Shown piece after piece: positions 1 to 64,000 of a stretch of DNA of 64,000 nt (its first letter is position 1; every line of letters starts with the position of its first letter). Source of the stretch: an uncultured Bacteroidales bacterium (GTDB lineage Bacteria; Bacteroidota; Bacteroidia; Bacteroidales; UBA932); the NCBI GenBank assembly GCA_944323345.1, contig CALUSC010000007.1, forward strand, positions 1-64,000, written 5' to 3'. The position numbers and the translations under genes are program-made. Under the pieces are notes generated by a model, which searched no databases, was not told the DNA's origin, and was given only the letters and a program-made list of their open reading frames with translations.

Positions 1-1
1 G

Positions 2-74
2 AGCGGAAGACGAGGTTCGAACCCGCGACCCTTAGCTTGGAAGGCTAATGCTCTACCAACTGAGCTACTTCCGC
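2..74 (-). tRNA. tRNA-Gly (anticodon TCC)
   Basis: A complete cloverleaf reads on the minus strand. The acceptor stem GCGGAAG pairs with CTTCCGC, and the T arm carries GGTTCGAACC. The anticodon loop CTTCCAA gives TCC, for glycine GGA codons. It is the last tRNA of a Thr-Tyr-Gly operon. Whether CCA is encoded cannot be seen because the window begins here. Confidence 0.96.
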
Positions 75-94
75 ATTCTTTTCGTTTCTTTTTC

Positions 95-187
95 GCGATG
101 ACTTCGTCATTCTTCGCATCGTCGGTCAGTCATTTACACGAGTAAACCTCTTTCCTCCTCGCTTGACTTTCTCGTCCTCGCAAAAAT
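95..187. repeat. tRNA-spacer repeat, copy 1
   Basis: Fills the spacer between tRNA-Tyr and tRNA-Gly. It shares its first 45 nt almost exactly with copies 2 and 3 and then diverges slightly. It contains the short hairpin ATGAC-TTC-GTCAT. Confidence 0.85.
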
Positions 188-190
188 TAG

Positions 191-273
191 TGGGAGAAGA
201 TGGATTCGAACCACCGAAGGTATAAACCAGCAGATTTACAGTCTGCCCCATTTGGCCACTCTGGTATTCTCCC
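191..273 (-). tRNA. tRNA-Tyr (anticodon GTA)
   Basis: This is an 83-nt class II tRNA with a long variable arm. The acceptor stem GGGAGAA pairs with TTCTCCC and is followed by discriminator A. The anticodon loop CTGTAAA gives GTA, for tyrosine. It is the middle gene of the Thr-Tyr-Gly operon and is flanked on both sides by copies of the spacer repeat. Confidence 0.96.
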
Positions 274-292
274 GTTTTTTCGTTTCTTTTTC

Positions 293-402
293 GCGATGAC
301 TTCGTCATTCTTCGCATCGTCGGTCAGTCATTTACATGAGTAAACTCCTTTCTTCCTCGCTCGACTTCCTTGTCCTCACAAAAAATAAACTTCAAAATCT
401 TT
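293..402. repeat. tRNA-spacer repeat, copy 2
   Basis: A tandem partner of copy 3 with a period of 119 nt. The two copies look identical over about 110 nt. It carries the ATGAC-TTC-GTCAT hairpin and lies between tRNA-Thr and tRNA-Tyr. Confidence 0.88.
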
Positions 403-411
403 TATGTTTTT

Positions 412-521
412 GCGATGACTTCGTCATTCTTCGCATCGTCGGTCAGTCATTTACATGAGTAAACTCCTTTCTTCCTCGCTCGACTTCCTTGTCCTCACAA
501 AAAATAAACTTCAAAATCTTT
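412..521. repeat. tRNA-spacer repeat, copy 3
   Basis: The second of two directly adjacent copies between tRNA-Thr and tRNA-Tyr, with only about 9 nt separating it from copy 2. No tRNA fits between copies 2 and 3. Confidence 0.88.
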
Positions 522-531
522 CAAAAAACTG

Positions 532-605
532 AGCCGATGGAGGGAATCGAACCCACGACCCCGAGATTACAAATCACGTGCTCTAGCCAACTGAGCTACA
601 TCGGC
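532..605 (-). tRNA. tRNA-Thr (anticodon TGT)
   Basis: This is a 74-nt tRNA with acceptor stem GCCGATG/CATCGGC. The anticodon loop TTTGTAA gives TGT, for threonine ACA codons. The anticodon stem holds one T-T mismatch. It is the first gene of the operon, about 40 nt downstream of a strong promoter. The order Thr(TGT)-Tyr-Gly(TCC) matches the conserved thrU-tyrU-glyT order that precedes tuf in many bacteria. A tRNA-Thr(GGT) and tuf may therefore lie just beyond position 1. Confidence 0.96.
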
Positions 606-643
606 GAAACCCTCAAAACCTTGAGTCGTTTCGTAAGGGATTG

Positions 644-674
644 CAAAGATAGATATTATTTCTAATTCTCCAAA
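644..674 (-). promoter_or_regulatory. Promoter of the tRNA-Thr-Tyr-Gly operon
   Basis: Read on the minus strand, TTTG (674-671) is followed after exactly 19 bp by TATCTTTG (651-644). This fits the Bacteroidetes primary sigma consensus TTTG-N19-TAnnTTTG. Transcription should start near 640, about 35 nt before tRNA-Thr. Confidence 0.8.
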
Positions 675-744
675 ACTTTTTTCCCTTTTTCGGCGTTTTT
701 ATTTGCATATATCCTTGCCTATACGCCCCGGTCGCAGCTCCTGT

Positions 745-2625
745 TTATTCCTCCATAAGTTTTTTCAGCGTAGAGTAGATTGATTCTGAATCGTATCCGC
801 ATTCTGCCCTCAGCTCTTTCTGTGTTCCCTGTCCGATGAATCTGTCGGGAATCCCCATCGGTATCACTTTGTTGCCGAGTCCCCGTTCCGCAATATATTC
901 CGATACGGCGCCGAAAAGTCCTCCTTTCGTGCATCCGTCTTCGATCGTAACGATGATATCGGAATTCCTTGCTGCCTCTCCGAGAATCGCTTCATCGACA
1001 GGTTTTATATACCTTATATTATATATTGCAGGATTCTTCCCGGTCTCTGCGCCTATCCTGACAGCAGCCTCATAGGCCCTGTTTGCTACAGGCCCTGCGC
1101 ATATTACCGCGACTGTAGCCCCGTCCAGCATCTTTTCGCCTTTCCCCGGTGCAAGTTCTTCGAAGTCTGTTTCTCTCCATGCGATGCCTTCTCCGTAGCC
1201 GCGCGGATATCTTATGATGAACGGGCCGTCATCCCATTTCGATGCGGTGAACATCATGCTTTTAAGTTCTGTTTCGTCCCTCGGCGCGGCGATGACTGTT
1301 CCCGGTATGCTTCTGTATGCTGCCAGATCGAAGCTGCCGTGATGTGTGGCTCCGTCTTCTCCTACAAGTCCGGCCCTGTCGAAACATAGTACGACACCAA
1401 GCTTCTGAAGTGCGACATCGTGGATGATCTGGTCGTACGCCCTTTGTGAGAAACTTGAGTATATGTTGCAGAACGGTTTCATTCCGGCAGCCGCCAGACC
1501 TGCGGCAAACGTGACTGCATGTTCTTCTTCAATGCCGACATCGAAGAACCGCCCAGGTATTTCTTTGGCAAGGATATTCATCCCGCATCCGGATGCCATG
1601 GCAGGGGTTATCCCCACTATCCTTTTGTCTTTTCTGGCGAGTTCCAGAAGAACTTCTCCGAATACATCCTGATAACGGCTTTCCTTATGCCCCGCCGGGG
1701 CAATCCTCTTACCTGTCAGAGGGTCGAACATCCCAGGTGCATGCCATGCAGTCTGGTCTTCTTCCGCCGGGGCGAAGCCTTTCCCTTTCGTGGTGATGGT
1801 ATGCAGGATGAGCGGCCCCTTGAGCTCCTTCAGTTTGCCCAGAATATGGATCACCTGTCCGATGTCGTTTCCGTCTACAGGTCCGAAATATCTGAATCCC
1901 ATGGCTTCGAACAAGTCTCCTCCGGATTTTTTCACAAGCGTCGATTTCGCGCTTATGACCATTTCCTGCATCGCTTTCCTGAACTTTCCTTCACCGATCC
2001 TGTTCCATATATGAGTCTTGATTTTGTTATATGTCGGGTCTGTAGTCAGTTTGAGCAGGTGCTCGTGCAGGGCGCCGATATTCTTGTCGATGGAAATATT
2101 GTTGTCATTGATGATGACCAGAAGATCGGCCTTGCTGTTGCCAGCATTGTTCAGGCCTTCGAATGCAAGTCCTCCCGAAAGGGCTCCGTCACCTATCAGC
2201 GCCACGACTTTTTCTTTCCGGCCCCGGATCATTGCTGCGGACGCGAGTCCGAGTGCAGCAGAGATGGAGGTGGATGAATGGCCGGCACCGAAAGCGTCAT
2301 ATTCGCTTTCTGCCATTCGCGTAAAACCGCTTATGCCGTCTTTTTTCCTGTTTTTTCTGAAAAGTTCCTTTCTGCCCGTGATTATCTTGTGCGCGTATGC
2401 CTGATGCCCTACGTCGAATACTATCTTGTCCGACGGCGCATTGTATACATAATGGAAACCGACGATCAGTTCTACCGCGCCGAGGCTCGAACCGAGATGT
2501 CCGGGATTCGTGGCGCAGCATTCTATCATGTATTCCCTTATTTCAGCGCAAAGCTGCTTCAGTTCTTCGATACTGAAGTTTTTGATGTCAACAGGGAAAT
2601 TTACTTTATCTAACAGTTCATACAT
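745..2625 (-). CDS. dxs: 1-deoxy-D-xylulose-5-phosphate synthase
   Basis: Condenses pyruvate and glyceraldehyde 3-phosphate to 1-deoxy-D-xylulose 5-phosphate, the first step of the MEP isoprenoid pathway and a source for thiamine and pyridoxal. The 626-aa length is normal. Visible motifs are PGHLGSSLG (His43), DVGHQAYAHK (71-80) and the thiamine diphosphate motif GDG (145-147) followed by an NDN at 173-175. A transketolase-type pyrimidine domain and a C-terminal domain with TIEDG follow. It is the last gene of a minus-strand series and begins 1 nt after the stop of the upstream MFS gene, so it is probably translationally coupled. No clear terminator is visible before the tRNA promoter. Confidence 0.97.
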   Translation of the reverse strand: MYELLDKVNFPVDIKNFSIEELKQLCAEIREYMIECCATNPGHLGSSLGAVELIVGFHYVYNAPSDKIVFDVGHQAYAHKIITGRKELFRKNRKKDGISGFTRMAESEYDAFGAGHSSTSISAALGLASAAMIRGRKEKVVALIGDGALSGGLAFEGLNNAGNSKADLLVIINDNNISIDKNIGALHEHLLKLTTDPTYNKIKTHIWNRIGEGKFRKAMQEMVISAKSTLVKKSGGDLFEAMGFRYFGPVDGNDIGQVIHILGKLKELKGPLILHTITTKGKGFAPAEEDQTAWHAPGMFDPLTGKRIAPAGHKESRYQDVFGEVLLELARKDKRIVGITPAMASGCGMNILAKEIPGRFFDVGIEEEHAVTFAAGLAAAGMKPFCNIYSSFSQRAYDQIIHDVALQKLGVVLCFDRAGLVGEDGATHHGSFDLAAYRSIPGTVIAAPRDETELKSMMFTASKWDDGPFIIRYPRGYGEGIAWRETDFEELAPGKGEKMLDGATVAVICAGPVANRAYEAAVRIGAETGKNPAIYNIRYIKPVDEAILGEAARNSDIIVTIEDGCTKGGLFGAVSEYIAERGLGNKVIPMGIPDRFIGQGTQKELRAECGYDSESIYSTLKKLMEE

Positions 2626-2626
2626 T

Positions 2627-4012
2627 TCATTTCTTGTTAGGCATGTCGATTTCCAGCTCAGGGTGCTTGCGTGAAGATATCATGAGAGAAACCGCTACGG
2701 TGACTGCAGCTATGCCCAGTCCTATGAAAATGTATTCTGCATTTACTGCCGCAGTGATTTCCTGTGTCCTGTTTCCCGCTTCGGTTACCATGTTCCTGAA
2801 TATCATGCCCACGAAAATCGGGACCAGCAGCATTCCCATGTTCTGTATCCAGTAGACGAGGGAATAGGCCGTGCCGAGATTCCGGTCAGGGATGATTTTC
2901 GGTACGGTAGGCCACATTGCCGAAGGCACGAGAGAGTATCCGATTCCCAGAAGAGATATGGCCAGATATCCGTAGAAGGCTATTCCCTGGGGAGCGAATG
3001 CCATGATCAGGTGTGAAGCCAGAACCAGGACGGCTCCGACCAGCATCCATCCGGTAGCCTTGCCCACCTTGTCGACGAGGGCCCCGAAAAGCGGCGTGAA
3101 AATGACGGTGAAGAACGGGATCATGGTAATCATCCACTTTGCCGAGTCTACGTCCATGCCGAACCGCGGAATGACGATCGAAGTCCCGAATTTCTTGAAA
3201 GAGATGATGCAGCAATAGAAGAATACGCACAGGAAAGCTATCATGAGAAATCTCGGATTCGTAAGGACTTTCAGTATGTCAGAGAACTTGAATCTGTCTT
3301 CTTCTCTGACAATGCCTTTCCTTGTTACGATTCCGGCATTTCTGTCGAAAGCGGAATCCATGGCAACGAAAATCGCCCACAATATCCCTCCGGCCAGCAG
3401 CAGCCCGAGTCCGAGCATGGCAGGACGCGCGGTCTCGGCCAGCGTATATATTTCTCCTGCGGGTTTCTGGGCTACCAGAACCGGTGCCAGGATGAATGCG
3501 GCAGCGGTTCCGAGACGTGCTATGGCCAGCTGCAGACCCATGGCTAAGGCGACGTTCCTGCCTTTGAACCATTTGGCTATGGATCTGGTGACTGCCACCC
3601 CTGCAATCTCGCTGCCCAGCCCGAAAAGCATACATCCGACGTATGCTATGGTCAGTGAAATTTCAGGATTTAGCCCGGATATGAGTGCTGCGAAAACAGT
3701 GACCGCGCCGGCGATCATCAGTCCTACGAATATCGAGCCTATGAGCCTGACACCGAACATGTCGAGAAGGACTCCGCAGATCACGAGCCCTCCGCATACG
3801 CACAGGAATGAGTATCCTCCGGCATAAAATCCGTAATCTGCGCTGTCCCATCCGAGCTGCAGCATTCCGGGATTCTGGAAGATGTGGGACAGCGTGGAGA
3901 ACATGTCGTCGAAAAAGTACGATGCGAACATCGGTACTACCAGACATGCAAGCGCTATCCAGCACAATGTACTGCTCTTGAATGTTTTCCCGTTATTTGT
4001 TTTCAGAGTCAT
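2627..4012 (-). CDS. MFS transporter, first of a tandem pair (MFSD1-like)
   Basis: A 461-aa polytopic inner-membrane protein with about 12 hydrophobic segments and the two-lobe pattern of the major facilitator superfamily. The stretches AKWFKGRNVALAMGLQ and PSAMWPTVPKIIPDRNLG resemble signature regions of MFSD1-type carriers. The animal MFSD1 exports dipeptides, so a small-peptide or organic-anion substrate is possible, but the substrate cannot be read from sequence. Its start overlaps the end of the neighbouring paralogue by 20 nt and dxs follows after 1 nt, so all three genes are probably co-transcribed. Confidence 0.85.
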   Translation of the reverse strand: MTLKTNNGKTFKSSTLCWIALACLVVPMFASYFFDDMFSTLSHIFQNPGMLQLGWDSADYGFYAGGYSFLCVCGGLVICGVLLDMFGVRLIGSIFVGLMIAGAVTVFAALISGLNPEISLTIAYVGCMLFGLGSEIAGVAVTRSIAKWFKGRNVALAMGLQLAIARLGTAAAFILAPVLVAQKPAGEIYTLAETARPAMLGLGLLLAGGILWAIFVAMDSAFDRNAGIVTRKGIVREEDRFKFSDILKVLTNPRFLMIAFLCVFFYCCIISFKKFGTSIVIPRFGMDVDSAKWMITMIPFFTVIFTPLFGALVDKVGKATGWMLVGAVLVLASHLIMAFAPQGIAFYGYLAISLLGIGYSLVPSAMWPTVPKIIPDRNLGTAYSLVYWIQNMGMLLVPIFVGMIFRNMVTEAGNRTQEITAAVNAEYIFIGLGIAAVTVAVSLMISSRKHPELEIDMPNKK

Positions 4013-5378
4013 TCTCCTGAATATTTGGGAGTTCGAGTCCGAAGCCTTTCTTCCTGTCTTCCACTTTCAGCATCAGGCTCAGGATGAATGCGAGGATTCC
4101 GAATGATGAGAATATGATCATCGGCATGAGGTAGCCTCCTGTAGAATTGAGCACGACGCCTATCAGAAGAGGTACGAGGCAGAGCCCTATGTTCTGAACC
4201 CAGAAGATAAGGCAGTATGCGCTGCCGAGTATTTTTTCGTCTATGATTTTAGGGACGCTTGGCCATAACGCTGCAGGTACGAGCGAGAAACTTACGCCCA
4301 GAATCACTATCAGCAGCACGGCGAACCATTTGTACGGGAACAGCGGCAGCAGAAAGGCAAAACTCAGGTGACATGCTATCATTATGACTGCGCCAACCAT
4401 AAGCATCGATGCCCCTTTCCCTTTGTGATCCAGGAAAATGCCCAGTACAGGAGTAAGGCACATGGCCAGAATGGGGAAGCAGCTGAACAGTCTTGAAGCC
4501 GTGTTCGCATCCACATTCAGAGTCACTTCCAGGAAGTTCGGCGCGTATCTCTGGAACGGGAAAATGGCCGAGTAGTAAAGTACGCACAGGAGCGCTACAA
4601 GCCAGAACATCTTGCTGGAGAAAATCTGTCCGAGATCCTTGATGTGGAATTCGTCTTCCGGACTTTTCTCTGCCGTGGCTTCGCCGGCGGCAATGAGCTG
4701 CTTGTCGAGCTTCGTGTCCATGACGGAGAACACTATGTAATTGATGAGTCCTATCAGAAGCAGGCATGTGCAGAATGCCAGAGGTGCCACTACAGAGCCT
4801 CCGAATTTGTCTGAAATGGCAGGTGACAGCCACATTACAGCGAAGACTCCGAGTCTTGCGATGGCCATTTCAAGTCCCATGGCCAGGGCCATTTCTTTAC
4901 CTTTGAACCATTTGGCTATGGCTTTCGATACTGTGGTGCCGGCCATTTCGCATCCGCATCCGAAGATCATGAATCCAAGTGCCGCCATCTTGGCGCTGCC
5001 GGGCATGGCAGTCCACCAGCTGTCCAGCCATCCGCAGAGTTCGGTGGCCTGGAACCAGTCGCTGATTCCTATGTATTTGATTCCTGCCCCTGCCAGCATG
5101 AGCGATGCGGAAAGGATGCCGGTGAATCTTATTCCCATCTTGTCCAGAATGATTCCGGCCACTATCAGGAATCCGCATACGTTAAGAATGTATTCGGAGG
5201 CGGCATAAGTGCCGAATACTCCGCTGTCCCATCCCCTTTCGCTTTCTATGAGGGATTTGAGAGGGGACATCACGTCCACGAACATGTATGCGAAGAACAT
5301 CATCAGAGCGATGAGGACCAGTGCGGCCCATCTCGCGGCAGGATAATCGTTCAGGAATTTTCTTATTGTTGCAGTCAT
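3993..5378 (-). CDS. MFS transporter, second of a tandem pair (MFSD1-like)
   Basis: A 461-aa major facilitator protein, exactly as long as its downstream neighbour. It is clearly a paralogue: AKWFKGKEMALAMGLE and PAALWPSVPKIIDEKILG match the same positions. About 12 membrane segments are visible and the C-terminus is a charged cytoplasmic tail. The 20-nt overlap with the next gene suggests coupled translation and perhaps a heteromeric carrier or a substrate pair. It lies 30 nt downstream of purA. The substrate is unknown. Confidence 0.85.
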   Translation of the reverse strand: MTATIRKFLNDYPAARWAALVLIALMMFFAYMFVDVMSPLKSLIESERGWDSGVFGTYAASEYILNVCGFLIVAGIILDKMGIRFTGILSASLMLAGAGIKYIGISDWFQATELCGWLDSWWTAMPGSAKMAALGFMIFGCGCEMAGTTVSKAIAKWFKGKEMALAMGLEMAIARLGVFAVMWLSPAISDKFGGSVVAPLAFCTCLLLIGLINYIVFSVMDTKLDKQLIAAGEATAEKSPEDEFHIKDLGQIFSSKMFWLVALLCVLYYSAIFPFQRYAPNFLEVTLNVDANTASRLFSCFPILAMCLTPVLGIFLDHKGKGASMLMVGAVIMIACHLSFAFLLPLFPYKWFAVLLIVILGVSFSLVPAALWPSVPKIIDEKILGSAYCLIFWVQNIGLCLVPLLIGVVLNSTGGYLMPMIIFSSFGILAFILSLMLKVEDRKKGFGLELPNIQENDSENK

Positions 5379-5408
5379 TTCTGTATTGGTTTCAATATGT
5401 TAATCCGT

Positions 5409-6668
5409 TTATCTCATAATCGTTGCATCCCTGTCCGGTCCCAGTGAGATGATTTTTATAGGTACTCCGAGATATTTTTCCATGAAGGCTATGTAGTCGG
5501 TAAACTCCTTCGGAAGTTCGCTTTCGCTCCGGCAGCCGGTAAGGTCGGTATTCCAACCTTTGAATTCAGTATATACCGGTTCTATTGAGGCATACGTGTC
5601 GAATGGCACCTGGTCGGTTTCCTGGCCGTCTACCTTGTATGATGTGCAGACTTTGATAGTCTCGAAAGAGTCGAGGCAGTCTGATTTCATCATGATAAGG
5701 TCGGTCACTCCGCTGATCATCACGGCATATTTCAGGGCCACGAGGTCCAGCCATCCGCATCTGCGCGGCCTTCCGGTCACTGCACCGAATTCGTTTCCGA
5801 TTTTCCTGAGTTTCTCTCCGGTCTCGTCGAAAAGTTCCGTAGGGAACGGTCCGCTGCCGACCCTTGTGCAATAAGCCTTGAATATGCCGTAGACATGTCC
5901 TATTTTGGAAGGGGAGACACCGAGCCCGATGCATGCCCCTGCACATGCGGTCGACGAAGATGTCACGAACGGGTAGGAACCGTAGTCTATGTCAAGCATG
6001 GATCCCTGCGCTCCTTCTGCCAGTATGGCCTTGTTTTCCAGTTCCTTGTTTACGAAATATTCGCAGTCTGTAAGGCGGAACTCCCTCAGATATTCTATCG
6101 CCGAGAAAAATTCTGCTTCCTCAGCCTCCGGATTGCAGTCGAACTGCATCTGGGAAAGTATTCTGGCGTGTCTGTCTTTCAGCTTACGGTATCTGTCCTT
6201 GAAATCAGGTGCCAGAATATCGCCGACACGCAGCCCGTTGCGGCTTACCTTGTCGGTGTATGTAGGTCCGATGCCTTTCAGCGTGGAGCCGATTTTACCT
6301 TTTCCCATTGCCGCCTCGTTGGCTGCATCCAGCAGCCTGTGTGTCGGCAGAATCAGGTGTGCTTTCTTGGCTATGACTATCCTGTCTTTTACCGGAACGC
6401 CGGTCGCTTCGATATTTTCGCACTCTTTTCTGAAAGTTATGGGGTCCAGTACCACACCGTTTCCTATGATATTGACGGCGTCCTTTCTGAAGATTCCTGA
6501 AGGTATGGATCTGAGTACAAAACTTTTACCTTCAAAATGGAGGGAATGTCCCGCATTCGGTCCACCCTGGAATCTCGCTACTATGGGATAATTGCCTGCC
6601 AGAACGTCGACGATCTTGCCTTTGCCTTCATCTCCCCACTGGAGCCCAAGTACTACATCTAATTTCAT
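5409..6668 (-). CDS. purA: Adenylosuccinate synthetase
   Basis: Joins IMP and aspartate using GTP to form adenylosuccinate, the first committed step to AMP, in the cytoplasm. At 419 aa it is close to the family norm. The GTP-binding loop GDEGKGK lies at 12-18 with catalytic Asp13, and His41 sits in GPNAGHS. GSTLKGIGPTYTDK and the C-terminal GPDRDATI are also family landmarks. It lies 84 nt downstream of ssb and 30 nt upstream of the paired MFS genes in a same-strand series. Confidence 0.97.
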   Translation of the reverse strand: MKLDVVLGLQWGDEGKGKIVDVLAGNYPIVARFQGGPNAGHSLHFEGKSFVLRSIPSGIFRKDAVNIIGNGVVLDPITFRKECENIEATGVPVKDRIVIAKKAHLILPTHRLLDAANEAAMGKGKIGSTLKGIGPTYTDKVSRNGLRVGDILAPDFKDRYRKLKDRHARILSQMQFDCNPEAEEAEFFSAIEYLREFRLTDCEYFVNKELENKAILAEGAQGSMLDIDYGSYPFVTSSSTACAGACIGLGVSPSKIGHVYGIFKAYCTRVGSGPFPTELFDETGEKLRKIGNEFGAVTGRPRRCGWLDLVALKYAVMISGVTDLIMMKSDCLDSFETIKVCTSYKVDGQETDQVPFDTYASIEPVYTEFKGWNTDLTGCRSESELPKEFTDYIAFMEKYLGVPIKIISLGPDRDATIMR

Positions 6669-6752
6669 GATATTTTTATTAAATTATCAACTTTTGTTTT
6701 TATAATACTGTCATTTCAGATTTTGCGCCGGCATTGCCGCCGTCCGTACGGT

Positions 6753-7181
6753 TCAGAACGGCAGGTCGTCATCCGCTGTTTCCGTTCCGGTGTCCGTCTG
6801 CAGCGGTCTTTCAGGCCTTGTTTCCGCATTCTGCGCATTGCGCTGCGGTTCTGGAGCTCTTCCCAGTAGCTGGATGTTTTCCGCCGCTATTTCCGTAACT
6901 GTTCTCGTATTGCCGGACTTGTCGTTCCATGATCTTGTCCGGAGCCGGCCTTCCACATACAGCTGCGTCCCTTTCCTGACATATTTTTCTACCAGATCGG
7001 CTGCCGTTCTCCAGACCGTTACCGTATGCCATTCGGTCATTTCCCTCATGTTGCCGTCCCTGTCCCTGTATCTTTCCGAAGTGGCCAGCCTGAAAGTGGC
7101 GACCTTCGCATTGCCTTCCAGGTATCTTACTTCGGGGTCTTTCCCGACATTTCCGATAAGCATCACTTTATTTAAAGACAT
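6753..7181 (-). CDS. ssb: Single-stranded DNA-binding protein
   Basis: A 142-aa OB-fold protein that coats single-stranded DNA during replication and repair. The fold is visible from MSLNKVMLIGNVGKDPEVRY through VEGRLRTRSW. A Gln/Glu-rich linker leads to the acidic tip DDDLPF, which recruits replication and repair partners. The start at 7181 is chosen because family members begin with this Met. An in-frame Met 13 codons upstream (7220) would add an atypical basic leader. This is the canonical SSB of the window; a tail-less paralogue lies at 15671-16003. Confidence 0.94.
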   Translation of the reverse strand: MSLNKVMLIGNVGKDPEVRYLEGNAKVATFRLATSERYRDRDGNMREMTEWHTVTVWRTAADLVEKYVRKGTQLYVEGRLRTRSWNDKSGNTRTVTEIAAENIQLLGRAPEPQRNAQNAETRPERPLQTDTGTETADDDLPF

Positions 7182-7226
7182 GTCAATTCTTTTTTTCGGA
7201 CAACCCCGCAATTTAATCAATATTTC

Positions 7227-8087
7227 TTACAAAACCTTGCACATTCCGGCAAAGTCCGGAGTTTCTCCCGTGAATATTCTGAATCCTGTTATTGCCTGGT
7301 ATATCAGCCATCTTTTTCCGGAGACATAGATACCCTTGCACTTCCGTATGATATCGTTTTCTTCCGTACCGAATGACGGATTCTTGTAGTTGGCTTCCAG
7401 AATGATTTTTCCAGGCACGGGAAAATGCGACGTATCGAGGAAGTCCAGTTCCGGGATTCTCCCAGGGATGGTATAGATGACCAGATCCGATTCTTTGAAC
7501 AGTTCGATGAATCTGCCGAGTTTTTCTATGTGGAATCCGAATCCGGGCATATCCTCGGCTATACTTATCGCTTTCCCGTCTGATCTGTTGACGAGTGTCG
7601 TGTCGTAACCTATTGATGCTGCGGCTGCTGCAGCTGCACGGCCTGCACCTCCGCAGCCGGCGATCAATGCTTTCGGCGTGTATCCGTAGAATGACGGCAG
7701 CATGGCCTTCACTGTAGAGAAATCGTTTCCGTAAAGGCTGAAGAATTCGAATCCGCCTTCCGGAAGCACTGCGTCGAGTATCGACAGGATGACTCCGGCA
7801 TAGTCTGTATTGTATGCCATTATACCTTCATCCGTCTTGAGCAGCAGGTTTGCGGCACCTGTCAGCCTGCAGATGTCGGATTTCAAGCCGGCTTTTCTGA
7901 AAGCATCCGTCTTGAACGGCGCAGTGACGTTTACACCGGCATATTCATCCAGAAATTTCCCGTAGGATGTTTCGAAGTCATCGCCTTCTATGAGGTCGTA
8001 TGAATATTTCCCTTTATATCCGGCCTTGAAAAGAGCCGGACTCCCGGATGTCTTTATCGGATTTCCTATCAGACCGAATTTCTTCAT
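7227..8087 (-). CDS. aroE: Shikimate dehydrogenase
   Basis: Reduces 3-dehydroshikimate to shikimate with NADPH in aromatic amino acid synthesis. The 286-aa protein has the N-terminal substrate domain with GNPIKTSGSPALF and NVTAPFKTDAF, which holds the catalytic Lys. AANLLL and AYNTDY carry the Asn and Asp ligands. The Rossmann motif AGCGGAGRAAAA starts near residue 147. It sits 11 nt downstream of the RNA methyltransferase gene and just upstream of ssb in the same transcript direction. Confidence 0.93.
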   Translation of the reverse strand: MKKFGLIGNPIKTSGSPALFKAGYKGKYSYDLIEGDDFETSYGKFLDEYAGVNVTAPFKTDAFRKAGLKSDICRLTGAANLLLKTDEGIMAYNTDYAGVILSILDAVLPEGGFEFFSLYGNDFSTVKAMLPSFYGYTPKALIAGCGGAGRAAAAAAASIGYDTTLVNRSDGKAISIAEDMPGFGFHIEKLGRFIELFKESDLVIYTIPGRIPELDFLDTSHFPVPGKIILEANYKNPSFGTEENDIIRKCKGIYVSGKRWLIYQAITGFRIFTGETPDFAGMCKVL

Positions 8088-8098
8088 GATCTACAAGT

Positions 8099-8950
8099 TT
8101 ATCGGTTGCGTTGCCGGACAGCTTCATAAAGCAGTACGGCGGCGGATACTGATACGTTGAGCGAGTCCAGTTTGCCGAGCATCGGTATCCTTATGTGCCT
8201 GTCGGCATTCTGTCTCCATATTCCGGTCAGCCCCGTGGCTTCAGTCCCCATGACTATGGCCGTCCCGCAGGACATGTCGGTTTCGTAATACGGCTCTGAA
8301 TCCTGCAGCTGCGCTGTCAGAATTTGTATATTGTTGGCTTTCAGCCAATCAATGGTTTCTTTCGAACTTGCGGCTACTGTCTGTACGGTAAACAGTGCGC
8401 CTACGCTGGCTCTTATGAGATTCGGATTGTACAAGTCAGTGAGCGGATCACAGACGATTACTGCATCAGCCCCTGCCGCATCTGCGCTGCGCAGTACGGC
8501 TCCCAGATTTCCGGGTTTTTCCACTGATTCGAGTACGACGATCAGCGGGTTTTCACGGAGTGTCAGTTCTTCCAGAGATTTTTCCGTGATATTGGCCTCG
8601 GCGATGACTCCTTCAGTACTGCCGCGATAGGCTATTCTGGAGTAAAGTGCAGCCGGTATTTCGATTATTGCAGGCTGGTTTCCCGGATTTCCGTCCTGCC
8701 GGTGAATCCCGCATAGCAGACTTTCCAGTTCCTGAACCGGGCATATTTCCGGGCACACGAAGAGGCTTCTGATTCCGTATCCTGCATTGATGCAATATTC
8801 GAGTTCTCTCCGGCCCTCTATCACGAACATGCCTTTCTCGCGTCTCAGTCGTGATTTTTCCTGTAACGCGAGCAGTTCCTTTATCTTGGGGTTCTGGGCG
8901 GATGTGACGGTTTCCGTTCTCATTTTTCCACGGATAGACCCGGATATCAT
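8099..8950 (-). CDS. TrmH/SpoU-family RNA 2'-O-methyltransferase
   Basis: Probably methylates a ribose 2'-OH in rRNA or tRNA using S-adenosylmethionine; the target nucleoside is not predictable. The N-terminal substrate-binding domain has EKGMFVIEGRRELEY. The SPOUT catalytic domain shows SVEKPGNLGAVLRSADAAG, ASVGALFTV, VMGTEATGL and the knot motif DSLNVSVSAAVLLYE. The protein is 283 aa. Its ATG overlaps the lysS stop codon by 4 nt, supporting this start and translational coupling. An internal Met at residue 10 is an alternative. Confidence 0.9.
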   Translation of the reverse strand: MISGSIRGKMRTETVTSAQNPKIKELLALQEKSRLRREKGMFVIEGRRELEYCINAGYGIRSLFVCPEICPVQELESLLCGIHRQDGNPGNQPAIIEIPAALYSRIAYRGSTEGVIAEANITEKSLEELTLRENPLIVVLESVEKPGNLGAVLRSADAAGADAVIVCDPLTDLYNPNLIRASVGALFTVQTVAASSKETIDWLKANNIQILTAQLQDSEPYYETDMSCGTAIVMGTEATGLTGIWRQNADRHIRIPMLGKLDSLNVSVSAAVLLYEAVRQRNR

Positions 8951-10464
8951 TCCACCGGCTTAGGTCTCATCTGAGGGAAGAACAGTACGTCCTGAATGGT
9001 AGGGGAGTTGGTCATGAACATGGTCAGACGGTCGATGCCCATACCCATTCCGGATGTCGGCGGCATGCCGTATTCGAGGGCGCGCATGAAGTCCATGTCG
9101 ATATACATGGCCTCGTCGTCTCCGTGTTCACGCTGTTTCAGCTGATCCTGGAACCGGCCGAGCTGGTCGATAGGGTCGTTCAGTTCGCTGTATGCATTGG
9201 CAAGCTCCTTCCCGCATACGAAAAGTTCGAATCTTTCCGTGAGATCGGGATTGCTGCGGTGTCTCTTGGTGAGCGGAGACATGGAAACCGGATAGTCTGT
9301 AATGAATACAGGCTGGACGAGGTTCTTTTCACAGTATTCTCCGAAAATGGCATCTATCAGCTTGCCTTCACCCATTTCCTTCGTGACAGGGACATTGAGT
9401 CTTGCACAGGTTTCCCTGAGCTGCGTCTCGTCCATGCCTGCCACGTCTACACCGGCGTACTCCCTGATGGCTTCGAGCATGGGCAGACGACGGTAAGGCG
9501 GCTTGAAGTCCACCTGTTTGTCCCCGATGGTCACTACAGTGGTCCCGTGAAGTTTCAGCGCGATCTTTTCAAGCATCTTTTCCGTGAATTCCATCATCCA
9601 CATATAATCCTTGTATGCCACATAGATTTCCATGCAGGTGAATTCCGGATTATGCGTCTTGTCCATACCTTCGTTCCTGAAGTCTTTGGCGAATTCATAT
9701 ACTCCCGGATATCCGCCGACTATCAGCCTTTTGAGGTACAGTTCGTTGGCGATACGCAGATAAAGGTCTATGTCCAGGGCATTGTGGTGTGTGATGAACG
9801 GCCTTGCGGTAGCTCCTCCCGGAATCGGCTGAAGGATCGGGGTCTCGACTTCGAGGCAGCCTGCGGCATTGAAGTATTCCCTCATGGTAGCTATGATCAG
9901 GCTCCTTTTCACGAATACATCCCTGACAGAAGGGTTTACTATAAGGTCCACGTATCTCTGTCTGTATTTGAGTTCAGGATCGGAGAATGCATCGTATACT
10001 TCGCCGTCTTTTTCCTTGACGATAGGAAGCACTCTCAGAGACTTGCTCAGAAGAGTGAGTTCCTTTGCATGTACGGAAAGCTGTCCGGTCTGCGTGATGA
10101 AGGCATAACCCTTTATCCCGATTATATCCCCGATGTCCAGCAGCTTCTTGAATACAGTGTTGTACATCGTTTTGTCTTCTCCGGGGCAGATTTCATCCCT
10201 TTTGATATATACCTGGATACGTCCGGTACCGTCCTGAAGTTCGATAAAGGATGCCGCTCCCATGATTCTTCTCGACATTATCCTTCCGGCGATTACGACA
10301 TCGTCCAGATTCCCTTTTTCAGGGTCGTATTCATCCTTTATTTTGCTGGCAGTGGCATTTACAGGGTAAAGTGCTGCAGGGTAGGGATCTATGCCCAGTT
10401 CCCTGAGTTTGTTCAGAGCTTCGCGCCTGTTACGCTCCTGCTCGTTCAAATCCAAATTTTCCAT
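8947..10464 (-). CDS. lysS: Lysyl-tRNA synthetase, class II
   Basis: Charges tRNA-Lys with lysine. The 505-aa protein has an N-terminal OB-fold anticodon-binding domain (roughly residues 50-150, including VVIAGRIMSRR) followed by the class II catalytic core. Motif 2 is visible as FRNEGMDKTHNPEFT and motif 3 as GMGIDRLTMFMTN. The gene follows a -7 box and heads a probable lysS-methyltransferase-aroE-ssb-purA series. It ends in a 4-nt overlap with the methyltransferase gene. Confidence 0.97.
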   Translation of the reverse strand: MENLDLNEQERNRREALNKLRELGIDPYPAALYPVNATASKIKDEYDPEKGNLDDVVIAGRIMSRRIMGAASFIELQDGTGRIQVYIKRDEICPGEDKTMYNTVFKKLLDIGDIIGIKGYAFITQTGQLSVHAKELTLLSKSLRVLPIVKEKDGEVYDAFSDPELKYRQRYVDLIVNPSVRDVFVKRSLIIATMREYFNAAGCLEVETPILQPIPGGATARPFITHHNALDIDLYLRIANELYLKRLIVGGYPGVYEFAKDFRNEGMDKTHNPEFTCMEIYVAYKDYMWMMEFTEKMLEKIALKLHGTTVVTIGDKQVDFKPPYRRLPMLEAIREYAGVDVAGMDETQLRETCARLNVPVTKEMGEGKLIDAIFGEYCEKNLVQPVFITDYPVSMSPLTKRHRSNPDLTERFELFVCGKELANAYSELNDPIDQLGRFQDQLKQREHGDDEAMYIDMDFMRALEYGMPPTSGMGMGIDRLTMFMTNSPTIQDVLFFPQMRPKPVE

Positions 10465-10493
10465 TTTTTATATCGATTCCAAATTCCAGTCTG

Positions 10494-10501
10494 CAAAAAT
10501 A
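10494..10501 (-). promoter_or_regulatory. -7 box upstream of lysS
   Basis: TATTTTTG on the minus strand matches TAnnTTTG, 30 nt before the lysS ATG. No good TTTG is seen 19 bp upstream, so support rests on one box. Confidence 0.5.
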
Positions 10502-10512
10502 CAATTTAAATT

Positions 10513-11493
10513 TCAGTTTTCGTACTTGTCGAGAGCTTCTTTCATAAGTTTGCGCCCGGCCTCGCAGATTTCCTCTGCCCTGGCGTAATCGGCTATGGAC
10601 CCGAATGCATCGAAAGGCATCCTGACCAGTATGTCAGGCGGATATATTTCCGTCATGAGTTTCGTGTTCCAATGATTCATCAGGTCGAAAGTCCTGGACA
10701 GAAGGGTGTAGTAATTCGCATCCGGATCGAAGGATTTCTGCGGCCTGTCTTCTTTCGAGAGGGCATCCTGTATGAGTTTGTGCCCGTGCATTCCGGCCAG
10801 CCGGAGTTTTTCTATGAAACTCATGGTGTCGTTATGCATGACCGAATCCATCACGGCCTTGTTTTCAGCCCTGCGTTCGTTTTCCGCATGTTCTCTGGCA
10901 GCTTCGGCATCGGCTTCTTCCACGAGAATCTGGCGGATGGCATCCACGTCTACATCGTTCACGTCGAATGCTACCAGGATGTCGTGTCCTGAGCGTTCCA
11001 CGCGGTTCAAAGGCATCGTATTGGCTATGCCTCCGTCTATAAGCGTGCGCATTCCCATTTTTACAGGGCGGAACAGTGACGGAATGGAAATCGAGGCCCT
11101 GACGGCAGTGAAAAGGTCACCTTTGTCGAAAATGACTTCTTCTCCTGTGAGCAGATCCGTCGCTATGGCCTTGTACGGGATATCGAGGTTTTCAATGTTC
11201 ACGTCCGGGACTATTTCCCGAAGGGCTTCAATGACTTTGTCGCCTTTCACCAGATGATTTCTGCTGATGGAAATATCCATCAGACCGAACACTTTCCACC
11301 CGTTTAGCGAAAAAAGCCAGTCTTTCACTTCATGAAGTTTTCCGGCAGCATACATGCCTCCTATAAGGGATCCGATAGATGTACCCGCAATGGATGTGAT
11401 CCTGTAGCCTCTCGATTCGAGTTCTTCAATGGCTCCGATGTAAGCGAAGCCTCTCGGACCTCCGCTTGACAATACTAATGCGACTTCTTTCAT
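10513..11493 (-). CDS. Patatin-like phospholipase (RssA-type)
   Basis: A 326-aa predicted serine lipid acyl hydrolase. The oxyanion loop is GGPRG (11-15), the nucleophile elbow is GTSIG with Ser39, and the catalytic Asp153 lies in DGG. No signal peptide is visible, so it is probably cytoplasmic or membrane-peripheral. A charged Glu/Ala-rich stretch follows the catalytic domain, near residues 190-215. It lies between pflA and lysS on the same strand with its own -7 box. The physiological lipid is unknown. Confidence 0.88.
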   Translation of the reverse strand: MKEVALVLSSGGPRGFAYIGAIEELESRGYRITSIAGTSIGSLIGGMYAAGKLHEVKDWLFSLNGWKVFGLMDISISRNHLVKGDKVIEALREIVPDVNIENLDIPYKAIATDLLTGEEVIFDKGDLFTAVRASISIPSLFRPVKMGMRTLIDGGIANTMPLNRVERSGHDILVAFDVNDVDVDAIRQILVEEADAEAAREHAENERRAENKAVMDSVMHNDTMSFIEKLRLAGMHGHKLIQDALSKEDRPQKSFDPDANYYTLLSRTFDLMNHWNTKLMTEIYPPDILVRMPFDAFGSIADYARAEEICEAGRKLMKEALDKYEN

Positions 11494-11513
11494 AAGGCTG
11501 AATGATTGATTCT

Positions 11514-11521
11514 CAAAGATA
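11514..11521 (-). promoter_or_regulatory. -7 box upstream of the patatin-like gene
   Basis: TATCTTTG on the minus strand matches TAnnTTTG exactly, 20 nt before the ATG. It lies in the 37-nt gap after pflA. No clear -33 element is seen. Confidence 0.5.
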
Positions 11522-11530
11522 AGAATAAAA

Positions 11531-12277
11531 TCAATTCAGAACGGCGCAGTCGAAATATTCGTCGAAAATCTTTTTTGCCCTGTCGAGCTGTTCTTTCGTA
11601 TTGAGCGGTGTATCCCTGAGTTTGTACTCCCATCCCAGAGTCTCGTATTTGTTTATTCCCAGGGTGTGGTATGGAAGGATTTCGACTCTTTTGATCATCT
11701 GATACCGCGGCCTGCCTGTGGAGTCTTTCCCGAAATGACGGCAGAGTGCCAGCATGTCTTCTTCCGAATCGCTTATGCCAGGTACCAGTACGTATCTCAG
11801 CCAGAAAGGTTTCCCGTGTTCTTCAAGCCATGCGGCAGTAGCCAGGGTCCTGGTATTCTCATGACCGGTCAGAGCCTTGTGTCTTATGGGATTGAACTGT
11901 TTCACATCGAGGAGGACGAGGTCGGCGAGGCTGAAAAGTTCTTCCACATGGCTGTTCCAGATACCTCCGTTGGTATCGATGCAGACATTGATGCCGTTTT
12001 CATGGAGTTTCCTGACCAGGGGAATGAGTGCTTCCGCCTGTGCGGTAGGCTCTCCGCCAGAGAAAGTTACTCCGCCTTTCTTTCCGAAAAAAGGTTTCTG
12101 GTTCAATGCCATCTTCAGGATGTCGTCAGGCTCTGTCGGTGTGCCGCCTTCGAACGGAATCGTATCCGGATTCGCGCAGTACAGGCACTTGAACGGACAT
12201 CCCTGTAAAAACACGACGAGCCGGAGTCCCGGCCCATCATAAGTTCCCATACTTTCGTATGAATGTACGTTCAGCAT
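11531..12277 (-). CDS. pflA: Pyruvate formate-lyase activating enzyme
   Basis: A radical SAM enzyme that installs the glycyl radical on PflB. The 248-aa protein carries the 4Fe-4S/SAM motif with Cys27, Cys31 and Cys34 (CPFKCLYC). Nearby are YDGPGLRLVVFLQG and the GGEPTAQ stretch typical of glycyl-radical activases. It starts 3 nt after pflB ends, so the pair is one transcriptional unit. The target glycine is visible in the neighbouring PflB. Confidence 0.95.
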   Translation of the reverse strand: MLNVHSYESMGTYDGPGLRLVVFLQGCPFKCLYCANPDTIPFEGGTPTEPDDILKMALNQKPFFGKKGGVTFSGGEPTAQAEALIPLVRKLHENGINVCIDTNGGIWNSHVEELFSLADLVLLDVKQFNPIRHKALTGHENTRTLATAAWLEEHGKPFWLRYVLVPGISDSEEDMLALCRHFGKDSTGRPRYQMIKRVEILPYHTLGINKYETLGWEYKLRDTPLNTKEQLDRAKKIFDEYFDCAVLN

Positions 12278-12280
12278 CGC

Positions 12281-14530
12281 TTAGAGAGAATTGTGGAATG
12301 TCCTTGCGATTACTTCCAGCTGATGTTCACGGCTCAGTTTCACAAAGTTCACTGCATAGCCGGATACCCTTATGGTCAGCTGTGGATATTTCTCAGGATG
12401 CTCCATCGCGTCTTCCAGCATTTCCCTGTTGAGGACGTTTACGTTCAGGTGATGTGCACCTTTCGTGAAATAGCCGTCCATCATGGTCACGAGATTCTCG
12501 ATTTTCTCTTCATCTGTAGGTCCGAGAGATTTAGGGACGATCGAGAAAGTGTTGCTGATACCGTCCATAGCGTCGTGGTAGTCGAGCTTGGCGACAGAAC
12601 TCAGCGATGCAATGGCTCCGTGGCTGTCACGTCCGTGCATCGGGTTGGCTCCCGGTGCGAATGCCACGCCTTTCAGACGGCCGTCAGGAGTAGCTCCGGT
12701 CTTCTTCCCGTACATAACGTTGGATGTGATGGTCAGGATAGAAAGTGTCGGTTCGGCATTCTTGTAAATAGGAAGTTTGCAGAGTTCCGCATTGAAATAA
12801 TGTATCAGCTCCTTGGCGATATTGTCCACCCTGTCGTCGTCATTTCCGAAGCACGGATATTCGCCTTCTATCTGGAAAGAATCGGTGAGGCCTTCCTCGT
12901 TGCGGTGGGCGGTGACTTTGGCGAACTTGATGGCTGAAAGCGAGTCTGCCGCTATGGACATGCCTGCGACGCCGTAGGCAAGGTTGATGGAAGGATTCGT
13001 GTCGATGAACGCCATCTGTGACCTTTCGTAGTCATACTTGTCGTGCATGTAGTGGATGATGTTCATCGCCTCGTTGTATACTCTCGCCACTTCGTGAAGT
13101 ACTTTCTTGTAGTTTGCGAGTACTTCATCATAGTTCAGGACATCGCTCTTGAGAGGCTCGATGCCCTCTACCATGACTGTTCCGGTGTTTTCGCAGCGTC
13201 CGCCGTTGATGGCCAGAAGCAGGGCCTTCGCCAGATTCGCGCGGGCTCCGAAGAACTGGATGGCTTTTCCTACAGCCTGGTATGACACGCAGCATGCGAT
13301 ACCGTAGTCGTCGCATTTGCGCGTATCGCGCATAAGGTTGTCGTTTTCATACTGTACCGAGCTGGTATCGATGGATACCTTTGCGCAGAAATCCTTGAAT
13401 CCTTCCGGAAGCTCGGGGCTCCAGAGCACTGTCATGTTAGGTTCCGGTGCAGGTCCGAGGTTGTACAGCGTCTGCAGGAAACGGAAAGATGTCTTCGTTA
13501 CTTTGATCTTGCCGTCGTTGAAGCGTCCGCCTATGGATTCGGTGATCCATGTCGGGTCTCCGGCGAATATATCGTTGTATGCCTGCATCCTGAGATGACG
13601 CACCATCCTGAGTTTCAGTACGAACTGGTCGATCAGCTCCTGGGCGTGCGATTCATCTATGATTCCGTGGTTCAGATCATATTCGATGTATATGTCGAGG
13701 AACGATGATACGCTTCCGAGAGACATGGCTGCCCCGTCCTGTTCCTTGACAGCCGCCAGATAAGCCATATATACCCATTGTATGGCTTCATGCGCGTTAT
13801 AGGCAGGCCTTCCGAGTTCGAGACCGTAATATTCTCCGAGAACCTTGATTTCGTTCAACGCCTTGATCTGTTCGGCCACTTCTTCCCTTAGCCTGATTCT
13901 GTCCTCGGTCATCGGACCTGTAAGGTGCTTCAGATCCTCTTTCTTGGCTTCTATGAGCCTGTCGGCACCGTAAAGGGCGAGTCTCCTGTAGTCGCCGATG
14001 ATACGCCCGCGGGAATAATTGTCCGGCAGACCTGTCAGGAATCCGAGTGACCTGAACTTCAGTATTTCTTCAGTGTATACGTCGAATACTCCGTCATTGT
14101 GGCTTTTACGGTAGTGCGTGAAAATTTCCTTTACTTTAGGATCAAGCTCTATCCCGTTCTGGTTGCAGGCTCTTTCCACTACTCTCCAACCTCCGAAAGG
14201 CTTGATGGCCCTTTTCAGAAGTTCGTCGGTCTGCAGACCGACAATGAGTTCGTTTTCCTTGTCAATATAACCGGCTTTATGGGATGTAATGGTAGAGATA
14301 GTCTTGGCATCGATGGAACGTACACCGTTGTTCTTTCTTTCTTCCTCCATAGCCTCCAGGCATTTGTCCCACAGTTTTCTGGTCCTGTCCGTCGGGCCGC
14401 AGAGGAAAGATGCATCACCTGTATAAGGCGTGATGTTCCTGTACACAAAATCTGAAACGTCGATTTTACGGCTCCAGTTGCCGTCAATGAATTTTTCCTT
14501 TAATTCCATAAGTCTTGATATTAACGTCAT
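12281..14530 (-). CDS. pflB: Formate acetyltransferase (pyruvate formate-lyase)
   Basis: Cleaves pyruvate with CoA to acetyl-CoA and formate in anaerobic metabolism. The 749-aa protein has the adjacent catalytic cysteines Cys413-Cys414 in GIACCVSYQ. The C-terminal glycyl-radical motif RVSGYA places the radical on Gly724. The length fits true PFL rather than a smaller diol or choline lyase. A strong promoter lies about 50 nt upstream. The ATG at 14530 is used; a Met at residue 8 is an alternative. Confidence 0.97.
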
Positions 14531-14579
14531 TACGACGGTTTTATGAATATTATGTCCAGCGTTCCGAAAATTCAGGCCG

Positions 14580-14610
14580 CAAATATAATGCTTATTTGTA
14601 ATTGTTCAAA
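14580..14610 (-). promoter_or_regulatory. Promoter of pflB-pflA
   Basis: On the minus strand TTTG (14610-14607), then 19 bp, then TATATTTG (14587-14580). This matches the Bacteroidetes consensus in both boxes and in spacing. The predicted leader is about 45 nt. Confidence 0.8.
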
Positions 14611-14663
14611 TTTATTTTATGCACATGCCGTATCCCATGTTCGAATAATCCGGAACAGTTTTT

Positions 14664-14671
14664 TATTTTTG
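14664..14671 (+). promoter_or_regulatory. -7 box upstream of the 2-hydroxyacid-dehydrogenase-like gene
   Basis: TATTTTTG matches TAnnTTTG, 31 nt before the ATG at 14703. The -33 region is weak. It is divergent from the pflB promoter. Confidence 0.5.
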
Positions 14672-14702
14672 CATTTCAGAAGAAATATAGCAGTTGTCAA
14701 TT

Positions 14703-15596
14703 ATGAATAAATTCAGAAAACTCGTAGCCATCGAACCGGCAGGTCTTTTGCCGGACGCAGTCAAAAGGCTGTATGATCTCGCCGGAGAGGTCGTCTTTTA
14801 CAATGATATACCGCAGGATGACAAGGAAGTGGCCCGCCGCATAGGCGATGCGGATGCCGTGTTGCTGAGCTATACATCGTCTATCACTGCCGCAGCCATG
14901 TCGGAGTGCCGTGAATTGAAATACATCGGCATGTGCTGTTCCCTGTATTCGCCGGACAGCGCCAACGTGGATATCCGTTATGCTGAAAGTCACGGCATTA
15001 CCGTAACCGGAATCAGGGACTATGGCGATGAAGGCGTCGTCGAATATGCCGTTAGCGAGCTTGTCCGCTGCCTCCACGGTTTCGGGCAGAAGCCGTGGTA
15101 CGGTTTCCCGCGCGAAATCACAGGCCTGAGGACAGGTTTTCTGGGACTGGGCAAGTCGGGAGGAATGATCGCGGATGCCATGAAGTTCTTCGGCGCTGAC
15201 GTAAGTTATTTCGCCCGCAGCGAAAAAAGACAGGCAGCCGAAAAAGGTTACAGGTTCATGTCTCTCGACGGGGTCCTGGAAACGAGCGATGTAGTGTTCT
15301 GCTGCCTGAACAAGAATACCGTCCTCATACATGAAGACGGTTTCCGCAAACTCGGAGACCACAAGATTCTTTTCAATACCGGACTTTCTCCTGCATGGGA
15401 CGAGGAGCCGTTCCTCAAATGGCTCGAAGGCGACAATCTGTGCTTCTGCGATACCCTCATGGCACTGGGAGGCAGTCATCTTGCTGACCATCCCAATGTC
15501 CGCTGCATGAATGTATCTTCCGGCAGGACGTCCCAGTCTTACGTCAGGCTGAGCGACAAGGTTCTGGCCAATATCGAAAGTTATCTCGGAGTCTGA
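14703..15596 (+). CDS. D-isomer 2-hydroxyacid dehydrogenase-like protein, catalytic residues altered
   Basis: A 297-aa protein with the two-domain layout of NAD-dependent D-2-hydroxyacid dehydrogenases. The nucleotide-binding loop GLGKSG lies in FLGLGKSGGMIADAM. The usual catalytic Arg (in an N-x-x-R-G context), Glu and the His of a TPHxA motif are not recognisable: the corresponding stretches read LFNTGLSP, CDTLMALGGS and MNVSSGRTS. It may bind a nucleotide without the usual redox chemistry, or use other residues. The ATG at 14703 is preferred over a TTG 9 nt upstream. It is monocistronic and ends at a structured intergenic element. Confidence 0.75.
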   Translation: MNKFRKLVAIEPAGLLPDAVKRLYDLAGEVVFYNDIPQDDKEVARRIGDADAVLLSYTSSITAAAMSECRELKYIGMCCSLYSPDSANVDIRYAESHGITVTGIRDYGDEGVVEYAVSELVRCLHGFGQKPWYGFPREITGLRTGFLGLGKSGGMIADAMKFFGADVSYFARSEKRQAAEKGYRFMSLDGVLETSDVVFCCLNKNTVLIHEDGFRKLGDHKILFNTGLSPAWDEEPFLKWLEGDNLCFCDTLMALGGSHLADHPNVRCMNVSSGRTSQSYVRLSDKVLANIESYLGV

Positions 15597-15602
15597 ATCT
15601 GT

Positions 15603-15655
15603 CCGTCCCCGGTTTCACCAGGTGCCCGGCAATACGGGAAACTGTCCGGGGACGG
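15603..15655. terminator. Branched inverted-repeat element between convergent genes
   Basis: Arms CCGTCCCCGG (15603-15612) and CCGGGGACGG (15646-15655) are perfectly complementary. Inside are TTTC/GAAA and the small hairpin CCCG-GCAATA-CGGG. It sits between two convergent genes, so a bidirectional terminator is the simplest role. There is no strong T-run after it. Confidence 0.5.
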
Positions 15656-15670
15656 CTGTCGGATTCCGGA

Positions 15671-16003
15671 CTATACCGAGGCCGTATTCTCGAATGATAT
15701 TTTGTTCGCAACGACCTCGAATACCTGCTTTTCCGTTCCGTCGCTGCCGGTAAAGCGCGAAGACCTCAGTCTGCCGCAGACATAGAGCGGCATCCCCTTT
15801 TCGATTTTTTCCAGATCAGGCATCCCTTTCCCGTTCCATGCGACTATGTTGTGCCACGTAGTCTCTATGACCGCATCGCCTTCACGTCCTTTATAAACGA
15901 AGTTCGTGGCCAGGGAGAATCTCGCCACAGTACTGTCCCCTACATTGGAAAGCCGGACATTTCCGACATTTCCTCTCAATTCGATTCTGTTCAACTGTTC
16001 CAT
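15671..16003 (-). CDS. Single-stranded DNA-binding protein paralogue lacking the acidic tail
   Basis: A 110-aa OB-fold protein of the SSB family, from MEQLNRIELRGNVGNVRL to the strand pair YVCGRLRSSRF. It ends right after the fold at FENTASV, without the Gly/Gln-rich linker or acidic tip of the main SSB at 6753-7181. It could bind single-stranded DNA without recruiting SSB partners. The start at 16003 is where homology begins; an upstream in-frame Met would add 26 atypical residues. Confidence 0.85.
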   Translation of the reverse strand: MEQLNRIELRGNVGNVRLSNVGDSTVARFSLATNFVYKGREGDAVIETTWHNIVAWNGKGMPDLEKIEKGMPLYVCGRLRSSRFTGSDGTEKQVFEVVANKISFENTASV

Positions 16004-16103
16004 AATTTTGTCTTTATTTCCTGTGTCCGCAAACCGTGCGCACTCATCCGGACCCAGACAAAGTAAATGAATATAAATCATACGGGAAACAGGTCAGGGA
16101 CAG

Positions 16104-16183
16104 TTTTTTCTTTTTATAGTGTCTTTTTCTTTTTCTGTATGAAGTGCCGGATCATGCCGGAAATTGCCGGAAAAAGAAAAAAC
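16104..16183. repeat. 13-bp inverted repeat enclosing three phased TGCCGGA repeats
   Basis: Left arm GTTTTTTCTTTTT (16103-16115) is complementary to AAAAAGAAAAAAC (16171-16183). Between them TGCCGGA occurs at 16145, 16155 and 16165, exactly 10 bp apart. The element lies in the 290-nt gap between the divergent ssb paralogue and the zinc-finger gene. It resembles a phased operator, but no regulator can be named. Confidence 0.45.
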
Positions 16184-16293
16184 GGTATGGAAAAGGAAAA
16201 ATATCGTGACAGAAAAAGGAAAAGCGCGCGGCCGGTGTTTGACAATCCGGATATAATGCCAAAATTTGAGTCAGACCAAATGATTTAGCCAAG

Positions 16294-16698
16294 ATGTCAA
16301 AAGAAAAAGAATCGCATGATGCGGTCTGCCTGGAATGCGGGGACAGGATCATATACGGACGTTCCGACAGAAAATTCTGCTGTGATGCCTGTAAGAACAA
16401 GTTCCATAACAGGCAGGCCAGGAACAGCCGCCATTTCCGGCAGCAGGTGAATACCGCTCTGGAAAAGAATTATTTCATTCTGGATTCGCTGAGGAAGACA
16501 TCGCTGAGGAATATCCAGATGTCTGATCTCAGGAATATGGGTTTCCATCCTGAATTCTTTACATCCTACCGGAAGATTGCCTCACGGGAGGCGTTCATGT
16601 GTTATGACCTTAAATATTGCGTATGCGGAAAATCCGTGACCTCCATTTCCAGGATAAGTGTCATGTCCGATGAAGATATTTGTCCTCATGACAGATAA
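16294..16698 (+). CDS. Small zinc-finger-like protein of unknown function
   Basis: A 134-aa cytoplasmic protein. The N-terminus carries a probable zinc finger: Cys12 and Cys15 in CLECGDR, then CCDAC near residues 29-33 followed by KNKFHNRQARN. This resembles the CxxC...FCxxxCxxxFHN pattern of small Bacteroidetes proteins that may bind nucleic acid. The middle is basic and helical. Two late cysteines (CVC) lie near residue 110. The divergent neighbour encodes an SSB-like protein. No function is assigned. Confidence 0.75.
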   Translation: MSKEKESHDAVCLECGDRIIYGRSDRKFCCDACKNKFHNRQARNSRHFRQQVNTALEKNYFILDSLRKTSLRNIQMSDLRNMGFHPEFFTSYRKIASREAFMCYDLKYCVCGKSVTSISRISVMSDEDICPHDR

Positions 16699-16712
16699 TC
16701 TGTTTATATTTG
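16679..16712 (+). promoter_or_regulatory. Promoter of the M3 peptidase gene
   Basis: TTTG at 16679-16682, 22 bp, then TATATTTG at 16705-16712, a perfect -7 box. The spacer is a little longer than 19 bp. It overlaps the 3' end of the zinc-finger gene and lies 27 nt before the ATG. Confidence 0.6.
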
Positions 16713-16739
16713 CAACCGGAAAACCAAAGAACAGCTTAT

Positions 16740-18833
16740 ATGAAAATAAAAATGACAATTGCGGCGGCGACGCTCGCACTCATTACATCTTGCAATATGG
16801 AAAATCCTTTATTGACGGAGTCACCTGAACTTTACGGTGCGCCCCGGTTCGACAAAATCGAGAACAAACATTATGTCCCTGCGTTCAAGGCAGCCATCCA
16901 GGAGGCGAAGGCAGAGATAGATTCCATCGTGGCCAATCCGGAAGAGCCTGATTTCAGCAATACGATAGAAGCTCTGGAATACAGCGGCCGTACGCTGGAC
17001 CGCGTATCAGGCATTTTTTATAATCTCATGGAAGCCGATACGGATGACGAGATGCAGGCCATAGCAGAGGAGATTTCTCCGATGATGACCGAGTATTCCA
17101 TGTATATTTCGCTGAACAAGCCTCTCTTTGAAAGGGTGAAGGCTGTCTATATGAAGAAAGATTCCCTGGATCTGGAACTTGACCAGAAGCAATTGCTGGA
17201 AGATACATACAAGTCTTTTGCGAGAAACGGGGCCAATCTTCCGGATGCCGACAAGGAAACGTACAGCAAGTATGCCGAGGAGCTTTCCCTCGCTACTTTG
17301 CAGTTCAGCAAGAACGTGCTGGCGGCCACCAATGCCTATTCCCTCCATATAACCGACAGCACGGATCTGGCAGGCCTGCCTGGCTACGTAGTGGATATGG
17401 CCTCACTGGCTGCCAAGGAAAAAGGTCTGGACGGCTGGGTATTTACCCTGGATTATCCGAGCTTCGGCCCTTTCATGAAATTCAGTTCGAACAGGGAACT
17501 CAGGAAAGAAGTGTACATGGCATATATGACCAGATCTGTTGGCGGCGAGTTCGACAATACGGAAATAGTCAGGAAGATAGTGGATCTGAGGATAAAGATG
17601 TCGGAATTGCTGGGATACGATACCTATGCGGATTATGCTCTTGAAAACAAGATGGCCAAGGATCCCGAAACAGTAAATGCGTTTCTCAAGGAGCTGCTCG
17701 AGCCTACCATGCCGTTTGCAAGGCAGGAAGTGGCTGAAATCTTCAAATTTGCCAAGGAAAACGGCTTTGAAGACAGCGAACTGAGGTCTTGGGATTTTTC
17801 CTACTGGTCTGAAAAGTACCGTGAAGCGCGTTATAACCTGAACGAGGAACAGCTGAAACCATATTTCAGGCTTGAAAACTGCATAGCGGCGGCCTTTGAC
17901 CTGGCGAACAGGCTTTACGGCCTTACCTTTACGGAAATACACGATGTGCCTGTATACCATAAGGACGTGAAAGTGTATGATGTGAAGGATGAAAACGGAC
18001 GTCACATGGCGCTGTTCTATGCCGATTTCTTCCCAAGACCGAGCAAGAGAGGGGGAGCGTGGATGACTGCATTCAGAGAGCAGAGCATATACGAAGGTGT
18101 CGAAGAACGTCCGTTCATCAGTATCGTGACCAATTTCACGAAGCCGACGGAGAATGACCCGTCTTTGCTTACGCACGGCGAATTCGTGACTCTCCTTCAT
18201 GAGTTCGGACATTCTCTCCATGGTATTCTGGCTGAAGGCCGTTACTCTTCACTGACAGGTACTTCTGTTCCGAGGGATTTTGTAGAACTTCCGTCCCAGA
18301 TTATGGAAAACTGGGCTTATGAGCCGGAATTCCTGGATACATTCGCCAAGGACTACAGGACCGGAGAAGTGATACCGGCTTCCATGATTGACAAGATCGT
18401 GGCATCAAAGAATTTCCTGGCCGGCTATTCGCAGGTCGGGCAGCTCCGCTATGGCATTATGGATATGGCCTGGCATACTCTTTCTGAATTGCCTGCCGAG
18501 GGCACCGTGGATTTCGAGAAAAAGACAGTGGATCCGATCAACGTGATTCCGTCCGTTCCGGGTACGGCCTTTTCACCGACCTTCTCTCATATTTTCGCAG
18601 GAGGATATGCCGCCGGATATTATTCGTACAAGTGGGCTGAGGTACTGGAGGCCGATGCATTTTCTCTTTTCAAGGAAAAAGGTATTTTCAACAAGGAAGT
18701 GGCAGCTTCTTTCCGTGACAATATCCTGTCGAAAGGAAGTACTGAGGATGTGGCCGTCCTGTACAAGAGATTCAGGGGTCATAATCCTGAACCGGAGGCG
18801 CTGATGGAGAAGTTGGGGCTCGTGGAAAAGTAG
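16740..18833 (+). CDS. M3-family metallopeptidase, peptidyl-dipeptidase Dcp-like lipoprotein
   Basis: A 697-aa zinc oligopeptidase of the thimet/Dcp family. The HEFGH zinc motif is at 487-491, with a downstream ELPSQIMENW stretch supplying the third ligand glutamate. A lipoprotein signal with lipobox LITSC ends near residue 18, so the enzyme is exported and lipid-anchored, probably trimming peptides in the periplasm or at the outer membrane. The start at 16740 gives this signal peptide; an earlier Met 10 codons upstream would spoil it. It appears monocistronic. Confidence 0.92.
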   Translation: MKIKMTIAAATLALITSCNMENPLLTESPELYGAPRFDKIENKHYVPAFKAAIQEAKAEIDSIVANPEEPDFSNTIEALEYSGRTLDRVSGIFYNLMEADTDDEMQAIAEEISPMMTEYSMYISLNKPLFERVKAVYMKKDSLDLELDQKQLLEDTYKSFARNGANLPDADKETYSKYAEELSLATLQFSKNVLAATNAYSLHITDSTDLAGLPGYVVDMASLAAKEKGLDGWVFTLDYPSFGPFMKFSSNRELRKEVYMAYMTRSVGGEFDNTEIVRKIVDLRIKMSELLGYDTYADYALENKMAKDPETVNAFLKELLEPTMPFARQEVAEIFKFAKENGFEDSELRSWDFSYWSEKYREARYNLNEEQLKPYFRLENCIAAAFDLANRLYGLTFTEIHDVPVYHKDVKVYDVKDENGRHMALFYADFFPRPSKRGGAWMTAFREQSIYEGVEERPFISIVTNFTKPTENDPSLLTHGEFVTLLHEFGHSLHGILAEGRYSSLTGTSVPRDFVELPSQIMENWAYEPEFLDTFAKDYRTGEVIPASMIDKIVASKNFLAGYSQVGQLRYGIMDMAWHTLSELPAEGTVDFEKKTVDPINVIPSVPGTAFSPTFSHIFAGGYAAGYYSYKWAEVLEADAFSLFKEKGIFNKEVAASFRDNILSKGSTEDVAVLYKRFRGHNPEPEALMEKLGLVEK

Positions 18834-18841
18834 CCGTCGGA

Positions 18842-18849
18842 TTTATTTG
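18842..18849 (+). promoter_or_regulatory. Probable -7 box of the DUF2807 gene
   Basis: TTTATTTG differs from TAnnTTTG at one base and is followed by GC. It would start a transcript near 18855, so that the 5' arm of the adjacent inverted repeat lies at the very 5' end. Confidence 0.4.
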
Positions 18850-18860
18850 CAACGTATTGG

Positions 18861-18915
18861 CCGGTTTTTTCATCTTAATGCCTGGATTTTACCAGAAAAG
18901 AAATGAAAAAACCGG
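18861..18915 (+). promoter_or_regulatory. Leader hairpin covering the DUF2807 start codon
   Basis: The arm CCGGTTTTTTCAT (18861-18873) is perfectly complementary to ATGAAAAAACCGG (18903-18915). The second arm begins with the ATG of the downstream gene. The loop is 29 nt. In mRNA this 13-bp stem would hide the initiation codon, suggesting translational control. The arms are seen directly; the role is inferred. Confidence 0.55.
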
Positions 18916-19700
18916 TTTTCATGTTTTTTGCCGCCATCGTATTGTCTGCGGCATGTTCTAAAATAGAGCTTGCAGGAGTATCTGCTACAAAATGCCAGAA
19001 TATTTCGGGAAATTACTCTTCAATCGTCGTCGACGGAAACATTGTTGTCGAAGTTTCTTCTTCCGGCGAGATGGCGGAGATTACTTCTGATGCCAACATA
19101 CTTCCATACGTGGATGTCTATACTGATAATGGCACGTTGTACATAGAATACGGCAACGGGGCCCGTTTTTCTTCCGGAAGGTTTGAGACGGTGGTGCGTA
19201 TCCCTGAGAATACTGATGTCCAGGGAATCAGGCTTCTGAATTCTGCGTATTACAGGAATGACGGTATCATGAAGTCCGCCTACTATATGAAACTGGAGGC
19301 TGATTCCGGTTCCGGATTCGACATGGCCGGTCTGATCGCGAAGGACGTCATTCTGAATCTGCAGAACAGTTCCTTGTTTTCGGCCCGTTACGTGTCGCTG
19401 ACCGATGCCACTTTCAATATATCAGGAGGATCGAAGGCGGAAATGGATGGAATCATCGGATATTGCGATGCGTTTATGTCAGGTTTTTCCACGCTTGCTT
19501 ACAAGACAGACACTTATGTGGATAATTATGCCCTGACTATCGACCAGTTCAACGCCCAAATGTCAGATGCCAGTTCGGCATATTTCCATTCTGACGGATA
19601 TCTTTCCGGAACCCTTACGGGCGGGAGTTCCATAGTTTTTACCGGAATGGCACAGAACTATGCCTCCATGCTCGACAGTTCCTGGATCGAGAGCATGTAG
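18903..19700 (+). CDS. DUF2807 (head-GIN domain) lipoprotein
   Basis: A 265-aa exported lipoprotein with lipobox LSAAC near residue 18. The body resembles the DUF2807/putative auto-transporter adhesin head-GIN domain: SIVVDGNIVVEV at the start and repeated short beta-strands (SGSGFDMAG, ISGGSKAEMDG, SDASSAYF) typical of a beta-helix. The biochemical role is unknown. It is monocistronic between an M3 peptidase gene and a convergent lptG. Its start codon lies inside a perfect inverted repeat that may control translation. Confidence 0.82.
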   Translation: MKKPVFMFFAAIVLSAACSKIELAGVSATKCQNISGNYSSIVVDGNIVVEVSSSGEMAEITSDANILPYVDVYTDNGTLYIEYGNGARFSSGRFETVVRIPENTDVQGIRLLNSAYYRNDGIMKSAYYMKLEADSGSGFDMAGLIAKDVILNLQNSSLFSARYVSLTDATFNISGGSKAEMDGIIGYCDAFMSGFSTLAYKTDTYVDNYALTIDQFNAQMSDASSAYFHSDGYLSGTLTGGSSIVFTGMAQNYASMLDSSWIESM

Positions 19701-19702
19701 CG

Positions 19703-20803
19703 TTATTTAGGCGCAATCTTGTACAGGACGCCGGCAATGGCTGCATAGAGGAAGTTAGGTGTCCACAGTGCAAGCCCCGGCGGCATTACTCCCGTATATA
19801 CGAACATTTCACTGAATCTCTGGAACAGAATATATGAGAAACTGAGGGCGATGCCGATACCTATGTTCCAGCCCATGCCTCCGCGCCGTTTCTTTGACGA
19901 CAGGGCCACGCCCATGATGGTAAGGATGAATGCGGAAAAAGGCATTGCGAACCTTTTGTGTTTTTCTATCAGGGCGTCCTTGATGTTGGCGTCCCCTCGC
20001 ATCTTCTGCGTGGCTATCAATTCGTTCAGTTCCCTGTAATTCAAGGATTCCAGGGTGTTTTTCTTTAGATAGAAATCCGCGACAGTCAGATTTATTACGG
20101 TGTCGAGCTGTTTCCCGCTCCTTATCTGGTCTTCGAGCGAATTGGTATAATCGCGGATGAAGTATTTCTTCAGTCTCCAGCCGTTGAATGTGGTATCCCA
20201 TACAGCCGTTTCAGCCGACAGTTTCGATACCAGCTGGTTATCTTCTATTTTTTCCAGAGTGAACCTGTATGCGGTATTGTTCCATGAACTGAATGACTCT
20301 ACGAAGACGAATTCTCCGGGAGCTATCTGGTAATGGATGTTGCGGTTATTGTTGCCGGTGTTCGATTTTATGTATTTGTTTTCGAACTGCACCAGCACCT
20401 TGTTCGAATTCGGGATGATGAACAGATTGAGGCACAGAGAGAATATCGCGATGATGGTCGCGGAGAAAATATAGGGGACCATCATTCTGTGAAAACTTAT
20501 CCCGCATGACAGTATGGCTATTATTTCGGAGTTGCCGGCCATCTTCGACGTGAAGAATATCACGGTGATGAATACGAACAGGGCGCTGAACATATTCATG
20601 AAGTAAGGTATGAAGTTGAAATAATAGTCTACAATGATTTCTTTCAGAGGGGCTTCCTTGCTGACGAAATCATCTATCTTTTCACTTATGTCGAATATGA
20701 TGACAATGCCGATGATGAGTATCAGGGCAACAAAGAAAGTAGTTATGAACTGCTTGATTATGTATAAGTCGATAAGTCTCGGCTTGAGGTCAAGATGTCT
20801 CAT
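19703..20803 (-). CDS. lptG: LptG-type permease of the LPS export system
   Basis: A 366-aa YjgP/YjgQ-family inner-membrane protein. With LptB and a partner permease it extracts lipopolysaccharide from the inner membrane. Three N-terminal membrane segments (about 15-37, 57-85 and 98-125), a periplasmic beta-jellyroll region (about 130-270) and three C-terminal segments are visible. It lies 10 nt downstream of tgt. A second, longer YjgP/Q permease is fused to Fmt at 29606-32092 and may be its partner. Confidence 0.85.
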   Translation of the reverse strand: MRHLDLKPRLIDLYIIKQFITTFFVALILIIGIVIIFDISEKIDDFVSKEAPLKEIIVDYYFNFIPYFMNMFSALFVFITVIFFTSKMAGNSEIIAILSCGISFHRMMVPYIFSATIIAIFSLCLNLFIIPNSNKVLVQFENKYIKSNTGNNNRNIHYQIAPGEFVFVESFSSWNNTAYRFTLEKIEDNQLVSKLSAETAVWDTTFNGWRLKKYFIRDYTNSLEDQIRSGKQLDTVINLTVADFYLKKNTLESLNYRELNELIATQKMRGDANIKDALIEKHKRFAMPFSAFILTIMGVALSSKKRRGGMGWNIGIGIALSFSYILFQRFSEMFVYTGVMPPGLALWTPNFLYAAIAGVLYKIAPK

Positions 20804-20813
20804 TTCCTTTTTC

Positions 20814-21944
20814 TTATAATCTTGTCATGATTCTGCGTACCGTAGTTTCCTTCCAGCTCTTGAAGTCGCCTGCCTTTATATGCTTCCTGGCTTCACGTAC
20901 CAGATCCAGATAAAAGGCGAGGTTATGTTCGCTGGCTATCTGTCCTGCGAATATTTCCTTGGCTATGAAAAGGTGCCTCAGATATGCCTTGCTGTATGTC
21001 CTGTCCACGAATGACGTCCCGGCAGGATCTATCGGAGAGAAGTCGTCTGCCCATTTCTGGTTTCTCATGTTCATGATGCCGTTCCAGGTGAAAAGCATTC
21101 CGTTCCGTCCGTTGCGGGTCGGCATCACGCAGTCGAACATGTCCACGCCGCGTTCTATGCCCTCCAGAAGGTTTGCAGGAGTCCCGACACCCATAAGATA
21201 TCTCGGCCTGTCGTCCGGCAATATCGGACATACCACTTCCAGCATTTCATACATCTTTTCCGTAGGTTCTCCTACCGAAAGCCCTCCTATGGCGTAACCT
21301 TCCCTGTCGAAAGAGGCTGCATGCTCTGCGGCTTCCCGCCGCAATTCAGGATAGACGCATCCCTGGACTATCGGGAAAAATGTCTGTGAATATCCGTACA
21401 GCGGCTCTGTCTCGTCGAAGTGTTTTATGCATCGTGCCAGCCATGATTCCGTCAGTCTGAGCGACTTTTTCGCATATTCGAAACTGGCGTCACCCGGAGT
21501 GCATTCGTCGAGGGCCATTATGATGTCCCCGCCAATGATTCTCTGCGTGTCGACATTGTTCTCAGGCGTGAAAGTATGTCTGGAACCGTCTATGTGCGAG
21601 GAGAAAGTACATCCGTCGGGAGTGAGTTTTCTGATAGGGGACAGCGAGAATACCTGGAATCCGCCGCTGTCCGTAAGTATCGGCCTGTCCCATGAGATGA
21701 ATTTGTGGAGCCCTCCGGCTGCCTTGAGGATATCCAGGCCAGGTCTCAGATACAGATGATATGTATTGCCGAGGATAATCTCGGCCTTTATGTCATCTTC
21801 CAGATCTCTGTGATATATGCCTTTGACAGAGCCGACTGTGCCTACGGGCATGAAGATAGGCGTCTCTATCTGCCCGTGGTCTGTGGTTATGATGCCGCAT
21901 CTGGCATTCGAGCCGGGATCGGAGGCTGTCTTGACAAACTTCAT
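20814..21944 (-). CDS. tgt: Queuine tRNA-ribosyltransferase lacking zinc-ligand cysteines
   Basis: Exchanges guanine-34 for preQ1 in tRNAs with GUN anticodons. At 376 aa it is full length. DSGGFQVFSL, MALDECTPGD, GGLSVGEP and the nucleophile region DCVMPTRNGRNG are intact. Where bacterial Tgt normally has PECDCYTC, this protein reads PAGTSFVD, so all three zinc cysteines are replaced while the His in SEHN remains. It heads a tgt-lptG transcript with a promoter about 20 nt upstream. queH of the same pathway lies 4 kb away. Confidence 0.95.
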   Translation of the reverse strand: MKFVKTASDPGSNARCGIITTDHGQIETPIFMPVGTVGSVKGIYHRDLEDDIKAEIILGNTYHLYLRPGLDILKAAGGLHKFISWDRPILTDSGGFQVFSLSPIRKLTPDGCTFSSHIDGSRHTFTPENNVDTQRIIGGDIIMALDECTPGDASFEYAKKSLRLTESWLARCIKHFDETEPLYGYSQTFFPIVQGCVYPELRREAAEHAASFDREGYAIGGLSVGEPTEKMYEMLEVVCPILPDDRPRYLMGVGTPANLLEGIERGVDMFDCVMPTRNGRNGMLFTWNGIMNMRNQKWADDFSPIDPAGTSFVDRTYSKAYLRHLFIAKEIFAGQIASEHNLAFYLDLVREARKHIKAGDFKSWKETTVRRIMTRL

Positions 21945-21963
21945 ATAAATCTTTTTAAACGGT

Positions 21964-21996
21964 CAAAGATAGCAAGAAACTGCCATATAATTCAAA
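21964..21996 (-). promoter_or_regulatory. Promoter of tgt-lptG
   Basis: On the minus strand TTTG (21996-21993), 21 bp, then TATCTTTG (21971-21964). It is divergent from the nucleoside-transporter promoter. Confidence 0.6.
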
Positions 21997-22014
21997 TTTT
22001 GACCAAATTCTCAT

Positions 22015-22022
22015 TATATTTG
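22015..22022 (+). promoter_or_regulatory. -7 box upstream of the nucleoside-type MFS gene
   Basis: TATATTTG matches the consensus exactly, 19 nt before the ATG. The nearest TTTG is only 13 bp upstream, so the -33 box is doubtful. Confidence 0.5.
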
Positions 22023-22041
22023 CTGAAATAACACTGAAAAT

Positions 22042-23325
22042 ATGAATAACGCAGTTCGTATCAGGCTGATCCTGATGAATTTCCTTCAATGGGCCGTCTG
22101 GGGTGCATACCTCACTTCCATGGGCAGCTACCTGGTATCTGCAGGACTTGCAGAGAAGATAGGTCTCTTTTATGCCATGCAGGGCATAGTCTCGATATTC
22201 ATGCCTGCGGTAATAGGTATCATAGCCGACAAGTATGTTCCTGCACAGAGGCTCCTCGGCCTGTGCCATCTCATAGCGGGTGCGGCGATGATAGCTGCAG
22301 GATATTACGGCCTGACTTCCGGCCAGGACGTGAAATTCGGAGTGCTTTTCCCGTTATATACCCTCAGCGTAGCATTCTACATGCCTACCATAGCGCTGTC
22401 GAACTCCGTGGCATTCAAGATTCTGGTCAGGAACGGCTTCGATACGGTGAAGGATTTCCCTCCGGTCAGGGTCTTCGGTACGGTAGGATTCATCTGCAGC
22501 ATGCTTTTCGTGAATTTCGTGAAGGATGCCGACGGGATACAGTTCCAGCATACGTATAACCAGTTCTTCGTTTCGGGAATAACAGGTTTCGTGCTCTTCC
22601 TGTACTGCTTTACGCTTCCTGACTGCCCGGTGAACAGGCAGGTGAAGTCTCAGAGTCTTGCAGAAGCGCTGGGAGCCAAGGCTTTCCGGCTTTTCAAAGA
22701 TCGCGGGATGGCTACATTTTTCGTATTCTCCATGCTTCTCGGAGTGGCCTTGCAGATTACCAACGGATTCGCGAATCCTTTCATTTCGCATTTTACGGAT
22801 GTGCCCGAATATGCTGACACATGGGGTGCGCGCAATGCCAACGCCCTGATATCCATATCGCAGATGTCCGAGACTTTGGGAATCTTGCTGATTCCTGTAG
22901 CGATGAAAATATTCGGCATCAAGAGGGTGATGCTCATAGCCATGCTTGCCTGGGTCTTCCGTTTCGGCCTCTTCGGTCTCGGAAATCCCGGTCCAGGTGT
23001 ATGGATGTTCATACTCTCGATGATAGTCTACGGTGTGGCTTTCGATTTCTTCAACATTTCAGGCGCTCTCTATGTGGAGCAGCGTTCGTCTGATGAGATA
23101 AAGTCCAGCGCCCAGGGACTGTTCATGCTGATGACCAACGGCATAGGTGCTACAGTCGGTACATTGTCAGCCCAGGCAGTCGTGAATCATTTCGTCTACA
23201 ATGCAGTTGAACCGGACTGGAGTGCCGCATGGTACATATTTGCAGGGTATGCCCTCGTGGTTGCCGTCCTGTTCGCCATCTGTTTCAGAGATCCCGGCAA
23301 AGGCCCGTACAATAAAATCGCATGA
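22042..23325 (+). CDS. MFS transporter, NupG-like nucleoside permease family
   Basis: A 427-aa inner-membrane protein with about 12 hydrophobic segments. The N-terminus (LMNFLQWAVWGAYLTSMGSY) and the stretch MPTIALSNSVAFKIL followed by FPPVRVFGTVGF resemble NupG/XapB-type nucleoside:proton symporters. Uptake of nucleosides is the likely role, inferred from family. It is monocistronic and diverges from tgt. Its 3' side meets a large inverted repeat before the convergent Spy-like gene. Confidence 0.82.
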   Translation: MNNAVRIRLILMNFLQWAVWGAYLTSMGSYLVSAGLAEKIGLFYAMQGIVSIFMPAVIGIIADKYVPAQRLLGLCHLIAGAAMIAAGYYGLTSGQDVKFGVLFPLYTLSVAFYMPTIALSNSVAFKILVRNGFDTVKDFPPVRVFGTVGFICSMLFVNFVKDADGIQFQHTYNQFFVSGITGFVLFLYCFTLPDCPVNRQVKSQSLAEALGAKAFRLFKDRGMATFFVFSMLLGVALQITNGFANPFISHFTDVPEYADTWGARNANALISISQMSETLGILLIPVAMKIFGIKRVMLIAMLAWVFRFGLFGLGNPGPGVWMFILSMIVYGVAFDFFNISGALYVEQRSSDEIKSSAQGLFMLMTNGIGATVGTLSAQAVVNHFVYNAVEPDWSAAWYIFAGYALVVAVLFAICFRDPGKGPYNKIA

Positions 23326-23363
23326 TTCGGAATATGCCGGCGCCGGTCCGGCCATATAAATAA

Positions 23364-23423
23364 TTGAAGCCGACTCAAAAGGAGGAATTTTAAGGCTTAA
23401 ATACCCTTTTGAGTCGGCCTCAA
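23364..23423. terminator. Large inverted repeat between convergent genes
   Basis: The 19-nt arms 23364-23382 and 23405-23423 pair with one mismatch and share the core GCCGACTCAAAAGG. The 22-nt loop holds the smaller palindrome TTTAA-GGC-TTAAA. A T-run follows at about 23440-23446 on the plus strand. It could be a bidirectional terminator between the MFS gene and the Spy-like gene. Confidence 0.55.
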
Positions 23424-23464
23424 TGCCTGTTATTGTTTGTTTTTTTAAGTTCGGTTGACTCAAC

Positions 23465-23884
23465 TTATCTGCAGCATTCGTGATGCGGTGCAGGATGGTG
23501 TCTGTGATGAGGTCTGTTCCCAGGTCCCGGGCGGTGTCCGTCACGATGGTTTTTCATCTCTTTCCACTGGCCGATCTGCTCAGGAGTCAGGATCTTTTCG
23601 ATGTCTGCCATGTTCTGTTCATGCATTTTCTGCATTTCAGCGCGGTGGTCAGCTATGGCTTTCTGCCTTTTTTCATTCTGCGAGACCAGAAGTTCCTTCA
23701 GTTCTCCGGCCTGCTTGTCACTGAGATTCAGGCACTCCTGCATCCTGTTTATCCTCATTTCGATTCTTTCTTCATCTGAAAGTCTCTCCCGGTCATGTCC
23801 GGGTCCGGGATGGTGGGGCCCCTGTGCGAATGCGGCGCCTATTCCTATGGTCCCGGCGACCAGTACTGTAACTAACCTTTTCAT
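23465..23884 (-). CDS. Spy/CpxP-like periplasmic protein with histidine-rich ends
   Basis: A 139-aa exported protein. The signal peptide (MKRLVTVLVAGTIGIGAAFAQ, cut after AFA) is followed by a helical domain with two LTxxQ-like motifs, LNLSDKQAGELKELL and LTPEQIGQWKEM. These mark the Spy/CpxP periplasmic chaperone or metal-resistance family. Histidines cluster just after the signal (GPHHPGPGH) and in the C-terminal tail from about residue 115. The start at 23884 gives this signal; an upstream Met would not. It is divergent from a two-component system that may control it. Confidence 0.8.
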   Translation of the reverse strand: MKRLVTVLVAGTIGIGAAFAQGPHHPGPGHDRERLSDEERIEMRINRMQECLNLSDKQAGELKELLVSQNEKRQKAIADHRAEMQKMHEQNMADIEKILTPEQIGQWKEMKNHRDGHRPGPGNRPHHRHHPAPHHECCR

Positions 23885-23946
23885 ATCCTGTAAATTTAAA
23901 TGGGTTTGACTTGTACGGCATGCGGCATGGAGCCGGCCGCGCAATA

Positions 23947-23954
23947 CAAAAGTA
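23947..23954 (-). promoter_or_regulatory. -7 box upstream of the Spy-like gene
   Basis: TACTTTTG on the minus strand fits TAnnTTTG, 62 nt before the ATG. No TTTG is seen at the expected spacing, which could mean activator dependence. Confidence 0.5.
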
Positions 23955-24035
23955 TGAAAGAAAACCGCAGCGCATCTCATATCATCGGCGTATGGTGGCG
24001 AACAGCGTTATTCCGGTGGTGAACGGCATGCCCTG

Positions 24036-24066
24036 TCTGAAATTCGATTTATATTGATTATTTTTG
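24036..24066 (+). promoter_or_regulatory. Promoter of the LytS/LytTR two-component pair
   Basis: TCTG (24036-24039), 19 bp, then TATTTTTG (24059-24066). One mismatch in the -33 box and none in the -7 box. It lies 40 nt upstream of the sensor kinase ATG. Confidence 0.6.
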
Positions 24067-24106
24067 CGGATACCGGTACGGATTTTCCGTAATAATTACC
24101 GAAATC

Positions 24107-25132
24107 ATGAATAACAGGAACCTGCCTATCATAATAGATGCAGTATTCTGCGTCATCCTTCTTCCGGCTATGATAATGCTTCTGCCCATAGAAAGGTGGC
24201 TGACGCATCATACCGGATTCGTATTGCTGCTGGTTATCTGGCTTTATGCAGTATATTTCATAAACAGAAAGTGGACTGTCCCCATGGTGTTCGGCAAGAA
24301 CAGATATTTGCCTGCTGTCATTATTCTGGCGGCGACTGTCTTTCTCACATGGCTGTTGATCAGGATGGATATGCCTGGAGATTTTTTCAGGCATAGAGGA
24401 CATGCAGTACACCACCGTTTTTTCAGGCTTGGTCCCAGGGAACAAGGTGTATGGTTCCTGTTTCTGGTAGTGACCACGTTCAGCGTGGCTGTAGGTCTTC
24501 TGACGGAGCTGTACCGGCAGATGCTCAGAAGAAAAGAGCTCGAACAGGAGAAGTCAAGGGCGGAACTTGCGCTGTACAAGGCTCAGATCAATCCTCATTT
24601 CCTGTTCAATACCCTTAATACCATTTACGGAATGATACTGACGCATTCCGACAGGACAGAGCAGGCTTTCATGCAGTTTATAGGCATGGTCAAGTACCTG
24701 TATTCCAAAGCCTCATCGGATTTCATTCCGGTGACGGAGGAGATAGACTATATCCGCCAGTATATAGAACTGCAGAAAAACCGCCTGAATGAGCATACGG
24801 GAGTCGAGTTCAATGCTGATGTTTCAGACAGCGGTGCGGTCATCGCGCCGATGTTGCTGATAACTTTCGTCGAGAATGCATTCAAGTACGGTGTTTCCTC
24901 CCATCGTGACAGCGTGATTTCAATCAGCATATCGGCCGATACCCGGAAACTCCGTTTCAATGTCCGGAACAGCGTTTTTCCTGAGTCCCTGGCCAAAAAG
25001 GGGGACGGGGTAGGTATCGTGAACTGCCGCAAAAGGCTGGAACTGATATATCCTGATGCCCATGAACTGAAACTGACGGATTCCGGTACATCCTACGAGG
25101 CGGACCTGACTATCTTTTTCGACAGAAAATGA
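24107..25132 (+). CDS. LytS/YehU-type sensor histidine kinase
   Basis: A 341-aa membrane sensor. Four membrane segments lie at about 10-28, 37-52, 68-86 and 113-134. The phospho-acceptor His164 is in QINPHFLFNTLN of the His_kinase domain, and the ATP-binding domain has FVENAFKYG and GDGVGIVNCRKRL. The loop between segments 3 and 4 contains HRGHAVHH (96-103), a possible metal site facing outside. It overlaps the response-regulator gene by 4 nt and is divergent from the His-rich Spy-like gene, suggesting envelope or metal stress sensing. Confidence 0.92.
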   Translation: MNNRNLPIIIDAVFCVILLPAMIMLLPIERWLTHHTGFVLLLVIWLYAVYFINRKWTVPMVFGKNRYLPAVIILAATVFLTWLLIRMDMPGDFFRHRGHAVHHRFFRLGPREQGVWFLFLVVTTFSVAVGLLTELYRQMLRRKELEQEKSRAELALYKAQINPHFLFNTLNTIYGMILTHSDRTEQAFMQFIGMVKYLYSKASSDFIPVTEEIDYIRQYIELQKNRLNEHTGVEFNADVSDSGAVIAPMLLITFVENAFKYGVSSHRDSVISISISADTRKLRFNVRNSVFPESLAKKGDGVGIVNCRKRLELIYPDAHELKLTDSGTSYEADLTIFFDRK

Positions 25133-25845
25133 CAAGGAATATGATAAGTGCTATAGCAATAGATGACGAGCCTCTGGCTCTGGCCGTCATAGAACAGTTC
25201 TGCGGGAGGGACGGGGATATTTCCCTGAAGACTTTCAGTGATCCTGTCGAAGGGCTTGCGGCCGTGAATCGCGACAGGCCTGTCCTGGTGTTCCTGGATG
25301 TCGAGATGAACGGGGTTTCAGGGATAGATGTCGCGCGTACATTGCCGGAAGGCACTTTCCTGATTTTTACTACTGCCTATGCACAGTTTGCCTTGGACGG
25401 CTTCGAACTCAATGCCGTGGATTTTCTGCATAAACCCTTTTCCTACCAGAGATTCGGAGTTGCATTGCAGAAAGTACGTACGCTGATAAGGCTGAAAAGT
25501 GCGGCTGAGACGGCGGGAAAAGCCGGGGGAGAGATTACTGTCAAATCGGAATACAAGAGTGTCAGTCTGTCGGTATCCGGGATCAGGTATATAGAAGCGA
25601 TGGACAATTATTCGAAAATCTATATGACTGGGGGAGATTCGGTGCTTACCCAGATGAGTCTGAAGGAGATGTCGGATTTGCTTCCTGCAGGTAAATTCGT
25701 GAGGATACACAGGTCTTTTATAATACCGCTGGACAAGGTTTCCAGATATTCGAGCAGGACAGTCACCCTCTCATGCGGCGTCACTCTTCCGGTCGGCCGT
25801 TCTTATTCGGCTGATTTCCGGCAGTCGGTCGGCGGGCACTGCTGA
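25129..25845 (+). CDS. LytTR-family response regulator
   Basis: A 238-aa cytoplasmic regulator paired with the upstream kinase (4-nt ATGA overlap). The receiver domain has acidic Asp12-Asp13, phospho-acceptor Asp57 in LVFLDVEM and Lys102 in LHKPF. The C-terminal LytTR DNA-binding domain spans about 135-235 (IRYIEAMDNYSKIY, FVRIHRSFII). Likely targets include the divergent Spy-like gene. The last 43 nt overlap the 3' end of queH on the other strand. Confidence 0.93.
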   Translation: MTRNMISAIAIDDEPLALAVIEQFCGRDGDISLKTFSDPVEGLAAVNRDRPVLVFLDVEMNGVSGIDVARTLPEGTFLIFTTAYAQFALDGFELNAVDFLHKPFSYQRFGVALQKVRTLIRLKSAAETAGKAGGEITVKSEYKSVSLSVSGIRYIEAMDNYSKIYMTGGDSVLTQMSLKEMSDLLPAGKFVRIHRSFIIPLDKVSRYSSRTVTLSCGVTLPVGRSYSADFRQSVGGHC

Positions 25846-26456
25846 TTCCCGTGCGGGACAGCATCCGGCGAACCGGCTTTCCTCATGGAAAATTCGCATC
25901 CGCAATATTGCTGGTTGTAGAAGTCATATTCCTTGATAAGCCGGTTCCTGCGCTCCTGCAGACCGTTTTTCCTCCAGTTCCTGTCCCACCATACCACGTC
26001 ATCATATAAGGAGGCGGCGTATTCACCTGCCGCATTGATCTGATCCAGACTTTTCCATCTGGAAGAGGCGAGGGTAGTGGTTATGACGCGATACCCGTGT
26101 TCGTGGGCGTACCGGGCTGATGATACCAGTCTCATGCGGAAGCATTCCAAGCATCTGAGGCCTCTTTCAGGCTGGTCTTCAAGGCCTTTCATTTTCTCTA
26201 ACCATGAAGCGTGGTCATAATCGGTGTCTACTGTTTCCAGACCGAGTGATTCCGCATACCTGGTACATTCATTCTTTCTTATAAGGTATTCTTCTTCCGG
26301 GTAGATATTCGGGTTGCAATAGTAGATGAGCGGTGTGATGCCGTTTTTCAACAAATATTCCACTATGGCTGAAGAGCAGGGGGCACAACAAGTATGGAGG
26401 AGAACTTTGCGTTCTCCTCCAGGCACTTCGAGTATGTTTTCCGCGTTTTTGGCCAT
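25803..26456 (-). CDS. queH: Epoxyqueuosine reductase QueH
   Basis: Reduces epoxyqueuosine to queuosine in tRNA, the last step of the pathway that Tgt enters. The 217-aa protein carries the cysteine set of the QueH (DUF208) family: HTCCAPCSS near residues 21-29, CLECFRMR and YCGCEFS. A C-terminal extension of about 20 residues past the core is encoded in the 43 nt shared with the convergent LytTR gene. It lies 36 nt downstream of ilvE. Confidence 0.92.
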   Translation of the reverse strand: MAKNAENILEVPGGERKVLLHTCCAPCSSAIVEYLLKNGITPLIYYCNPNIYPEEEYLIRKNECTRYAESLGLETVDTDYDHASWLEKMKGLEDQPERGLRCLECFRMRLVSSARYAHEHGYRVITTTLASSRWKSLDQINAAGEYAASLYDDVVWWDRNWRKNGLQERRNRLIKEYDFYNQQYCGCEFSMRKAGSPDAVPHGNQQCPPTDCRKSAE

Positions 26457-26492
26457 ATTTGGTGATTCAGGCGGACACTTTTATGCCCTTTC

Positions 26493-27527
26493 TTAATCCA
26501 CGAACAGGCACCAGCCGAACGGATCGTCTATTTCACCGTCCTGGATACCGCGTATCATCCGGTACAGTTTCAGACTCTTTGGTCCGCACTGGTCTTTCGA
26601 GCCGAAATAGTACGGGGTAACCTGGTCGGATTCGAGAGCAGGTCTGTCATCTATCTGGTAGACAGGTGTGATGACTACAGCCGTACCGCATTCTCCGACT
26701 TCTTCGAATGAAGAAAGTTCCTCTACAGGTACAGGACGCCTTTCCACTGTCATTCCGAGTTCTTTGGCTACGGTCTCCAGAGATTTGTTCGTGATGGAAG
26801 GCAGAATGGTGTCCGACTTTGGAGTTATGTATGAATTGTCCCTGATGGCGAAGAAGTTGGATGAATTGAATTCATCGATATACTGGTGATGAAGCGGATC
26901 GAGATAAAGTACGGCTTCGTAACCGAGCTTGTGGGCCAGATTGTATGAATAGAGTGAAGCGGCATAGTTGCTTCCAAGCTTGAAACTGCCCGTGCCGTTA
27001 GGTGCGGCTCTGTCGTAATCTCTTGAAATAACGACGTATGAAGGCTGCAGCGTATTTCCCGTGTAGGCTCCTACTGGGGCGCAGAGCATCAGGAACAGGC
27101 ATTCCGTAGATGATTTGACACCTAACTGCGGATTGATACCTATCAGCGTAGGTCTCAGGTACATGGATGCGTTCGTTCCGTAAGGCGGCAGGAAATCGAT
27201 GTTTTCCTTTACGACCCGGATACACATTTCGATGAAACGCTCGACGCTCGGAGCGGCGATGCCGATGTAGTTTGCAGACCTCTGAAGCCTTTTTGCATTC
27301 TCCTCAGGCCTGAAAAGCCTGACTTTGCCGTCGGCTCCGCGGAATGCCTTCAGTCCTTCGAAACATTCGATGCTGTAATGAAGGGCGCCTGCGAAGGCAT
27401 TGATGGTGAGATTGTCATCCGTGTGGCTTTCTACGGGGCCCCACTGACCGTCTTTGTAGCTGCAGCTCAAAATGGTGTTCGTCTTTCTGTAGCCGAAACC
27501 GAGCTTGGTCCAATCCAGATTTGCCAT
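26493..27527 (-). CDS. ilvE: Branched-chain amino acid aminotransferase
   Basis: A PLP-dependent enzyme that interconverts branched-chain 2-oxo acids and Val, Leu or Ile. At 344 aa it matches the longer class IV form. The PLP lysine lies in GTGSFKLGSNYAASLY, and YIDEFNSSNFFAI and GTAVVITPVYQI are family landmarks. It follows ilvA by 49 nt on the same strand, so threonine deamination and the terminal transamination of isoleucine synthesis are encoded together. Confidence 0.95.
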   Translation of the reverse strand: MANLDWTKLGFGYRKTNTILSCSYKDGQWGPVESHTDDNLTINAFAGALHYSIECFEGLKAFRGADGKVRLFRPEENAKRLQRSANYIGIAAPSVERFIEMCIRVVKENIDFLPPYGTNASMYLRPTLIGINPQLGVKSSTECLFLMLCAPVGAYTGNTLQPSYVVISRDYDRAAPNGTGSFKLGSNYAASLYSYNLAHKLGYEAVLYLDPLHHQYIDEFNSSNFFAIRDNSYITPKSDTILPSITNKSLETVAKELGMTVERRPVPVEELSSFEEVGECGTAVVITPVYQIDDRPALESDQVTPYYFGSKDQCGPKSLKLYRMIRGIQDGEIDDPFGWCLFVD

Positions 27528-27576
27528 AGTCCGTATTATATTGATTAAAATTTCAGCTTTATTGGCCGGAGGCCGC

Positions 27577-28836
27577 CTAAATGAGGATTTCGAACAGTTT
27601 GTTGTTTTCGTTGATATACTCGTATGCTATCTTGTTCGCATCCATCCGGTGTACGAGGGCCTCGAAATCTTCCTTGCTTTCCACTTCGATGCCGATGAGG
27701 GCCGGGCCTTCTTCCTTGTTAGTTTTCTTGATGTACTGGAAGAGTACCAGATCGTCCTTCGGGCCGAGGTTGTCCCGGATGAATGAAAGGAATGCTCCGG
27801 AGCGTTGAGGAAAGCTGATTATGAAATAATGCTTCAGACCTTCGTAGAGCAGGGATTTTTCCCTGATTTCCTCTGTGCGCGTGATGTCGTTGTTGCTTCC
27901 GCTGATGATGCATCCGACCCTCTTGCCCTTTATCTTGTCGGCATAGAATCTTAGTGCTGCAGCAGACAGCGCGCCTGCCGGCTCCACGACAATCGCGCTT
28001 TTGTTGTACATGTCGATGATGGTGGTGCAGACGGCCCCTTCAGGCACGACTACGATGTCATCGAGGACTTTCTTGCATATTTCGTATGTGAGTTCCCCTG
28101 CTTTTTTCACGGCAGCACCGTCCACGAACTTGTCTATGTGTTCGAGTTCCACGATTTCACCCTTTTCGATGGCCGTCTTCATGCATGGAGCACCTGCCGG
28201 TTCCACTCCGATGATCTTGGTTTCAGGCGATGCCAGTTTCATGTAGGCACCTACTCCAGATGCAAGCCCGCCTCCTCCGATAGGGACGAACAGATAGTCG
28301 AGCGGTTTCTTCATCTGTTTTTCTATCTCCAGCCCGATGGTAGCCTGTCCCTCGATGATTTTCTTGTCGTCAAACGGAGGAATGAATGTTTTTCCTGCCT
28401 TCTCCGCATATTCGATGGCCTCTTTGTTCGCCGCATCGAAAGTGTCACCGGTCAGGACGATGTCGATGTATTCCTTGCCGAACATCCGTACCTGTTCGAT
28501 TTTCTGCTTCGGGGTAGTGGTCGGCATGTAGATCGAGCCCATTATGTGGAGCTTGTTGCACGAGAACGCCACACCCTGTGCATGATTTCCCGCGCTTGCG
28601 CAGACGATTCCGTATTTCAATGCATCCGGAGGTATCGTACGTATCTTGTTGTATGCGCCGCGGATTTTGTATGACCGGACTATCTGCAGGTCTTCCCTTT
28701 TCAGATAGACTTCAGCGTCGTATTTTTCAGATAAGTTCTGATTCAGGAGCATAGGAGTCGGGTCTATCACTTCGTCGAGGATTTTCGACGCCATCACCAC
28801 ATCTTCTATGCGTGGAAAATATTCTGTTTCTGCCAT
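27577..28836 (-). CDS. ilvA: Threonine ammonia-lyase
   Basis: Converts threonine to 2-oxobutanoate, the first step of isoleucine synthesis. The 419-aa protein has the PLP lysine in REDLQIVRSYKIRGAYN, the phosphate loop GGGGLASG and SAGNHAQG. The C-terminal ACT-like regulatory domain begins near residue 325 and is of the short type. The start at 28836 is chosen because MAETEYFPRIEDV matches the family; an upstream Met adds 8 residues. It heads the ilvA-ilvE-queH series. Confidence 0.94.
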   Translation of the reverse strand: MAETEYFPRIEDVVMASKILDEVIDPTPMLLNQNLSEKYDAEVYLKREDLQIVRSYKIRGAYNKIRTIPPDALKYGIVCASAGNHAQGVAFSCNKLHIMGSIYMPTTTPKQKIEQVRMFGKEYIDIVLTGDTFDAANKEAIEYAEKAGKTFIPPFDDKKIIEGQATIGLEIEKQMKKPLDYLFVPIGGGGLASGVGAYMKLASPETKIIGVEPAGAPCMKTAIEKGEIVELEHIDKFVDGAAVKKAGELTYEICKKVLDDIVVVPEGAVCTTIIDMYNKSAIVVEPAGALSAAALRFYADKIKGKRVGCIISGSNNDITRTEEIREKSLLYEGLKHYFIISFPQRSGAFLSFIRDNLGPKDDLVLFQYIKKTNKEEGPALIGIEVESKEDFEALVHRMDANKIAYEYINENNKLFEILI

Positions 28837-28876
28837 GATTTGTAATTTCTGCTGCCGCAATGGTCATTGCAACATA

Positions 28877-28884
28877 CAAAGATA
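28877..28884 (-). promoter_or_regulatory. -7 box upstream of ilvA
   Basis: TATCTTTG on the minus strand fits TAnnTTTG, about 40 nt before the ilvA ATG. A partial TTG lies 16 bp upstream. Confidence 0.5.
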
Positions 28885-28898
28885 AATATTTTTCTGCA

Positions 28899-28921
28899 GA
28901 CAAGGAAACTTTTCCTCTGTC
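28899..28921 (-). terminator. Possible terminator after the alaS-lptF/fmt-TPK series
   Basis: On the minus strand GACAGAGGAAA can pair with TTTCCTTGTC, with one bulged G and a small loop, 29 nt past the thiamine pyrophosphokinase stop. An A/T-rich tract follows rather than a pure T-run. Confidence 0.35.
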
Positions 28922-28949
28922 ACAGCGTGGCAGTAACAGTATGAAAATG

Positions 28950-29609
28950 TCAGTCGAGAATGACGAGGGCGACGGACGGATGGCTGAATTCGAGATGCAC
29001 CGTGTCTTCGGACGCGCGGTTCAGGGTCGCTTTCCACCAGTTGTCGAACACCACGCCGTCGGTAGGCCATACGAGTCCTTTTGATTTGATATTCAGACTA
29101 TTGTCTGGAGAAAACAGCGAAAATGCACGGCCTTCCCCGCACTGGATGTCCACAGTGCCGGTAATGGCGAAAGCCGTAGACCAGTCGGAGACCATTTCGA
29201 TGTGAGGGCCGCCGGAGAAACAGCGGGCGTATTCCATCAGCAGCGACAGGTTTCCTATGGTATGATCCTCCCTGTCCCCTGTACCTCCCAGAATATAAAT
29301 ATCGGTCACATCGGGAAAATGATTCATGACGTATCTTACCGCCTTGGTCTGGTCATTGTCGTCCTGGCCTGTTTCATGGACAGTCAGGCCTTTGTACCGT
29401 GCAAGCGCCGTCCTGCTTACGGAATCCATGTCGCCTATGACCACGTCCGGCATCCTTTCGCCGCCGAAAACGGCTTCCATATTCCGGAAGTATTTCATCA
29501 GCGCACCGTCGCAGCATATAATGTAATCTGCATTTTTCAGCAGATATCTGGGATAGTCTTTCTTCGGGAATTTTCCGTTGTCGATGATTACGGCCGTTTT
29601 CATGTTCAT
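28950..29609 (-). CDS. Thiamine pyrophosphokinase
   Basis: Transfers pyrophosphate from ATP to thiamine to make thiamine diphosphate, the cofactor of Dxs. The 219-aa protein has the catalytic-domain motifs CCDGALMKY, VIGDMDSV and DDNDQTKAV near residues 84-90, then GGTGDREDHTIGNL. The C-terminal vitamin-B1-binding domain has FSLFSPDNSLNIKSKGL. Its ATG overlaps the stop of the upstream LptF-Fmt gene by 4 nt, indicating coupled translation. No riboswitch is visible. Confidence 0.92.
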   Translation of the reverse strand: MNMKTAVIIDNGKFPKKDYPRYLLKNADYIICCDGALMKYFRNMEAVFGGERMPDVVIGDMDSVSRTALARYKGLTVHETGQDDNDQTKAVRYVMNHFPDVTDIYILGGTGDREDHTIGNLSLLMEYARCFSGGPHIEMVSDWSTAFAITGTVDIQCGEGRAFSLFSPDNSLNIKSKGLVWPTDGVVFDNWWKATLNRASEDTVHLEFSHPSVALVILD

Positions 29610-32092
29610 GCTTTTATCGATTCACGATACTTGTCCAGGACCTCTGACGAAGTTCCTTTCGAGACTGTGTATGACTCGGGATCGCGGAAGCCCAGCAGGA
29701 AATCTTTCGCCGTCATTCTCTTCTTGCCGGCCATCTGTATGTCCGTCAATGCAATGATGCCGTCGGAGGCCGATATGGCCAGTATTTCTTTCCCGTCAGA
29801 CAATATTGTTCCGGCCGGAACACTTCCGCTCCTGCCGCAAAGTTTCATGAGCCTGCCGGTTTCTTCCGGACCCAGAAGTTCGGATGCGAAAATCTTTACA
29901 GGCAGAATCTTGCCGTCTTTGACCAGTTCGGTATATGCTGCAGGATACGGGCTCAGTCCGCGGATCAGGTTCCGTATCTCCTTTGCAGGTCTCTCCCAGT
30001 CTATGTGGCAAAGCTCCCGGCTGAGTTTCGGCGCAGGTTTGAGCACTTCGGAACCCTGTATGAAGCTTTTCTGCAGACGCAGTTCCACCTTCTTGTCGAA
30101 AATGGCTTCGATGGTATCCAGTACGGTACGGGCTCCTGTTTCCATGAGCTTGTCGTGTATCGTTCCGGCGTTGTCGTCATCTTCGATTCTGCACTGTTCC
30201 CTGAAGATGATATGTCCCGTATCCATGCCTTCATTTATCATGAAAGTAGTCACTCCGGTGAAGTGTTCGCCGTTGATTACCGCCCAGTTGATAGGGGCGG
30301 CGCCGCGGTATTGCGGGAGAAGTGCCGCGTGTAGGTTGAAGGTCCCGTATTTCGGCATGCTCCAGACTTCTTCCGGAAGCATGCGGAAAGCTACCACTAC
30401 AAACAGGTCGGCATTCCATGCCCGAAGTGCGGACAGGAATTCCGGATCTTTCAGGGAGACTGGCTGCAGTACCGGCAGACCATGTTCTACAGCATATTTC
30501 TTGACTGCGCTTTCATTGACTTTCAGTCCTCTTCCGCTGGCCTTGTCTGCTACCGTCACTACTCCGGCTACGGTATAACCGCTTTTCACAATTGCATCGA
30601 GGGATGCTACGGCAAATTCCGGAGTACCCATGAAAACTATCCTGGTCTTTCTCATTTTTCTCAAGACTTTGTTTTTGATCTTCCTGAACAGCAGCCCGAT
30701 TCTTTCGGTATCTATCAGGGATTTGTCATTTATGGCGTTCCAGGTGAACAGCAGGCCGATAGGCAGCAGTACCACGGATGAAATGAATACTCCTACGAAT
30801 GCCGAAACCGCACCGTCTTTCGCCAGCTTGTTCCCGGTAATGTCGATTACCCAGTACAAGACGAAGAACAGTACCGCAATGATGGCAGGCGTACCCAGGC
30901 CGCCTTTCCTGATCAGGGCACCGAGCGGGGCGCCGATGAAGAAAAATATGAAACAGGCGAACGAAAGGGCGAACTTTTTCAGGATTTCTACGTCTATTCT
31001 CCTTAAAGTCAGTGCGTTGTAGTAGCGTTCACGTCCGTATGTAGTAAGTTCCCCTATCGCCTCATTGACTTTCGAAATGGCATTCTTCTCCGCCTCTATC
31101 TCTTTTTCCAGATCATCCCACTTTCCGAAATTTTCATAGGAAAACGCCGATTTCAACTTGTCATTTCTCCTGTTGGCCGTATCCAGCTGGAAATGATATT
31201 TCAATGCCCTGTCCGTATAGAATCTGGCAATATTGTCCATCTTGGCATTCGAATCTATCCTTCCTATAGAATCCTCGCTGTGGTTCAGCTGTCTCAGGTT
31301 CATCGTCCTTACCTCATCGCCGAAGCGGGTGTTCTCCGACTTTTTGAAGGCATAGTTTTCGAGAGGTATGACCATTTCCTGCTTGTCGAATTCTATTTTC
31401 TGGAGCTGGAGGGTAGTGTCGCGGTATTTCCTGTTATTTGTCTCCTCGTAGTTTATTCCGCTGTAAAGTACGAATGTCAGATATGTCTTGTCTTCCGACA
31501 TTTTCATCATCGCGGAATCGGCCAGGGTCAGGCTGGTGTTCCCTTTCTTGCCTGTATGGTTGTACACCATGACGCCATGCATGATGCCGCTCTCCTTGTC
31601 TCTGTCTCCGACGCGCAGGATGTAGCCGTCTATACCGTCATAGAACGTTCCGGTAGGGATCTTGATTTCTTCCTTTGTTTTTCCGATATCGTCCCGGAGA
31701 GTGAAAATCTTGTTATACGCTACCGGGATAAGTTCGTTCGATATGAAAAAGGCGCCTACACTTATCAGGGCGGACACTATGATCAGAGGCATGAGCACTC
31801 TTTTAAGAGAGATACCTGCCGCCTTTATGGCCAGAAGCTCATTGTTCTCACCCAGTGTTCCGAGTGTCATCACCGCTGAAAGCAGGGTGGCAAGAGGCAG
31901 GGAAAGCGGGATCAGTGTCGCGCTTCCCCAACCTAAAAATTCCAGTATAACCTTGAAACTAAGTCCTTTGCCTACGAGTTCGTCGATGTACAGCCACAGA
32001 AACTGCATCATCAGTATGAAAATGACTACGAACAGGATCGCGAAGAACGGTCCTATAAACGAACTCAATATGAACCTGTCGAGTCTTTTCAT
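29606..32092 (-). CDS. In-frame fusion: LptF-type permease and methionyl-tRNA formyltransferase
   Basis: An uninterrupted 828-codon reading frame. Residues 1 to about 479 form a YjgP/YjgQ permease with membrane segments at about 10-35, 55-75 and 100-120, a periplasmic region and three C-terminal segments. From Met480 (ATG at 30655) a complete Fmt follows, with MRKTRIVFMGTPEFAV, FNLHAALLPQYRGAAPIN and NEGMDTGHII, then its C-terminal domain. Fmt formylates Met-tRNAfMet. There is no stop between the parts. Either a membrane-tethered Fmt is made, Fmt is also started at Met480, or a stop was lost in assembly. It lies 17 nt after alaS. Confidence 0.85.
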   Translation of the reverse strand: MKRLDRFILSSFIGPFFAILFVVIFILMMQFLWLYIDELVGKGLSFKVILEFLGWGSATLIPLSLPLATLLSAVMTLGTLGENNELLAIKAAGISLKRVLMPLIIVSALISVGAFFISNELIPVAYNKIFTLRDDIGKTKEEIKIPTGTFYDGIDGYILRVGDRDKESGIMHGVMVYNHTGKKGNTSLTLADSAMMKMSEDKTYLTFVLYSGINYEETNNRKYRDTTLQLQKIEFDKQEMVIPLENYAFKKSENTRFGDEVRTMNLRQLNHSEDSIGRIDSNAKMDNIARFYTDRALKYHFQLDTANRRNDKLKSAFSYENFGKWDDLEKEIEAEKNAISKVNEAIGELTTYGRERYYNALTLRRIDVEILKKFALSFACFIFFFIGAPLGALIRKGGLGTPAIIAVLFFVLYWVIDITGNKLAKDGAVSAFVGVFISSVVLLPIGLLFTWNAINDKSLIDTERIGLLFRKIKNKVLRKMRKTRIVFMGTPEFAVASLDAIVKSGYTVAGVVTVADKASGRGLKVNESAVKKYAVEHGLPVLQPVSLKDPEFLSALRAWNADLFVVVAFRMLPEEVWSMPKYGTFNLHAALLPQYRGAAPINWAVINGEHFTGVTTFMINEGMDTGHIIFREQCRIEDDDNAGTIHDKLMETGARTVLDTIEAIFDKKVELRLQKSFIQGSEVLKPAPKLSRELCHIDWERPAKEIRNLIRGLSPYPAAYTELVKDGKILPVKIFASELLGPEETGRLMKLCGRSGSVPAGTILSDGKEILAISASDGIIALTDIQMAGKKRMTAKDFLLGFRDPESYTVSKGTSSEVLDKYRESIKA

Positions 32093-32109
32093 CCGGAATG
32101 CGGTATGGC

Positions 32110-34728
32110 TTATTTGCCTGTGGCGAGTTTAATCATCGTATCCATGGCATCGGAAAGTCCGGCTGTGTCCTTGCCTCCGGCCGTAGCCAGCCCCGGCTGG
32201 CCTCCGCCTCCTCCGAGTATGGACTTTGCGGCTTCCTTGATATCCTTGCCGGCATTGTGCCCGGCAGCCACCATGTCCGATGAATACATGATCATCAGCT
32301 GCGGCTTGCCTGCATATTCGAATGCGCCGAGCAGGGCCGTGTTTTCAGTTTCTTTCTGCAGCATGAACGCCGCGTTTTTCAGAAGCACGGGGTCGACAGG
32401 CATGTTGACTTTCACTACCTTGATTCCGTTCACCAGCTCTGCCTTGGCTTCAAGCTCTTTCTTCATGACCACGGCTTTTTCCTTCGCCACATTTTCCATC
32501 TCCTTCTTGTAGCGGTCGTTTTCTTCTATGAGTTTCCTGATAGAGCCGGCCAGGTCCGGAACATTGTTGAAAAGCGCACGCGCCGCCCTCAGAGTGTTTT
32601 CCATGGAGTCTACGATATCCTCGGCCTGGCGTCCTGTCGTGGCTTCTATCCTTCTCACTCCGGCAGCGATGGCTGATTCGGAAATGATCTTGAAGAAGCC
32701 TATCTGGCCTGTGGCACGGACATGCGTACCGCCGCAAAGCTCTATGGAATCGCCGAAGCGCACGACTCTCACCCTGTCGCCGTATTTTTCGCCGAACAGA
32801 GCCATGGCGCCCATTTCTTTCGCTTCTTCCATGGTGGCATTCCTGTTTTCACACAGCGGCGAATTAAGCCTGATCAGGGCATTGACACGTCTTTCCACTT
32901 CATCTATCTGCTCATCGGTAAGCTTCTCGAAGTGAGAGAAGTCGAACCTGAAATAATTTTCGCATACGTATGAACCTTTCTGCTCGACATGAGTACCCAG
33001 AATTTCTCTCAGAGCCTTGTGCAGCAGGTGTGTGGCCGTGTGGTTGTTCGTTATTCCGAGCCTCCTTTCCCCATCGACTTCCAGCCTGAACACTCCGGAA
33101 CAGTCCTCCGGTATGCTCTCTGCGATGTGGATCGTGAGGTTGTTTTCCTTTATGGTGTTGAGTATCCTGATTTTCTGTCCGGATGCGGATTCTATGTACC
33201 CGGTATCTCCCACCTGGCCGCCCATCTCGGCATAGAAAGGCGTCTTGTCGAATACGAGCTGGTACATTACTTTGTTCTTGGCCTTGACGGTACGATGTTT
33301 CACAAGTACGGCGCCGTCAGCCGAAGTCTGGTCGTAGCCGAGAAACTCTACGTTTTCGCAGTGCCGGAATTCCACCCAGTCTCCTGATTCAATGGCGGTA
33401 GCGTTCCTGGCCCTTTCCTTCTGCTTCTGCAATTCCTTTTCGAACCCCTCCAGATCTATTCTGAAGCCTCGTTCCGAGGCAATGAGTTCGCTCAGGTCGA
33501 TAGGGAACCCGAACGTATCGTACAATACGAAAGCGTCTTCACCTTTTATGAGTCTGGTATCTTCCGCTTTCTCCATGATGGTCTCTATCAGTTTGATACC
33601 TCTGTCAAGCGTGCGAAGGAACGCCATTTCCTCTTCCCGGATGACTTTTTCGATGAGAGTCTGCTGGGCAGGAAGTTCCGGATAAAATTCGCCCATGTCA
33701 TCCACCAGCTGTCCTACAAGCCTGCAAAGGAACGGTTCGTTGAATCCCAGGAACGTATATCCGTACCTGACTGCCCTTCTGAGTATTCGCCTGATGACAT
33801 ATCCTGCTTTCACGTTTGAAGGAAGCTGCCCGTCGGCTATGGAGAAACTTATGGCCCTGATGTGGTCGGCAATCACCCTCATGGCGACTTCCGTTTTTTC
33901 CGATTCGTGATAGCCGTGTCCGGAGAGTTCCTCTATCCTGGCTATCATGCCTGTGAATACATCGGTATCGTAGTTGCTGGTCTTGCCCTGAAGAGTCATG
34001 CAGAGCCTTTCGAATCCCATGCCGGTGTCGACATTTTTGTTCGGGAGCAGTTCCAGTTCACCGTTTGCCTTGCGGTTGAACTGCATGAAGACCAGATTCC
34101 ATATTTCGATTACCAGATGATGCCCCTTGTTCACGAGCTCGCGTCCCGGTACAGCCTTGCGCTCCTCTTCGGACCTGAGATCCACATGGATTTCGCTGCA
34201 AGGACCGCACGGCCCCGTATCTCCCATTTCCCAGAAATTGTCGTGCTTGTTGCCGAGCAGAATCCTGTCGGCAGGAAGATGCTTTTTCCATTCTTCGAGA
34301 GCTTCGTTGTCCATCCCGGTGCCGTCGGCGGCATCGCCTTCGAAAACCGTGGCGTAGAGCCTGTCCTTGTCTATCCCGTACACTTCAGTCAGAAGTTCCC
34401 ATGCCCATGAAATGGCCTCGGACTTGAAATAATCGCCGAAACTCCAGTTTCCGAGCATCTCGAACATGGTGTGGTGGTACGAGTCGTGGCCCACCTCTTC
34501 GAGATCGTTGTGCTTCCCGCTTACCCTTAAGCATTTCTGGCTGTCAGCCACTCTTTTATGCCGGGGAACGCTGTTGCCGAGGAAGAAGTCCTTGAACTGG
34601 TTCATGCCGGCATTCGTGAACATGAGCGTAGGGTCGTTCTTCACGACCATGGGTGCGGAAGGCACGATAGTATGCCCCTTGGATGCGAAAAAATCCAGGA
34701 AGGCCTTTCTTATTTCCTTTGAAGTCAT
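32110..34728 (-). CDS. alaS: Alanyl-tRNA synthetase
   Basis: Charges tRNA-Ala. The 872-aa protein has the class II catalytic domain from [15 protein letters not shown], with [13 protein letters not shown]. The tRNA-recognition domain follows. The editing domain has the zinc motifs [11 protein letters not shown] and CGGTHV. A C-terminal coiled coil and DHHA1 domain end in [14 protein letters not shown]. It heads an alaS-lptF/fmt-TPK transcript and has a leader hairpin. It is divergent from the M23 peptidase genes. Confidence 0.97.
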
Positions 34729-34756
34729 ATATCTTACTTTACTATTATCCCTGTCA

Positions 34757-34788
34757 TGAATCCTGATTCCGCGTGCGGACCGGATTCA
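34757..34788 (-). promoter_or_regulatory. alaS leader hairpin
   Basis: Outer arms TGAATCC (34757-34763) and GGATTCA (34782-34788) enclose the inner pair TCCGC/GCGGA. The stem lies near the 5' end of the predicted alaS leader, between its -7 box and the ATG. A control role is possible but inferred. Confidence 0.4.
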
Positions 34789-34801
34789 GCAAAATATCCT
34801 G

Positions 34802-34809
34802 CAAAATTA
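34802..34809 (-). promoter_or_regulatory. -7 box upstream of alaS
   Basis: TAATTTTG on the minus strand fits TAnnTTTG, about 74 nt before the alaS ATG. No clear -33 box is seen. Confidence 0.45.
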
Positions 34810-34923
34810 GTAAAATTCAGCAACTCTTTTAAATTTTCCGTAAAAATCCTCCCGGTATGAGCAGTTTTCTTCTTATATGGTGCCATTTCATGGCAAAACA
34901 GGCTTGGTTTCATGAAAAATGAT

Positions 34924-34931
34924 TATATTTG
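34924..34931 (+). promoter_or_regulatory. -7 box abutting the first M23 peptidase start
   Basis: TATATTTG ends 6 nt before the ATG at 34938. A TTG lies 17 bp upstream. With the usual spacing the transcript would begin at or within a few nt of the start codon, so a leaderless mRNA is possible. Confidence 0.55.
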
Positions 34932-34937
34932 CATATT

Positions 34938-35915
34938 ATGCCGAAATATATCTTCGATAAAGAAAACCTCACGTACGAGGAATACACTTACTCCGGGAAA
35001 TGGAAATTCGCCAGAGGTCTGGCCGTATTCGCCGCCAGCATAGCCATGGCATTCCTTTATCTTTGGTTTTACACTTCCGTTCTCGGATGCGATCTGCCCA
35101 AGACGGCATTCCTGAAAAAGACGAATGCGCGGCTGAATTCCAGACTTGAGCTGATGAACCGCGAACTGGATTCCGATGCCGAGTATCTGGCCTCATTCCA
35201 GTCCAGGGATAACGATATCTACCGCTCTGTTTTCGGGATGAACGAAATCCCGGAAGAGATGAGGAATGCGGGCTTCGGAGGTGTGGACAGGTATGCATAT
35301 CTCGATGCCATTGACCGGACGGGGCTTCTGCGCCAGACGGAAGAACGTCTGGACGTCCTTACCAGAAAGGCGTACATGCAGTCCAATTCTTTCGACGAGG
35401 TGGAGTCGGTGGCGAAGAAAGCCGGTGACATGGCGGCATGTATTCCGTCTGTCCCTCCTGTGATTCCTGACAGGAGCATATACCATCTCTCCAGTTCTTT
35501 CGGATACAGGTCGGATCCTTTTTCCGGGCAGAAGAAAAGGCATACCGGGCTTGATTTCGCATGCGATATCGGAAATCACGTTTTCGCTACGGCTGACGGC
35601 GTAGTCGAGACTGTCCGCTCCAGTTCGTACGGATACGGAAAATATGTCATAGTCGACCACGGATTCGGATACAAGACCAGATATGCGCACATGTCTGAAA
35701 TAGACGTGAAGCCCGGAATGAAAGTGACCAGGGGTACATTCCTTGGACTTTCCGGAAATTCCGGACGTTCATCAGGTCCGCACCTTCATTATGAGGTCAT
35801 ATACAAGGGCAGTTATGTAAACCCGATAAACTATATGGACCTCGGTATGGGAGTGTTCGAATTTACCCAGGTGGCGGAAAAGGCTTCCGCCAATACTCCT
35901 GCCGGTCGGGAATAA
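34938..35915 (+). CDS. Membrane-anchored M23 (LytM-type) peptidase, first of a pair
   Basis: A 325-aa protein with a cytoplasmic N-terminus (MPKYIFDKENLTYEEY), one membrane segment near residues 30-52, a short helical linker and a C-terminal M23 domain. Zinc and catalytic residues are visible in RHTGLDF, TRYAHM and GPHLHYEV. It likely cuts peptidoglycan cross-bridges or acts in cell division or envelope growth. The ATG at 34938 is preferred over an upstream TTG. The next gene, 18 nt on, is a paralogue. Confidence 0.9.
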   Translation: MPKYIFDKENLTYEEYTYSGKWKFARGLAVFAASIAMAFLYLWFYTSVLGCDLPKTAFLKKTNARLNSRLELMNRELDSDAEYLASFQSRDNDIYRSVFGMNEIPEEMRNAGFGGVDRYAYLDAIDRTGLLRQTEERLDVLTRKAYMQSNSFDEVESVAKKAGDMAACIPSVPPVIPDRSIYHLSSSFGYRSDPFSGQKKRHTGLDFACDIGNHVFATADGVVETVRSSSYGYGKYVIVDHGFGYKTRYAHMSEIDVKPGMKVTRGTFLGLSGNSGRSSGPHLHYEVIYKGSYVNPINYMDLGMGVFEFTQVAEKASANTPAGRE

Positions 35916-35933
35916 ATTCGTGGAGAGCCGGCT

Positions 35934-36887
35934 ATGGGCAAGAAAAAATATGTTTTCGACAGCGACAATTTCAATGTCGACAGGGCCGGGAACCGGGGCC
36001 GGAAGTTTCTTCTGAACATACTCAAGCTGTTTGTCGCCAGCATATCGCTTACCGTAGTCTATTATATAGTTTTCGCCGTTTTCTTCAGTACTGACAAGGA
36101 GCGGGCATTGAAGAACGAGAACAGGATGCTGGAACGGATGTACCCTGAAATGGTCAGGAAGGCCGAACTTCTCGATGATGTCGTCGAGGGGCTCAAGGTT
36201 CGGGATATGAAAATCTACGAAGAGATATTCGAAACCGACGCTCCGGAGCTGGACAAGATTCTCAATATGAATCTTATGCCGTTGACCGACTCCATCACTG
36301 AGGCCGGTATCGTGAAACTTACCGAGGCGAAGGCTGATATGCTTATGTCCAAGGCCGTTAAGGTGGAAGACAATATGAGGCGGATTTTTGAAATAATGTC
36401 CGGTGAGGACTTTTCCGTTCCTCCGATGCATCTCCCTCTGAAAAAGTTCTCACTGCCGATGACCGGAGCTTCCGTAGGGAAAAAAATGAACCCGTTTTAC
36501 AAGGTGGTGGGCGATCATGACGGACTGGATTTCATGGCCCCTCTCGGAGATGAAGTCGTGGCATCTGCCGACGGGGTCGTCACTTCGGTCACCAGGTCGA
36601 GAAAAGGTCCGGGGCTGGTGGTGGAACTTGACCACGGCAACGGGTACAGGACGAAGTACGCCCATCTTCAGGACGCTTCCGTCCGCAAGGGAAGAACGGT
36701 GGAGAGGGGACAGGTGATAGGCCATGTGGGTATGTCCGGCCTGTCGTTCGCCCCGCATCTTCATTATGAGGTGTGGAAGGATACGGTTCTCTGCGATCCT
36801 GTAAATTATTTTTTCGCGGCAGTGGATTCGGAAGAATATGCCGACATGTTCATAGTCTCGGTAGTAACAGGCCAGTCGCTGGATTGA
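35934..36887 (+). CDS. Membrane-anchored M23 (LytM-type) peptidase, second of a pair
   Basis: A 317-aa paralogue of the upstream protein with the same layout: cytoplasmic start MGKKKYVFDSDNFNVDR, a membrane segment near 28-50, a helical linker and an M23 domain. HDGLDF, TKYAHL and APHLHYEV keep the zinc and catalytic residues, so it is predicted active. The shared KYxFDxxN start suggests a common partner on the inner face of the membrane. A MerR gene follows after 2 nt. Confidence 0.9.
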   Translation: MGKKKYVFDSDNFNVDRAGNRGRKFLLNILKLFVASISLTVVYYIVFAVFFSTDKERALKNENRMLERMYPEMVRKAELLDDVVEGLKVRDMKIYEEIFETDAPELDKILNMNLMPLTDSITEAGIVKLTEAKADMLMSKAVKVEDNMRRIFEIMSGEDFSVPPMHLPLKKFSLPMTGASVGKKMNPFYKVVGDHDGLDFMAPLGDEVVASADGVVTSVTRSRKGPGLVVELDHGNGYRTKYAHLQDASVRKGRTVERGQVIGHVGMSGLSFAPHLHYEVWKDTVLCDPVNYFFAAVDSEEYADMFIVSVVTGQSLD

Positions 36888-36889
36888 TT

Positions 36890-37219
36890 ATGCGTAAAAT
36901 CCTCTATACGATAGGCGAAGTCGCCGATATACTGGGTGAGAATGTCTCTCTGGTGCGTTTCTGGTCCGATACCTTCCCCAAGTTTATCAGACCGGTGCGC
37001 AATGCCAAAGGCAACAGGATGTTTTCAGACGAAGACGTCGCGACTTTCCGGCAGATACACTATCTGGTCAGGACAGGACTGACTCTGGAAGGCGTGGCAA
37101 AACGCCTGAGAGACGACAGGGCGTCTGTAGAGACGGAACTCAAAGTGCTTGATTCCCTTAAATCCATCAGGGACCAGCTTGTGGAAGTCAGGTCTTCCAT
37201 GTCGGGAAAACGGCATTGA
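36890..37219 (+). CDS. MerR-family transcriptional regulator
   Basis: A 109-aa protein with a MerR-type winged helix: YTIGEVADILGENVSLVRFW, then RMFSDEDVATFRQIHYLV and GLTLEGVAKRL. A short helix follows the DNA-binding domain and no ligand domain is present, as in the small MerR proteins common in Bacteroidetes next to M23 genes. The start at 36890 lies 2 nt after the M23 stop. Target genes are unknown. Confidence 0.85.
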   Translation: MRKILYTIGEVADILGENVSLVRFWSDTFPKFIRPVRNAKGNRMFSDEDVATFRQIHYLVRTGLTLEGVAKRLRDDRASVETELKVLDSLKSIRDQLVEVRSSMSGKRH

Positions 37220-37240
37220 TAATATTATATAATAGGTGTA

Positions 37241-38017
37241 ATGAAAGTAAAGGACATCATAAAGGTACTGGAAGAGTTTGCGCCTCTTTCCATCCAGGAG
37301 AAATGGGACAACAGCGGACTGTCCGTGGGTTCTCCTGAGTCTGAAGTGACATCTGTGCTGCTGGGACTGGACTGTACCCCTGAGCTTGTCGACGAGGCTG
37401 TGGCCTGCGGTGCCGACATGATAGTCACGCATCATCCTCTTATTTTTTCCGGACTGAAAAAGATCTCTCCCGAAGATCCTGTGGGTGCCGCTGTGATAAA
37501 GGCCGTAAAGGCCGGCATATCCGTTTATGCGGCACATACCACTGCCGACAAGGTCATCTCCGGCGTCAGCGGCGCGATGGCCGCACGCCTCGGACTTGAA
37601 AATGTCTCGATCCTCGATCCTGAGGAGGGTGGTACAGGCCTCGGAGTTATAGGCAGCCTGCCTTCGCCGTTGACGGCTGCGGAGGCAATAGCTTACGTGA
37701 AAGACAGGTTTTCCCTGAAGACAGTCAGGGTCTCCCGTCCCGTCGGAGGACGGATCGGCACGGTCGCGTTGTGCGGCGGTGCCGGAAGCTCCCTCATTGG
37801 CAGGGCCGTTGCGGCCGGTGCCGGGCTTTATATTACCGGTGACATATCATACCATCATTTCTTTACGGGAGGGAATTTCATGCTTATGGACATCGGGCAT
37901 TATGAAAGTGAGAAAGATATAGTTCCGATTTTATTTTCATTGTTAAAGAAAAATTTTCCTAACTTTGCAGTCCGAATGACGGAAAATGTAAATAGTAACC
38001 CGATATATTATTTTTAA
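37241..38017 (+). CDS. Nif3-like dinuclear metal-centre protein
   Basis: A 258-aa protein of the Nif3/GTP cyclohydrolase I type 2 fold family. Landmarks are EKWDNSGLSVG, VTHHPLIFSG, YAAHTTADK, YITGDISYHHF and DIGHYESEK, whose histidines, aspartate and glutamate form the metal centre. The molecular role of this family is unsettled. The short form lacks the large inserted PII-like domain. It is followed after 5 nt by the zinc-ribbon gene. Confidence 0.92.
   Translation: MKVKDIIKVLEEFAPLSIQEKWDNSGLSVGSPESEVTSVLLGLDCTPELVDEAVACGADMIVTHHPLIFSGLKKISPEDPVGAAVIKAVKAGISVYAAHTTADKVISGVSGAMAARLGLENVSILDPEEGGTGLGVIGSLPSPLTAAEAIAYVKDRFSLKTVRVSRPVGGRIGTVALCGGAGSSLIGRAVAAGAGLYITGDISYHHFFTGGNFMLMDIGHYESEKDIVPILFSLLKKNFPNFAVRMTENVNSNPIYYF
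37960..37967 (+). promoter_or_regulatory. Internal -7 box before the zinc-ribbon/dnaB genes
   Basis: TAACTTTG fits TAnnTTTG inside the end of the Nif3-like gene, 55 nt before the next ATG. A TTG lies 17 bp upstream. It could allow separate expression of the downstream genes. Confidence 0.35.
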
Positions 38018-38022
38018 GCGAT

Positions 38023-38832
38023 ATGGCTAAAAAGACGAAAAAAATAGAAACCCCTATCGATCAGAGGGAGACTTTCGTGTCGATCCAGAAAAGTTTTGCT
38101 GATTCCGATTTGAGCGTAGAGGAAAAGCTTAAGACTTTATACGCGTTGCAGCAGGCTGATACAGAGATAGATAAGATTCTTCAGCTCAGGGGTGAACTTC
38201 CTCTTGAAGTGGAATCTCTCGAAAACGAGATTTCGGAATTGAAAGGGAAAACGGCGAATATTGCAGCTCAGATAGATGAGCTGAACGACAAGATATCGGA
38301 GTCCAAGCACAATATCGTGGAATGCGAAGCCCAGCTCGAAAAATACAGGTCCCAGCTGGAGAATGTGGCAAATAGCCGCGAATACGATTCCCTTAACAAG
38401 GAAATAGAGAACCAGGAACTCCTTAAGGCCATTGCCGAGAAGAATATCGACGAGGCAAAGAAGGCTATCCTTACCAAGAAGACCGATATGGAAGCCATCA
38501 AGGAGAAGATCGATGTCAAGAACGAAGATCTGAAGGCAAAGAATTCCGAACTTTCCACCATTATAGAATCCACGGCAGTTGAAGAGGAAAAGCTCAGGGC
38601 CAAAAGGGAGGCCTGTGCCGCTAAGATCGATGCCAGGACAATGAGTGCGTACGAGCGCATCAGGAACAGCTGCAACAATCATCTTGCTGTAGTTTCCGTA
38701 TTCAACGGCGATTCGTGCGGCGGCTGCTTCAATTCCATCCCTCCGCAGAGGCTCATCGATATCTCTACGAACAAGAAGATGATAATCTGCGAATACTGCG
38801 GAAGAATCCTGGTGAATCCAGATTTTGAATAG
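38023..38832 (+). CDS. Coiled-coil protein with C4-type zinc ribbon
   Basis: A 269-aa protein of the zf-RING_7/DUF164 family. A long coiled coil spans about 45-200, rich in Glu, Lys and Leu. The C-terminal zinc ribbon has CGGCFNSIPP and CEYCGRIL. Family members are placed near Nif3 and replication genes, but no biochemical function is agreed. Here it lies between the Nif3-like gene and dnaB, 5 nt from each. Confidence 0.88.
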   Translation: MAKKTKKIETPIDQRETFVSIQKSFADSDLSVEEKLKTLYALQQADTEIDKILQLRGELPLEVESLENEISELKGKTANIAAQIDELNDKISESKHNIVECEAQLEKYRSQLENVANSREYDSLNKEIENQELLKAIAEKNIDEAKKAILTKKTDMEAIKEKIDVKNEDLKAKNSELSTIIESTAVEEEKLRAKREACAAKIDARTMSAYERIRNSCNNHLAVVSVFNGDSCGGCFNSIPPQRLIDISTNKKMIICEYCGRILVNPDFE

Positions 38833-38837
38833 ACCGT

Positions 38838-40349
38838 ATGGCTGAAGAGGGAAAAAGAAGGTATTCCAGAAAGAAAGATTCAGTAAACCTCGATACGTTA
38901 GGGCTTGAGATGGGAAACAAACCGCCTCAAGCTCTTGACGTCGAAGAGGCTGTCATCGGTGCGCTCCTGATAGAACCGAGCTGCGTGGATGATTCCGTGG
39001 AGGAACTCACGCCTTCGGCTTTCTACAGCGAGAAGCACAGGATGATATACCAGGCGATAGTTTCGCTTGTAAACGAGCATTCTTCCGTGGACCTGCTGAC
39101 CGTCTCCCAGAGACTGAAGGAGCAGGGGAATTTCGAAGTGGCGGGAGGTGCAGGTGAACTGGCCAGGCTGACCCAGAAAGTCGGGGCTGCCGCTCACATT
39201 GAGTATTATATCAAGATACTCAAACAGAAATGCATCCAGAGGGAGCTGATCACCGCATCATACGATATTCTGAAGAACTCCTATGATGAAAGCGTTAACG
39301 TAGACCAGCTCATAGATATGGCCCAGACGAAAATTTTCGCGGCCATACAGAACAATGTCAAGAAAGATGTCCAGGAAATCGGGTCTGTCATAAACCAGGC
39401 TATTTCCGATATCGAAAGGCTCCAGCAGAGTACCGGACTGAGCGGAGTGCCTTCCGGTTTCCCGTCTCTGGACAAGATTACATTCGGATGGCAGCCGTCC
39501 GACCTTATCATTGTGGCCGCCCGTCCGTCAGTGGGTAAGACGGCGTTTGTCGTAAACGTGGCCAGAAATGCCGCCGTAGACCATCACATGCCTGTCGCTT
39601 TCTTTTCTCTGGAAATGCCGGCCATACAGCTGGCCAAGAGAATGATGGTGTCGGAGACTGGGCTTTCATCGGACAAGATAAAGGGAGGTACGAAGCTCGA
39701 ACGTTTCGAATGGGTCCAGCTTGAGGAAAAACTCAAGGATCTGGCCAAGGCCCCGCTTTATATCGATGACACCCCGTCGCTTCCTGTCATGGAGTTCCGT
39801 TCCAAGGTGAAAAGGCTCGTGAATCAGAAAGGTGTGCGTCTGGTTATAGTCGATTACCTCCAGCTGATGCAGGGCCCTGCGGAACTCAAGGGTATGAGAG
39901 AGCAGGAAGTGGCTGCAATTTCCAGGATGCTCAAGGCTACGGCCAAGGAAATGAACGTCCCTATCATTGCGCTTTCGCAGCTCAGCCGTGATGCCGTAAA
40001 AAGGCAGGGAGGCAACAACAGGCCGCAGCTGAGCGACTTGCGTGAATCGGGTTCCATAGAGCAGGACGCGGATATGGTTCTTTTCATACACCGTTACGAC
40101 TATCAGGGGCTCAGCGAAGATGCCGCCGATGTCGGCCGGACGGACCTTATCATAGCGAAACACCGTAACGGAGAGATAGCCGATGTCCCACTCATCTTCA
40201 GGGCTTCCGAAGTCCGTTTCGTAGACAGTGCGGATTCTCTCGTGTCACAGTCTTTCGTGCCGGTGTCGTCCATCATGAACGATGATCCTGCAGATCCTTT
40301 TGCAGGAATGCCGTCATCGAATTCGGAATTCGACAATACGGAATTTTGA
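38838..40349 (+). CDS. dnaB: Replicative DNA helicase
   Basis: A 503-aa hexameric helicase that unwinds the chromosomal fork. The N-terminal DnaB domain (about 30-135) has EEAVIGALLIEP. The RecA-like C-terminal domain has Walker A ARPSVGKTAF, Walker B VIVDYLQLM and the GSIEQDADMVLFIHR stretch. No intein is present. It follows the zinc-ribbon gene after 5 nt and precedes a DUF3108 gene by 4 nt. Confidence 0.97.
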   Translation: MAEEGKRRYSRKKDSVNLDTLGLEMGNKPPQALDVEEAVIGALLIEPSCVDDSVEELTPSAFYSEKHRMIYQAIVSLVNEHSSVDLLTVSQRLKEQGNFEVAGGAGELARLTQKVGAAAHIEYYIKILKQKCIQRELITASYDILKNSYDESVNVDQLIDMAQTKIFAAIQNNVKKDVQEIGSVINQAISDIERLQQSTGLSGVPSGFPSLDKITFGWQPSDLIIVAARPSVGKTAFVVNVARNAAVDHHMPVAFFSLEMPAIQLAKRMMVSETGLSSDKIKGGTKLERFEWVQLEEKLKDLAKAPLYIDDTPSLPVMEFRSKVKRLVNQKGVRLVIVDYLQLMQGPAELKGMREQEVAAISRMLKATAKEMNVPIIALSQLSRDAVKRQGGNNRPQLSDLRESGSIEQDADMVLFIHRYDYQGLSEDAADVGRTDLIIAKHRNGEIADVPLIFRASEVRFVDSADSLVSQSFVPVSSIMNDDPADPFAGMPSSNSEFDNTEF

Positions 40350-40353
40350 CTTT

Positions 40354-41223
40354 ATGTGCGTGAAAATCATATCTGTGTGTGTGTCTTTCCTCGTACCTTT
40401 CATTATGGCGGGGCAGACCCGTTCGTGGTCGGAGGGAGGATGCGTGCCGGTAACGGATATTTCCGACGGGGATTCTTTGGCATACCAGGCAGGTGAAAAA
40501 TTCTCGTTTTCCATCCATTATGAATGGGGAGCCATAGATTCGGATGTAGGCTGGGCGAATATTGTCCTGGATACTCTAAGAGTGAACGGGACGAAGGCGT
40601 TCCATTGCATGGTCTACGGCAGGACGACCAGACTTTATGACCTGTTTTTCCCTGTCAGGGAAAATTTCCAGTCCTGGTTTTCGTATGACGGTCTCAGGCC
40701 GCTGCGATTCACCCGCGACACGCATGAAGGAAAATATACTGCCAGGAATACGTATGTGTACAGGCGGGACGGCCTCGCGGAAGATCATATTAAGGCTGAA
40801 GTATACACTACAAGTCATGGTGACAGGTCTGTCGAGCTTCCTCTGACGCCGTGTACGTTCGATCTTCCGGCATTGTTCTATTTTGCCAGGAATATGGATT
40901 TCGACGCCGTGGTCCCCGATGTGAAATATCCGATGACCTTTGCCATAGACGATGACATATACAATGTATATTTCATTCTGCGCGGACGGGAGACCATAAA
41001 GGTCAGGGGAGTGGGCACTGTCAGGACCATAAAGTTCTCGGTAAAGCTGATTTCAGGCAATGTATTCACAGGAGAGGAAGACCTTTCCGTGTGGATTACC
41101 GATGACAGGAACCGTATTCCCGTACTGTTCGAGGCCCCGATTCTGGTCGGCGTGGCTTCAGGGAGGATTACGGAATGGTCCGGACTCAAGCATCCTTTTT
41201 CCGCGCTCGTGAAGGGCAGATAA
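40354..41223 (+). CDS. DUF3108 domain-containing exported protein
   Basis: A 289-aa protein with an N-terminal signal (MCVKIISVCVSFLVPFIMAG). The body fits DUF3108: a YxAxx-like start region (LAYQAGEKFSFSIHYEWG), then beta-strand pairs and KVRGVGTVRTIKFSV. The function is unknown. The start at 40354 gives the signal peptide, whereas the longer reading frame runs into the end of dnaB. It sits between dnaB and the rnf genes. Confidence 0.8.
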   Translation: MCVKIISVCVSFLVPFIMAGQTRSWSEGGCVPVTDISDGDSLAYQAGEKFSFSIHYEWGAIDSDVGWANIVLDTLRVNGTKAFHCMVYGRTTRLYDLFFPVRENFQSWFSYDGLRPLRFTRDTHEGKYTARNTYVYRRDGLAEDHIKAEVYTTSHGDRSVELPLTPCTFDLPALFYFARNMDFDAVVPDVKYPMTFAIDDDIYNVYFILRGRETIKVRGVGTVRTIKFSVKLISGNVFTGEEDLSVWITDDRNRIPVLFEAPILVGVASGRITEWSGLKHPFSALVKGR

Positions 41224-41243
41224 TCTGACAAGGACAAAATCAC

Positions 41244-41663
41244 ATGATTATGGCTAAAAATGAAATTTCTCACAAGGGAGTAATAACGGCGATAACCCCG
41301 GAACTGACTACCGTCGACATCATCTCGACATCTGCCTGTGCAGAGTGTCACGCCAAGGGAATGTGCGGAATATCGGAATCGAAAGTCAAGTCCATATCCG
41401 TGCCGACAGATCCGTATACGGAACGTCAGGTCGGCGATGAAGTGGATGTCGTGCTGAAGAAATCCATGGGATTGAAAGCGGTATGGATATCTTATGTAAT
41501 TCCTTTGTTCATTTTAATGATTTTAATATTATCTTTGTCGTCCGTTACCGTGCACGAAGTTTATGCCGGGCTTGGGGCGATCGCCGGAGTAGCTCTGTAT
41601 TACCTGATCATATACCTCTTCAGGGACCGCCTCTCCAAGGACTTTGTGTTTTATATTAAATAG
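41244..41663 (+). CDS. RseC/MucC-like protein upstream of Rnf
   Basis: A 139-aa membrane protein of the RseC family (positive regulator of sigma-E, SoxR-reducing system). The N-terminal cytoplasmic part has cysteines in SACAECHAKGMCG, a possible iron-sulfur or redox site. Two membrane segments lie near 78-97 and 104-125. In Bacteroidetes this gene commonly precedes rnfB, and here it does so by 38 nt. A Met at 41250 is an alternative start. Confidence 0.85.
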   Translation: MIMAKNEISHKGVITAITPELTTVDIISTSACAECHAKGMCGISESKVKSISVPTDPYTERQVGDEVDVVLKKSMGLKAVWISYVIPLFILMILILSLSSVTVHEVYAGLGAIAGVALYYLIIYLFRDRLSKDFVFYIK

Positions 41664-41701
41664 TAATCACATAGGAATAAACTAATTAAACCTAAATTAT
41701 A

Positions 41702-42643
41702 ATGACTACAACAATTATCTGGACTATTGTGGCGATCACTGTCCTGGGAGTCCTGCTTGCGGTAGTCCTTTACCTTGTGGCCACGAAGTTCAAGGTGGAG
41801 GAAGATCCGAGAATCGACGAGGTGGAGAAAGTGATGCCGGGTGCCAATTGCGGAGGCTGCGGTTTTGCAGGATGCAGGGCTTTTGCCCAATCTTGCGTGG
41901 AAGCAGCCAGTCTCGACAACAATTTCTGTCCGGTCGGAGGAAATGAAGTTATGAAAAAGGTAGCAGCCGTCTTAGGGCTTGAAGTACATGAGAAAGCTCC
42001 TATGGTGGCTGTTGTCCGTTGTAACGGAACCTGTGCAAACCGGCCTGTCGTCAATGATTATGACGGATTCAAGTCCTGCAAGGTGAAGGCTGCCCTGTAC
42101 AGCGGCGACACTGGCTGTTTCTACGGCTGTCTCTGCTGCGGAGACTGCGTGGCTGCCTGCCAGTTCGGTGCCATCTCGATGGACCCTCAGACAGGTCTTC
42201 CCGTGGTGGACGAAGATAAATGTACCGCCTGCGGCGCCTGCGTGAAAGCCTGCCCTAAAAAGATCATCGAACTCAGGAACAAAGGACCGAAGAACAGACG
42301 TGTCTTCGTATCGTGCGTCAATATGGAAAAAGGCGCCGTGGCCCGTAAAGCCTGCTCTGCCGCATGTATCGGATGCGGCAAATGTGCGAAGGAATGTCCT
42401 TTCGGAGCGATTACGGTCGAACACAATGTCGCCTATATCGATTTCAACAAGTGCAAGCTTTGCAGAAAGTGCGTAGCAGTGTGCCCGACCGGAGCGATAC
42501 ACGACATCAATTTCCCTACGCCGGCCCCGAAACCTGAAAAAGCGGCTCCGAAGCCGGCTGCTGAGGCGGCAAAGCCGGTGTCCGAACCCAAGCAGGACTC
42601 GGCTCCTGCAGCAAATCCTGTCACCGATAAAAAAGAGGAGTAG
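41702..42643 (+). CDS. rnfB: Rnf complex subunit B (ferredoxin-type)
   Basis: Electron-entry subunit of the ion-pumping Rnf complex that oxidises reduced ferredoxin. The 313-aa protein has one N-terminal membrane helix and the cluster-binding motif CGGCGFAGC followed by a further Cys. Several 4Fe-4S sites follow, including CTACGACVKACP, CIGCGKCAKECP and CKLCRKCVAVCP. A 40-residue Pro/Ala-rich tail ends the protein. rnfC follows after 3 nt. Confidence 0.95.
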   Translation: MTTTIIWTIVAITVLGVLLAVVLYLVATKFKVEEDPRIDEVEKVMPGANCGGCGFAGCRAFAQSCVEAASLDNNFCPVGGNEVMKKVAAVLGLEVHEKAPMVAVVRCNGTCANRPVVNDYDGFKSCKVKAALYSGDTGCFYGCLCCGDCVAACQFGAISMDPQTGLPVVDEDKCTACGACVKACPKKIIELRNKGPKNRRVFVSCVNMEKGAVARKACSAACIGCGKCAKECPFGAITVEHNVAYIDFNKCKLCRKCVAVCPTGAIHDINFPTPAPKPEKAAPKPAAEAAKPVSEPKQDSAPAANPVTDKKEE

Positions 42644-42646
42644 ACC

Positions 42647-44008
42647 ATGAAGAAGACATTTTCAATAGGCGGAGTTCATCCCGATGACAAGAAGATATCG
42701 GCAGGTTGCGCGATAGAAGTGCTCCCTACTCCGAAAACAGTATATATTTCCATGGCCCAGCACCTGGGAGGACCTGCCAAAGCCATTGTCGCAGCAGGCG
42801 ACAAAGTGAAGACAGGGCAGGTGATAGGCGAGCCTACCGGATTCATTTCGGCATACGTGCATTCTTCGGTAACAGGTACCGTGAAGTCCGTGGGGCTTCG
42901 CAAGGATCTGGCAGGAATACCTGTAGTGCATGTCGAAATAGCCGTAGAGCCTGACGAATGGGCAGAAGGCATCGACACTTCCGACACACTCGTCACGGAA
43001 ATACCGCAGGATCCGAAGTTCATCGTAGACAGGATAAAAAGCAATGGTGTGGTCGGTCTGGGCGGTGCCACTTTCCCGACCAATGTCAAACTTTGCCCTC
43101 CTCCTGACAAGAAAGCCGATATTCTGATTCTGAACGGTGCCGAATGCGAGCCGTATCTGACTTCCGACTACAGGATCATGATAGAGAAGCCGCGGCAGAT
43201 TATCGTAGGTGCGGCACTCATGAAGCGCGTACTCGGCGTGAACCGTGTAGTGGTGGGTATCGAGGAGAACAAGCCCGAGGCCATAGAGAAGATGAAAGAG
43301 GCCATTGCCGCTCTGGCGGCAGGATCTTCCGACTATGCCGGTATCGAAGTGATGACTCTGAAGAAAAAATATCCGCAGGGAGGGGAGAAGCAGCTTATCG
43401 ACGCCATTACCCGCAGGCAGGTGAAATCCATGGGGCTGCCTATCGATGTAGGCGCCGTAGTGCAGAACGTGGCCACTTCGCTGGCTGTGTATGATGCTGT
43501 CCAGAAAAACAGGCCGCTCATAGACAATACCGTCACTGTGACAGGCGAGTGCTTCCCTAAACAGAGCAATCTGCTGGTGCGTGTGGGTACACCGCTTTCA
43601 TATATCATAGACTTTCTCGGAGGAGTGCCGGAGTCTGCCGCCAAGGCCATAAGCGGCGGTCCGATGATGGGCAAGGCCATAGCGAACCTGGATGCGGCTA
43701 CTCTCAAGGGTACGTCTTCCGTCCTTTTCCTGACGGAGGAGCAGACCAGAAGAAAGCCGGAGACGAACTGTATCAGATGCGGCAAATGTGCCGAAGCCTG
43801 CCCTATGGGACTCGAACCTTTCCTTCTGAACAAGCTTGCCCGTAACGGGATGATGGACGAACTCGAACAGAATGCCGTCCAGGACTGTATAGAGTGCGGC
43901 TGCTGTCTGTACTCATGTCCGGCGAACATACCTCTTCTGGATACTATCCGCCTGGCCAAGGGCGAAGTCATAAGGATCATCAGAAGCAGGACCGCTCCGA
44001 AGAAATGA
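42647..44008 (+). CDS. rnfC: Rnf complex subunit C
   Basis: NADH- and FMN-binding peripheral subunit of Rnf. The 453-aa protein has VGLGGATFPTNVKL (the flavin/NADH-site glycine loop) and NGAECEPYLTSDYR. Two 4Fe-4S motifs lie near the C-terminus, CIRCGKCAEACP and CIECGCCLYSCP. The length is that of the short RnfC without a long repeat tail. It transfers electrons between the membrane subunits and NAD. Confidence 0.95.
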   Translation: MKKTFSIGGVHPDDKKISAGCAIEVLPTPKTVYISMAQHLGGPAKAIVAAGDKVKTGQVIGEPTGFISAYVHSSVTGTVKSVGLRKDLAGIPVVHVEIAVEPDEWAEGIDTSDTLVTEIPQDPKFIVDRIKSNGVVGLGGATFPTNVKLCPPPDKKADILILNGAECEPYLTSDYRIMIEKPRQIIVGAALMKRVLGVNRVVVGIEENKPEAIEKMKEAIAALAAGSSDYAGIEVMTLKKKYPQGGEKQLIDAITRRQVKSMGLPIDVGAVVQNVATSLAVYDAVQKNRPLIDNTVTVTGECFPKQSNLLVRVGTPLSYIIDFLGGVPESAAKAISGGPMMGKAIANLDAATLKGTSSVLFLTEEQTRRKPETNCIRCGKCAEACPMGLEPFLLNKLARNGMMDELEQNAVQDCIECGCCLYSCPANIPLLDTIRLAKGEVIRIIRSRTAPKK

Positions 44009-44039
44009 TATAACAAGAACTTTTAACAGATAATACAAG

Positions 44040-45026
44040 ATGAACAAACTATTGGTTTCTCCATCGCCGCATATACACAGCAAGACTTCTACACGCAGCC
44101 TTATGCTGGATGTGGTGATTGCGCTCCTGCCTTCGGTAATCGTGTCCGTACTCTATTACGGATGGTCGGCAGTAGTCATACTTGCAAGCAGTGTGATATT
44201 CTGTACATTGCTTGAGTACCTCATAACAAGATATCTACTCAGAAAGCCGTGCACCCTGGGCGATTTTTCTGCAGTGGTGACCGGTATTATCCTGGCTCTG
44301 AATCTTCCTCCTACAGCTCCGTGGTGGGTGGCCATGATCGGCTCCATTGTAGCCATCGGCGTCGCCAAGATGACTTTCGGAGGTCTGGGACAGAATGTGT
44401 TCAATCCTGCCATCACAGGTCGTGTCTTCCTTCTGATTTCCTTCCCTGCCATCATGACTACATGGGGAGGTGCCAAAGGTTTCATCGGGGGAGCGGATGC
44501 CGTGACGGGCGCGACGCCTCTCGGTATCGTGAAAGAAGGACTCATGCAGGGCCAGACACTGGACCAGATTTTTGCGGCGCATGATTTCTCCTATGCGCAG
44601 ATGCTTTTCGTCAATATCGGCGGTTCTGCCGGAGAGATTTCGGCACTGGCTGTCATCATCGGCTTCATATATCTGCTCGCCCGCAAGGTGATCAGGCCGT
44701 ATATCACGCTTTCGATACTGGCTACAGTAGCGATATTTTCCGCTATTTTCTGGCTTGTCGACCCTACACAGTACACCGATCCTCTTTTCAACCTTCTGAC
44801 GGGAGGCGTGCTTTTAGGTTCCGTATTCATGGCTACCGACTATGTCACATCTCCTATGAGCGACAAGGGCGGTATCATCTTCGGTGTGGGTATCGGTATC
44901 ATCACGATGCTTATCAGGTATTTCGGAGCTTATCCGGAGGGAATGTCATTCGCTATCCTTATCATGAACTCCACTGTTCCTCTTATCAACAAATTCTGTA
45001 AACAAAAGAAATTCGGGAGGGCTTGA
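44040..45026 (+). CDS. rnfD: Rnf complex subunit D
   Basis: A 328-aa inner-membrane subunit with about nine helices and a covalently bound FMN. The flavinylation motif is visible as DAVTGATPLG, with the FMN on the Thr. GGLGQNVFNPAITGRVFL and ATDYVTSPMSDKG are conserved family regions. The gene lies 31 nt after rnfC and 2 nt before rnfG. Confidence 0.95.
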   Translation: MNKLLVSPSPHIHSKTSTRSLMLDVVIALLPSVIVSVLYYGWSAVVILASSVIFCTLLEYLITRYLLRKPCTLGDFSAVVTGIILALNLPPTAPWWVAMIGSIVAIGVAKMTFGGLGQNVFNPAITGRVFLLISFPAIMTTWGGAKGFIGGADAVTGATPLGIVKEGLMQGQTLDQIFAAHDFSYAQMLFVNIGGSAGEISALAVIIGFIYLLARKVIRPYITLSILATVAIFSAIFWLVDPTQYTDPLFNLLTGGVLLGSVFMATDYVTSPMSDKGGIIFGVGIGIITMLIRYFGAYPEGMSFAILIMNSTVPLINKFCKQKKFGRA

Positions 45027-45028
45027 CC

Positions 45029-45631
45029 ATGGCAGTACAATCTTCTTTCAAAAACATGACACTCTGCCTGTTCGCAGTATGTATCGTTTCATCGGCGCTC
45101 CTGGCTGCCGTATATGCGGTGACCAAGGAACCGATCGAGGCTGCCAACCAGGCCAAGACAAACAATGCCATAGCCCAGGTAGTTCCTGAGTTTGAAGGCA
45201 ACCCTGTCCCCGGTACCATAGAAGTAGGCGGCAAGGAGTATTCATATTATACAGTAAGCAAGGCCGGACGGCCGGTAGGCTATGCCATTACTTCATCATC
45301 GGTAGGATATGGCGGTCCGGTAGTCCTCATGGTGGGAATCACCGCCGACAGGATAATCTACAATACTACCGTCATTTCTCAGGCAGAGACTCCGGGTCTG
45401 GGAGCCAAATGCGTGGAGCCGGCTTTCGCTGACCAGTTCAGAGACTTCAATCCTGCAGAGAAGTCCCTCACCGTGAAGAAGGACGGCGGAGACATAGACG
45501 CCATCACGGCTTCTACCATTACGTCCCGCGCATATTCCAAGGCTGTGGAGACTGCCGTGACTGTCTATGATGCCATCGTGGCAGGTATGGAAACAGCAGA
45601 CGATAATCAAGAAACGAATCAAGGAGAATAA
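45029..45631 (+). CDS. rnfG: Rnf complex subunit G
   Basis: A 200-aa periplasmic flavoprotein subunit anchored by one N-terminal helix. GLGAKC precedes the flavin region DAITASTITSRA. This differs from the textbook S/T-G-A-T motif by carrying A-S instead of G-A before the acceptor Thr. FMN attachment is still expected but is inferred. An upstream in-frame TTG is less likely than the ATG at 45029, which is 2 nt after the rnfD stop. Confidence 0.93.
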   Translation: MAVQSSFKNMTLCLFAVCIVSSALLAAVYAVTKEPIEAANQAKTNNAIAQVVPEFEGNPVPGTIEVGGKEYSYYTVSKAGRPVGYAITSSSVGYGGPVVLMVGITADRIIYNTTVISQAETPGLGAKCVEPAFADQFRDFNPAEKSLTVKKDGGDIDAITASTITSRAYSKAVETAVTVYDAIVAGMETADDNQETNQGE

Positions 45632-45633
45632 TC

Positions 45634-46224
45634 ATGGGAAAAATTCAGCTTATAACCAAAGGTTTTGTAAAGGAGAACCCTACATTCTCCCTTTTGCTGG
45701 GAATGTGTCCTACTCTGGCCACCACCACTTCAGCCATCAACGGCATGAGCATGGGACTTGCCACTCTTTTTGTGCTGGTCCTTTCCAATATGGCCATCTC
45801 TGCTACGGCACCTTATATTCCTGACAAGGTACGTATCCCGGCATATATCGTAATCATTGCTGCATTCGTGACCATACTCCAGCTCGTGATGCAGGCTTTC
45901 ACTCCTGACATCTACGAAACTTTAGGTCTGTTCATCCCTCTTATCGTGGTGAACTGTATCGTTCTCGGCAGGGCGGAAGCGTTTGCCAACAAGAACAGTG
46001 TCGTGGATTCGGCATGCGACGGCATCGGTATCGGCATCGGTTTCACATTTGCGCTTACACTGCTCGGACTTGTCCGTGAGATTCTCGGCAGCGGTTCGGC
46101 ATTCGGATTCAAGTTCATCACAGGTGACGGTATCCTCGTGTTCGTGCTTGCTCCGGGGGCATTCATGGCTCTTGCATACCTTATCGTGCTTTTCAAGAAA
46201 GTGACGGCAAAGAAGGGCGAGTAA
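45634..46224 (+). CDS. rnfE: Rnf complex subunit E
   Basis: A 196-aa polytopic inner-membrane subunit with about six helices. GMCPTLATTTSAINGMSMG near the first helix and FIPLIVVNCIVLGRAEAFA are family signatures; the cysteines help ligate an intramembrane iron-sulfur centre with RnfA. It begins 2 nt after rnfG and ends 28 nt before rnfA. Confidence 0.95.
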   Translation: MGKIQLITKGFVKENPTFSLLLGMCPTLATTTSAINGMSMGLATLFVLVLSNMAISATAPYIPDKVRIPAYIVIIAAFVTILQLVMQAFTPDIYETLGLFIPLIVVNCIVLGRAEAFANKNSVVDSACDGIGIGIGFTFALTLLGLVREILGSGSAFGFKFITGDGILVFVLAPGAFMALAYLIVLFKKVTAKKGE

Positions 46225-46252
46225 TATGTAATCATTAAATGAACAATCAGTT

Positions 46253-46852
46253 ATGGAATATATATTGATCATCATATCAGCGATATTCGTAAACAATATC
46301 CTGCTCGCCCAGTTCATGGGTATCTGTCCTTTCCTGGGTGTGTCGAACAAACTCAGCACTGCCGTCGGCATGTCCGGTGCAGTGTGCTTCGTCATCACGC
46401 TGGCGACGCTGGTCACATATCTTTTCCAGTATTATGTACTGGTGCCGCTGCATATCGAGTTCATGCAGACTATCGCATTCATCCTGATCATCGCGGCTCT
46501 CGTACAAATGGTGGAAATCGTGCTGAAGAAGGTGAGTCCGTCTCTGTATCAGGCTTTGGGTATCTTCCTCCCTCTGATTACCACGAACTGTGCGGTACTC
46601 GGAGTGGCTCTTATGGTGGTTACCAAGGAGTTCACATACGGTGGAGAACCGCACCTGCTTAATCTGGGAGAGTCAGTGGTCTTCGCTTTCGCCACTTCCC
46701 TGGGATTCGGCCTGGCGATGATCCTTTTCGCAGGACTTCGCGAGCAGATAGCCCTGAACAAAGTCCCTAAACCGTTCCAGGGTATTCCTATCGCACTGGT
46801 GACTGCGAGTATCCTCGCAATGGCGTTCATGGGATTTTCCGGCCTGGTATAG
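46253..46852 (+). CDS. rnfA: Rnf complex subunit A
   Basis: A 199-aa polytopic inner-membrane subunit, related to RnfE in inverted orientation. Signatures are NNILLAQFMGICPFLGVS and FLPLITTNCAVLGVAL, with cysteines that pair with those of RnfE. It is the last canonical gene of the rnfBCDGEA set. A small TPR-like gene follows after 21 nt. Confidence 0.95.
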   Translation: MEYILIIISAIFVNNILLAQFMGICPFLGVSNKLSTAVGMSGAVCFVITLATLVTYLFQYYVLVPLHIEFMQTIAFILIIAALVQMVEIVLKKVSPSLYQALGIFLPLITTNCAVLGVALMVVTKEFTYGGEPHLLNLGESVVFAFATSLGFGLAMILFAGLREQIALNKVPKPFQGIPIALVTASILAMAFMGFSGLV

Positions 46853-46873
46853 GCCGTCTGTCCCGAATAGGAT

Positions 46874-47095
46874 ATGGAAATAATGAATTTTCAGAAGACA
46901 CCCGGTACAGCCTCGGAATGGTATGACCTGGGTGTCTTTTTACGTCAGAATGCACGTTTCGGAGAGGCTATCAATGCTTTTATGAAAGCGGCTGAAACGG
47001 CATCGGATGATGTCCTGAAATCCAAAGCCCTCGCTTCGATAGACCTGCTGAAGGAAATCAACGGCTTTGTCAATGCCGATCTGATGAATCCGTAG
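46874..47095 (+). CDS. Small TPR-like protein at the end of the rnf cluster
   Basis: A 73-aa protein with helical-hairpin character: EWYDLGVFLRQNARFGEAI then NAFMKAAETASDDVLKSKA, resembling one and a half tetratricopeptide repeats. No signal or membrane segment is seen. It ends before a strong terminator. It may be an accessory or assembly factor of Rnf, but that is inferred from position only. A Met at codon 4 is an alternative start. Confidence 0.65.
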   Translation: MEIMNFQKTPGTASEWYDLGVFLRQNARFGEAINAFMKAAETASDDVLKSKALASIDLLKEINGFVNADLMNP

Positions 47096-47127
47096 CCGGC
47101 AGGCTGCGGACTTCCGGTTATATACAT

Positions 47128-47167
47128 AAAAAACGGCCTGACTTTGATGTGAGCCAGGCCGTTTTTT
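47128..47167. terminator. Bidirectional terminator of the rnf series and the barrel gene
   Basis: Arms AAAAAACGGCCTG (47128-47140) and CAGGCCGTTTTTT (47155-47167) are perfectly complementary, with a 14-nt loop. T-runs lie on both strands, as expected for a terminator used from both sides. Confidence 0.85.
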
Positions 47168-47183
47168 AAATTTGAATGTCCTT

Positions 47184-47645
47184 TTAGAAGCGGTAGCGTA
47201 CTGAAAGGCAAGGAGCGAATCCGTAAAGACCAGGCCTCCAGAATCCTGCCCCGCCGTTCCACATTACCACACCGATCTGAGGCTTCAGGTCGATGGCGAG
47301 CTGCAGAGGGAACCAGAAAGTGTATTCGAGACCTACCTGACCCTGAACTGCTATGCTGGTGCCGTGGAAGAAACCGAGGGCAAGTCCAGGACCTGCATAA
47401 AAGCCCCACTCGCCTCTGTCTGTCCATGCCGGCTGGGCTATCATGAAGTTATATGTGGATGAAAGATCCAGTCCTGCATACCCGAACGTACCCAGGTTGG
47501 CTTCTACGAAGTCGGCTCCGTTGACATTGTGCTGATAACTTGCCTCAACTGACCATCCCAGCCTCAGACCGATAGCTTTTGGCTGGGCTGCTGCAGCGAA
47601 TGCCACTCCCAAAGTAAGTGCTGCAATCAAGATAATTTTTTTCAT
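47184..47645 (-). CDS. Small outer-membrane beta-barrel protein
   Basis: A 153-aa exported protein. The signal peptide MKKIILIAALTLGVAFAAAAQ is followed by alternating hydrophobic strands with aromatic girdles and a final RYRF, the C-terminal Phe expected for outer-membrane insertion. It resembles porin-family/OmpW-like small barrels; no substrate can be named. The start at 47645 gives the signal. It has its own -7 box and converges on the rnf series. Confidence 0.8.
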   Translation of the reverse strand: MKKIILIAALTLGVAFAAAAQPKAIGLRLGWSVEASYQHNVNGADFVEANLGTFGYAGLDLSSTYNFMIAQPAWTDRGEWGFYAGPGLALGFFHGTSIAVQGQVGLEYTFWFPLQLAIDLKPQIGVVMWNGGAGFWRPGLYGFAPCLSVRYRF

Positions 47646-47678
47646 GTCTTGTATGTTTAGAAATTTTAATACTTGGGG

Positions 47679-47686
47679 CAAATATA
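47679..47686 (-). promoter_or_regulatory. -7 box of the barrel gene
   Basis: TATATTTG on the minus strand matches TAnnTTTG exactly, 33 nt before the ATG and within the gap after the sulfatase gene. No convincing -33 box is seen. Confidence 0.55.
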
Positions 47687-47724
47687 GGCATTTTTTGGCC
47701 CAATGCTCATTAAAAATGCTAAAG

Positions 47725-49236
47725 TTATCTGCGCTCAGGAAAATTCGGCCCGTAAATCTCTTTCTCTGTTCTGATTACCAGTTTTCCGTCCTTTACCCAT
47801 TTTTCCCCTCTCGGACTGAGATGCACGACCATGGCTTCCCTCATTTTTTCCAGAACCCGGCCGTATTCAGGATTTTCCGACAGGTCATGCTTTTCTCCCG
47901 GATCACTGTCCAGATCAAAAAGCTGTTCGACTCCGGCGGCACAGTGCCGGATATATTTGAAATGCCCGTCGGTGAGAGCTGTCCAGCTGTTTTTGTCCCA
48001 ATAGATTCTGGCATGTTCCAGGTCGATGTATTCTCTCCATGCCGGCGATTTTTCCTGTATCAGCGGCAATACCGACATGCCGTCCATCGATTCCGGCCGT
48101 GGAGTGCCTGTCAAATCCAGCAGAGTAGGGAGAATATCGCGGAGTTCGACAGGGGCGTCTATGCGGCTTCCCGACGCAAGAAATGTCTCGATATCTTCCG
48201 GCAGTCTGATTATGAACGGTATGGCAGCCGATCCCTCGTAAGCGTAAGTTTTTCTCCACAGATAATGGTCTCCGAGCATGTCTCCATGGTCGGATATGAA
48301 GATTATTACGGAATTGTCATATCTGCCGTTCCGTTTCAGGGCATCGATGATCCTGCCGATCTGCTCATCGATGAATGTGATGTTGGCAAAATAGTATTTT
48401 CTGGAGTTGCATGCGTATTCCTGTCCGAAATTGCCAATGAAGGCAGACTTGTCAGACGAGGGGTCTTTGGGAATCCGCCATTCTTCAGCCTCCCACGTCC
48501 CCGTGGACGGTGCAGGTACGGTTCTGCCGTCGTACATGTCCACAAAACGCTGCGGAGGGTCATACGGGCTGTGCGGCCTGGCAAAAGACACTTTCAGGAA
48601 AAGAGGTTTTCCGGATTCGTATCCGTCTATCATTTCTATGGCTCTGTCAGCTGTCCATCCGGTAGGATGCGCTTCCTCCGGCAGCAGGTATGCGCCTGCC
48701 CTGTGCTCGTTCCATGTGATTCCCGTTTTGTCCGGGTTTTCACCGAAATGATTGGTGTAGAACCATTTTCTGTAGTCGCTTTCAAAATATTCTGTAGTGT
48801 GCCGTCCGCTTTCGTCGAACAGGACGACATCATATCCGTGCGTATTGTACTGGGGATAGTAGTGCATCTTTCCGACGGCCAGAGCCGAATATCCGGCATC
48901 TTTCAGCATCCGCGGCATTTCATACGGGTATCTTTCCGCCTGATTGCCGTAGCCGAGCATTCCGTGCCGCCATGGCGAGCATCCTGTCAGCAGTCCGGCT
49001 CTGGCCGGAGTGCTGCTCGGAGTGGATGAGTAAGCCGAAGTGAAAAGGTAGCCGGAGGCGGCCAGGGAATCGATATTCGGAGTGATTACAACTCCGCCGC
49101 TTGTGCATCCGAGAGCGTCGCCGCGATGCTGGTCTGTCATGATCAGTATGATGTCCGGCTTTTCGCGTGCGGCGGCCGGTGTCAGTGAAATTCCGGCAAG
49201 CGCTGAATACAGCAGTTTTCGTGTTGTCATATCCAT
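47725..49236 (-). CDS. Serine-type sulfatase (S1 family)
   Basis: A 503-aa exported arylsulfatase-superfamily enzyme. The metal-site TDQHRGD begins at 34-40. The formylglycine motif is Ser75-T-P-A-R79 followed by AGLLTG, so the active residue is a serine needing an anaerobic sulfatase-maturating enzyme, which is not in this window. FISDHGDMLGDH supplies more metal ligands. A weak N-terminal signal is present. It is the last PUL gene and overlaps the GntP gene by 10 nt. Sulfate or phosphate ester specificity is unproven. Confidence 0.9.
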   Translation of the reverse strand: MDMTTRKLLYSALAGISLTPAAAREKPDIILIMTDQHRGDALGCTSGGVVITPNIDSLAASGYLFTSAYSSTPSSTPARAGLLTGCSPWRHGMLGYGNQAERYPYEMPRMLKDAGYSALAVGKMHYYPQYNTHGYDVVLFDESGRHTTEYFESDYRKWFYTNHFGENPDKTGITWNEHRAGAYLLPEEAHPTGWTADRAIEMIDGYESGKPLFLKVSFARPHSPYDPPQRFVDMYDGRTVPAPSTGTWEAEEWRIPKDPSSDKSAFIGNFGQEYACNSRKYYFANITFIDEQIGRIIDALKRNGRYDNSVIIFISDHGDMLGDHYLWRKTYAYEGSAAIPFIIRLPEDIETFLASGSRIDAPVELRDILPTLLDLTGTPRPESMDGMSVLPLIQEKSPAWREYIDLEHARIYWDKNSWTALTDGHFKYIRHCAAGVEQLFDLDSDPGEKHDLSENPEYGRVLEKMREAMVVHLSPRGEKWVKDGKLVIRTEKEIYGPNFPERR

Positions 49237-50504
49237 GCTGAAGAAATAAGGTATGAAGCGTATGACAGAAGTGTGAGAGTGAGTCCTATGGCGGATTCGA
49301 ACGGAATCAGCCGTAGTCTGTCCTTGATGGAAAGACCGGCGGCGCCTCCGGTCGCATGGAAGAATGAGCCGTGCGGGAGGTGGTCCAGGACAGTGGAGCC
49401 GGCGTTGGTCATGGCGGCGGCCCAGGCAGGGCTGACTCCGGCAGCCAGGACTGTCGGGGCGAACGAAGCGGAGGCGATGGTCGCTCCGGCTGTCGTAGAC
49501 GCGGCCGCTGCGGACATCAGTATGCCGGACAATGGCGCCAGAACTATACCTCCCATACTGTTCCCGGAAAGCATCCCTATTACTACATCCTTGATATCCG
49601 AGGCTGTAATGATTCCTGCCAGAGTCCCTGTGCCTACCAGCAATATTGCCACTCCGGACATTTTGTCAAGCCCGTATTCGAGGCATTTCCCTGTTTTCCT
49701 GATACTCCCGGTGGCTATTATGCTTGCCATGCCTCCTACAGGCAATGCTATCAGAGGATCGATTTCTATTCCGCATACAGGCCTGAGCGCCAGGAGCAAT
49801 ATCGTGATGCCAGGGCCGCAGATGCTTGCAAGAAACGACGGAATCTTCTTTCCGCCTTCATTGTCTTCCCGGACTGTATCGGAATAAGGAAGCTTGATTT
49901 TCCGCAGGCATCTGTCCGCGAGCGGCAGAATGATGCATACCGTCACGATAAGTCCGAGCAGGGATGCAGCTATGTTCACTCCCATGACGGAAGACAGCGG
50001 AGCCCCGTAGTTCTCTGCAGCTATGATGGTATTCGGATTCGGGGATATTATGTTCCCGCATTTTCCTCCTCCTATCATGGCCAGCAGCATGGTCAGTCTG
50101 GAAATTCCGGATTTTCTGCCGAGCATTATCCCTATGGGAGCCACTGTTATGACAGCCACGTCGATAAATACTCCTACAGCGGCAAGTATCATGGTCGGCA
50201 GTGCCAGGGCGAGATATACGAACCGTTCTCCCAGTTTCTTCATTATGGTGTCAGAGATCGAAGACGCCGCTCCCGTGATTATCAGCGCTCCCGAAAGCAC
50301 TCCGGCTGCCAGAATCCTGAGAATTGCAGGAGTGATGTCCTCCACTCCTGCAATCATTTCCCCTACGGTGCCCGCAAGTCCGAATCCGGACAGCAGACCC
50401 CCGGCTACGGCTCCGGCAAGCATACTGTAAAACGGAGATACTTTTCTGACAATGAGTATTATCGACAATATGAGGCCGATGGCGGCTCCTAATGCGCTGT
50501 TCAT
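49227..50504 (-). CDS. GntP-family organic acid permease
   Basis: A 425-aa inner-membrane carrier with about 12 segments, of the GntP gluconate/glycerate/ketogluconate permease family. AMIGGGKCGNIISPNPNTIIAAE holds the conserved central loop, and SAAAASTTAGATIASASF is a family region. The 4-nt overlap with the glycerate kinase gene suggests glycerate as substrate. It belongs to the PUL transcript and overlaps the sulfatase gene by 10 nt. Confidence 0.85.
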   Translation of the reverse strand: MNSALGAAIGLILSIILIVRKVSPFYSMLAGAVAGGLLSGFGLAGTVGEMIAGVEDITPAILRILAAGVLSGALIITGAASSISDTIMKKLGERFVYLALALPTMILAAVGVFIDVAVITVAPIGIMLGRKSGISRLTMLLAMIGGGKCGNIISPNPNTIIAAENYGAPLSSVMGVNIAASLLGLIVTVCIILPLADRCLRKIKLPYSDTVREDNEGGKKIPSFLASICGPGITILLLALRPVCGIEIDPLIALPVGGMASIIATGSIRKTGKCLEYGLDKMSGVAILLVGTGTLAGIITASDIKDVVIGMLSGNSMGGIVLAPLSGILMSAAAASTTAGATIASASFAPTVLAAGVSPAWAAAMTNAGSTVLDHLPHGSFFHATGGAAGLSIKDRLRLIPFESAIGLTLTLLSYASYLISSAWI

Positions 50505-51634
50505 TTTATGGCTGACAATAATTTCATTATGTTGGCAACTGTTCTCGTGATGTTGGCCGCTGCCGTATCATGACGCATGGCTTCTTCGAGGCTCATCGGT
50601 CGCGGTACGACAGGCAATATGGCTGCGAAGCCGTGTTTCTCCCCGATATCTTCGGCGACGCTTCCCGCTATCGCAATGACAGGGACACCGTGTGCCGAAG
50701 CTCGCTTCAATACTGCATAAGGGACTTTCCCCATGGATGTCTGGCTGTCTATCCTGCCTTCTCCGGTGATTGCCAGATCCGCAGCGGATACTGCCTTGTC
50801 GAAGCCGACTGCATCGAGAATCATTTCCGCTCCTGACCTGAGCCTTCCTCCAAGATATGCGGTGAAAGCCCCTCCGAGTCCTCCGGCGGCTCCCGCTCCT
50901 TTTATTCCCGTCATGTCGCAGCCGGTTATCCTCCGCGTGACTCCGGCAAAGGATTGCATGCCCGAATCCAGAATCCTTACAGTTTCGGGAGATGCTCCTT
51001 TCTGCGGCGCAAAGATGAAAGCGGCGCCGTCCGGACCGCAAAACGGATTATCCACATCGCATGCTATAGTGAATCCTGCTTCCCGGAGTTCGGGCATGAC
51101 GCCGGAGGTATCCGCATCCGCTATGCGGGCGAGATTCTCTCCGGTGCCGTCGAGTGTATCCCCATCCTTGTCCAGCCATCTGAAGCCCAGGGCGGAAAGC
51201 ATTCCTGTTCCGGCATCGTTCGTTGCGCTGCCGCCTATTCCTATCAGGAAGTTCCGGCATCCTCTCCTGAGGGCGTCGGCTATCATTTCCCCTGTCCCGA
51301 ACGTCGATGCCGATAAGGGATTCCGTTCATTTGCACCGAGGAGAGGGAGTCCGCTGGCGGCAGACATTTCCATAATCGCCGTTCCGTCCGGTGCCAATAC
51401 GTATGAAGCTGTCATTTCCCTCATCAAAGGGTCATGCACCGCACATTCTACAGTCCGGCCTCCCAGAGTCCGGAACAATGCGTCGGTAGTGCCTTCCCCG
51501 CCGTCGGCCATGCATATCTCCGTGATCCGGCAGTCGGGAAATACTTTCTTGATTCCGTTACGGGCTGCTGCCGCCACTTCTGCCGAGGTCAGCGACCCCT
51601 TGAATGAATCAGAGGCGATTACGATATTTTTCAT
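50501..51634 (-). CDS. Glycerate kinase (GarK/GlxK type)
   Basis: Phosphorylates D-glycerate with ATP to phosphoglycerate, feeding glycolysis. The 377-aa protein begins MKNIVIASDSFKGSLTS, and ADGGEGTTDALF, GIGGSATNDAGTGML and TGEGRIDSQT are the family landmarks. It overlaps the GH89 gene by 26 nt and the permease gene by 4 nt, so it is translationally coupled inside the PUL. This suggests that glycan breakdown or accompanying uptake yields glycerate. Confidence 0.93.
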   Translation of the reverse strand: MKNIVIASDSFKGSLTSAEVAAAARNGIKKVFPDCRITEICMADGGEGTTDALFRTLGGRTVECAVHDPLMREMTASYVLAPDGTAIMEMSAASGLPLLGANERNPLSASTFGTGEMIADALRRGCRNFLIGIGGSATNDAGTGMLSALGFRWLDKDGDTLDGTGENLARIADADTSGVMPELREAGFTIACDVDNPFCGPDGAAFIFAPQKGASPETVRILDSGMQSFAGVTRRITGCDMTGIKGAGAAGGLGGAFTAYLGGRLRSGAEMILDAVGFDKAVSAADLAITGEGRIDSQTSMGKVPYAVLKRASAHGVPVIAIAGSVAEDIGEKHGFAAILPVVPRPMSLEEAMRHDTAAANITRTVANIMKLLSAIK

Positions 51635-53831
51635 ATATTTCCCTGCTTTCGATCAGTTCATCTCCGGATGTCGTGTCCGGGTAGGTCTCATGCCTCTCTA
51701 TCCATTCCCATTCGCGTTCTTTGCTGCCTGTCACGAAGGCTTTTTCATCGAATTCCCGGTTTTCTTCCAGGGCCTTCCTTGCTTCGGAAAAGAAATTTTC
51801 CCATCTTGGCCTGTAGAATCCGGACATCATACCTGACCATTGCCGGCAGGCATAATCGCTTATATAGCATTCCTTGTCACCCCACAGAGTCAGCAGATTC
51901 CTGGCATTTTTCTCGTACAGGTCCTGTTCTTCCGCAGTTTCTCCCATGTTTCTGGCAGCTTTCAGCCATCTGCCCAGCAGGAACTCCTGCCTTGTGGCAA
52001 GCAGCCTGTCCATATCGTCTATCAGTCCGAGAAATTCCGATGATGCCTCGTCGAATTTCCGTATATCTTTCTTCTGGTAAGCGGAAGCTGCTTCCTGCTG
52101 GATTTCCGATGCATGGTTCGCAAGTACCTGGCGGGTCACGTCGACGATATCGTAACGGTAGCCTTCGCTCGCTGCGAGAGCATCGGAGGAAGATATCAGC
52201 AGTTCCCATGCTTTCACCAGGTCGTCATTGTCATAGTGCAGCTTGGTCGTAGTCGTTCCTCCGGGATTTTTCCTGAATGTGGGACGCCCGGTAATAATGG
52301 ATTCCGGCCCTCCGTTGTTTTCATCGTTCTCGAATACCGTGTCGAACAGTATTTTCCATGCCGCGAACGCATTTTCGTCTGCTTTCCCGTATCTTCCTGT
52401 AAAATAGTCTCTGATGAAACTGTCTTCATCGATCGGAGTATCTCTCCAGATGTTTTCGAGCATCAGGGCATACATGACAGGTGTCTGCTCGATGCCTTCC
52501 ATCGTAAGTCCGATACCGCAGAATTTTCCTGCATCCGGATCTTTCAGCAGGTTTGCCGGATCATTCGCTACGCGGTCGGCATTGCCTGACATGGTTATGT
52601 TCTGTCCGAAATTGTGCAACATGCACCATATCCACGGCTTCCCGTAATATGCCTCTGTCCTGCTCCACACAGGGTACCGCTCGCTCCACAGGTCCAGAAT
52701 CAGCATCCTGTCATCGGGTACGGCTCCGAGGAGGGCGCGGATTTCTTCATCGCCCCAGAAATCGCGTTCGTGATAGAACAGCCATCCCTGCATGACCCAC
52801 TTGGCGTCGGGATCGGCCGTTTCCATGGAATGGAAGACCTTCCCGCTTATCTTGCCGAGGAAGTCCGGGTCGTCGGTAGGAGGCAGATTTTCATTGAATG
52901 TGTCTGCAGTATAGAAATGATTTGTACCGTACAGTCTGGTCTGTTCTTCTATGAACATCCGTCCGATTTCACTGAAAAGTTCTTCATCCGGATCGAGAAT
53001 CGAGACTTCGGGAAAATTTACCCAGTCAGTCTTTCTGATATGCGCATCCGGGAATTTTTCTTCGAAGGCAGGCGGCACGTGTCCCGTAAATGCAGGCAGC
53101 ACCGGGGTCATTCCCAGAGACCGTTCCGCGTACAGGATATGTTTCTGAAGTTCTTCATGCCTGTCTATGAAACTCTGCGGCAGCGGTCCTCCCCATCCGT
53201 CCAGATTACCCATCCAGAACCAGTTGAAATACGCCGGTCCGCTGAAAAAGGATTCGAGGTCGCTGTCTGAAAAACCGAGTTTCCTGTAGACCTTCTGCCA
53301 TACGGTATTCTGACCTGTTACGGCCAGCGGCATGTTGATGCCGTTCAGGGCCATGAAGTCTATTTCTTTCTGCCATCTTTCCTCATCCCACCAGCTCATC
53401 GTATAGTTGAATGTGCAGTAGTTGAGGTAATACCTGTATTTGTACGGCGACACTCTTGATACAGTATCCTCAGGCACAGGAAGAATGTCGGGAAGAGATG
53501 TATCTGACCCGCACCAGCTCAGATGGAACCCGCAGCAGTCCTTGAGGTATTGGTGAAGCGCACTGGCGGCACTTACTCCGTTGTTGCCTTCGAGTGTGAT
53601 CCTTCCGTTTTTCCCGGGATAGTATGAAAACCAGTCTTTCCCTTCCTTTTGGATGCCTGTTATCCTGACATCGAAGTCTTTTTCGTGTCCGGGGGCGACT
53701 CTTGATATGAGCCCTTTGACCGCTTCAGCTTGTTCTTTGTCCGAAAAGTCAGTCTTTACAGCCTTGTCTCCGGCACTGCAGCAAACGAACAGTGCAGAGG
53801 CTGCTATATATGATAGAATCTTGATATTCAT
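51609..53831 (-). CDS. GH89 alpha-N-acetylglucosaminidase, copy A
   Basis: A 740-aa exo-acting glycosidase that removes terminal alpha-GlcNAc. The lipoprotein-like signal has FVCCSAGD near residue 18. The N-terminal and TIM-barrel domains follow. The acid/base Glu314 lies in ADTFNENLPP and the nucleophile Glu445 in TMEGIEQ, the positions of Glu316 and Glu446 in human NAGLU. WVMQGWLF is also conserved. The end overlaps the glycerate kinase gene by 26 nt. It is a paralogue of copy B, 12 nt upstream. Confidence 0.93.
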   Translation of the reverse strand: MNIKILSYIAASALFVCCSAGDKAVKTDFSDKEQAEAVKGLISRVAPGHEKDFDVRITGIQKEGKDWFSYYPGKNGRITLEGNNGVSAASALHQYLKDCCGFHLSWCGSDTSLPDILPVPEDTVSRVSPYKYRYYLNYCTFNYTMSWWDEERWQKEIDFMALNGINMPLAVTGQNTVWQKVYRKLGFSDSDLESFFSGPAYFNWFWMGNLDGWGGPLPQSFIDRHEELQKHILYAERSLGMTPVLPAFTGHVPPAFEEKFPDAHIRKTDWVNFPEVSILDPDEELFSEIGRMFIEEQTRLYGTNHFYTADTFNENLPPTDDPDFLGKISGKVFHSMETADPDAKWVMQGWLFYHERDFWGDEEIRALLGAVPDDRMLILDLWSERYPVWSRTEAYYGKPWIWCMLHNFGQNITMSGNADRVANDPANLLKDPDAGKFCGIGLTMEGIEQTPVMYALMLENIWRDTPIDEDSFIRDYFTGRYGKADENAFAAWKILFDTVFENDENNGGPESIITGRPTFRKNPGGTTTTKLHYDNDDLVKAWELLISSSDALAASEGYRYDIVDVTRQVLANHASEIQQEAASAYQKKDIRKFDEASSEFLGLIDDMDRLLATRQEFLLGRWLKAARNMGETAEEQDLYEKNARNLLTLWGDKECYISDYACRQWSGMMSGFYRPRWENFFSEARKALEENREFDEKAFVTGSKEREWEWIERHETYPDTTSGDELIESREIYEKYRNRL

Positions 53832-53843
53832 GGTACTATAATT

Positions 53844-56006
53844 CTAAAAATCGTTCAGGAGCCTTTCGGCAGCTTCCAAAGGATCGTTAAAAGGTTCAGT
53901 TTCATAAGTATATGGGGAGCATATCCAGTTTTCTTCCCAGCTGTCGAGCCTGCCTGCATCGCCGCCTGTCCCGAAGTACAGTTCAAGACGAGGGATGTAG
54001 TAGTCTGCAATCATTCCTGCCCAGTACCGTGCGGAATAGTCTTCCTGCCATCCGCCCCATGTCGTGACAAGCCTTTTGGCATCGGCTTCGTACCTGTCCT
54101 GCATGCCTTTGTCGTCAGAAGCCATGCGTGCGAATGATACCCAGTCTCCGAGATTCCTGTCGGAATGCGCTGCCAGAAGCCTGTCTGCTCCGTATAATAT
54201 GGATATGGTTTCCGCCAGCTCTTTTCCGGCCTCGTCATGTCTGCCGTCCGACAATGCTGCAAGCGCCTTTTCATAATGTCTGTCTGCCAGTTCTCCCAGC
54301 CAGAAAGCCGTAAATTCGATGGCGTCATCTATATAAAGGCCGGAATTCCGGCAATGAGCGCCGCATTTCAGGAAGAGTTCTACGGCATGTCCGAATTCAT
54401 CCCCTATATTATGTCCGCTTATCCTCCTTTTATCAGGAATCACCGTCTGCCATGTATATCTCGGATATGAGTACAATGACGAATATACTGTATTCCTGAA
54501 TATTTTCCACGCTTCTGTCATGTTGCTGTCGCAATAGCCGTATCTGGCCATGCAATAATCTGTTATCCAGCTGTCGAGGTCTATTTTACCTGAAGTCCAG
54601 CCCATATCTGCCAGAAGCTCGTATATGACGTCGTTGTTGTCTATCCCTTCCGGCGCCGAGCCGAATCCGGCCAATGTCGATCCGTAATCCGACGCCAGGG
54701 CTTCAGACGATGCCGATGCGTACATTTCCAGGTCTCCGGTAGGCAATGTCTTGCCTCCGAAGTTAGGTACATAACTGAAAATCCATCTTTTCCCGTAGAA
54801 ACCTTCATGAACTTTCCACGTCTGTTCGGTATGCCAGACCCATTTAGGATAATCGTTGCCGAGATCCACGATTATCATTTTGTCGTCGGGAACCTCCGAC
54901 AGCAGGGCTTCAAGACTTTCCTTGTCCCAGAAATCATGCTGGTATCCGAAAGTCCATCCCTGAGTCACCCATACCGCGTCAGGATCTCCTGCCTTGATAG
55001 AATTGTATATGGCTTTCCCATACTGGGCCAGAAGTTCGTGTTTGGCTTCGGCATTGTTTTCGTCTACAGGAAGTTTCATCTCGTTAAAACTGTCCGACAG
55101 CCAGTATGTGGCTTTGCCGAATTCCGCTTCCCATTCTTCTATGAACATTTTCCCGACAGTCTCGAACCAGGGGGAGTCAGGTGCCAGGACGCATACATTG
55201 TATTCTTTGTCGAATCCTCCCCATTCCAGTTGGTTTGCCTTTATTTCCGGATGCTTTTCGAGGAATACCGGAGGGATGAATCCTGCAAATGCCGGGGCTA
55301 CAGGTTCCATTCCGAGCTGCCGCATCCTGTCCAGTATCTTATGCTGGAGTGCTATCTGGGAATCATGCCATTCATCATCGAGAGGACCGTCGAACGAGTT
55401 GATGTTTCCCATTCTGTGCCATGGGAGGTATGCCGGCCCGGTGAAAAAATTATCGGCTTCTTCAGCGGTAAGGCCGAGTTTCATCCATACCCGTTTGGCT
55501 ATGGCCTCGGAAGCCACGCTTGCCAGAGGCATGTTTACTCCATGCATTGCCATCCAGTCTATTTCCTTTTCCCATCTGGTCCAGTCCCAGTAGGGAGCCG
55601 TATAGCCGAAAGTACAGACATTGAGGAAATACCTCAGGCCGTATGGCGATTCACCGGCCTTTTTGTAATCAGGCCACTCAGCGGGAAGGTCGAGATGCTC
55701 CCCGCTGCAAGTGACCATTGAATTGCATGCTTCACGAAGATAAAGATTGAAGGCATAGCATATCGCTGACTGGCTGCTGCCGCTTATATGCAGAATCCCG
55801 TCGGACGCTTCTACTGCGAACCTGTCTTTTCCGTCGGCCTTTTCCATGACGGAAAGCCGGATGTTTTCAGTGGTGCCCGCCCAGCGGGCAATGGCATCTT
55901 CCGATGCTCTTGTTATCTGCTGCTCTTCAGAAATCCTGCATCCTGTCATACAGGCGCATAAAACGGCAAGCAGTATCAGTATATGCGGCATTGTCTTCAT
56001 CTTCAT
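53844..56006 (-). CDS. GH89 alpha-N-acetylglucosaminidase, copy B
   Basis: A 720-aa lipoprotein glycosidase (lipobox MTGC, Cys23) of the NAGLU family. The catalytic pair is Glu309 in SDSFNEMKLP and Glu453 in APEGIDNN. WVTQGWTFGYQHDFW and GPAYLPWHRMGN are landmarks. It is clearly divergent from copy A, so the two may prefer different linkages or chain ends. It lies 12 nt after the surface-lipoprotein gene in the PUL transcript. Confidence 0.93.
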   Translation of the reverse strand: MKMKTMPHILILLAVLCACMTGCRISEEQQITRASEDAIARWAGTTENIRLSVMEKADGKDRFAVEASDGILHISGSSQSAICYAFNLYLREACNSMVTCSGEHLDLPAEWPDYKKAGESPYGLRYFLNVCTFGYTAPYWDWTRWEKEIDWMAMHGVNMPLASVASEAIAKRVWMKLGLTAEEADNFFTGPAYLPWHRMGNINSFDGPLDDEWHDSQIALQHKILDRMRQLGMEPVAPAFAGFIPPVFLEKHPEIKANQLEWGGFDKEYNVCVLAPDSPWFETVGKMFIEEWEAEFGKATYWLSDSFNEMKLPVDENNAEAKHELLAQYGKAIYNSIKAGDPDAVWVTQGWTFGYQHDFWDKESLEALLSEVPDDKMIIVDLGNDYPKWVWHTEQTWKVHEGFYGKRWIFSYVPNFGGKTLPTGDLEMYASASSEALASDYGSTLAGFGSAPEGIDNNDVIYELLADMGWTSGKIDLDSWITDYCMARYGYCDSNMTEAWKIFRNTVYSSLYSYPRYTWQTVIPDKRRISGHNIGDEFGHAVELFLKCGAHCRNSGLYIDDAIEFTAFWLGELADRHYEKALAALSDGRHDEAGKELAETISILYGADRLLAAHSDRNLGDWVSFARMASDDKGMQDRYEADAKRLVTTWGGWQEDYSARYWAGMIADYYIPRLELYFGTGGDAGRLDSWEENWICSPYTYETEPFNDPLEAAERLLNDF

Positions 56007-56018
56007 GTTGTCTGTTTA

Positions 56019-57278
56019 TCAGTCAAGAATTTCGCACTGTGTCTTTATGTCCAGATAGATGGATTTGCCGTACAGGCTTTCGGTCAGTTCAGGATCGAAG
56101 TCTCCTGTTTCGGTCATCACGGATGTGACATCAGGTATCTGGCGTATCTGCATGATTCCATAGTAATATTCCGGATTCTCATCAGTGCCTCTCTGGCTCT
56201 TGATGATGATATAGTCGCCTGCCCTGAAGTTCTCTTTGGCATCGCCTTCCTTCGATGTGCCGGCGTTCAGATAGTGTCTCATGTAGGTCTGGGTGCCGAG
56301 ATTCGTAGGCTCGTTTTCTTCACCGAGGGTGGCATTGTCGTAGACTCTCTGGATTTCGCCCAGCTGCCAGAATGCCTTGAGTTTTTCGTAGTTTGTGCCG
56401 GCTTCTCCGATATTCACGAAAATCTTGTCGATGGCAGTGTAGAATTCGGCATCGTAGTTTTCATACCATGAACCGCGGACTATGGCCATGCCGAAAGTCA
56501 GATCCACGTTCTCGTCCTTGATCTGGTGTCCGTCTACCTGATAGAGGTCGCACTGACGGCCTGTCGTGCCTCCGCCCAGGCCTGAAGCTTTCATGAATGA
56601 GAAGTCGAAACCTCTCTGGCTTCCGATGACACCATAATTGGATGTGTTATACAGGACATTAAGGAAGCAGAAACTTCCGTTCAGTCCGTCCACTGAACGC
56701 ATCTGGTTGAGGCTGAGAATGTGCTCCACCTTACCGTCTATTTTCACTCCATGCTGGGAGAAAAATGACTTGGTGTCGGATCCGTTGCCTGTAAATTCTT
56801 CAGGGAAGAGGTCCGGCCTGTTCTCGTGGGTGAATACCACGGTGTCGGCAGTAAACTGGGCGGCATTGTTGATATAGACATCGCCTTTGGCTTCTCCCGT
56901 CACTTTCCCTACAGGGAAGTTGAAGGAAGCCTGGGCATTGCCGGAATAAAGCGTCACCTGAAGCTGGGTCATGTCCTTTGAGTCAGGGAAAAACTGTCCG
57001 TTGATCTCAGTACCGGAAGCCTCGTATTTCTGCTCTTCTCCTGCTGCCGTACCGTCATCCTTTACTCCGGTGAAAGATACAGCATCGACAGGCGATGCGG
57101 AAGTCAATGTCCCTGTGACTGCGACAGGTTCTCCATAAGTCAGATCTCCGATTTCACCGGAGAGAGTGAAAGTGGCGTCAAGCACTTGTACTTCGTTTGA
57201 GCTGTCCGTGCCATTGTCTTTGTTGCAGGCTGCAAGCGCGAATACTGCTGCTGCCGCAATGATAAAAATTTTTTTCAT
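56019..57278 (-). CDS. Surface lipoprotein of the PUL, SusE/F position
   Basis: A 419-aa lipoprotein with lipobox LAAC (Cys18) and an N-terminal Ig-like domain (about 30-125, from DATFTLSGEIGDLTYGEPV). The C-terminal part of about 290 residues is beta-rich and aromatic, without a motif I recognise. It may present glycan on the cell surface as SusE/F proteins do, inferred from position. It lies 34 nt downstream of the phosphodiesterase-like gene. Confidence 0.75.
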   Translation of the reverse strand: MKKIFIIAAAAVFALAACNKDNGTDSSNEVQVLDATFTLSGEIGDLTYGEPVAVTGTLTSASPVDAVSFTGVKDDGTAAGEEQKYEASGTEINGQFFPDSKDMTQLQVTLYSGNAQASFNFPVGKVTGEAKGDVYINNAAQFTADTVVFTHENRPDLFPEEFTGNGSDTKSFFSQHGVKIDGKVEHILSLNQMRSVDGLNGSFCFLNVLYNTSNYGVIGSQRGFDFSFMKASGLGGGTTGRQCDLYQVDGHQIKDENVDLTFGMAIVRGSWYENYDAEFYTAIDKIFVNIGEAGTNYEKLKAFWQLGEIQRVYDNATLGEENEPTNLGTQTYMRHYLNAGTSKEGDAKENFRAGDYIIIKSQRGTDENPEYYYGIMQIRQIPDVTSVMTETGDFDPELTESLYGKSIYLDIKTQCEILD

Positions 57279-57312
57279 AATACTGTTAGTTAATGTGGTG
57301 TTGTGTTTCTGT

Positions 57313-58125
57313 TCAGAATATTACGGTCGAAATTATCGGCCTGTGGTCAGAAAGCCGGACATCTGTGAATGTCCTGGTGGAAAGCATTTCCACCTGACCC
57401 TGCGGCTTTCCGAAGATATAGTCTATTTTCTTGACGGGATTGTCGCTGCTTATGGTGAAGTCGGGTCCCGTAAGGTTTTTCCACTTTTTCTGTATTTCCG
57501 CTATTGCGGGAGAATCTGGCGTGGCGTTGAAATCTCCGGCTATCAGTGCAGGGGAAATGTCTTCGAGTCTTTCATTTATGAACTGCGACTGCATTACCCG
57601 TACTTCGGACGATGAAACTTCGAGATGCGTACATACGAATGTCACATGCCGGCCTGAAGGAAGTTCGATTTCTGCCAGCAGCATTATTCTAGGTTCCGTC
57701 TGTTTCTTTCCTTCCATTCCGTTGCAGTCCGGAAGCCGGATTCTTTCGCTTCTGACGACAGGGTATCTGCTGAGAATGCCTATCCCGTAGTACCCCTGCT
57801 TGTAGTCGATGGATTTGCCGTATAGTCCGAACATTCCTGTGCGGTAAGCGAGTTCATTTATGAATCTCACACCGTTCTGTTTCGGCGCCCTTTCCCGGTA
57901 GGTAGCCCAATCGCACTCCTGGAGAGCCACTATGTCGGGCGTTTCCGAAGAAATGAAGCCGGCTATATCAGCCATGGATGCCAGTTCTCCGAACCTGAGA
58001 TTGTAAGTCATGACCTTAAGCGTATCGCGAGCAGGGGCCGGTCCGGATGAAGACGCCTGTTCCTGCGCAAAGGACATTATGGCCGACAGCACTGCGGCTG
58101 TCAATGTTATAACTGTTTTCTTCAT
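57313..58125 (-). CDS. Secreted endonuclease/exonuclease/phosphatase-family enzyme, copy 2
   Basis: A 270-aa exported EEP-fold hydrolase with signal peptide ending in MSFAQ. Catalytic landmarks are MTYNLRFG, LQECD (metal Glu), AGDFNATP and LSDHRPI. The family hydrolyses phosphodiesters in nucleic acids, sphingomyelin, phosphoinositides and similar molecules; the substrate here is unknown. The start at 58125 gives the signal peptide. It lies 1 nt after the unknown lipoprotein gene. Confidence 0.87.
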   Translation of the reverse strand: MKKTVITLTAAVLSAIMSFAQEQASSSGPAPARDTLKVMTYNLRFGELASMADIAGFISSETPDIVALQECDWATYRERAPKQNGVRFINELAYRTGMFGLYGKSIDYKQGYYGIGILSRYPVVRSERIRLPDCNGMEGKKQTEPRIMLLAEIELPSGRHVTFVCTHLEVSSSEVRVMQSQFINERLEDISPALIAGDFNATPDSPAIAEIQKKWKNLTGPDFTISSDNPVKKIDYIFGKPQGQVEMLSTRTFTDVRLSDHRPIISTVIF

Positions 58126-58126
58126 G

Positions 58127-58957
58127 TCAGAATAATTTTTCAAAATATACCCTATAGCAAGGCAGTCCTTCATTTCCCCAGACTTCGAAATTCCTGCATG
58201 CGAATGCTGCGGGACAAAGCACGAAAAGGTCATAGTCCGTTTCCTCGATTCCTGCCATGAACAGCCGGAGAGTCGGATACCGGGCGGCAGCCATGTCAGC
58301 TACATCATCCTTTATCCCCGACTCTATCTTGCCGACAGTCACGCCGTCATTCAGCCGCTTGCCGGTCCACAGTGAGGCTATTCCCTCGAACTGTTCCGTG
58401 GAATCCAATGTCGTCGTGTAGATTCCGGTATTCTGTATCGTGCTCAGCTGCACCGGTATCGTGATTCCGGACATGAAAGCCATTCCGGCCGGAATCGCAC
58501 TGTCGAAATCCGATACGGAGTAAGCCGTGACTATGCCTGTGCCTTTCGTAGCCGTTTCCGAGGTCTTTTCAGTCTGGACAAAAAACGGATGATATCCTGT
58601 TTCGTAAGCGATCAGGACCATAGGGTTCGGCTGTCCGGTGACGAAGTCCGACCTGTCGAACAGATATGCTGCCGGCAGATTTCCGCTCTGTGACTTGATA
58701 TGGTTTACGGCCATGTCATGGTCCCTGTCCGCGAAATAGCTTCTGTCGTCACGCAGGTCGGTGAAGAAATCCACGGTAAATACATTCCTCTCGTCTGTTT
58801 CTTCGGGAATGTCGGGAATGGATGGCTGTCCGTCTGGAGTTTCCCCGTTTCCATTGCCGTCGCCATTGTCAGGGGTAACGTTCCCCTGACATCCTGCCGT
58901 TATGGAGCCGACGAGCAGAATCGCTGTCATATATTCCTTTAATCTCATAATCAGCAT
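58127..58957 (-). CDS. Unknown lipoprotein between two EEP enzymes
   Basis: A 276-aa lipoprotein with lipobox ITAGC, then a low-complexity Gly/Asn/Pro linker. The folded part starts near residue 58 (NVFTVDFFTDLRDDRSYF) and ends with FEVWGNEGLPCYRVYF. I do not recognise the domain. It has 1-nt gaps to both neighbouring phosphodiesterase-like genes and could be a binding partner. A Met at codon 4 is an equally good start. Confidence 0.75.
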   Translation of the reverse strand: MLIMRLKEYMTAILLVGSITAGCQGNVTPDNGDGNGNGETPDGQPSIPDIPEETDERNVFTVDFFTDLRDDRSYFADRDHDMAVNHIKSQSGNLPAAYLFDRSDFVTGQPNPMVLIAYETGYHPFFVQTEKTSETATKGTGIVTAYSVSDFDSAIPAGMAFMSGITIPVQLSTIQNTGIYTTTLDSTEQFEGIASLWTGKRLNDGVTVGKIESGIKDDVADMAAARYPTLRLFMAGIEETDYDLFVLCPAAFACRNFEVWGNEGLPCYRVYFEKLF

Positions 58958-58958
58958 T

Positions 58959-59735
58959 TTAATCAGGTGAACAAACTACATCGGCTACAATGAAGCAGTG
59001 ATCCGACAGATCCGGTCTGGATATGACTTTGTAGTCCGTGCTGCTCCATTTCCCTTTCGGATATCCCATCACATAGTCGAGACGGCGTGTAGGCTTGTCT
59101 GCCGGGATGGTCTTGCCTGTCCCTTTGCCTATGTCCTGCCACCTTTTCATGGTGGCATAATCTATGGGGCCGCTTCCTTCATCTGCGTTGAAATCTCCGA
59201 CAAGCAGGCATGGAGTAGCTTCATCTTCAGCGAACAGGCTGCTGTTTATGTCGGCAATGTGCCGGGTAGTATTCTGGGATGACTGCAGTGCCAGATGGAC
59301 TGAAGCCACCCTTACCGTATTGCCGTCAGGCAGGTTTATATAAATCCATCCGGTCGGCCTGTCTTCGTTTTCGCCTTCTATTTCCGAAATGATTTTTTCG
59401 GCTTTGAAGAACGGGTATCTGCTCAGTATGGCTACGCCGAATTCCCCGGAGCCGTATGGCCTGGAAGCATAGTAGGGGAACATTCCCGTTTCCATGGCTA
59501 CATTGCCGAGCCAGTCGTATCCTCCGTTTCTCGCGCTCTTGTAGTCGACTTCCTGGCAGCAAACTATGTCAGGATCGAATTCCCTGATGAGTTCTGAGAA
59601 AGGAGCCGATTTATAGTCGGCATATTCTCCGCCCATCCTGATATTCATGGACATGACTCTGAGCGAAATTTCCTGTGCGGCAGCCATTCCTGCCATAAGC
59701 AGGAAAGCCGCCAATATTGATGTTATACGTTTCAT
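58959..59735 (-). CDS. Secreted endonuclease/exonuclease/phosphatase-family enzyme, copy 1
   Basis: A 258-aa exported EEP-fold hydrolase with a signal peptide ending in AAAQ. MSMNIRMG, CCQEVDYKS, VGDFNADEG and LSDHCFI carry the catalytic metal and phosphate residues. It is a distant paralogue of the copy at 57313-58125. The start at 59735 shares one base with the SusD stop; a Met at 59741 is an alternative and gives a short overlap. Confidence 0.87.
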   Translation of the reverse strand: MKRITSILAAFLLMAGMAAAQEISLRVMSMNIRMGGEYADYKSAPFSELIREFDPDIVCCQEVDYKSARNGGYDWLGNVAMETGMFPYYASRPYGSGEFGVAILSRYPFFKAEKIISEIEGENEDRPTGWIYINLPDGNTVRVASVHLALQSSQNTTRHIADINSSLFAEDEATPCLLVGDFNADEGSGPIDYATMKRWQDIGKGTGKTIPADKPTRRLDYVMGYPKGKWSSTDYKVISRPDLSDHCFIVADVVCSPD

Positions 59736-61426
59736 TACCATCCCGGATTGTTAGGCAACAGATTAGGATTAAGCTGATACTGGGTGAAAGGTACAGGAAG
59801 CAGATAATGGCGCGGGTCGGAGAATTGGCGTCCCGTTTCAAGCAGAAGGTATTCCTCTCCGTCCTTGTTCACCCATGTGAGTTCATCGAGGTTCGCGGCG
59901 ATTCTGTCCTGGTCCAGCCACCGCCTGTTTACTCCGAGCAGGTCTTCCGCCAGCAGGTTTCCCTGGCCCCATCTGATGATGTCGAAGTATCTGTGTCCTT
60001 CGAAATAAAGTTCCACGCGGCGTTCCCTCTGGATTTCAGTCCGGATGTCAGATCCGGCAGGAAGGTTTCCGAGATCCAGATGCACCATTCCCACACGGTC
60101 CCTGAGCCTGTTGATCGAAATGTCCAGATCATCCTGTGTCAGTGAGCCGAGCCTTTCCTTTGCTTCGGCATAATTAAGCAGGACTTCCCCGAATCTGAGT
60201 ATGATGATATCATTGTCGTCATGGCTGACATACTGGATGGTGGACGGCTCGATATATTTTCTCATGTAATATCCCGTGTAGGTCATGCAGCCGTTTCTCG
60301 TGTTGTTCAGTTTCGGATAAGTATAAATGGAAGGGTCTGAGTTCTGCGGGTCTTCTGATGAAGTGGCGGTCCATTTCGTGCCCGGAGCCAGAATGGACAT
60401 GGTCATTCTCGGATCCCTGTGCTGGAAGATTTCCTCATAGCTGTCGCATTCCGACGGATCCCATATTTCACCGGTATCCGTGAGGTAGCACTCTATCATG
60501 CTGGCTGTAGGGACAAATCTGGCATAGTCATTCGGTACCCAGCACTCGCGTGAAAGGTTGTGTGATGTCCTGGCAGATTCCCCCAGGTCGTAATTATAGA
60601 CAAAAGCCAGCATCACTTCATGGTTGTCCGCATTGCGGGATGCCCTTCCGGCGTAATTGAACAGGTTCACGTAGTCTTCCTCAGGCTTTCCCGTGTCGTA
60701 CAGGTCGTAGTAGCTGTTCTCCATTGCGCGTTCGGCTGCATTTACGGCATCTTCCCAACGTTCGTTATAAAGATAGATTCTCGAAAGCAGGGCCAGTGCG
60801 GCGCCTTGCGAGACTCTTCCGAAATCTGCGGAAGCGGCTTCGATGTATTCAGGCAGATTCCTGTAATGTTCCTCCAGGTCCCCTGTTATCTCGTCTATGA
60901 TGTAATCCCTGTCATCCCTGCCTCTGTAGACATCAGGAGACTCCACATTCAGTTCTTCGGTGATGTACGGTACATCTCCGAAATATGTGGTGAGTATCCA
61001 GTAATTGTACGCCCTGTAGAAATAGGCTTCAGCGGCATATCTTTCACGTATTTCCGTGCTGACGCTTTCGGCCCTGCCGTAGTTGTTCAGGAAATAATTC
61101 ACCCTGCCGATATTGGTGTAGGCGTCCTCCCAGATGGAGTTGATCTGTGAGGTTTCGGTAGTGTAGTTGCCTGCTCCAATGGTCCTGAATGCAGTCGTTA
61201 CTGCCCAAGGCGCGCTGTCTGCCATGATTTCCGTCATGTTAAGCCAGTATTTGCCCTGAAGTGATTCGGTAAATGTATTTGCCACACTTTGCAGATGCTG
61301 TTCGTTCTGCCAGAAATTGGCATCTGTCAGCTGATCCTGCGGTGCCCTTTCGAGAAAATCGTCATTGCAGGCACATACGCTTCCGATCATAAGCGGGATT
61401 ATGTATATTATCTTTTTCATATTCAT
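59735..61426 (-). CDS. SusD/RagB-family glycan-binding lipoprotein
   Basis: A 563-aa outer-membrane lipoprotein with a lipobox around SVCAC. The mature start DDFLERAPQDQLTDANFW is typical of SusD. TPR-like helices and the C-terminal RRVELYFEGHRYFDIIRWG region follow. It forms the lid on the TonB-dependent SusC channel and captures oligosaccharides. It lies 27 nt after susC and defines this gene group as a PUL. Confidence 0.95.
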   Translation of the reverse strand: MNMKKIIYIIPLMIGSVCACNDDFLERAPQDQLTDANFWQNEQHLQSVANTFTESLQGKYWLNMTEIMADSAPWAVTTAFRTIGAGNYTTETSQINSIWEDAYTNIGRVNYFLNNYGRAESVSTEIRERYAAEAYFYRAYNYWILTTYFGDVPYITEELNVESPDVYRGRDDRDYIIDEITGDLEEHYRNLPEYIEAASADFGRVSQGAALALLSRIYLYNERWEDAVNAAERAMENSYYDLYDTGKPEEDYVNLFNYAGRASRNADNHEVMLAFVYNYDLGESARTSHNLSRECWVPNDYARFVPTASMIECYLTDTGEIWDPSECDSYEEIFQHRDPRMTMSILAPGTKWTATSSEDPQNSDPSIYTYPKLNNTRNGCMTYTGYYMRKYIEPSTIQYVSHDDNDIIILRFGEVLLNYAEAKERLGSLTQDDLDISINRLRDRVGMVHLDLGNLPAGSDIRTEIQRERRVELYFEGHRYFDIIRWGQGNLLAEDLLGVNRRWLDQDRIAANLDELTWVNKDGEEYLLLETGRQFSDPRHYLLPVPFTQYQLNPNLLPNNPGW

Positions 61427-61453
61427 GTATCGGATTAATTTCAGAGGAAGTTC

Positions 61454-64000
61454 CTATTCAAATGTTATGTTCAGACCCAGGACGAAAGTCTTGACCTGAG
61501 GATAATATCCTCCGCTTGAAACAGGTGTCTCAGGATCGTATGCGTAGAAAAAGTCACTCACGGTCAGGAGATTGTCTCCGGAGAAGTAGATCCGCAGATT
61601 GCTGATTCTGGCTTTCTTCATCCATTTTGACGGGAAAGTATAGCCTAACTGTACGTTCTTCAGTCTCATGTAGGAAGCGTCTTCAAGCCAATAAGTGGAG
61701 AATGTGCTCTGGTTGAAGCTCGTATTGTAGGTAAGACGCGGGTATGAGGCGTCAGGGTCCGGATTTGTCACGACATTATATCGGTCCAGATGTACTTTCT
61801 GGGGATAGGCCGCCATATCCTGAAATGCGTGGCGGGCGCTTCCCTGCAGATAGCCGTCGCATTTTCCCACTCCCTGGATTACGAAGCTGAAGTCGATGTT
61901 CTTCCATCCGAGCTCTCCCCGTATACTGTAGGTGTATCTCGGTATGTTGCTGCCTATTACTGTTTTGTCGTATTCAGGCGTGATTCTTCCGTCCGGCACA
62001 CCGTCAGGACCGCTGATGTCCTTGTATTTTATGTCTCCAGGCTGATATGTATTTCCCAGAATTACAGGTACTTTCGGAAGGTCGTAGACATGGTTTTCGT
62101 TGTCGCATATTTCAAAGTCTTCAGGAGTCATGAGTCCGTCCGCCACATATCCGTAAAAAGCATCGATAGGGTAGCCCAGCATTCTGACCTGGTCTCCGCT
62201 CAGATCCGGAGAATTGCCTGCGAGATCCGTTATTTTGTTTTTGACATCGGAAAGATTGAATCCGATTCCATAGTAGAAATCGCCTGCCTGGTCCCTCCAG
62301 TTGAGATCCAGTTCCCAACCTTTGTTGTTTACTTTTCCGGCATTTTCTTCTGACGGTGTGGCTCCTATCTGAGCCGGGTAATTCAGCTGCAGGAGAATGC
62401 CTTCCGCGTTCTTGTCATACCAGTCGAAACTGAGATTCAGCCTGTTGTTCAGCATGGCTATATCCACTCCGACATCGAGCATCTTTATGGTTTCCCAGGT
62501 AAGGTTCGGATTGGCAAGCGTGGACTGGACATATCCGGTTGTCGCATTGGCTCCTATCAGGGATATTCCTGACGTATACGCTTCGAGAACCGACATGTAC
62601 GGATAATTCGAAGAACCTACATACTGGTTTCCCAGCATACCCCAGGAAGCCCTGAACTTGATATTGTCGAACAGAGGCTTGGCGAAACGCATGAAAGGTT
62701 CTTCAGACAGTCTCCACCCGGCCGAGAATGACGGGAAAAGACCGCCTCTGTTTTCCTTGTGGAAACGGGATGACAGGTCATATCTGAGGTTCACTTCGGC
62801 CAGATAGCGTTCATCGTAGTTATAGCTGATACGCCCGAATCCTGAACGGATGGCCCAGCTTGCCGCGCTTGCATCGTTGCTCATGGTGGTGGCGTCGCCG
62901 AGGTTCAGGGTAGGGTCATCCTCAGTTATGAGATTGTTCCTCGTGGCCTCGAATGTATTGTATTGATACCATTCCTGCGACATTCCGGCTACTCCGGAAA
63001 GATTATGCTTCCCGAACTGGAAGTCGAAGTTGGTCTGCAGAATCAAAGTCTGCTGTATCCCTTTGGAATCTATGTTCCTGAGTGTGTTCGGATCCTGATA
63101 GCTGTAGCTTGAGCCGTCTTCCGGATTTACGAAATTGATGGTTTTCCTGAGCACGTCTCTCAGTCCGTTGGTGGAAGTGAGGTTATAAGTGGCGCTTACG
63201 TCCCAGCCCTTGACTATGTCGAGTTTCAGGGTTTCGAGTACTGAAAGATTCTCGTTTTTGGCGATGGATCGTCCTCCGTCGTGAAGTACTGCTACAGGGT
63301 TGGTGTTTCCTCCGCCGTAAGCCCATGAGCCGTCAGTATAGTATATCGGCGCATTCGGCGCGATACGCATGGCATTGTAGATGGCTCCTCCGCCGGAAGT
63401 GAGCGAGTTGACCGGAGAAGTCACGGTGGAAGTCGTATAGCCGATGTTTGAACTGAGGGTGAGCCTGTCCAGGATTTTTGTATTGAGCTTGAACCTGATG
63501 TTGTGGCGTTTTTCTCCCGTGGAGTTCCCGACCGTGAGACCTTCCTGGTCGAAATAACGGTATGAGAGCATATAGCCGCTGCTCCCAAGATTTCCGTTTA
63601 TTGTCACGTTATAGTTCTGCTGCGGCGCATAATCATTAAGGACTGCGCCTATCCAGTCCGTATTGGCGAAATGGTTCGGATCAGTACCGTTTGCCACTGC
63701 ATCGAAATCATCCTGAAACCAGGCCTGGGAGGTTCCTACATTGGCCCTTGCCTCGTTGTCGAGGGTCATGAAATCTATGGCATCGGCCATTTCCGGGAGG
63801 CGTGTCGGTGTCTGCATGCCGAAATACGCTCCGAAAGACACCCTTGCCCTGGCATCTCCGGCTTCATTGAGCTTTTTGGTGGTGATAAGGAGCACGCCGT
63901 TTGCCGCCCTTGCCCCGTATATGGCTGAAGACGCTGCATCCTTGAGTACCGATACACTTTCGATATCTTCCGGATTGATGGATTCAAGATCGCCTTCGAC
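61454..64000 (-). CDS. SusC/RagA-family TonB-dependent receptor, 5' end outside the window
   Basis: At least 848 codons of an outer-membrane transporter; the frame is open to the window end. It begins in the plug domain (SVLKDAASSAIYGARAANG) and continues through a long beta-barrel to a C-terminal Phe-Glu. The N-terminal signal and carboxypeptidase-like domain must lie beyond 64000. It imports oligosaccharides captured by SusD. Any PUL regulator is not visible and may lie upstream. Confidence 0.95.
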   Translation of the reverse strand, partial: VEGDLESINPEDIESVSVLKDAASSAIYGARAANGVLLITTKKLNEAGDARARVSFGAYFGMQTPTRLPEMADAIDFMTLDNEARANVGTSQAWFQDDFDAVANGTDPNHFANTDWIGAVLNDYAPQQNYNVTINGNLGSSGYMLSYRYFDQEGLTVGNSTGEKRHNIRFKLNTKILDRLTLSSNIGYTTSTVTSPVNSLTSGGGAIYNAMRIAPNAPIYYTDGSWAYGGGNTNPVAVLHDGGRSIAKNENLSVLETLKLDIVKGWDVSATYNLTSTNGLRDVLRKTINFVNPEDGSSYSYQDPNTLRNIDSKGIQQTLILQTNFDFQFGKHNLSGVAGMSQEWYQYNTFEATRNNLITEDDPTLNLGDATTMSNDASAASWAIRSGFGRISYNYDERYLAEVNLRYDLSSRFHKENRGGLFPSFSAGWRLSEEPFMRFAKPLFDNIKFRASWGMLGNQYVGSSNYPYMSVLEAYTSGISLIGANATTGYVQSTLANPNLTWETIKMLDVGVDIAMLNNRLNLSFDWYDKNAEGILLQLNYPAQIGATPSEENAGKVNNKGWELDLNWRDQAGDFYYGIGFNLSDVKNKITDLAGNSPDLSGDQVRMLGYPIDAFYGYVADGLMTPEDFEICDNENHVYDLPKVPVILGNTYQPGDIKYKDISGPDGVPDGRITPEYDKTVIGSNIPRYTYSIRGELGWKNIDFSFVIQGVGKCDGYLQGSARHAFQDMAAYPQKVHLDRYNVVTNPDPDASYPRLTYNTSFNQSTFSTYWLEDASYMRLKNVQLGYTFPSKWMKKARISNLRIYFSGDNLLTVSDFFYAYDPETPVSSGGYYPQVKTFVLGLNITFE

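Follow-up and report, generated by a model that had tools for sequence, protein, structure and literature searches.

A single open reading frame joins a complete LptF-type permease to a complete methionyl-tRNA formyltransferase (Fmt) in an uncultured Bacteroidales bacterium of the UBA932 family, a group of gut bacteria known mostly from metagenomes. This fusion is real and conserved, and it has probably arisen recurrently within the family. We consider it probable that the gene yields one bifunctional protein, a permease-tethered Fmt that arose by operon contraction and whose two activities are independent. Apparently this is a new architecture built from two known, functionally unrelated and widespread families, and undescribed in the open literature that we searched.

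The LptF-Fmt frame and its two halves

The window analysed here is a stretch of 64,000 nucleotides from a draft genome (2.12 Mb, 62 contigs, 88% complete). The following features were identified in it.

29606 to 32092, minus strand: fused gene, LptF-type permease plus methionyl-tRNA formyltransferase, 828 aa
30743 to 32077, minus strand: LptF/LptG permease domain, residues 6-450 (Pfam PF03739, E 5.8e-72)
30644 to 30730, minus strand: basic junction, residues 455-483 (RKIKNKVLRKMRK), with a helix at 462-480 of low confidence in the model
30653 to 30655, minus strand: ATG480, putative internal start codon for free Fmt in the window species (start-context score 8.41 bits)
30119 to 30643, minus strand: formyltransferase N-terminal domain, residues 484-658, with N586, H588 and D624 (Pfam PF00551, E 5.2e-35)
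29687 to 30028, minus strand: formyltransferase C-terminal domain, residues 689-802 (Pfam PF02911, E 7.6e-21)
32110 to 34728, minus strand: alanyl-tRNA synthetase (alaS), upstream neighbour, 17-nt gap to the fused gene
28950 to 29609, minus strand: thiamin pyrophosphokinase, whose ATG overlaps the TGA of the fused gene by 4 nt (ATGA)
19703 to 20803, minus strand: second LptF/LptG-family permease, best matched by the LptG model (TIGR04408, 160.3 bits, cut-off of 240 not reached)

The fused frame opens with an ATG at 32092, closes with a TGA at 29608-29606 and has no internal stop; on the plus strand the frame at the same coordinates is interrupted by stops. The preliminary description had placed an in-frame fusion at 29606-32092; it is present there, and its strand can now be specified as minus. 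The Pfam matches delimit a complete LptF/LptG-family permease (residues 6-450) and a complete Fmt (residues 484-802). PF03739 scored 243.1 bits against a gathering cut-off of 27.9 and was covered from position 1 to 351 of 353. The Fmt half exceeded the cut-off of the NCBIfam fmt equivalog TIGR00460 (237.5 bits vs 201.5). The cut-off of 230 of the NCBIfam LptF equivalog TIGR04407 (LptF_YjgP) was not reached by the whole protein (151.8 bits) or by the permease half (154.7 bits), and the permease is thus named LptF-type. It scores better with the NCBIfam LptF model than with the LptG model, and two unfused UBA932 relatives (L128 and L132, both tested) likewise fall under the LptF cut-off.

Residues N586, H588 and D624 do not vary among the 37 fused proteins aligned and correspond to N, H and D of E. 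coli Fmt (1fmt) in the alignment; we take them to be the catalytic residues, equivalent to E. coli N106, H108 and D144. E85, A88, K90 and G93 of the LptF half are also invariant in all 37 proteins. The Pfam matches, the fmt equivalog and the invariant catalytic residues bear out the earlier claim that both halves are complete and keep their key motifs. The strict N-x-H...LLP..RG pattern was found in 143 of 147 distinct fused loci, the other four showing only the looser pattern by which loci were found.

Among solved proteins, the best sequence match to the Fmt half is E. coli Fmt (1fmt, 1.1e-59), with ArnA at 4.5e-28, and the half is predicted from its sequence to be of the tRNA type, acting on Met-tRNAfMet. 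For the permease half, sequence matches to solved LptF and LptG chains are weak, the best reaching 1.5e-8. In a structure search, all of the best 50 matches listed cover the formyltransferase half; Fmt takes the first eleven places, and none of these 50 is a permease. The AlphaFold model of the fused protein has a mean pLDDT of 78.6, a pTM of 0.45 and a junction near 50; with this pTM and low-confidence junction, it gives no information on domain arrangement. LptF has six helices with both ends in the cytosol. This topology and the basic tail suggest that the Fmt half should lie in the cytosol.

The fused protein resembles several known systems in part. Like E. coli Fmt (1fmt, 2fmt), it has a two-domain Fmt that exceeds the equivalog cut-off and keeps the N-x-H and D, but the solved proteins stand alone, with about 315 aa, whereas here Fmt is the continuation of a membrane permease within a single frame. 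Like the LptF/LptG permeases of LptB2FG, it carries PF03739 over residues 6-450 and weakly matches the solved chains; unlike them, it runs on into Fmt, and it stays under the NCBIfam LptF cut-off. ArnA is also an LPS-linked protein in which a formyltransferase fold is fused to another part, a second enzyme domain. However, the substrate of ArnA is a sugar nucleotide, and the half found here is of the tRNA type. The closest counterparts are abutting lptF-fmt pairs of the same family (L128, L132), which have both genes in identical order but are separated by a stop and a start codon and make two proteins. Among the papers listed from a search of mainly open-access journals, none appeared to describe an LptF-Fmt fusion.

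The fused gene is the sole Fmt match in its genome, which is 88% complete. The same genome encodes LptB (361.3 bits, cut-off 240) and a deformylase over its model cut-off. The LptG-like gene at 19703-20803 is the likely partner of the LptF half. This permease (366 aa) directly follows tgt (region 19703-21944), about 9 kb from the fused gene. At the end of the fused frame, the ATGA overlap at 29606-29609 is of the kind that also links lptF and fmt in L132 and other unfused relatives.

Conservation, distribution and origin of the fusion

Among 37 genomes of the same genus, 33, including that of the window, have an uninterrupted frame through both halves. Four do not: G004 and G010 are apparently fragments at contig edges, G014 is without such a match, and the frame of G025 is broken in the LptF half (G025:C269:25702-28121), perhaps through an assembly error. 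Scanning named genome records gave 180 related stretches, and the best 80 all match across both halves (80/80); records matching the fused protein include Candidatus Cryptobacteroides and other Bacteroidales. The 109 loci L003-L111 all have an open frame that extends 450 codons or more upstream from the Fmt start motif; L098, which belongs to this set, contains a stop at some point within its matched stretch. Longer fused frames of 852-862 aa were observed in G027, G019, G033, G017 and G189, where the match to the window protein is broken between about residues 724 and 762, which points to an insert in the C-terminal domain of Fmt.

The window comes from a 62-contig draft, and an assembly or sequencing error could in principle have deleted a stop codon. 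The search of close relatives proposed in the preliminary description nevertheless recovered this frame in 33 of the 37 genomes of the genus, in every one of the 80 loci kept and in 50 of the 137 loci of the family, and what was named there as evidence against the fusion, a stop or frameshift shared by all close relatives, was not found. We regard such an error as having a negligible chance. It is refuted for the genus of the window and is possible for the single fused genomes of genera g26 and g47.

Our family sample comprised 149 genomes. At E<=1e-30, Fmt was matched in 138 of them (by a single match in 136 of the 138), and locus DNA was read in 137. Among these 137 loci, 50 are fused, 68 have separate lptF and fmt genes on one strand, and 19 are without lptF upstream within the stretch examined, some of these stretches being short. 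All loci read are fused in g1 (11/11), g39 (11/11), g40 (11/11), g30 (10/10), g41 (3/3), g27 (1/1) and g29 (1/1). Two genera are mixed, with one fused locus of three in g26 and one of two in g47, each represented in the fused state by one draft genome. Unfused pairs occur in 14 genera; the genes touch in 12 and lie about 1.2 kb apart in g31 and g32. In touching pairs, the Fmt alignment begins -19 to +45 nt from the lptF stop among the rows listed. The permeases of g45, g32 and g31 are long, with 627-636 aa, about 150 aa over the 480-500 aa of their relatives, and the one at L136 has no Pfam match past residue 455. Their positions are as follows.

L136, 3107-4996: long permease
L143, 5245-7128: long permease
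L144, 1876-3786: long permease

Wider samples were also searched with the fused protein; they overlap, and two best candidates per genome were scored, so that a very diverged fusion could be missed. The order sample (393 genomes, E<=1e-124) gave six matches, all in the same family, and no full-length match outside it; four of the six are fused, and G070 and G090 match by the LptF half alone. The class sample (395 genomes, E<=1e-124) and the phylum sample (395 genomes, E<=1e-110) returned only the genome of the window. An order search with the Fmt half (295 genomes) found only frames of 313-390 aa outside the family among the matches listed. An open frame of 821 aa reported in a second family (f15, G050; L141 3397-5841) looked fused, and we rejected it because the DNA has TAG and TAA between lptF and fmt.

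Gene order in relatives records the route to the fusion. The outgroup locus L152 has lptF, two glycosyltransferases, ribBA and fmt in this order, and L149 and L150 likewise have three frames between lptF and fmt. Only ribBA remains between them in g31 and g32. In most of the family lptF and fmt touch, and L132 has the same flanks as the window, alaS before and thiamin pyrophosphokinase after. The series thus passes from lptF-GT-GT-ribBA-fmt through lptF-ribBA-fmt and abutting genes to the fused gene. Once the genes touch, fusion needs just the loss of a stop or a small frame shift. Short overlaps of neighbouring genes reportedly couple translation and are enriched for complex subunits (PMC10666635), which fits a touching ancestral lptF-fmt pair.

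In a tree of 86 rows built from LptF plus Fmt, the fused label needs four changes of state, three of them forced by starred branches. A second tree of 46 rows under a mixture model again gave four changes, with four to five in bootstraps and a single change in 0 of 200. A single fused clade was rejected (p-AU 3.9e-55), as was a single fused clade without g47, a group picked after the first tree had been seen (p-AU 1.35e-4). Gains cannot be told from losses by such counts, and some nodes of the groups are weak; the simplest reading, in which we infer the direction of the changes, is an unfused base followed by about four fusions: g47; g1 with g41; g27 with g29, g39 and g40; and g30 with one g26. 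The neatest case is g47, where one draft genome is fused and its sister and g49 are unfused. Taken together, these data suggest that the fusion probably arose several times in the UBA932 family.

Start codons at the junction

The preliminary description had also raised internal initiation at the ATG at 30655 as a source of free Fmt. This ATG (30655-30653) is codon 480, as had been given. We scanned codons -22 to -4 before the GTP motif of Fmt. All 61 unfused loci read have a start codon there (53 ATG, 8 GTG/TTG). Among 147 distinct fused junctions, 86 have an ATG, 27 have GTG/TTG only and 34 have none, so that 61 of the 147 lack a nearby ATG. The absence of any ATG, GTG or TTG differs between fused (34/147) and unfused loci (0/61) with a Fisher p of 2.5e-6, the rows being related and not independent. 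This result led us to reject internal initiation as an account of all fused relatives, and it indicates that a separate Fmt start is not needed in several lineages.

The pattern varies among genera. No ATG was found in this interval in any fused locus read of g39 (10), g40 (11), g41 (3), g47 (1), g27 (1) or g26 (1); one is present in the single fused g29 locus and in 3 of 9 loci of g30. Under the labels g1 and g1*, the latter being loci not coded by genus one by one, an ATG is nearby in 82 of 110 distinct junctions, and 17 of the 110 are without any start codon. The position of this ATG shifts (-12, -9, -15, -10, -14 and others). Fused loci with GTG/TTG only have mostly poor contexts, with positive scores in 5 of 28: L109, L122, L161, L162 (g41) and L166 (g40), of which L109 and L162 are the same contig. 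A weak start is possible at these five.

Start contexts were scored with a matrix from 143 unambiguous starts among 288 genes in 464 kb, taken from 20 stretches of 20 kb plus the window (AUC 0.92). With 8.41 bits, ATG480 scores above 87% of the 143 real starts. Only 2 of 2868 internal ATGs, ATG480 included, score this high, and among 20000 synonymous recodings the share is 0.77%. When the comparison is limited to the 27 internal ATGs for which five or more of the preceding 10 codons are K/R/N, ATG480 alone reaches 8.41. The median best-ATG context is 3.2 in fused loci, 4.5 in unfused relatives and -4.6 in internal ATGs generally. Met480 is kept in 14 of 14 close relatives. Extra constraint on synonymous sites before ATG480 was not found in these 14 relatives (44th percentile of the gene). 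Internal initiation is not the general rule; what stands of the proposal concerns the window species, where the context of ATG480 is start-like and the synonymous sites before it are unconstrained. A free Fmt besides the fusion is possible in this species and perhaps in much of the genus.

Proposed function and evolutionary meaning

In the explanation that we favour, a single gene would give a single bifunctional protein. The LptF half would sit in the inner membrane and, paired with the LptG-like permease (19703-20803) and LptB, export LPS. At its C-terminus, a tail facing the cytosol would continue directly into a complete Fmt, the only one found in the genome, which would formylate Met-tRNAfMet. 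We infer full-length translation and activity of both halves. The LptF and Fmt activities would be independent, and fusion would add tethering and a fixed 1:1 output. Fmt is likely tethered to the membrane, most clearly where its half has no start codon. Operon contraction would have removed the genes between lptF and fmt until both touched; the stop or frame separation would then have been lost, probably several times in the family. Some free Fmt from ATG480 in the window species would be a compatible addition.

The strongest competitor is that the window species makes two products, the fusion and a free Fmt of about 38 kDa from ATG480, with the free form doing much of the formylation. We put this at somewhat less than an even chance; it overlaps the favoured explanation, and the weights given to the two are not mutually exclusive. 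It draws on the strong context of ATG480, rarely reached by recodings, on the conservation of Met480 and on the nearby ATG in 82 of 110 g1/g1* junctions. It has to face the unconstrained synonymous sites, the varying position of the g1/g1* ATG, the 17 of 110 junctions that have no start codon and the absence of ATG from the fused loci read of g39, g40, g41, g47, g27 and g26. Separate LptF and Fmt could also result if the whole polypeptide were cut at the junction, which is basic, variable and of low confidence in the model. By eye, however, the junctions of the fused lineages have no motif in common, and cleavage appears very unlikely. Even less probable, to the point of being barely credible, is that the formyltransferase half modifies an LPS sugar as ArnA does, and not initiator tRNA. 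Its partner is an LPS-export permease, and ArnA and sugar formyltransferases have the same fold, but the half exceeds the fmt equivalog cut-off, matches E. coli Fmt far better than ArnA (1.1e-59 vs 4.5e-28), is the sole Fmt match in the genome and occupies the place of the separate fmt of unfused relatives.

Tethering might instead link envelope building with translation, with Fmt positioned at or modulated by the LPS exporter. Repeated fusion in one family, and the lack of an unfused member among the loci read of g1, g30, g39 and g40, would fit this. Yet fusion in a contracted operon is an easy accident that is hard to undo and would leave the same pattern without benefit; moreover, unfused sister genera retain separate proteins, and neither conservation nor the one low-pTM model gives a sign of cross-talk. 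We judge such a link unlikely, and we are equally doubtful of its fuller form, in which an obligate, repeatedly evolved tethered Fmt couples LPS export to initiator-tRNA formylation in one regulated protein. Functional coupling of export and formylation is speculation. The preliminary description had suggested that a tethered Fmt would place translation initiation at the membrane. Formylation precedes initiation and charged tRNA can diffuse, so this does not follow.

The architecture appears to have become fixed several times in the family, and present-day relatives preserve its intermediate stages: gene loss, abutting pairs, fusion and loss of the internal start. UBA932 offers a natural experiment in how operons turn into fusion proteins. 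It also raises the question of whether an enzyme that modifies the tRNA of translation initiation can work only as a free cytosolic protein. Were the two halves coupled, envelope export would be linked to translation initiation.
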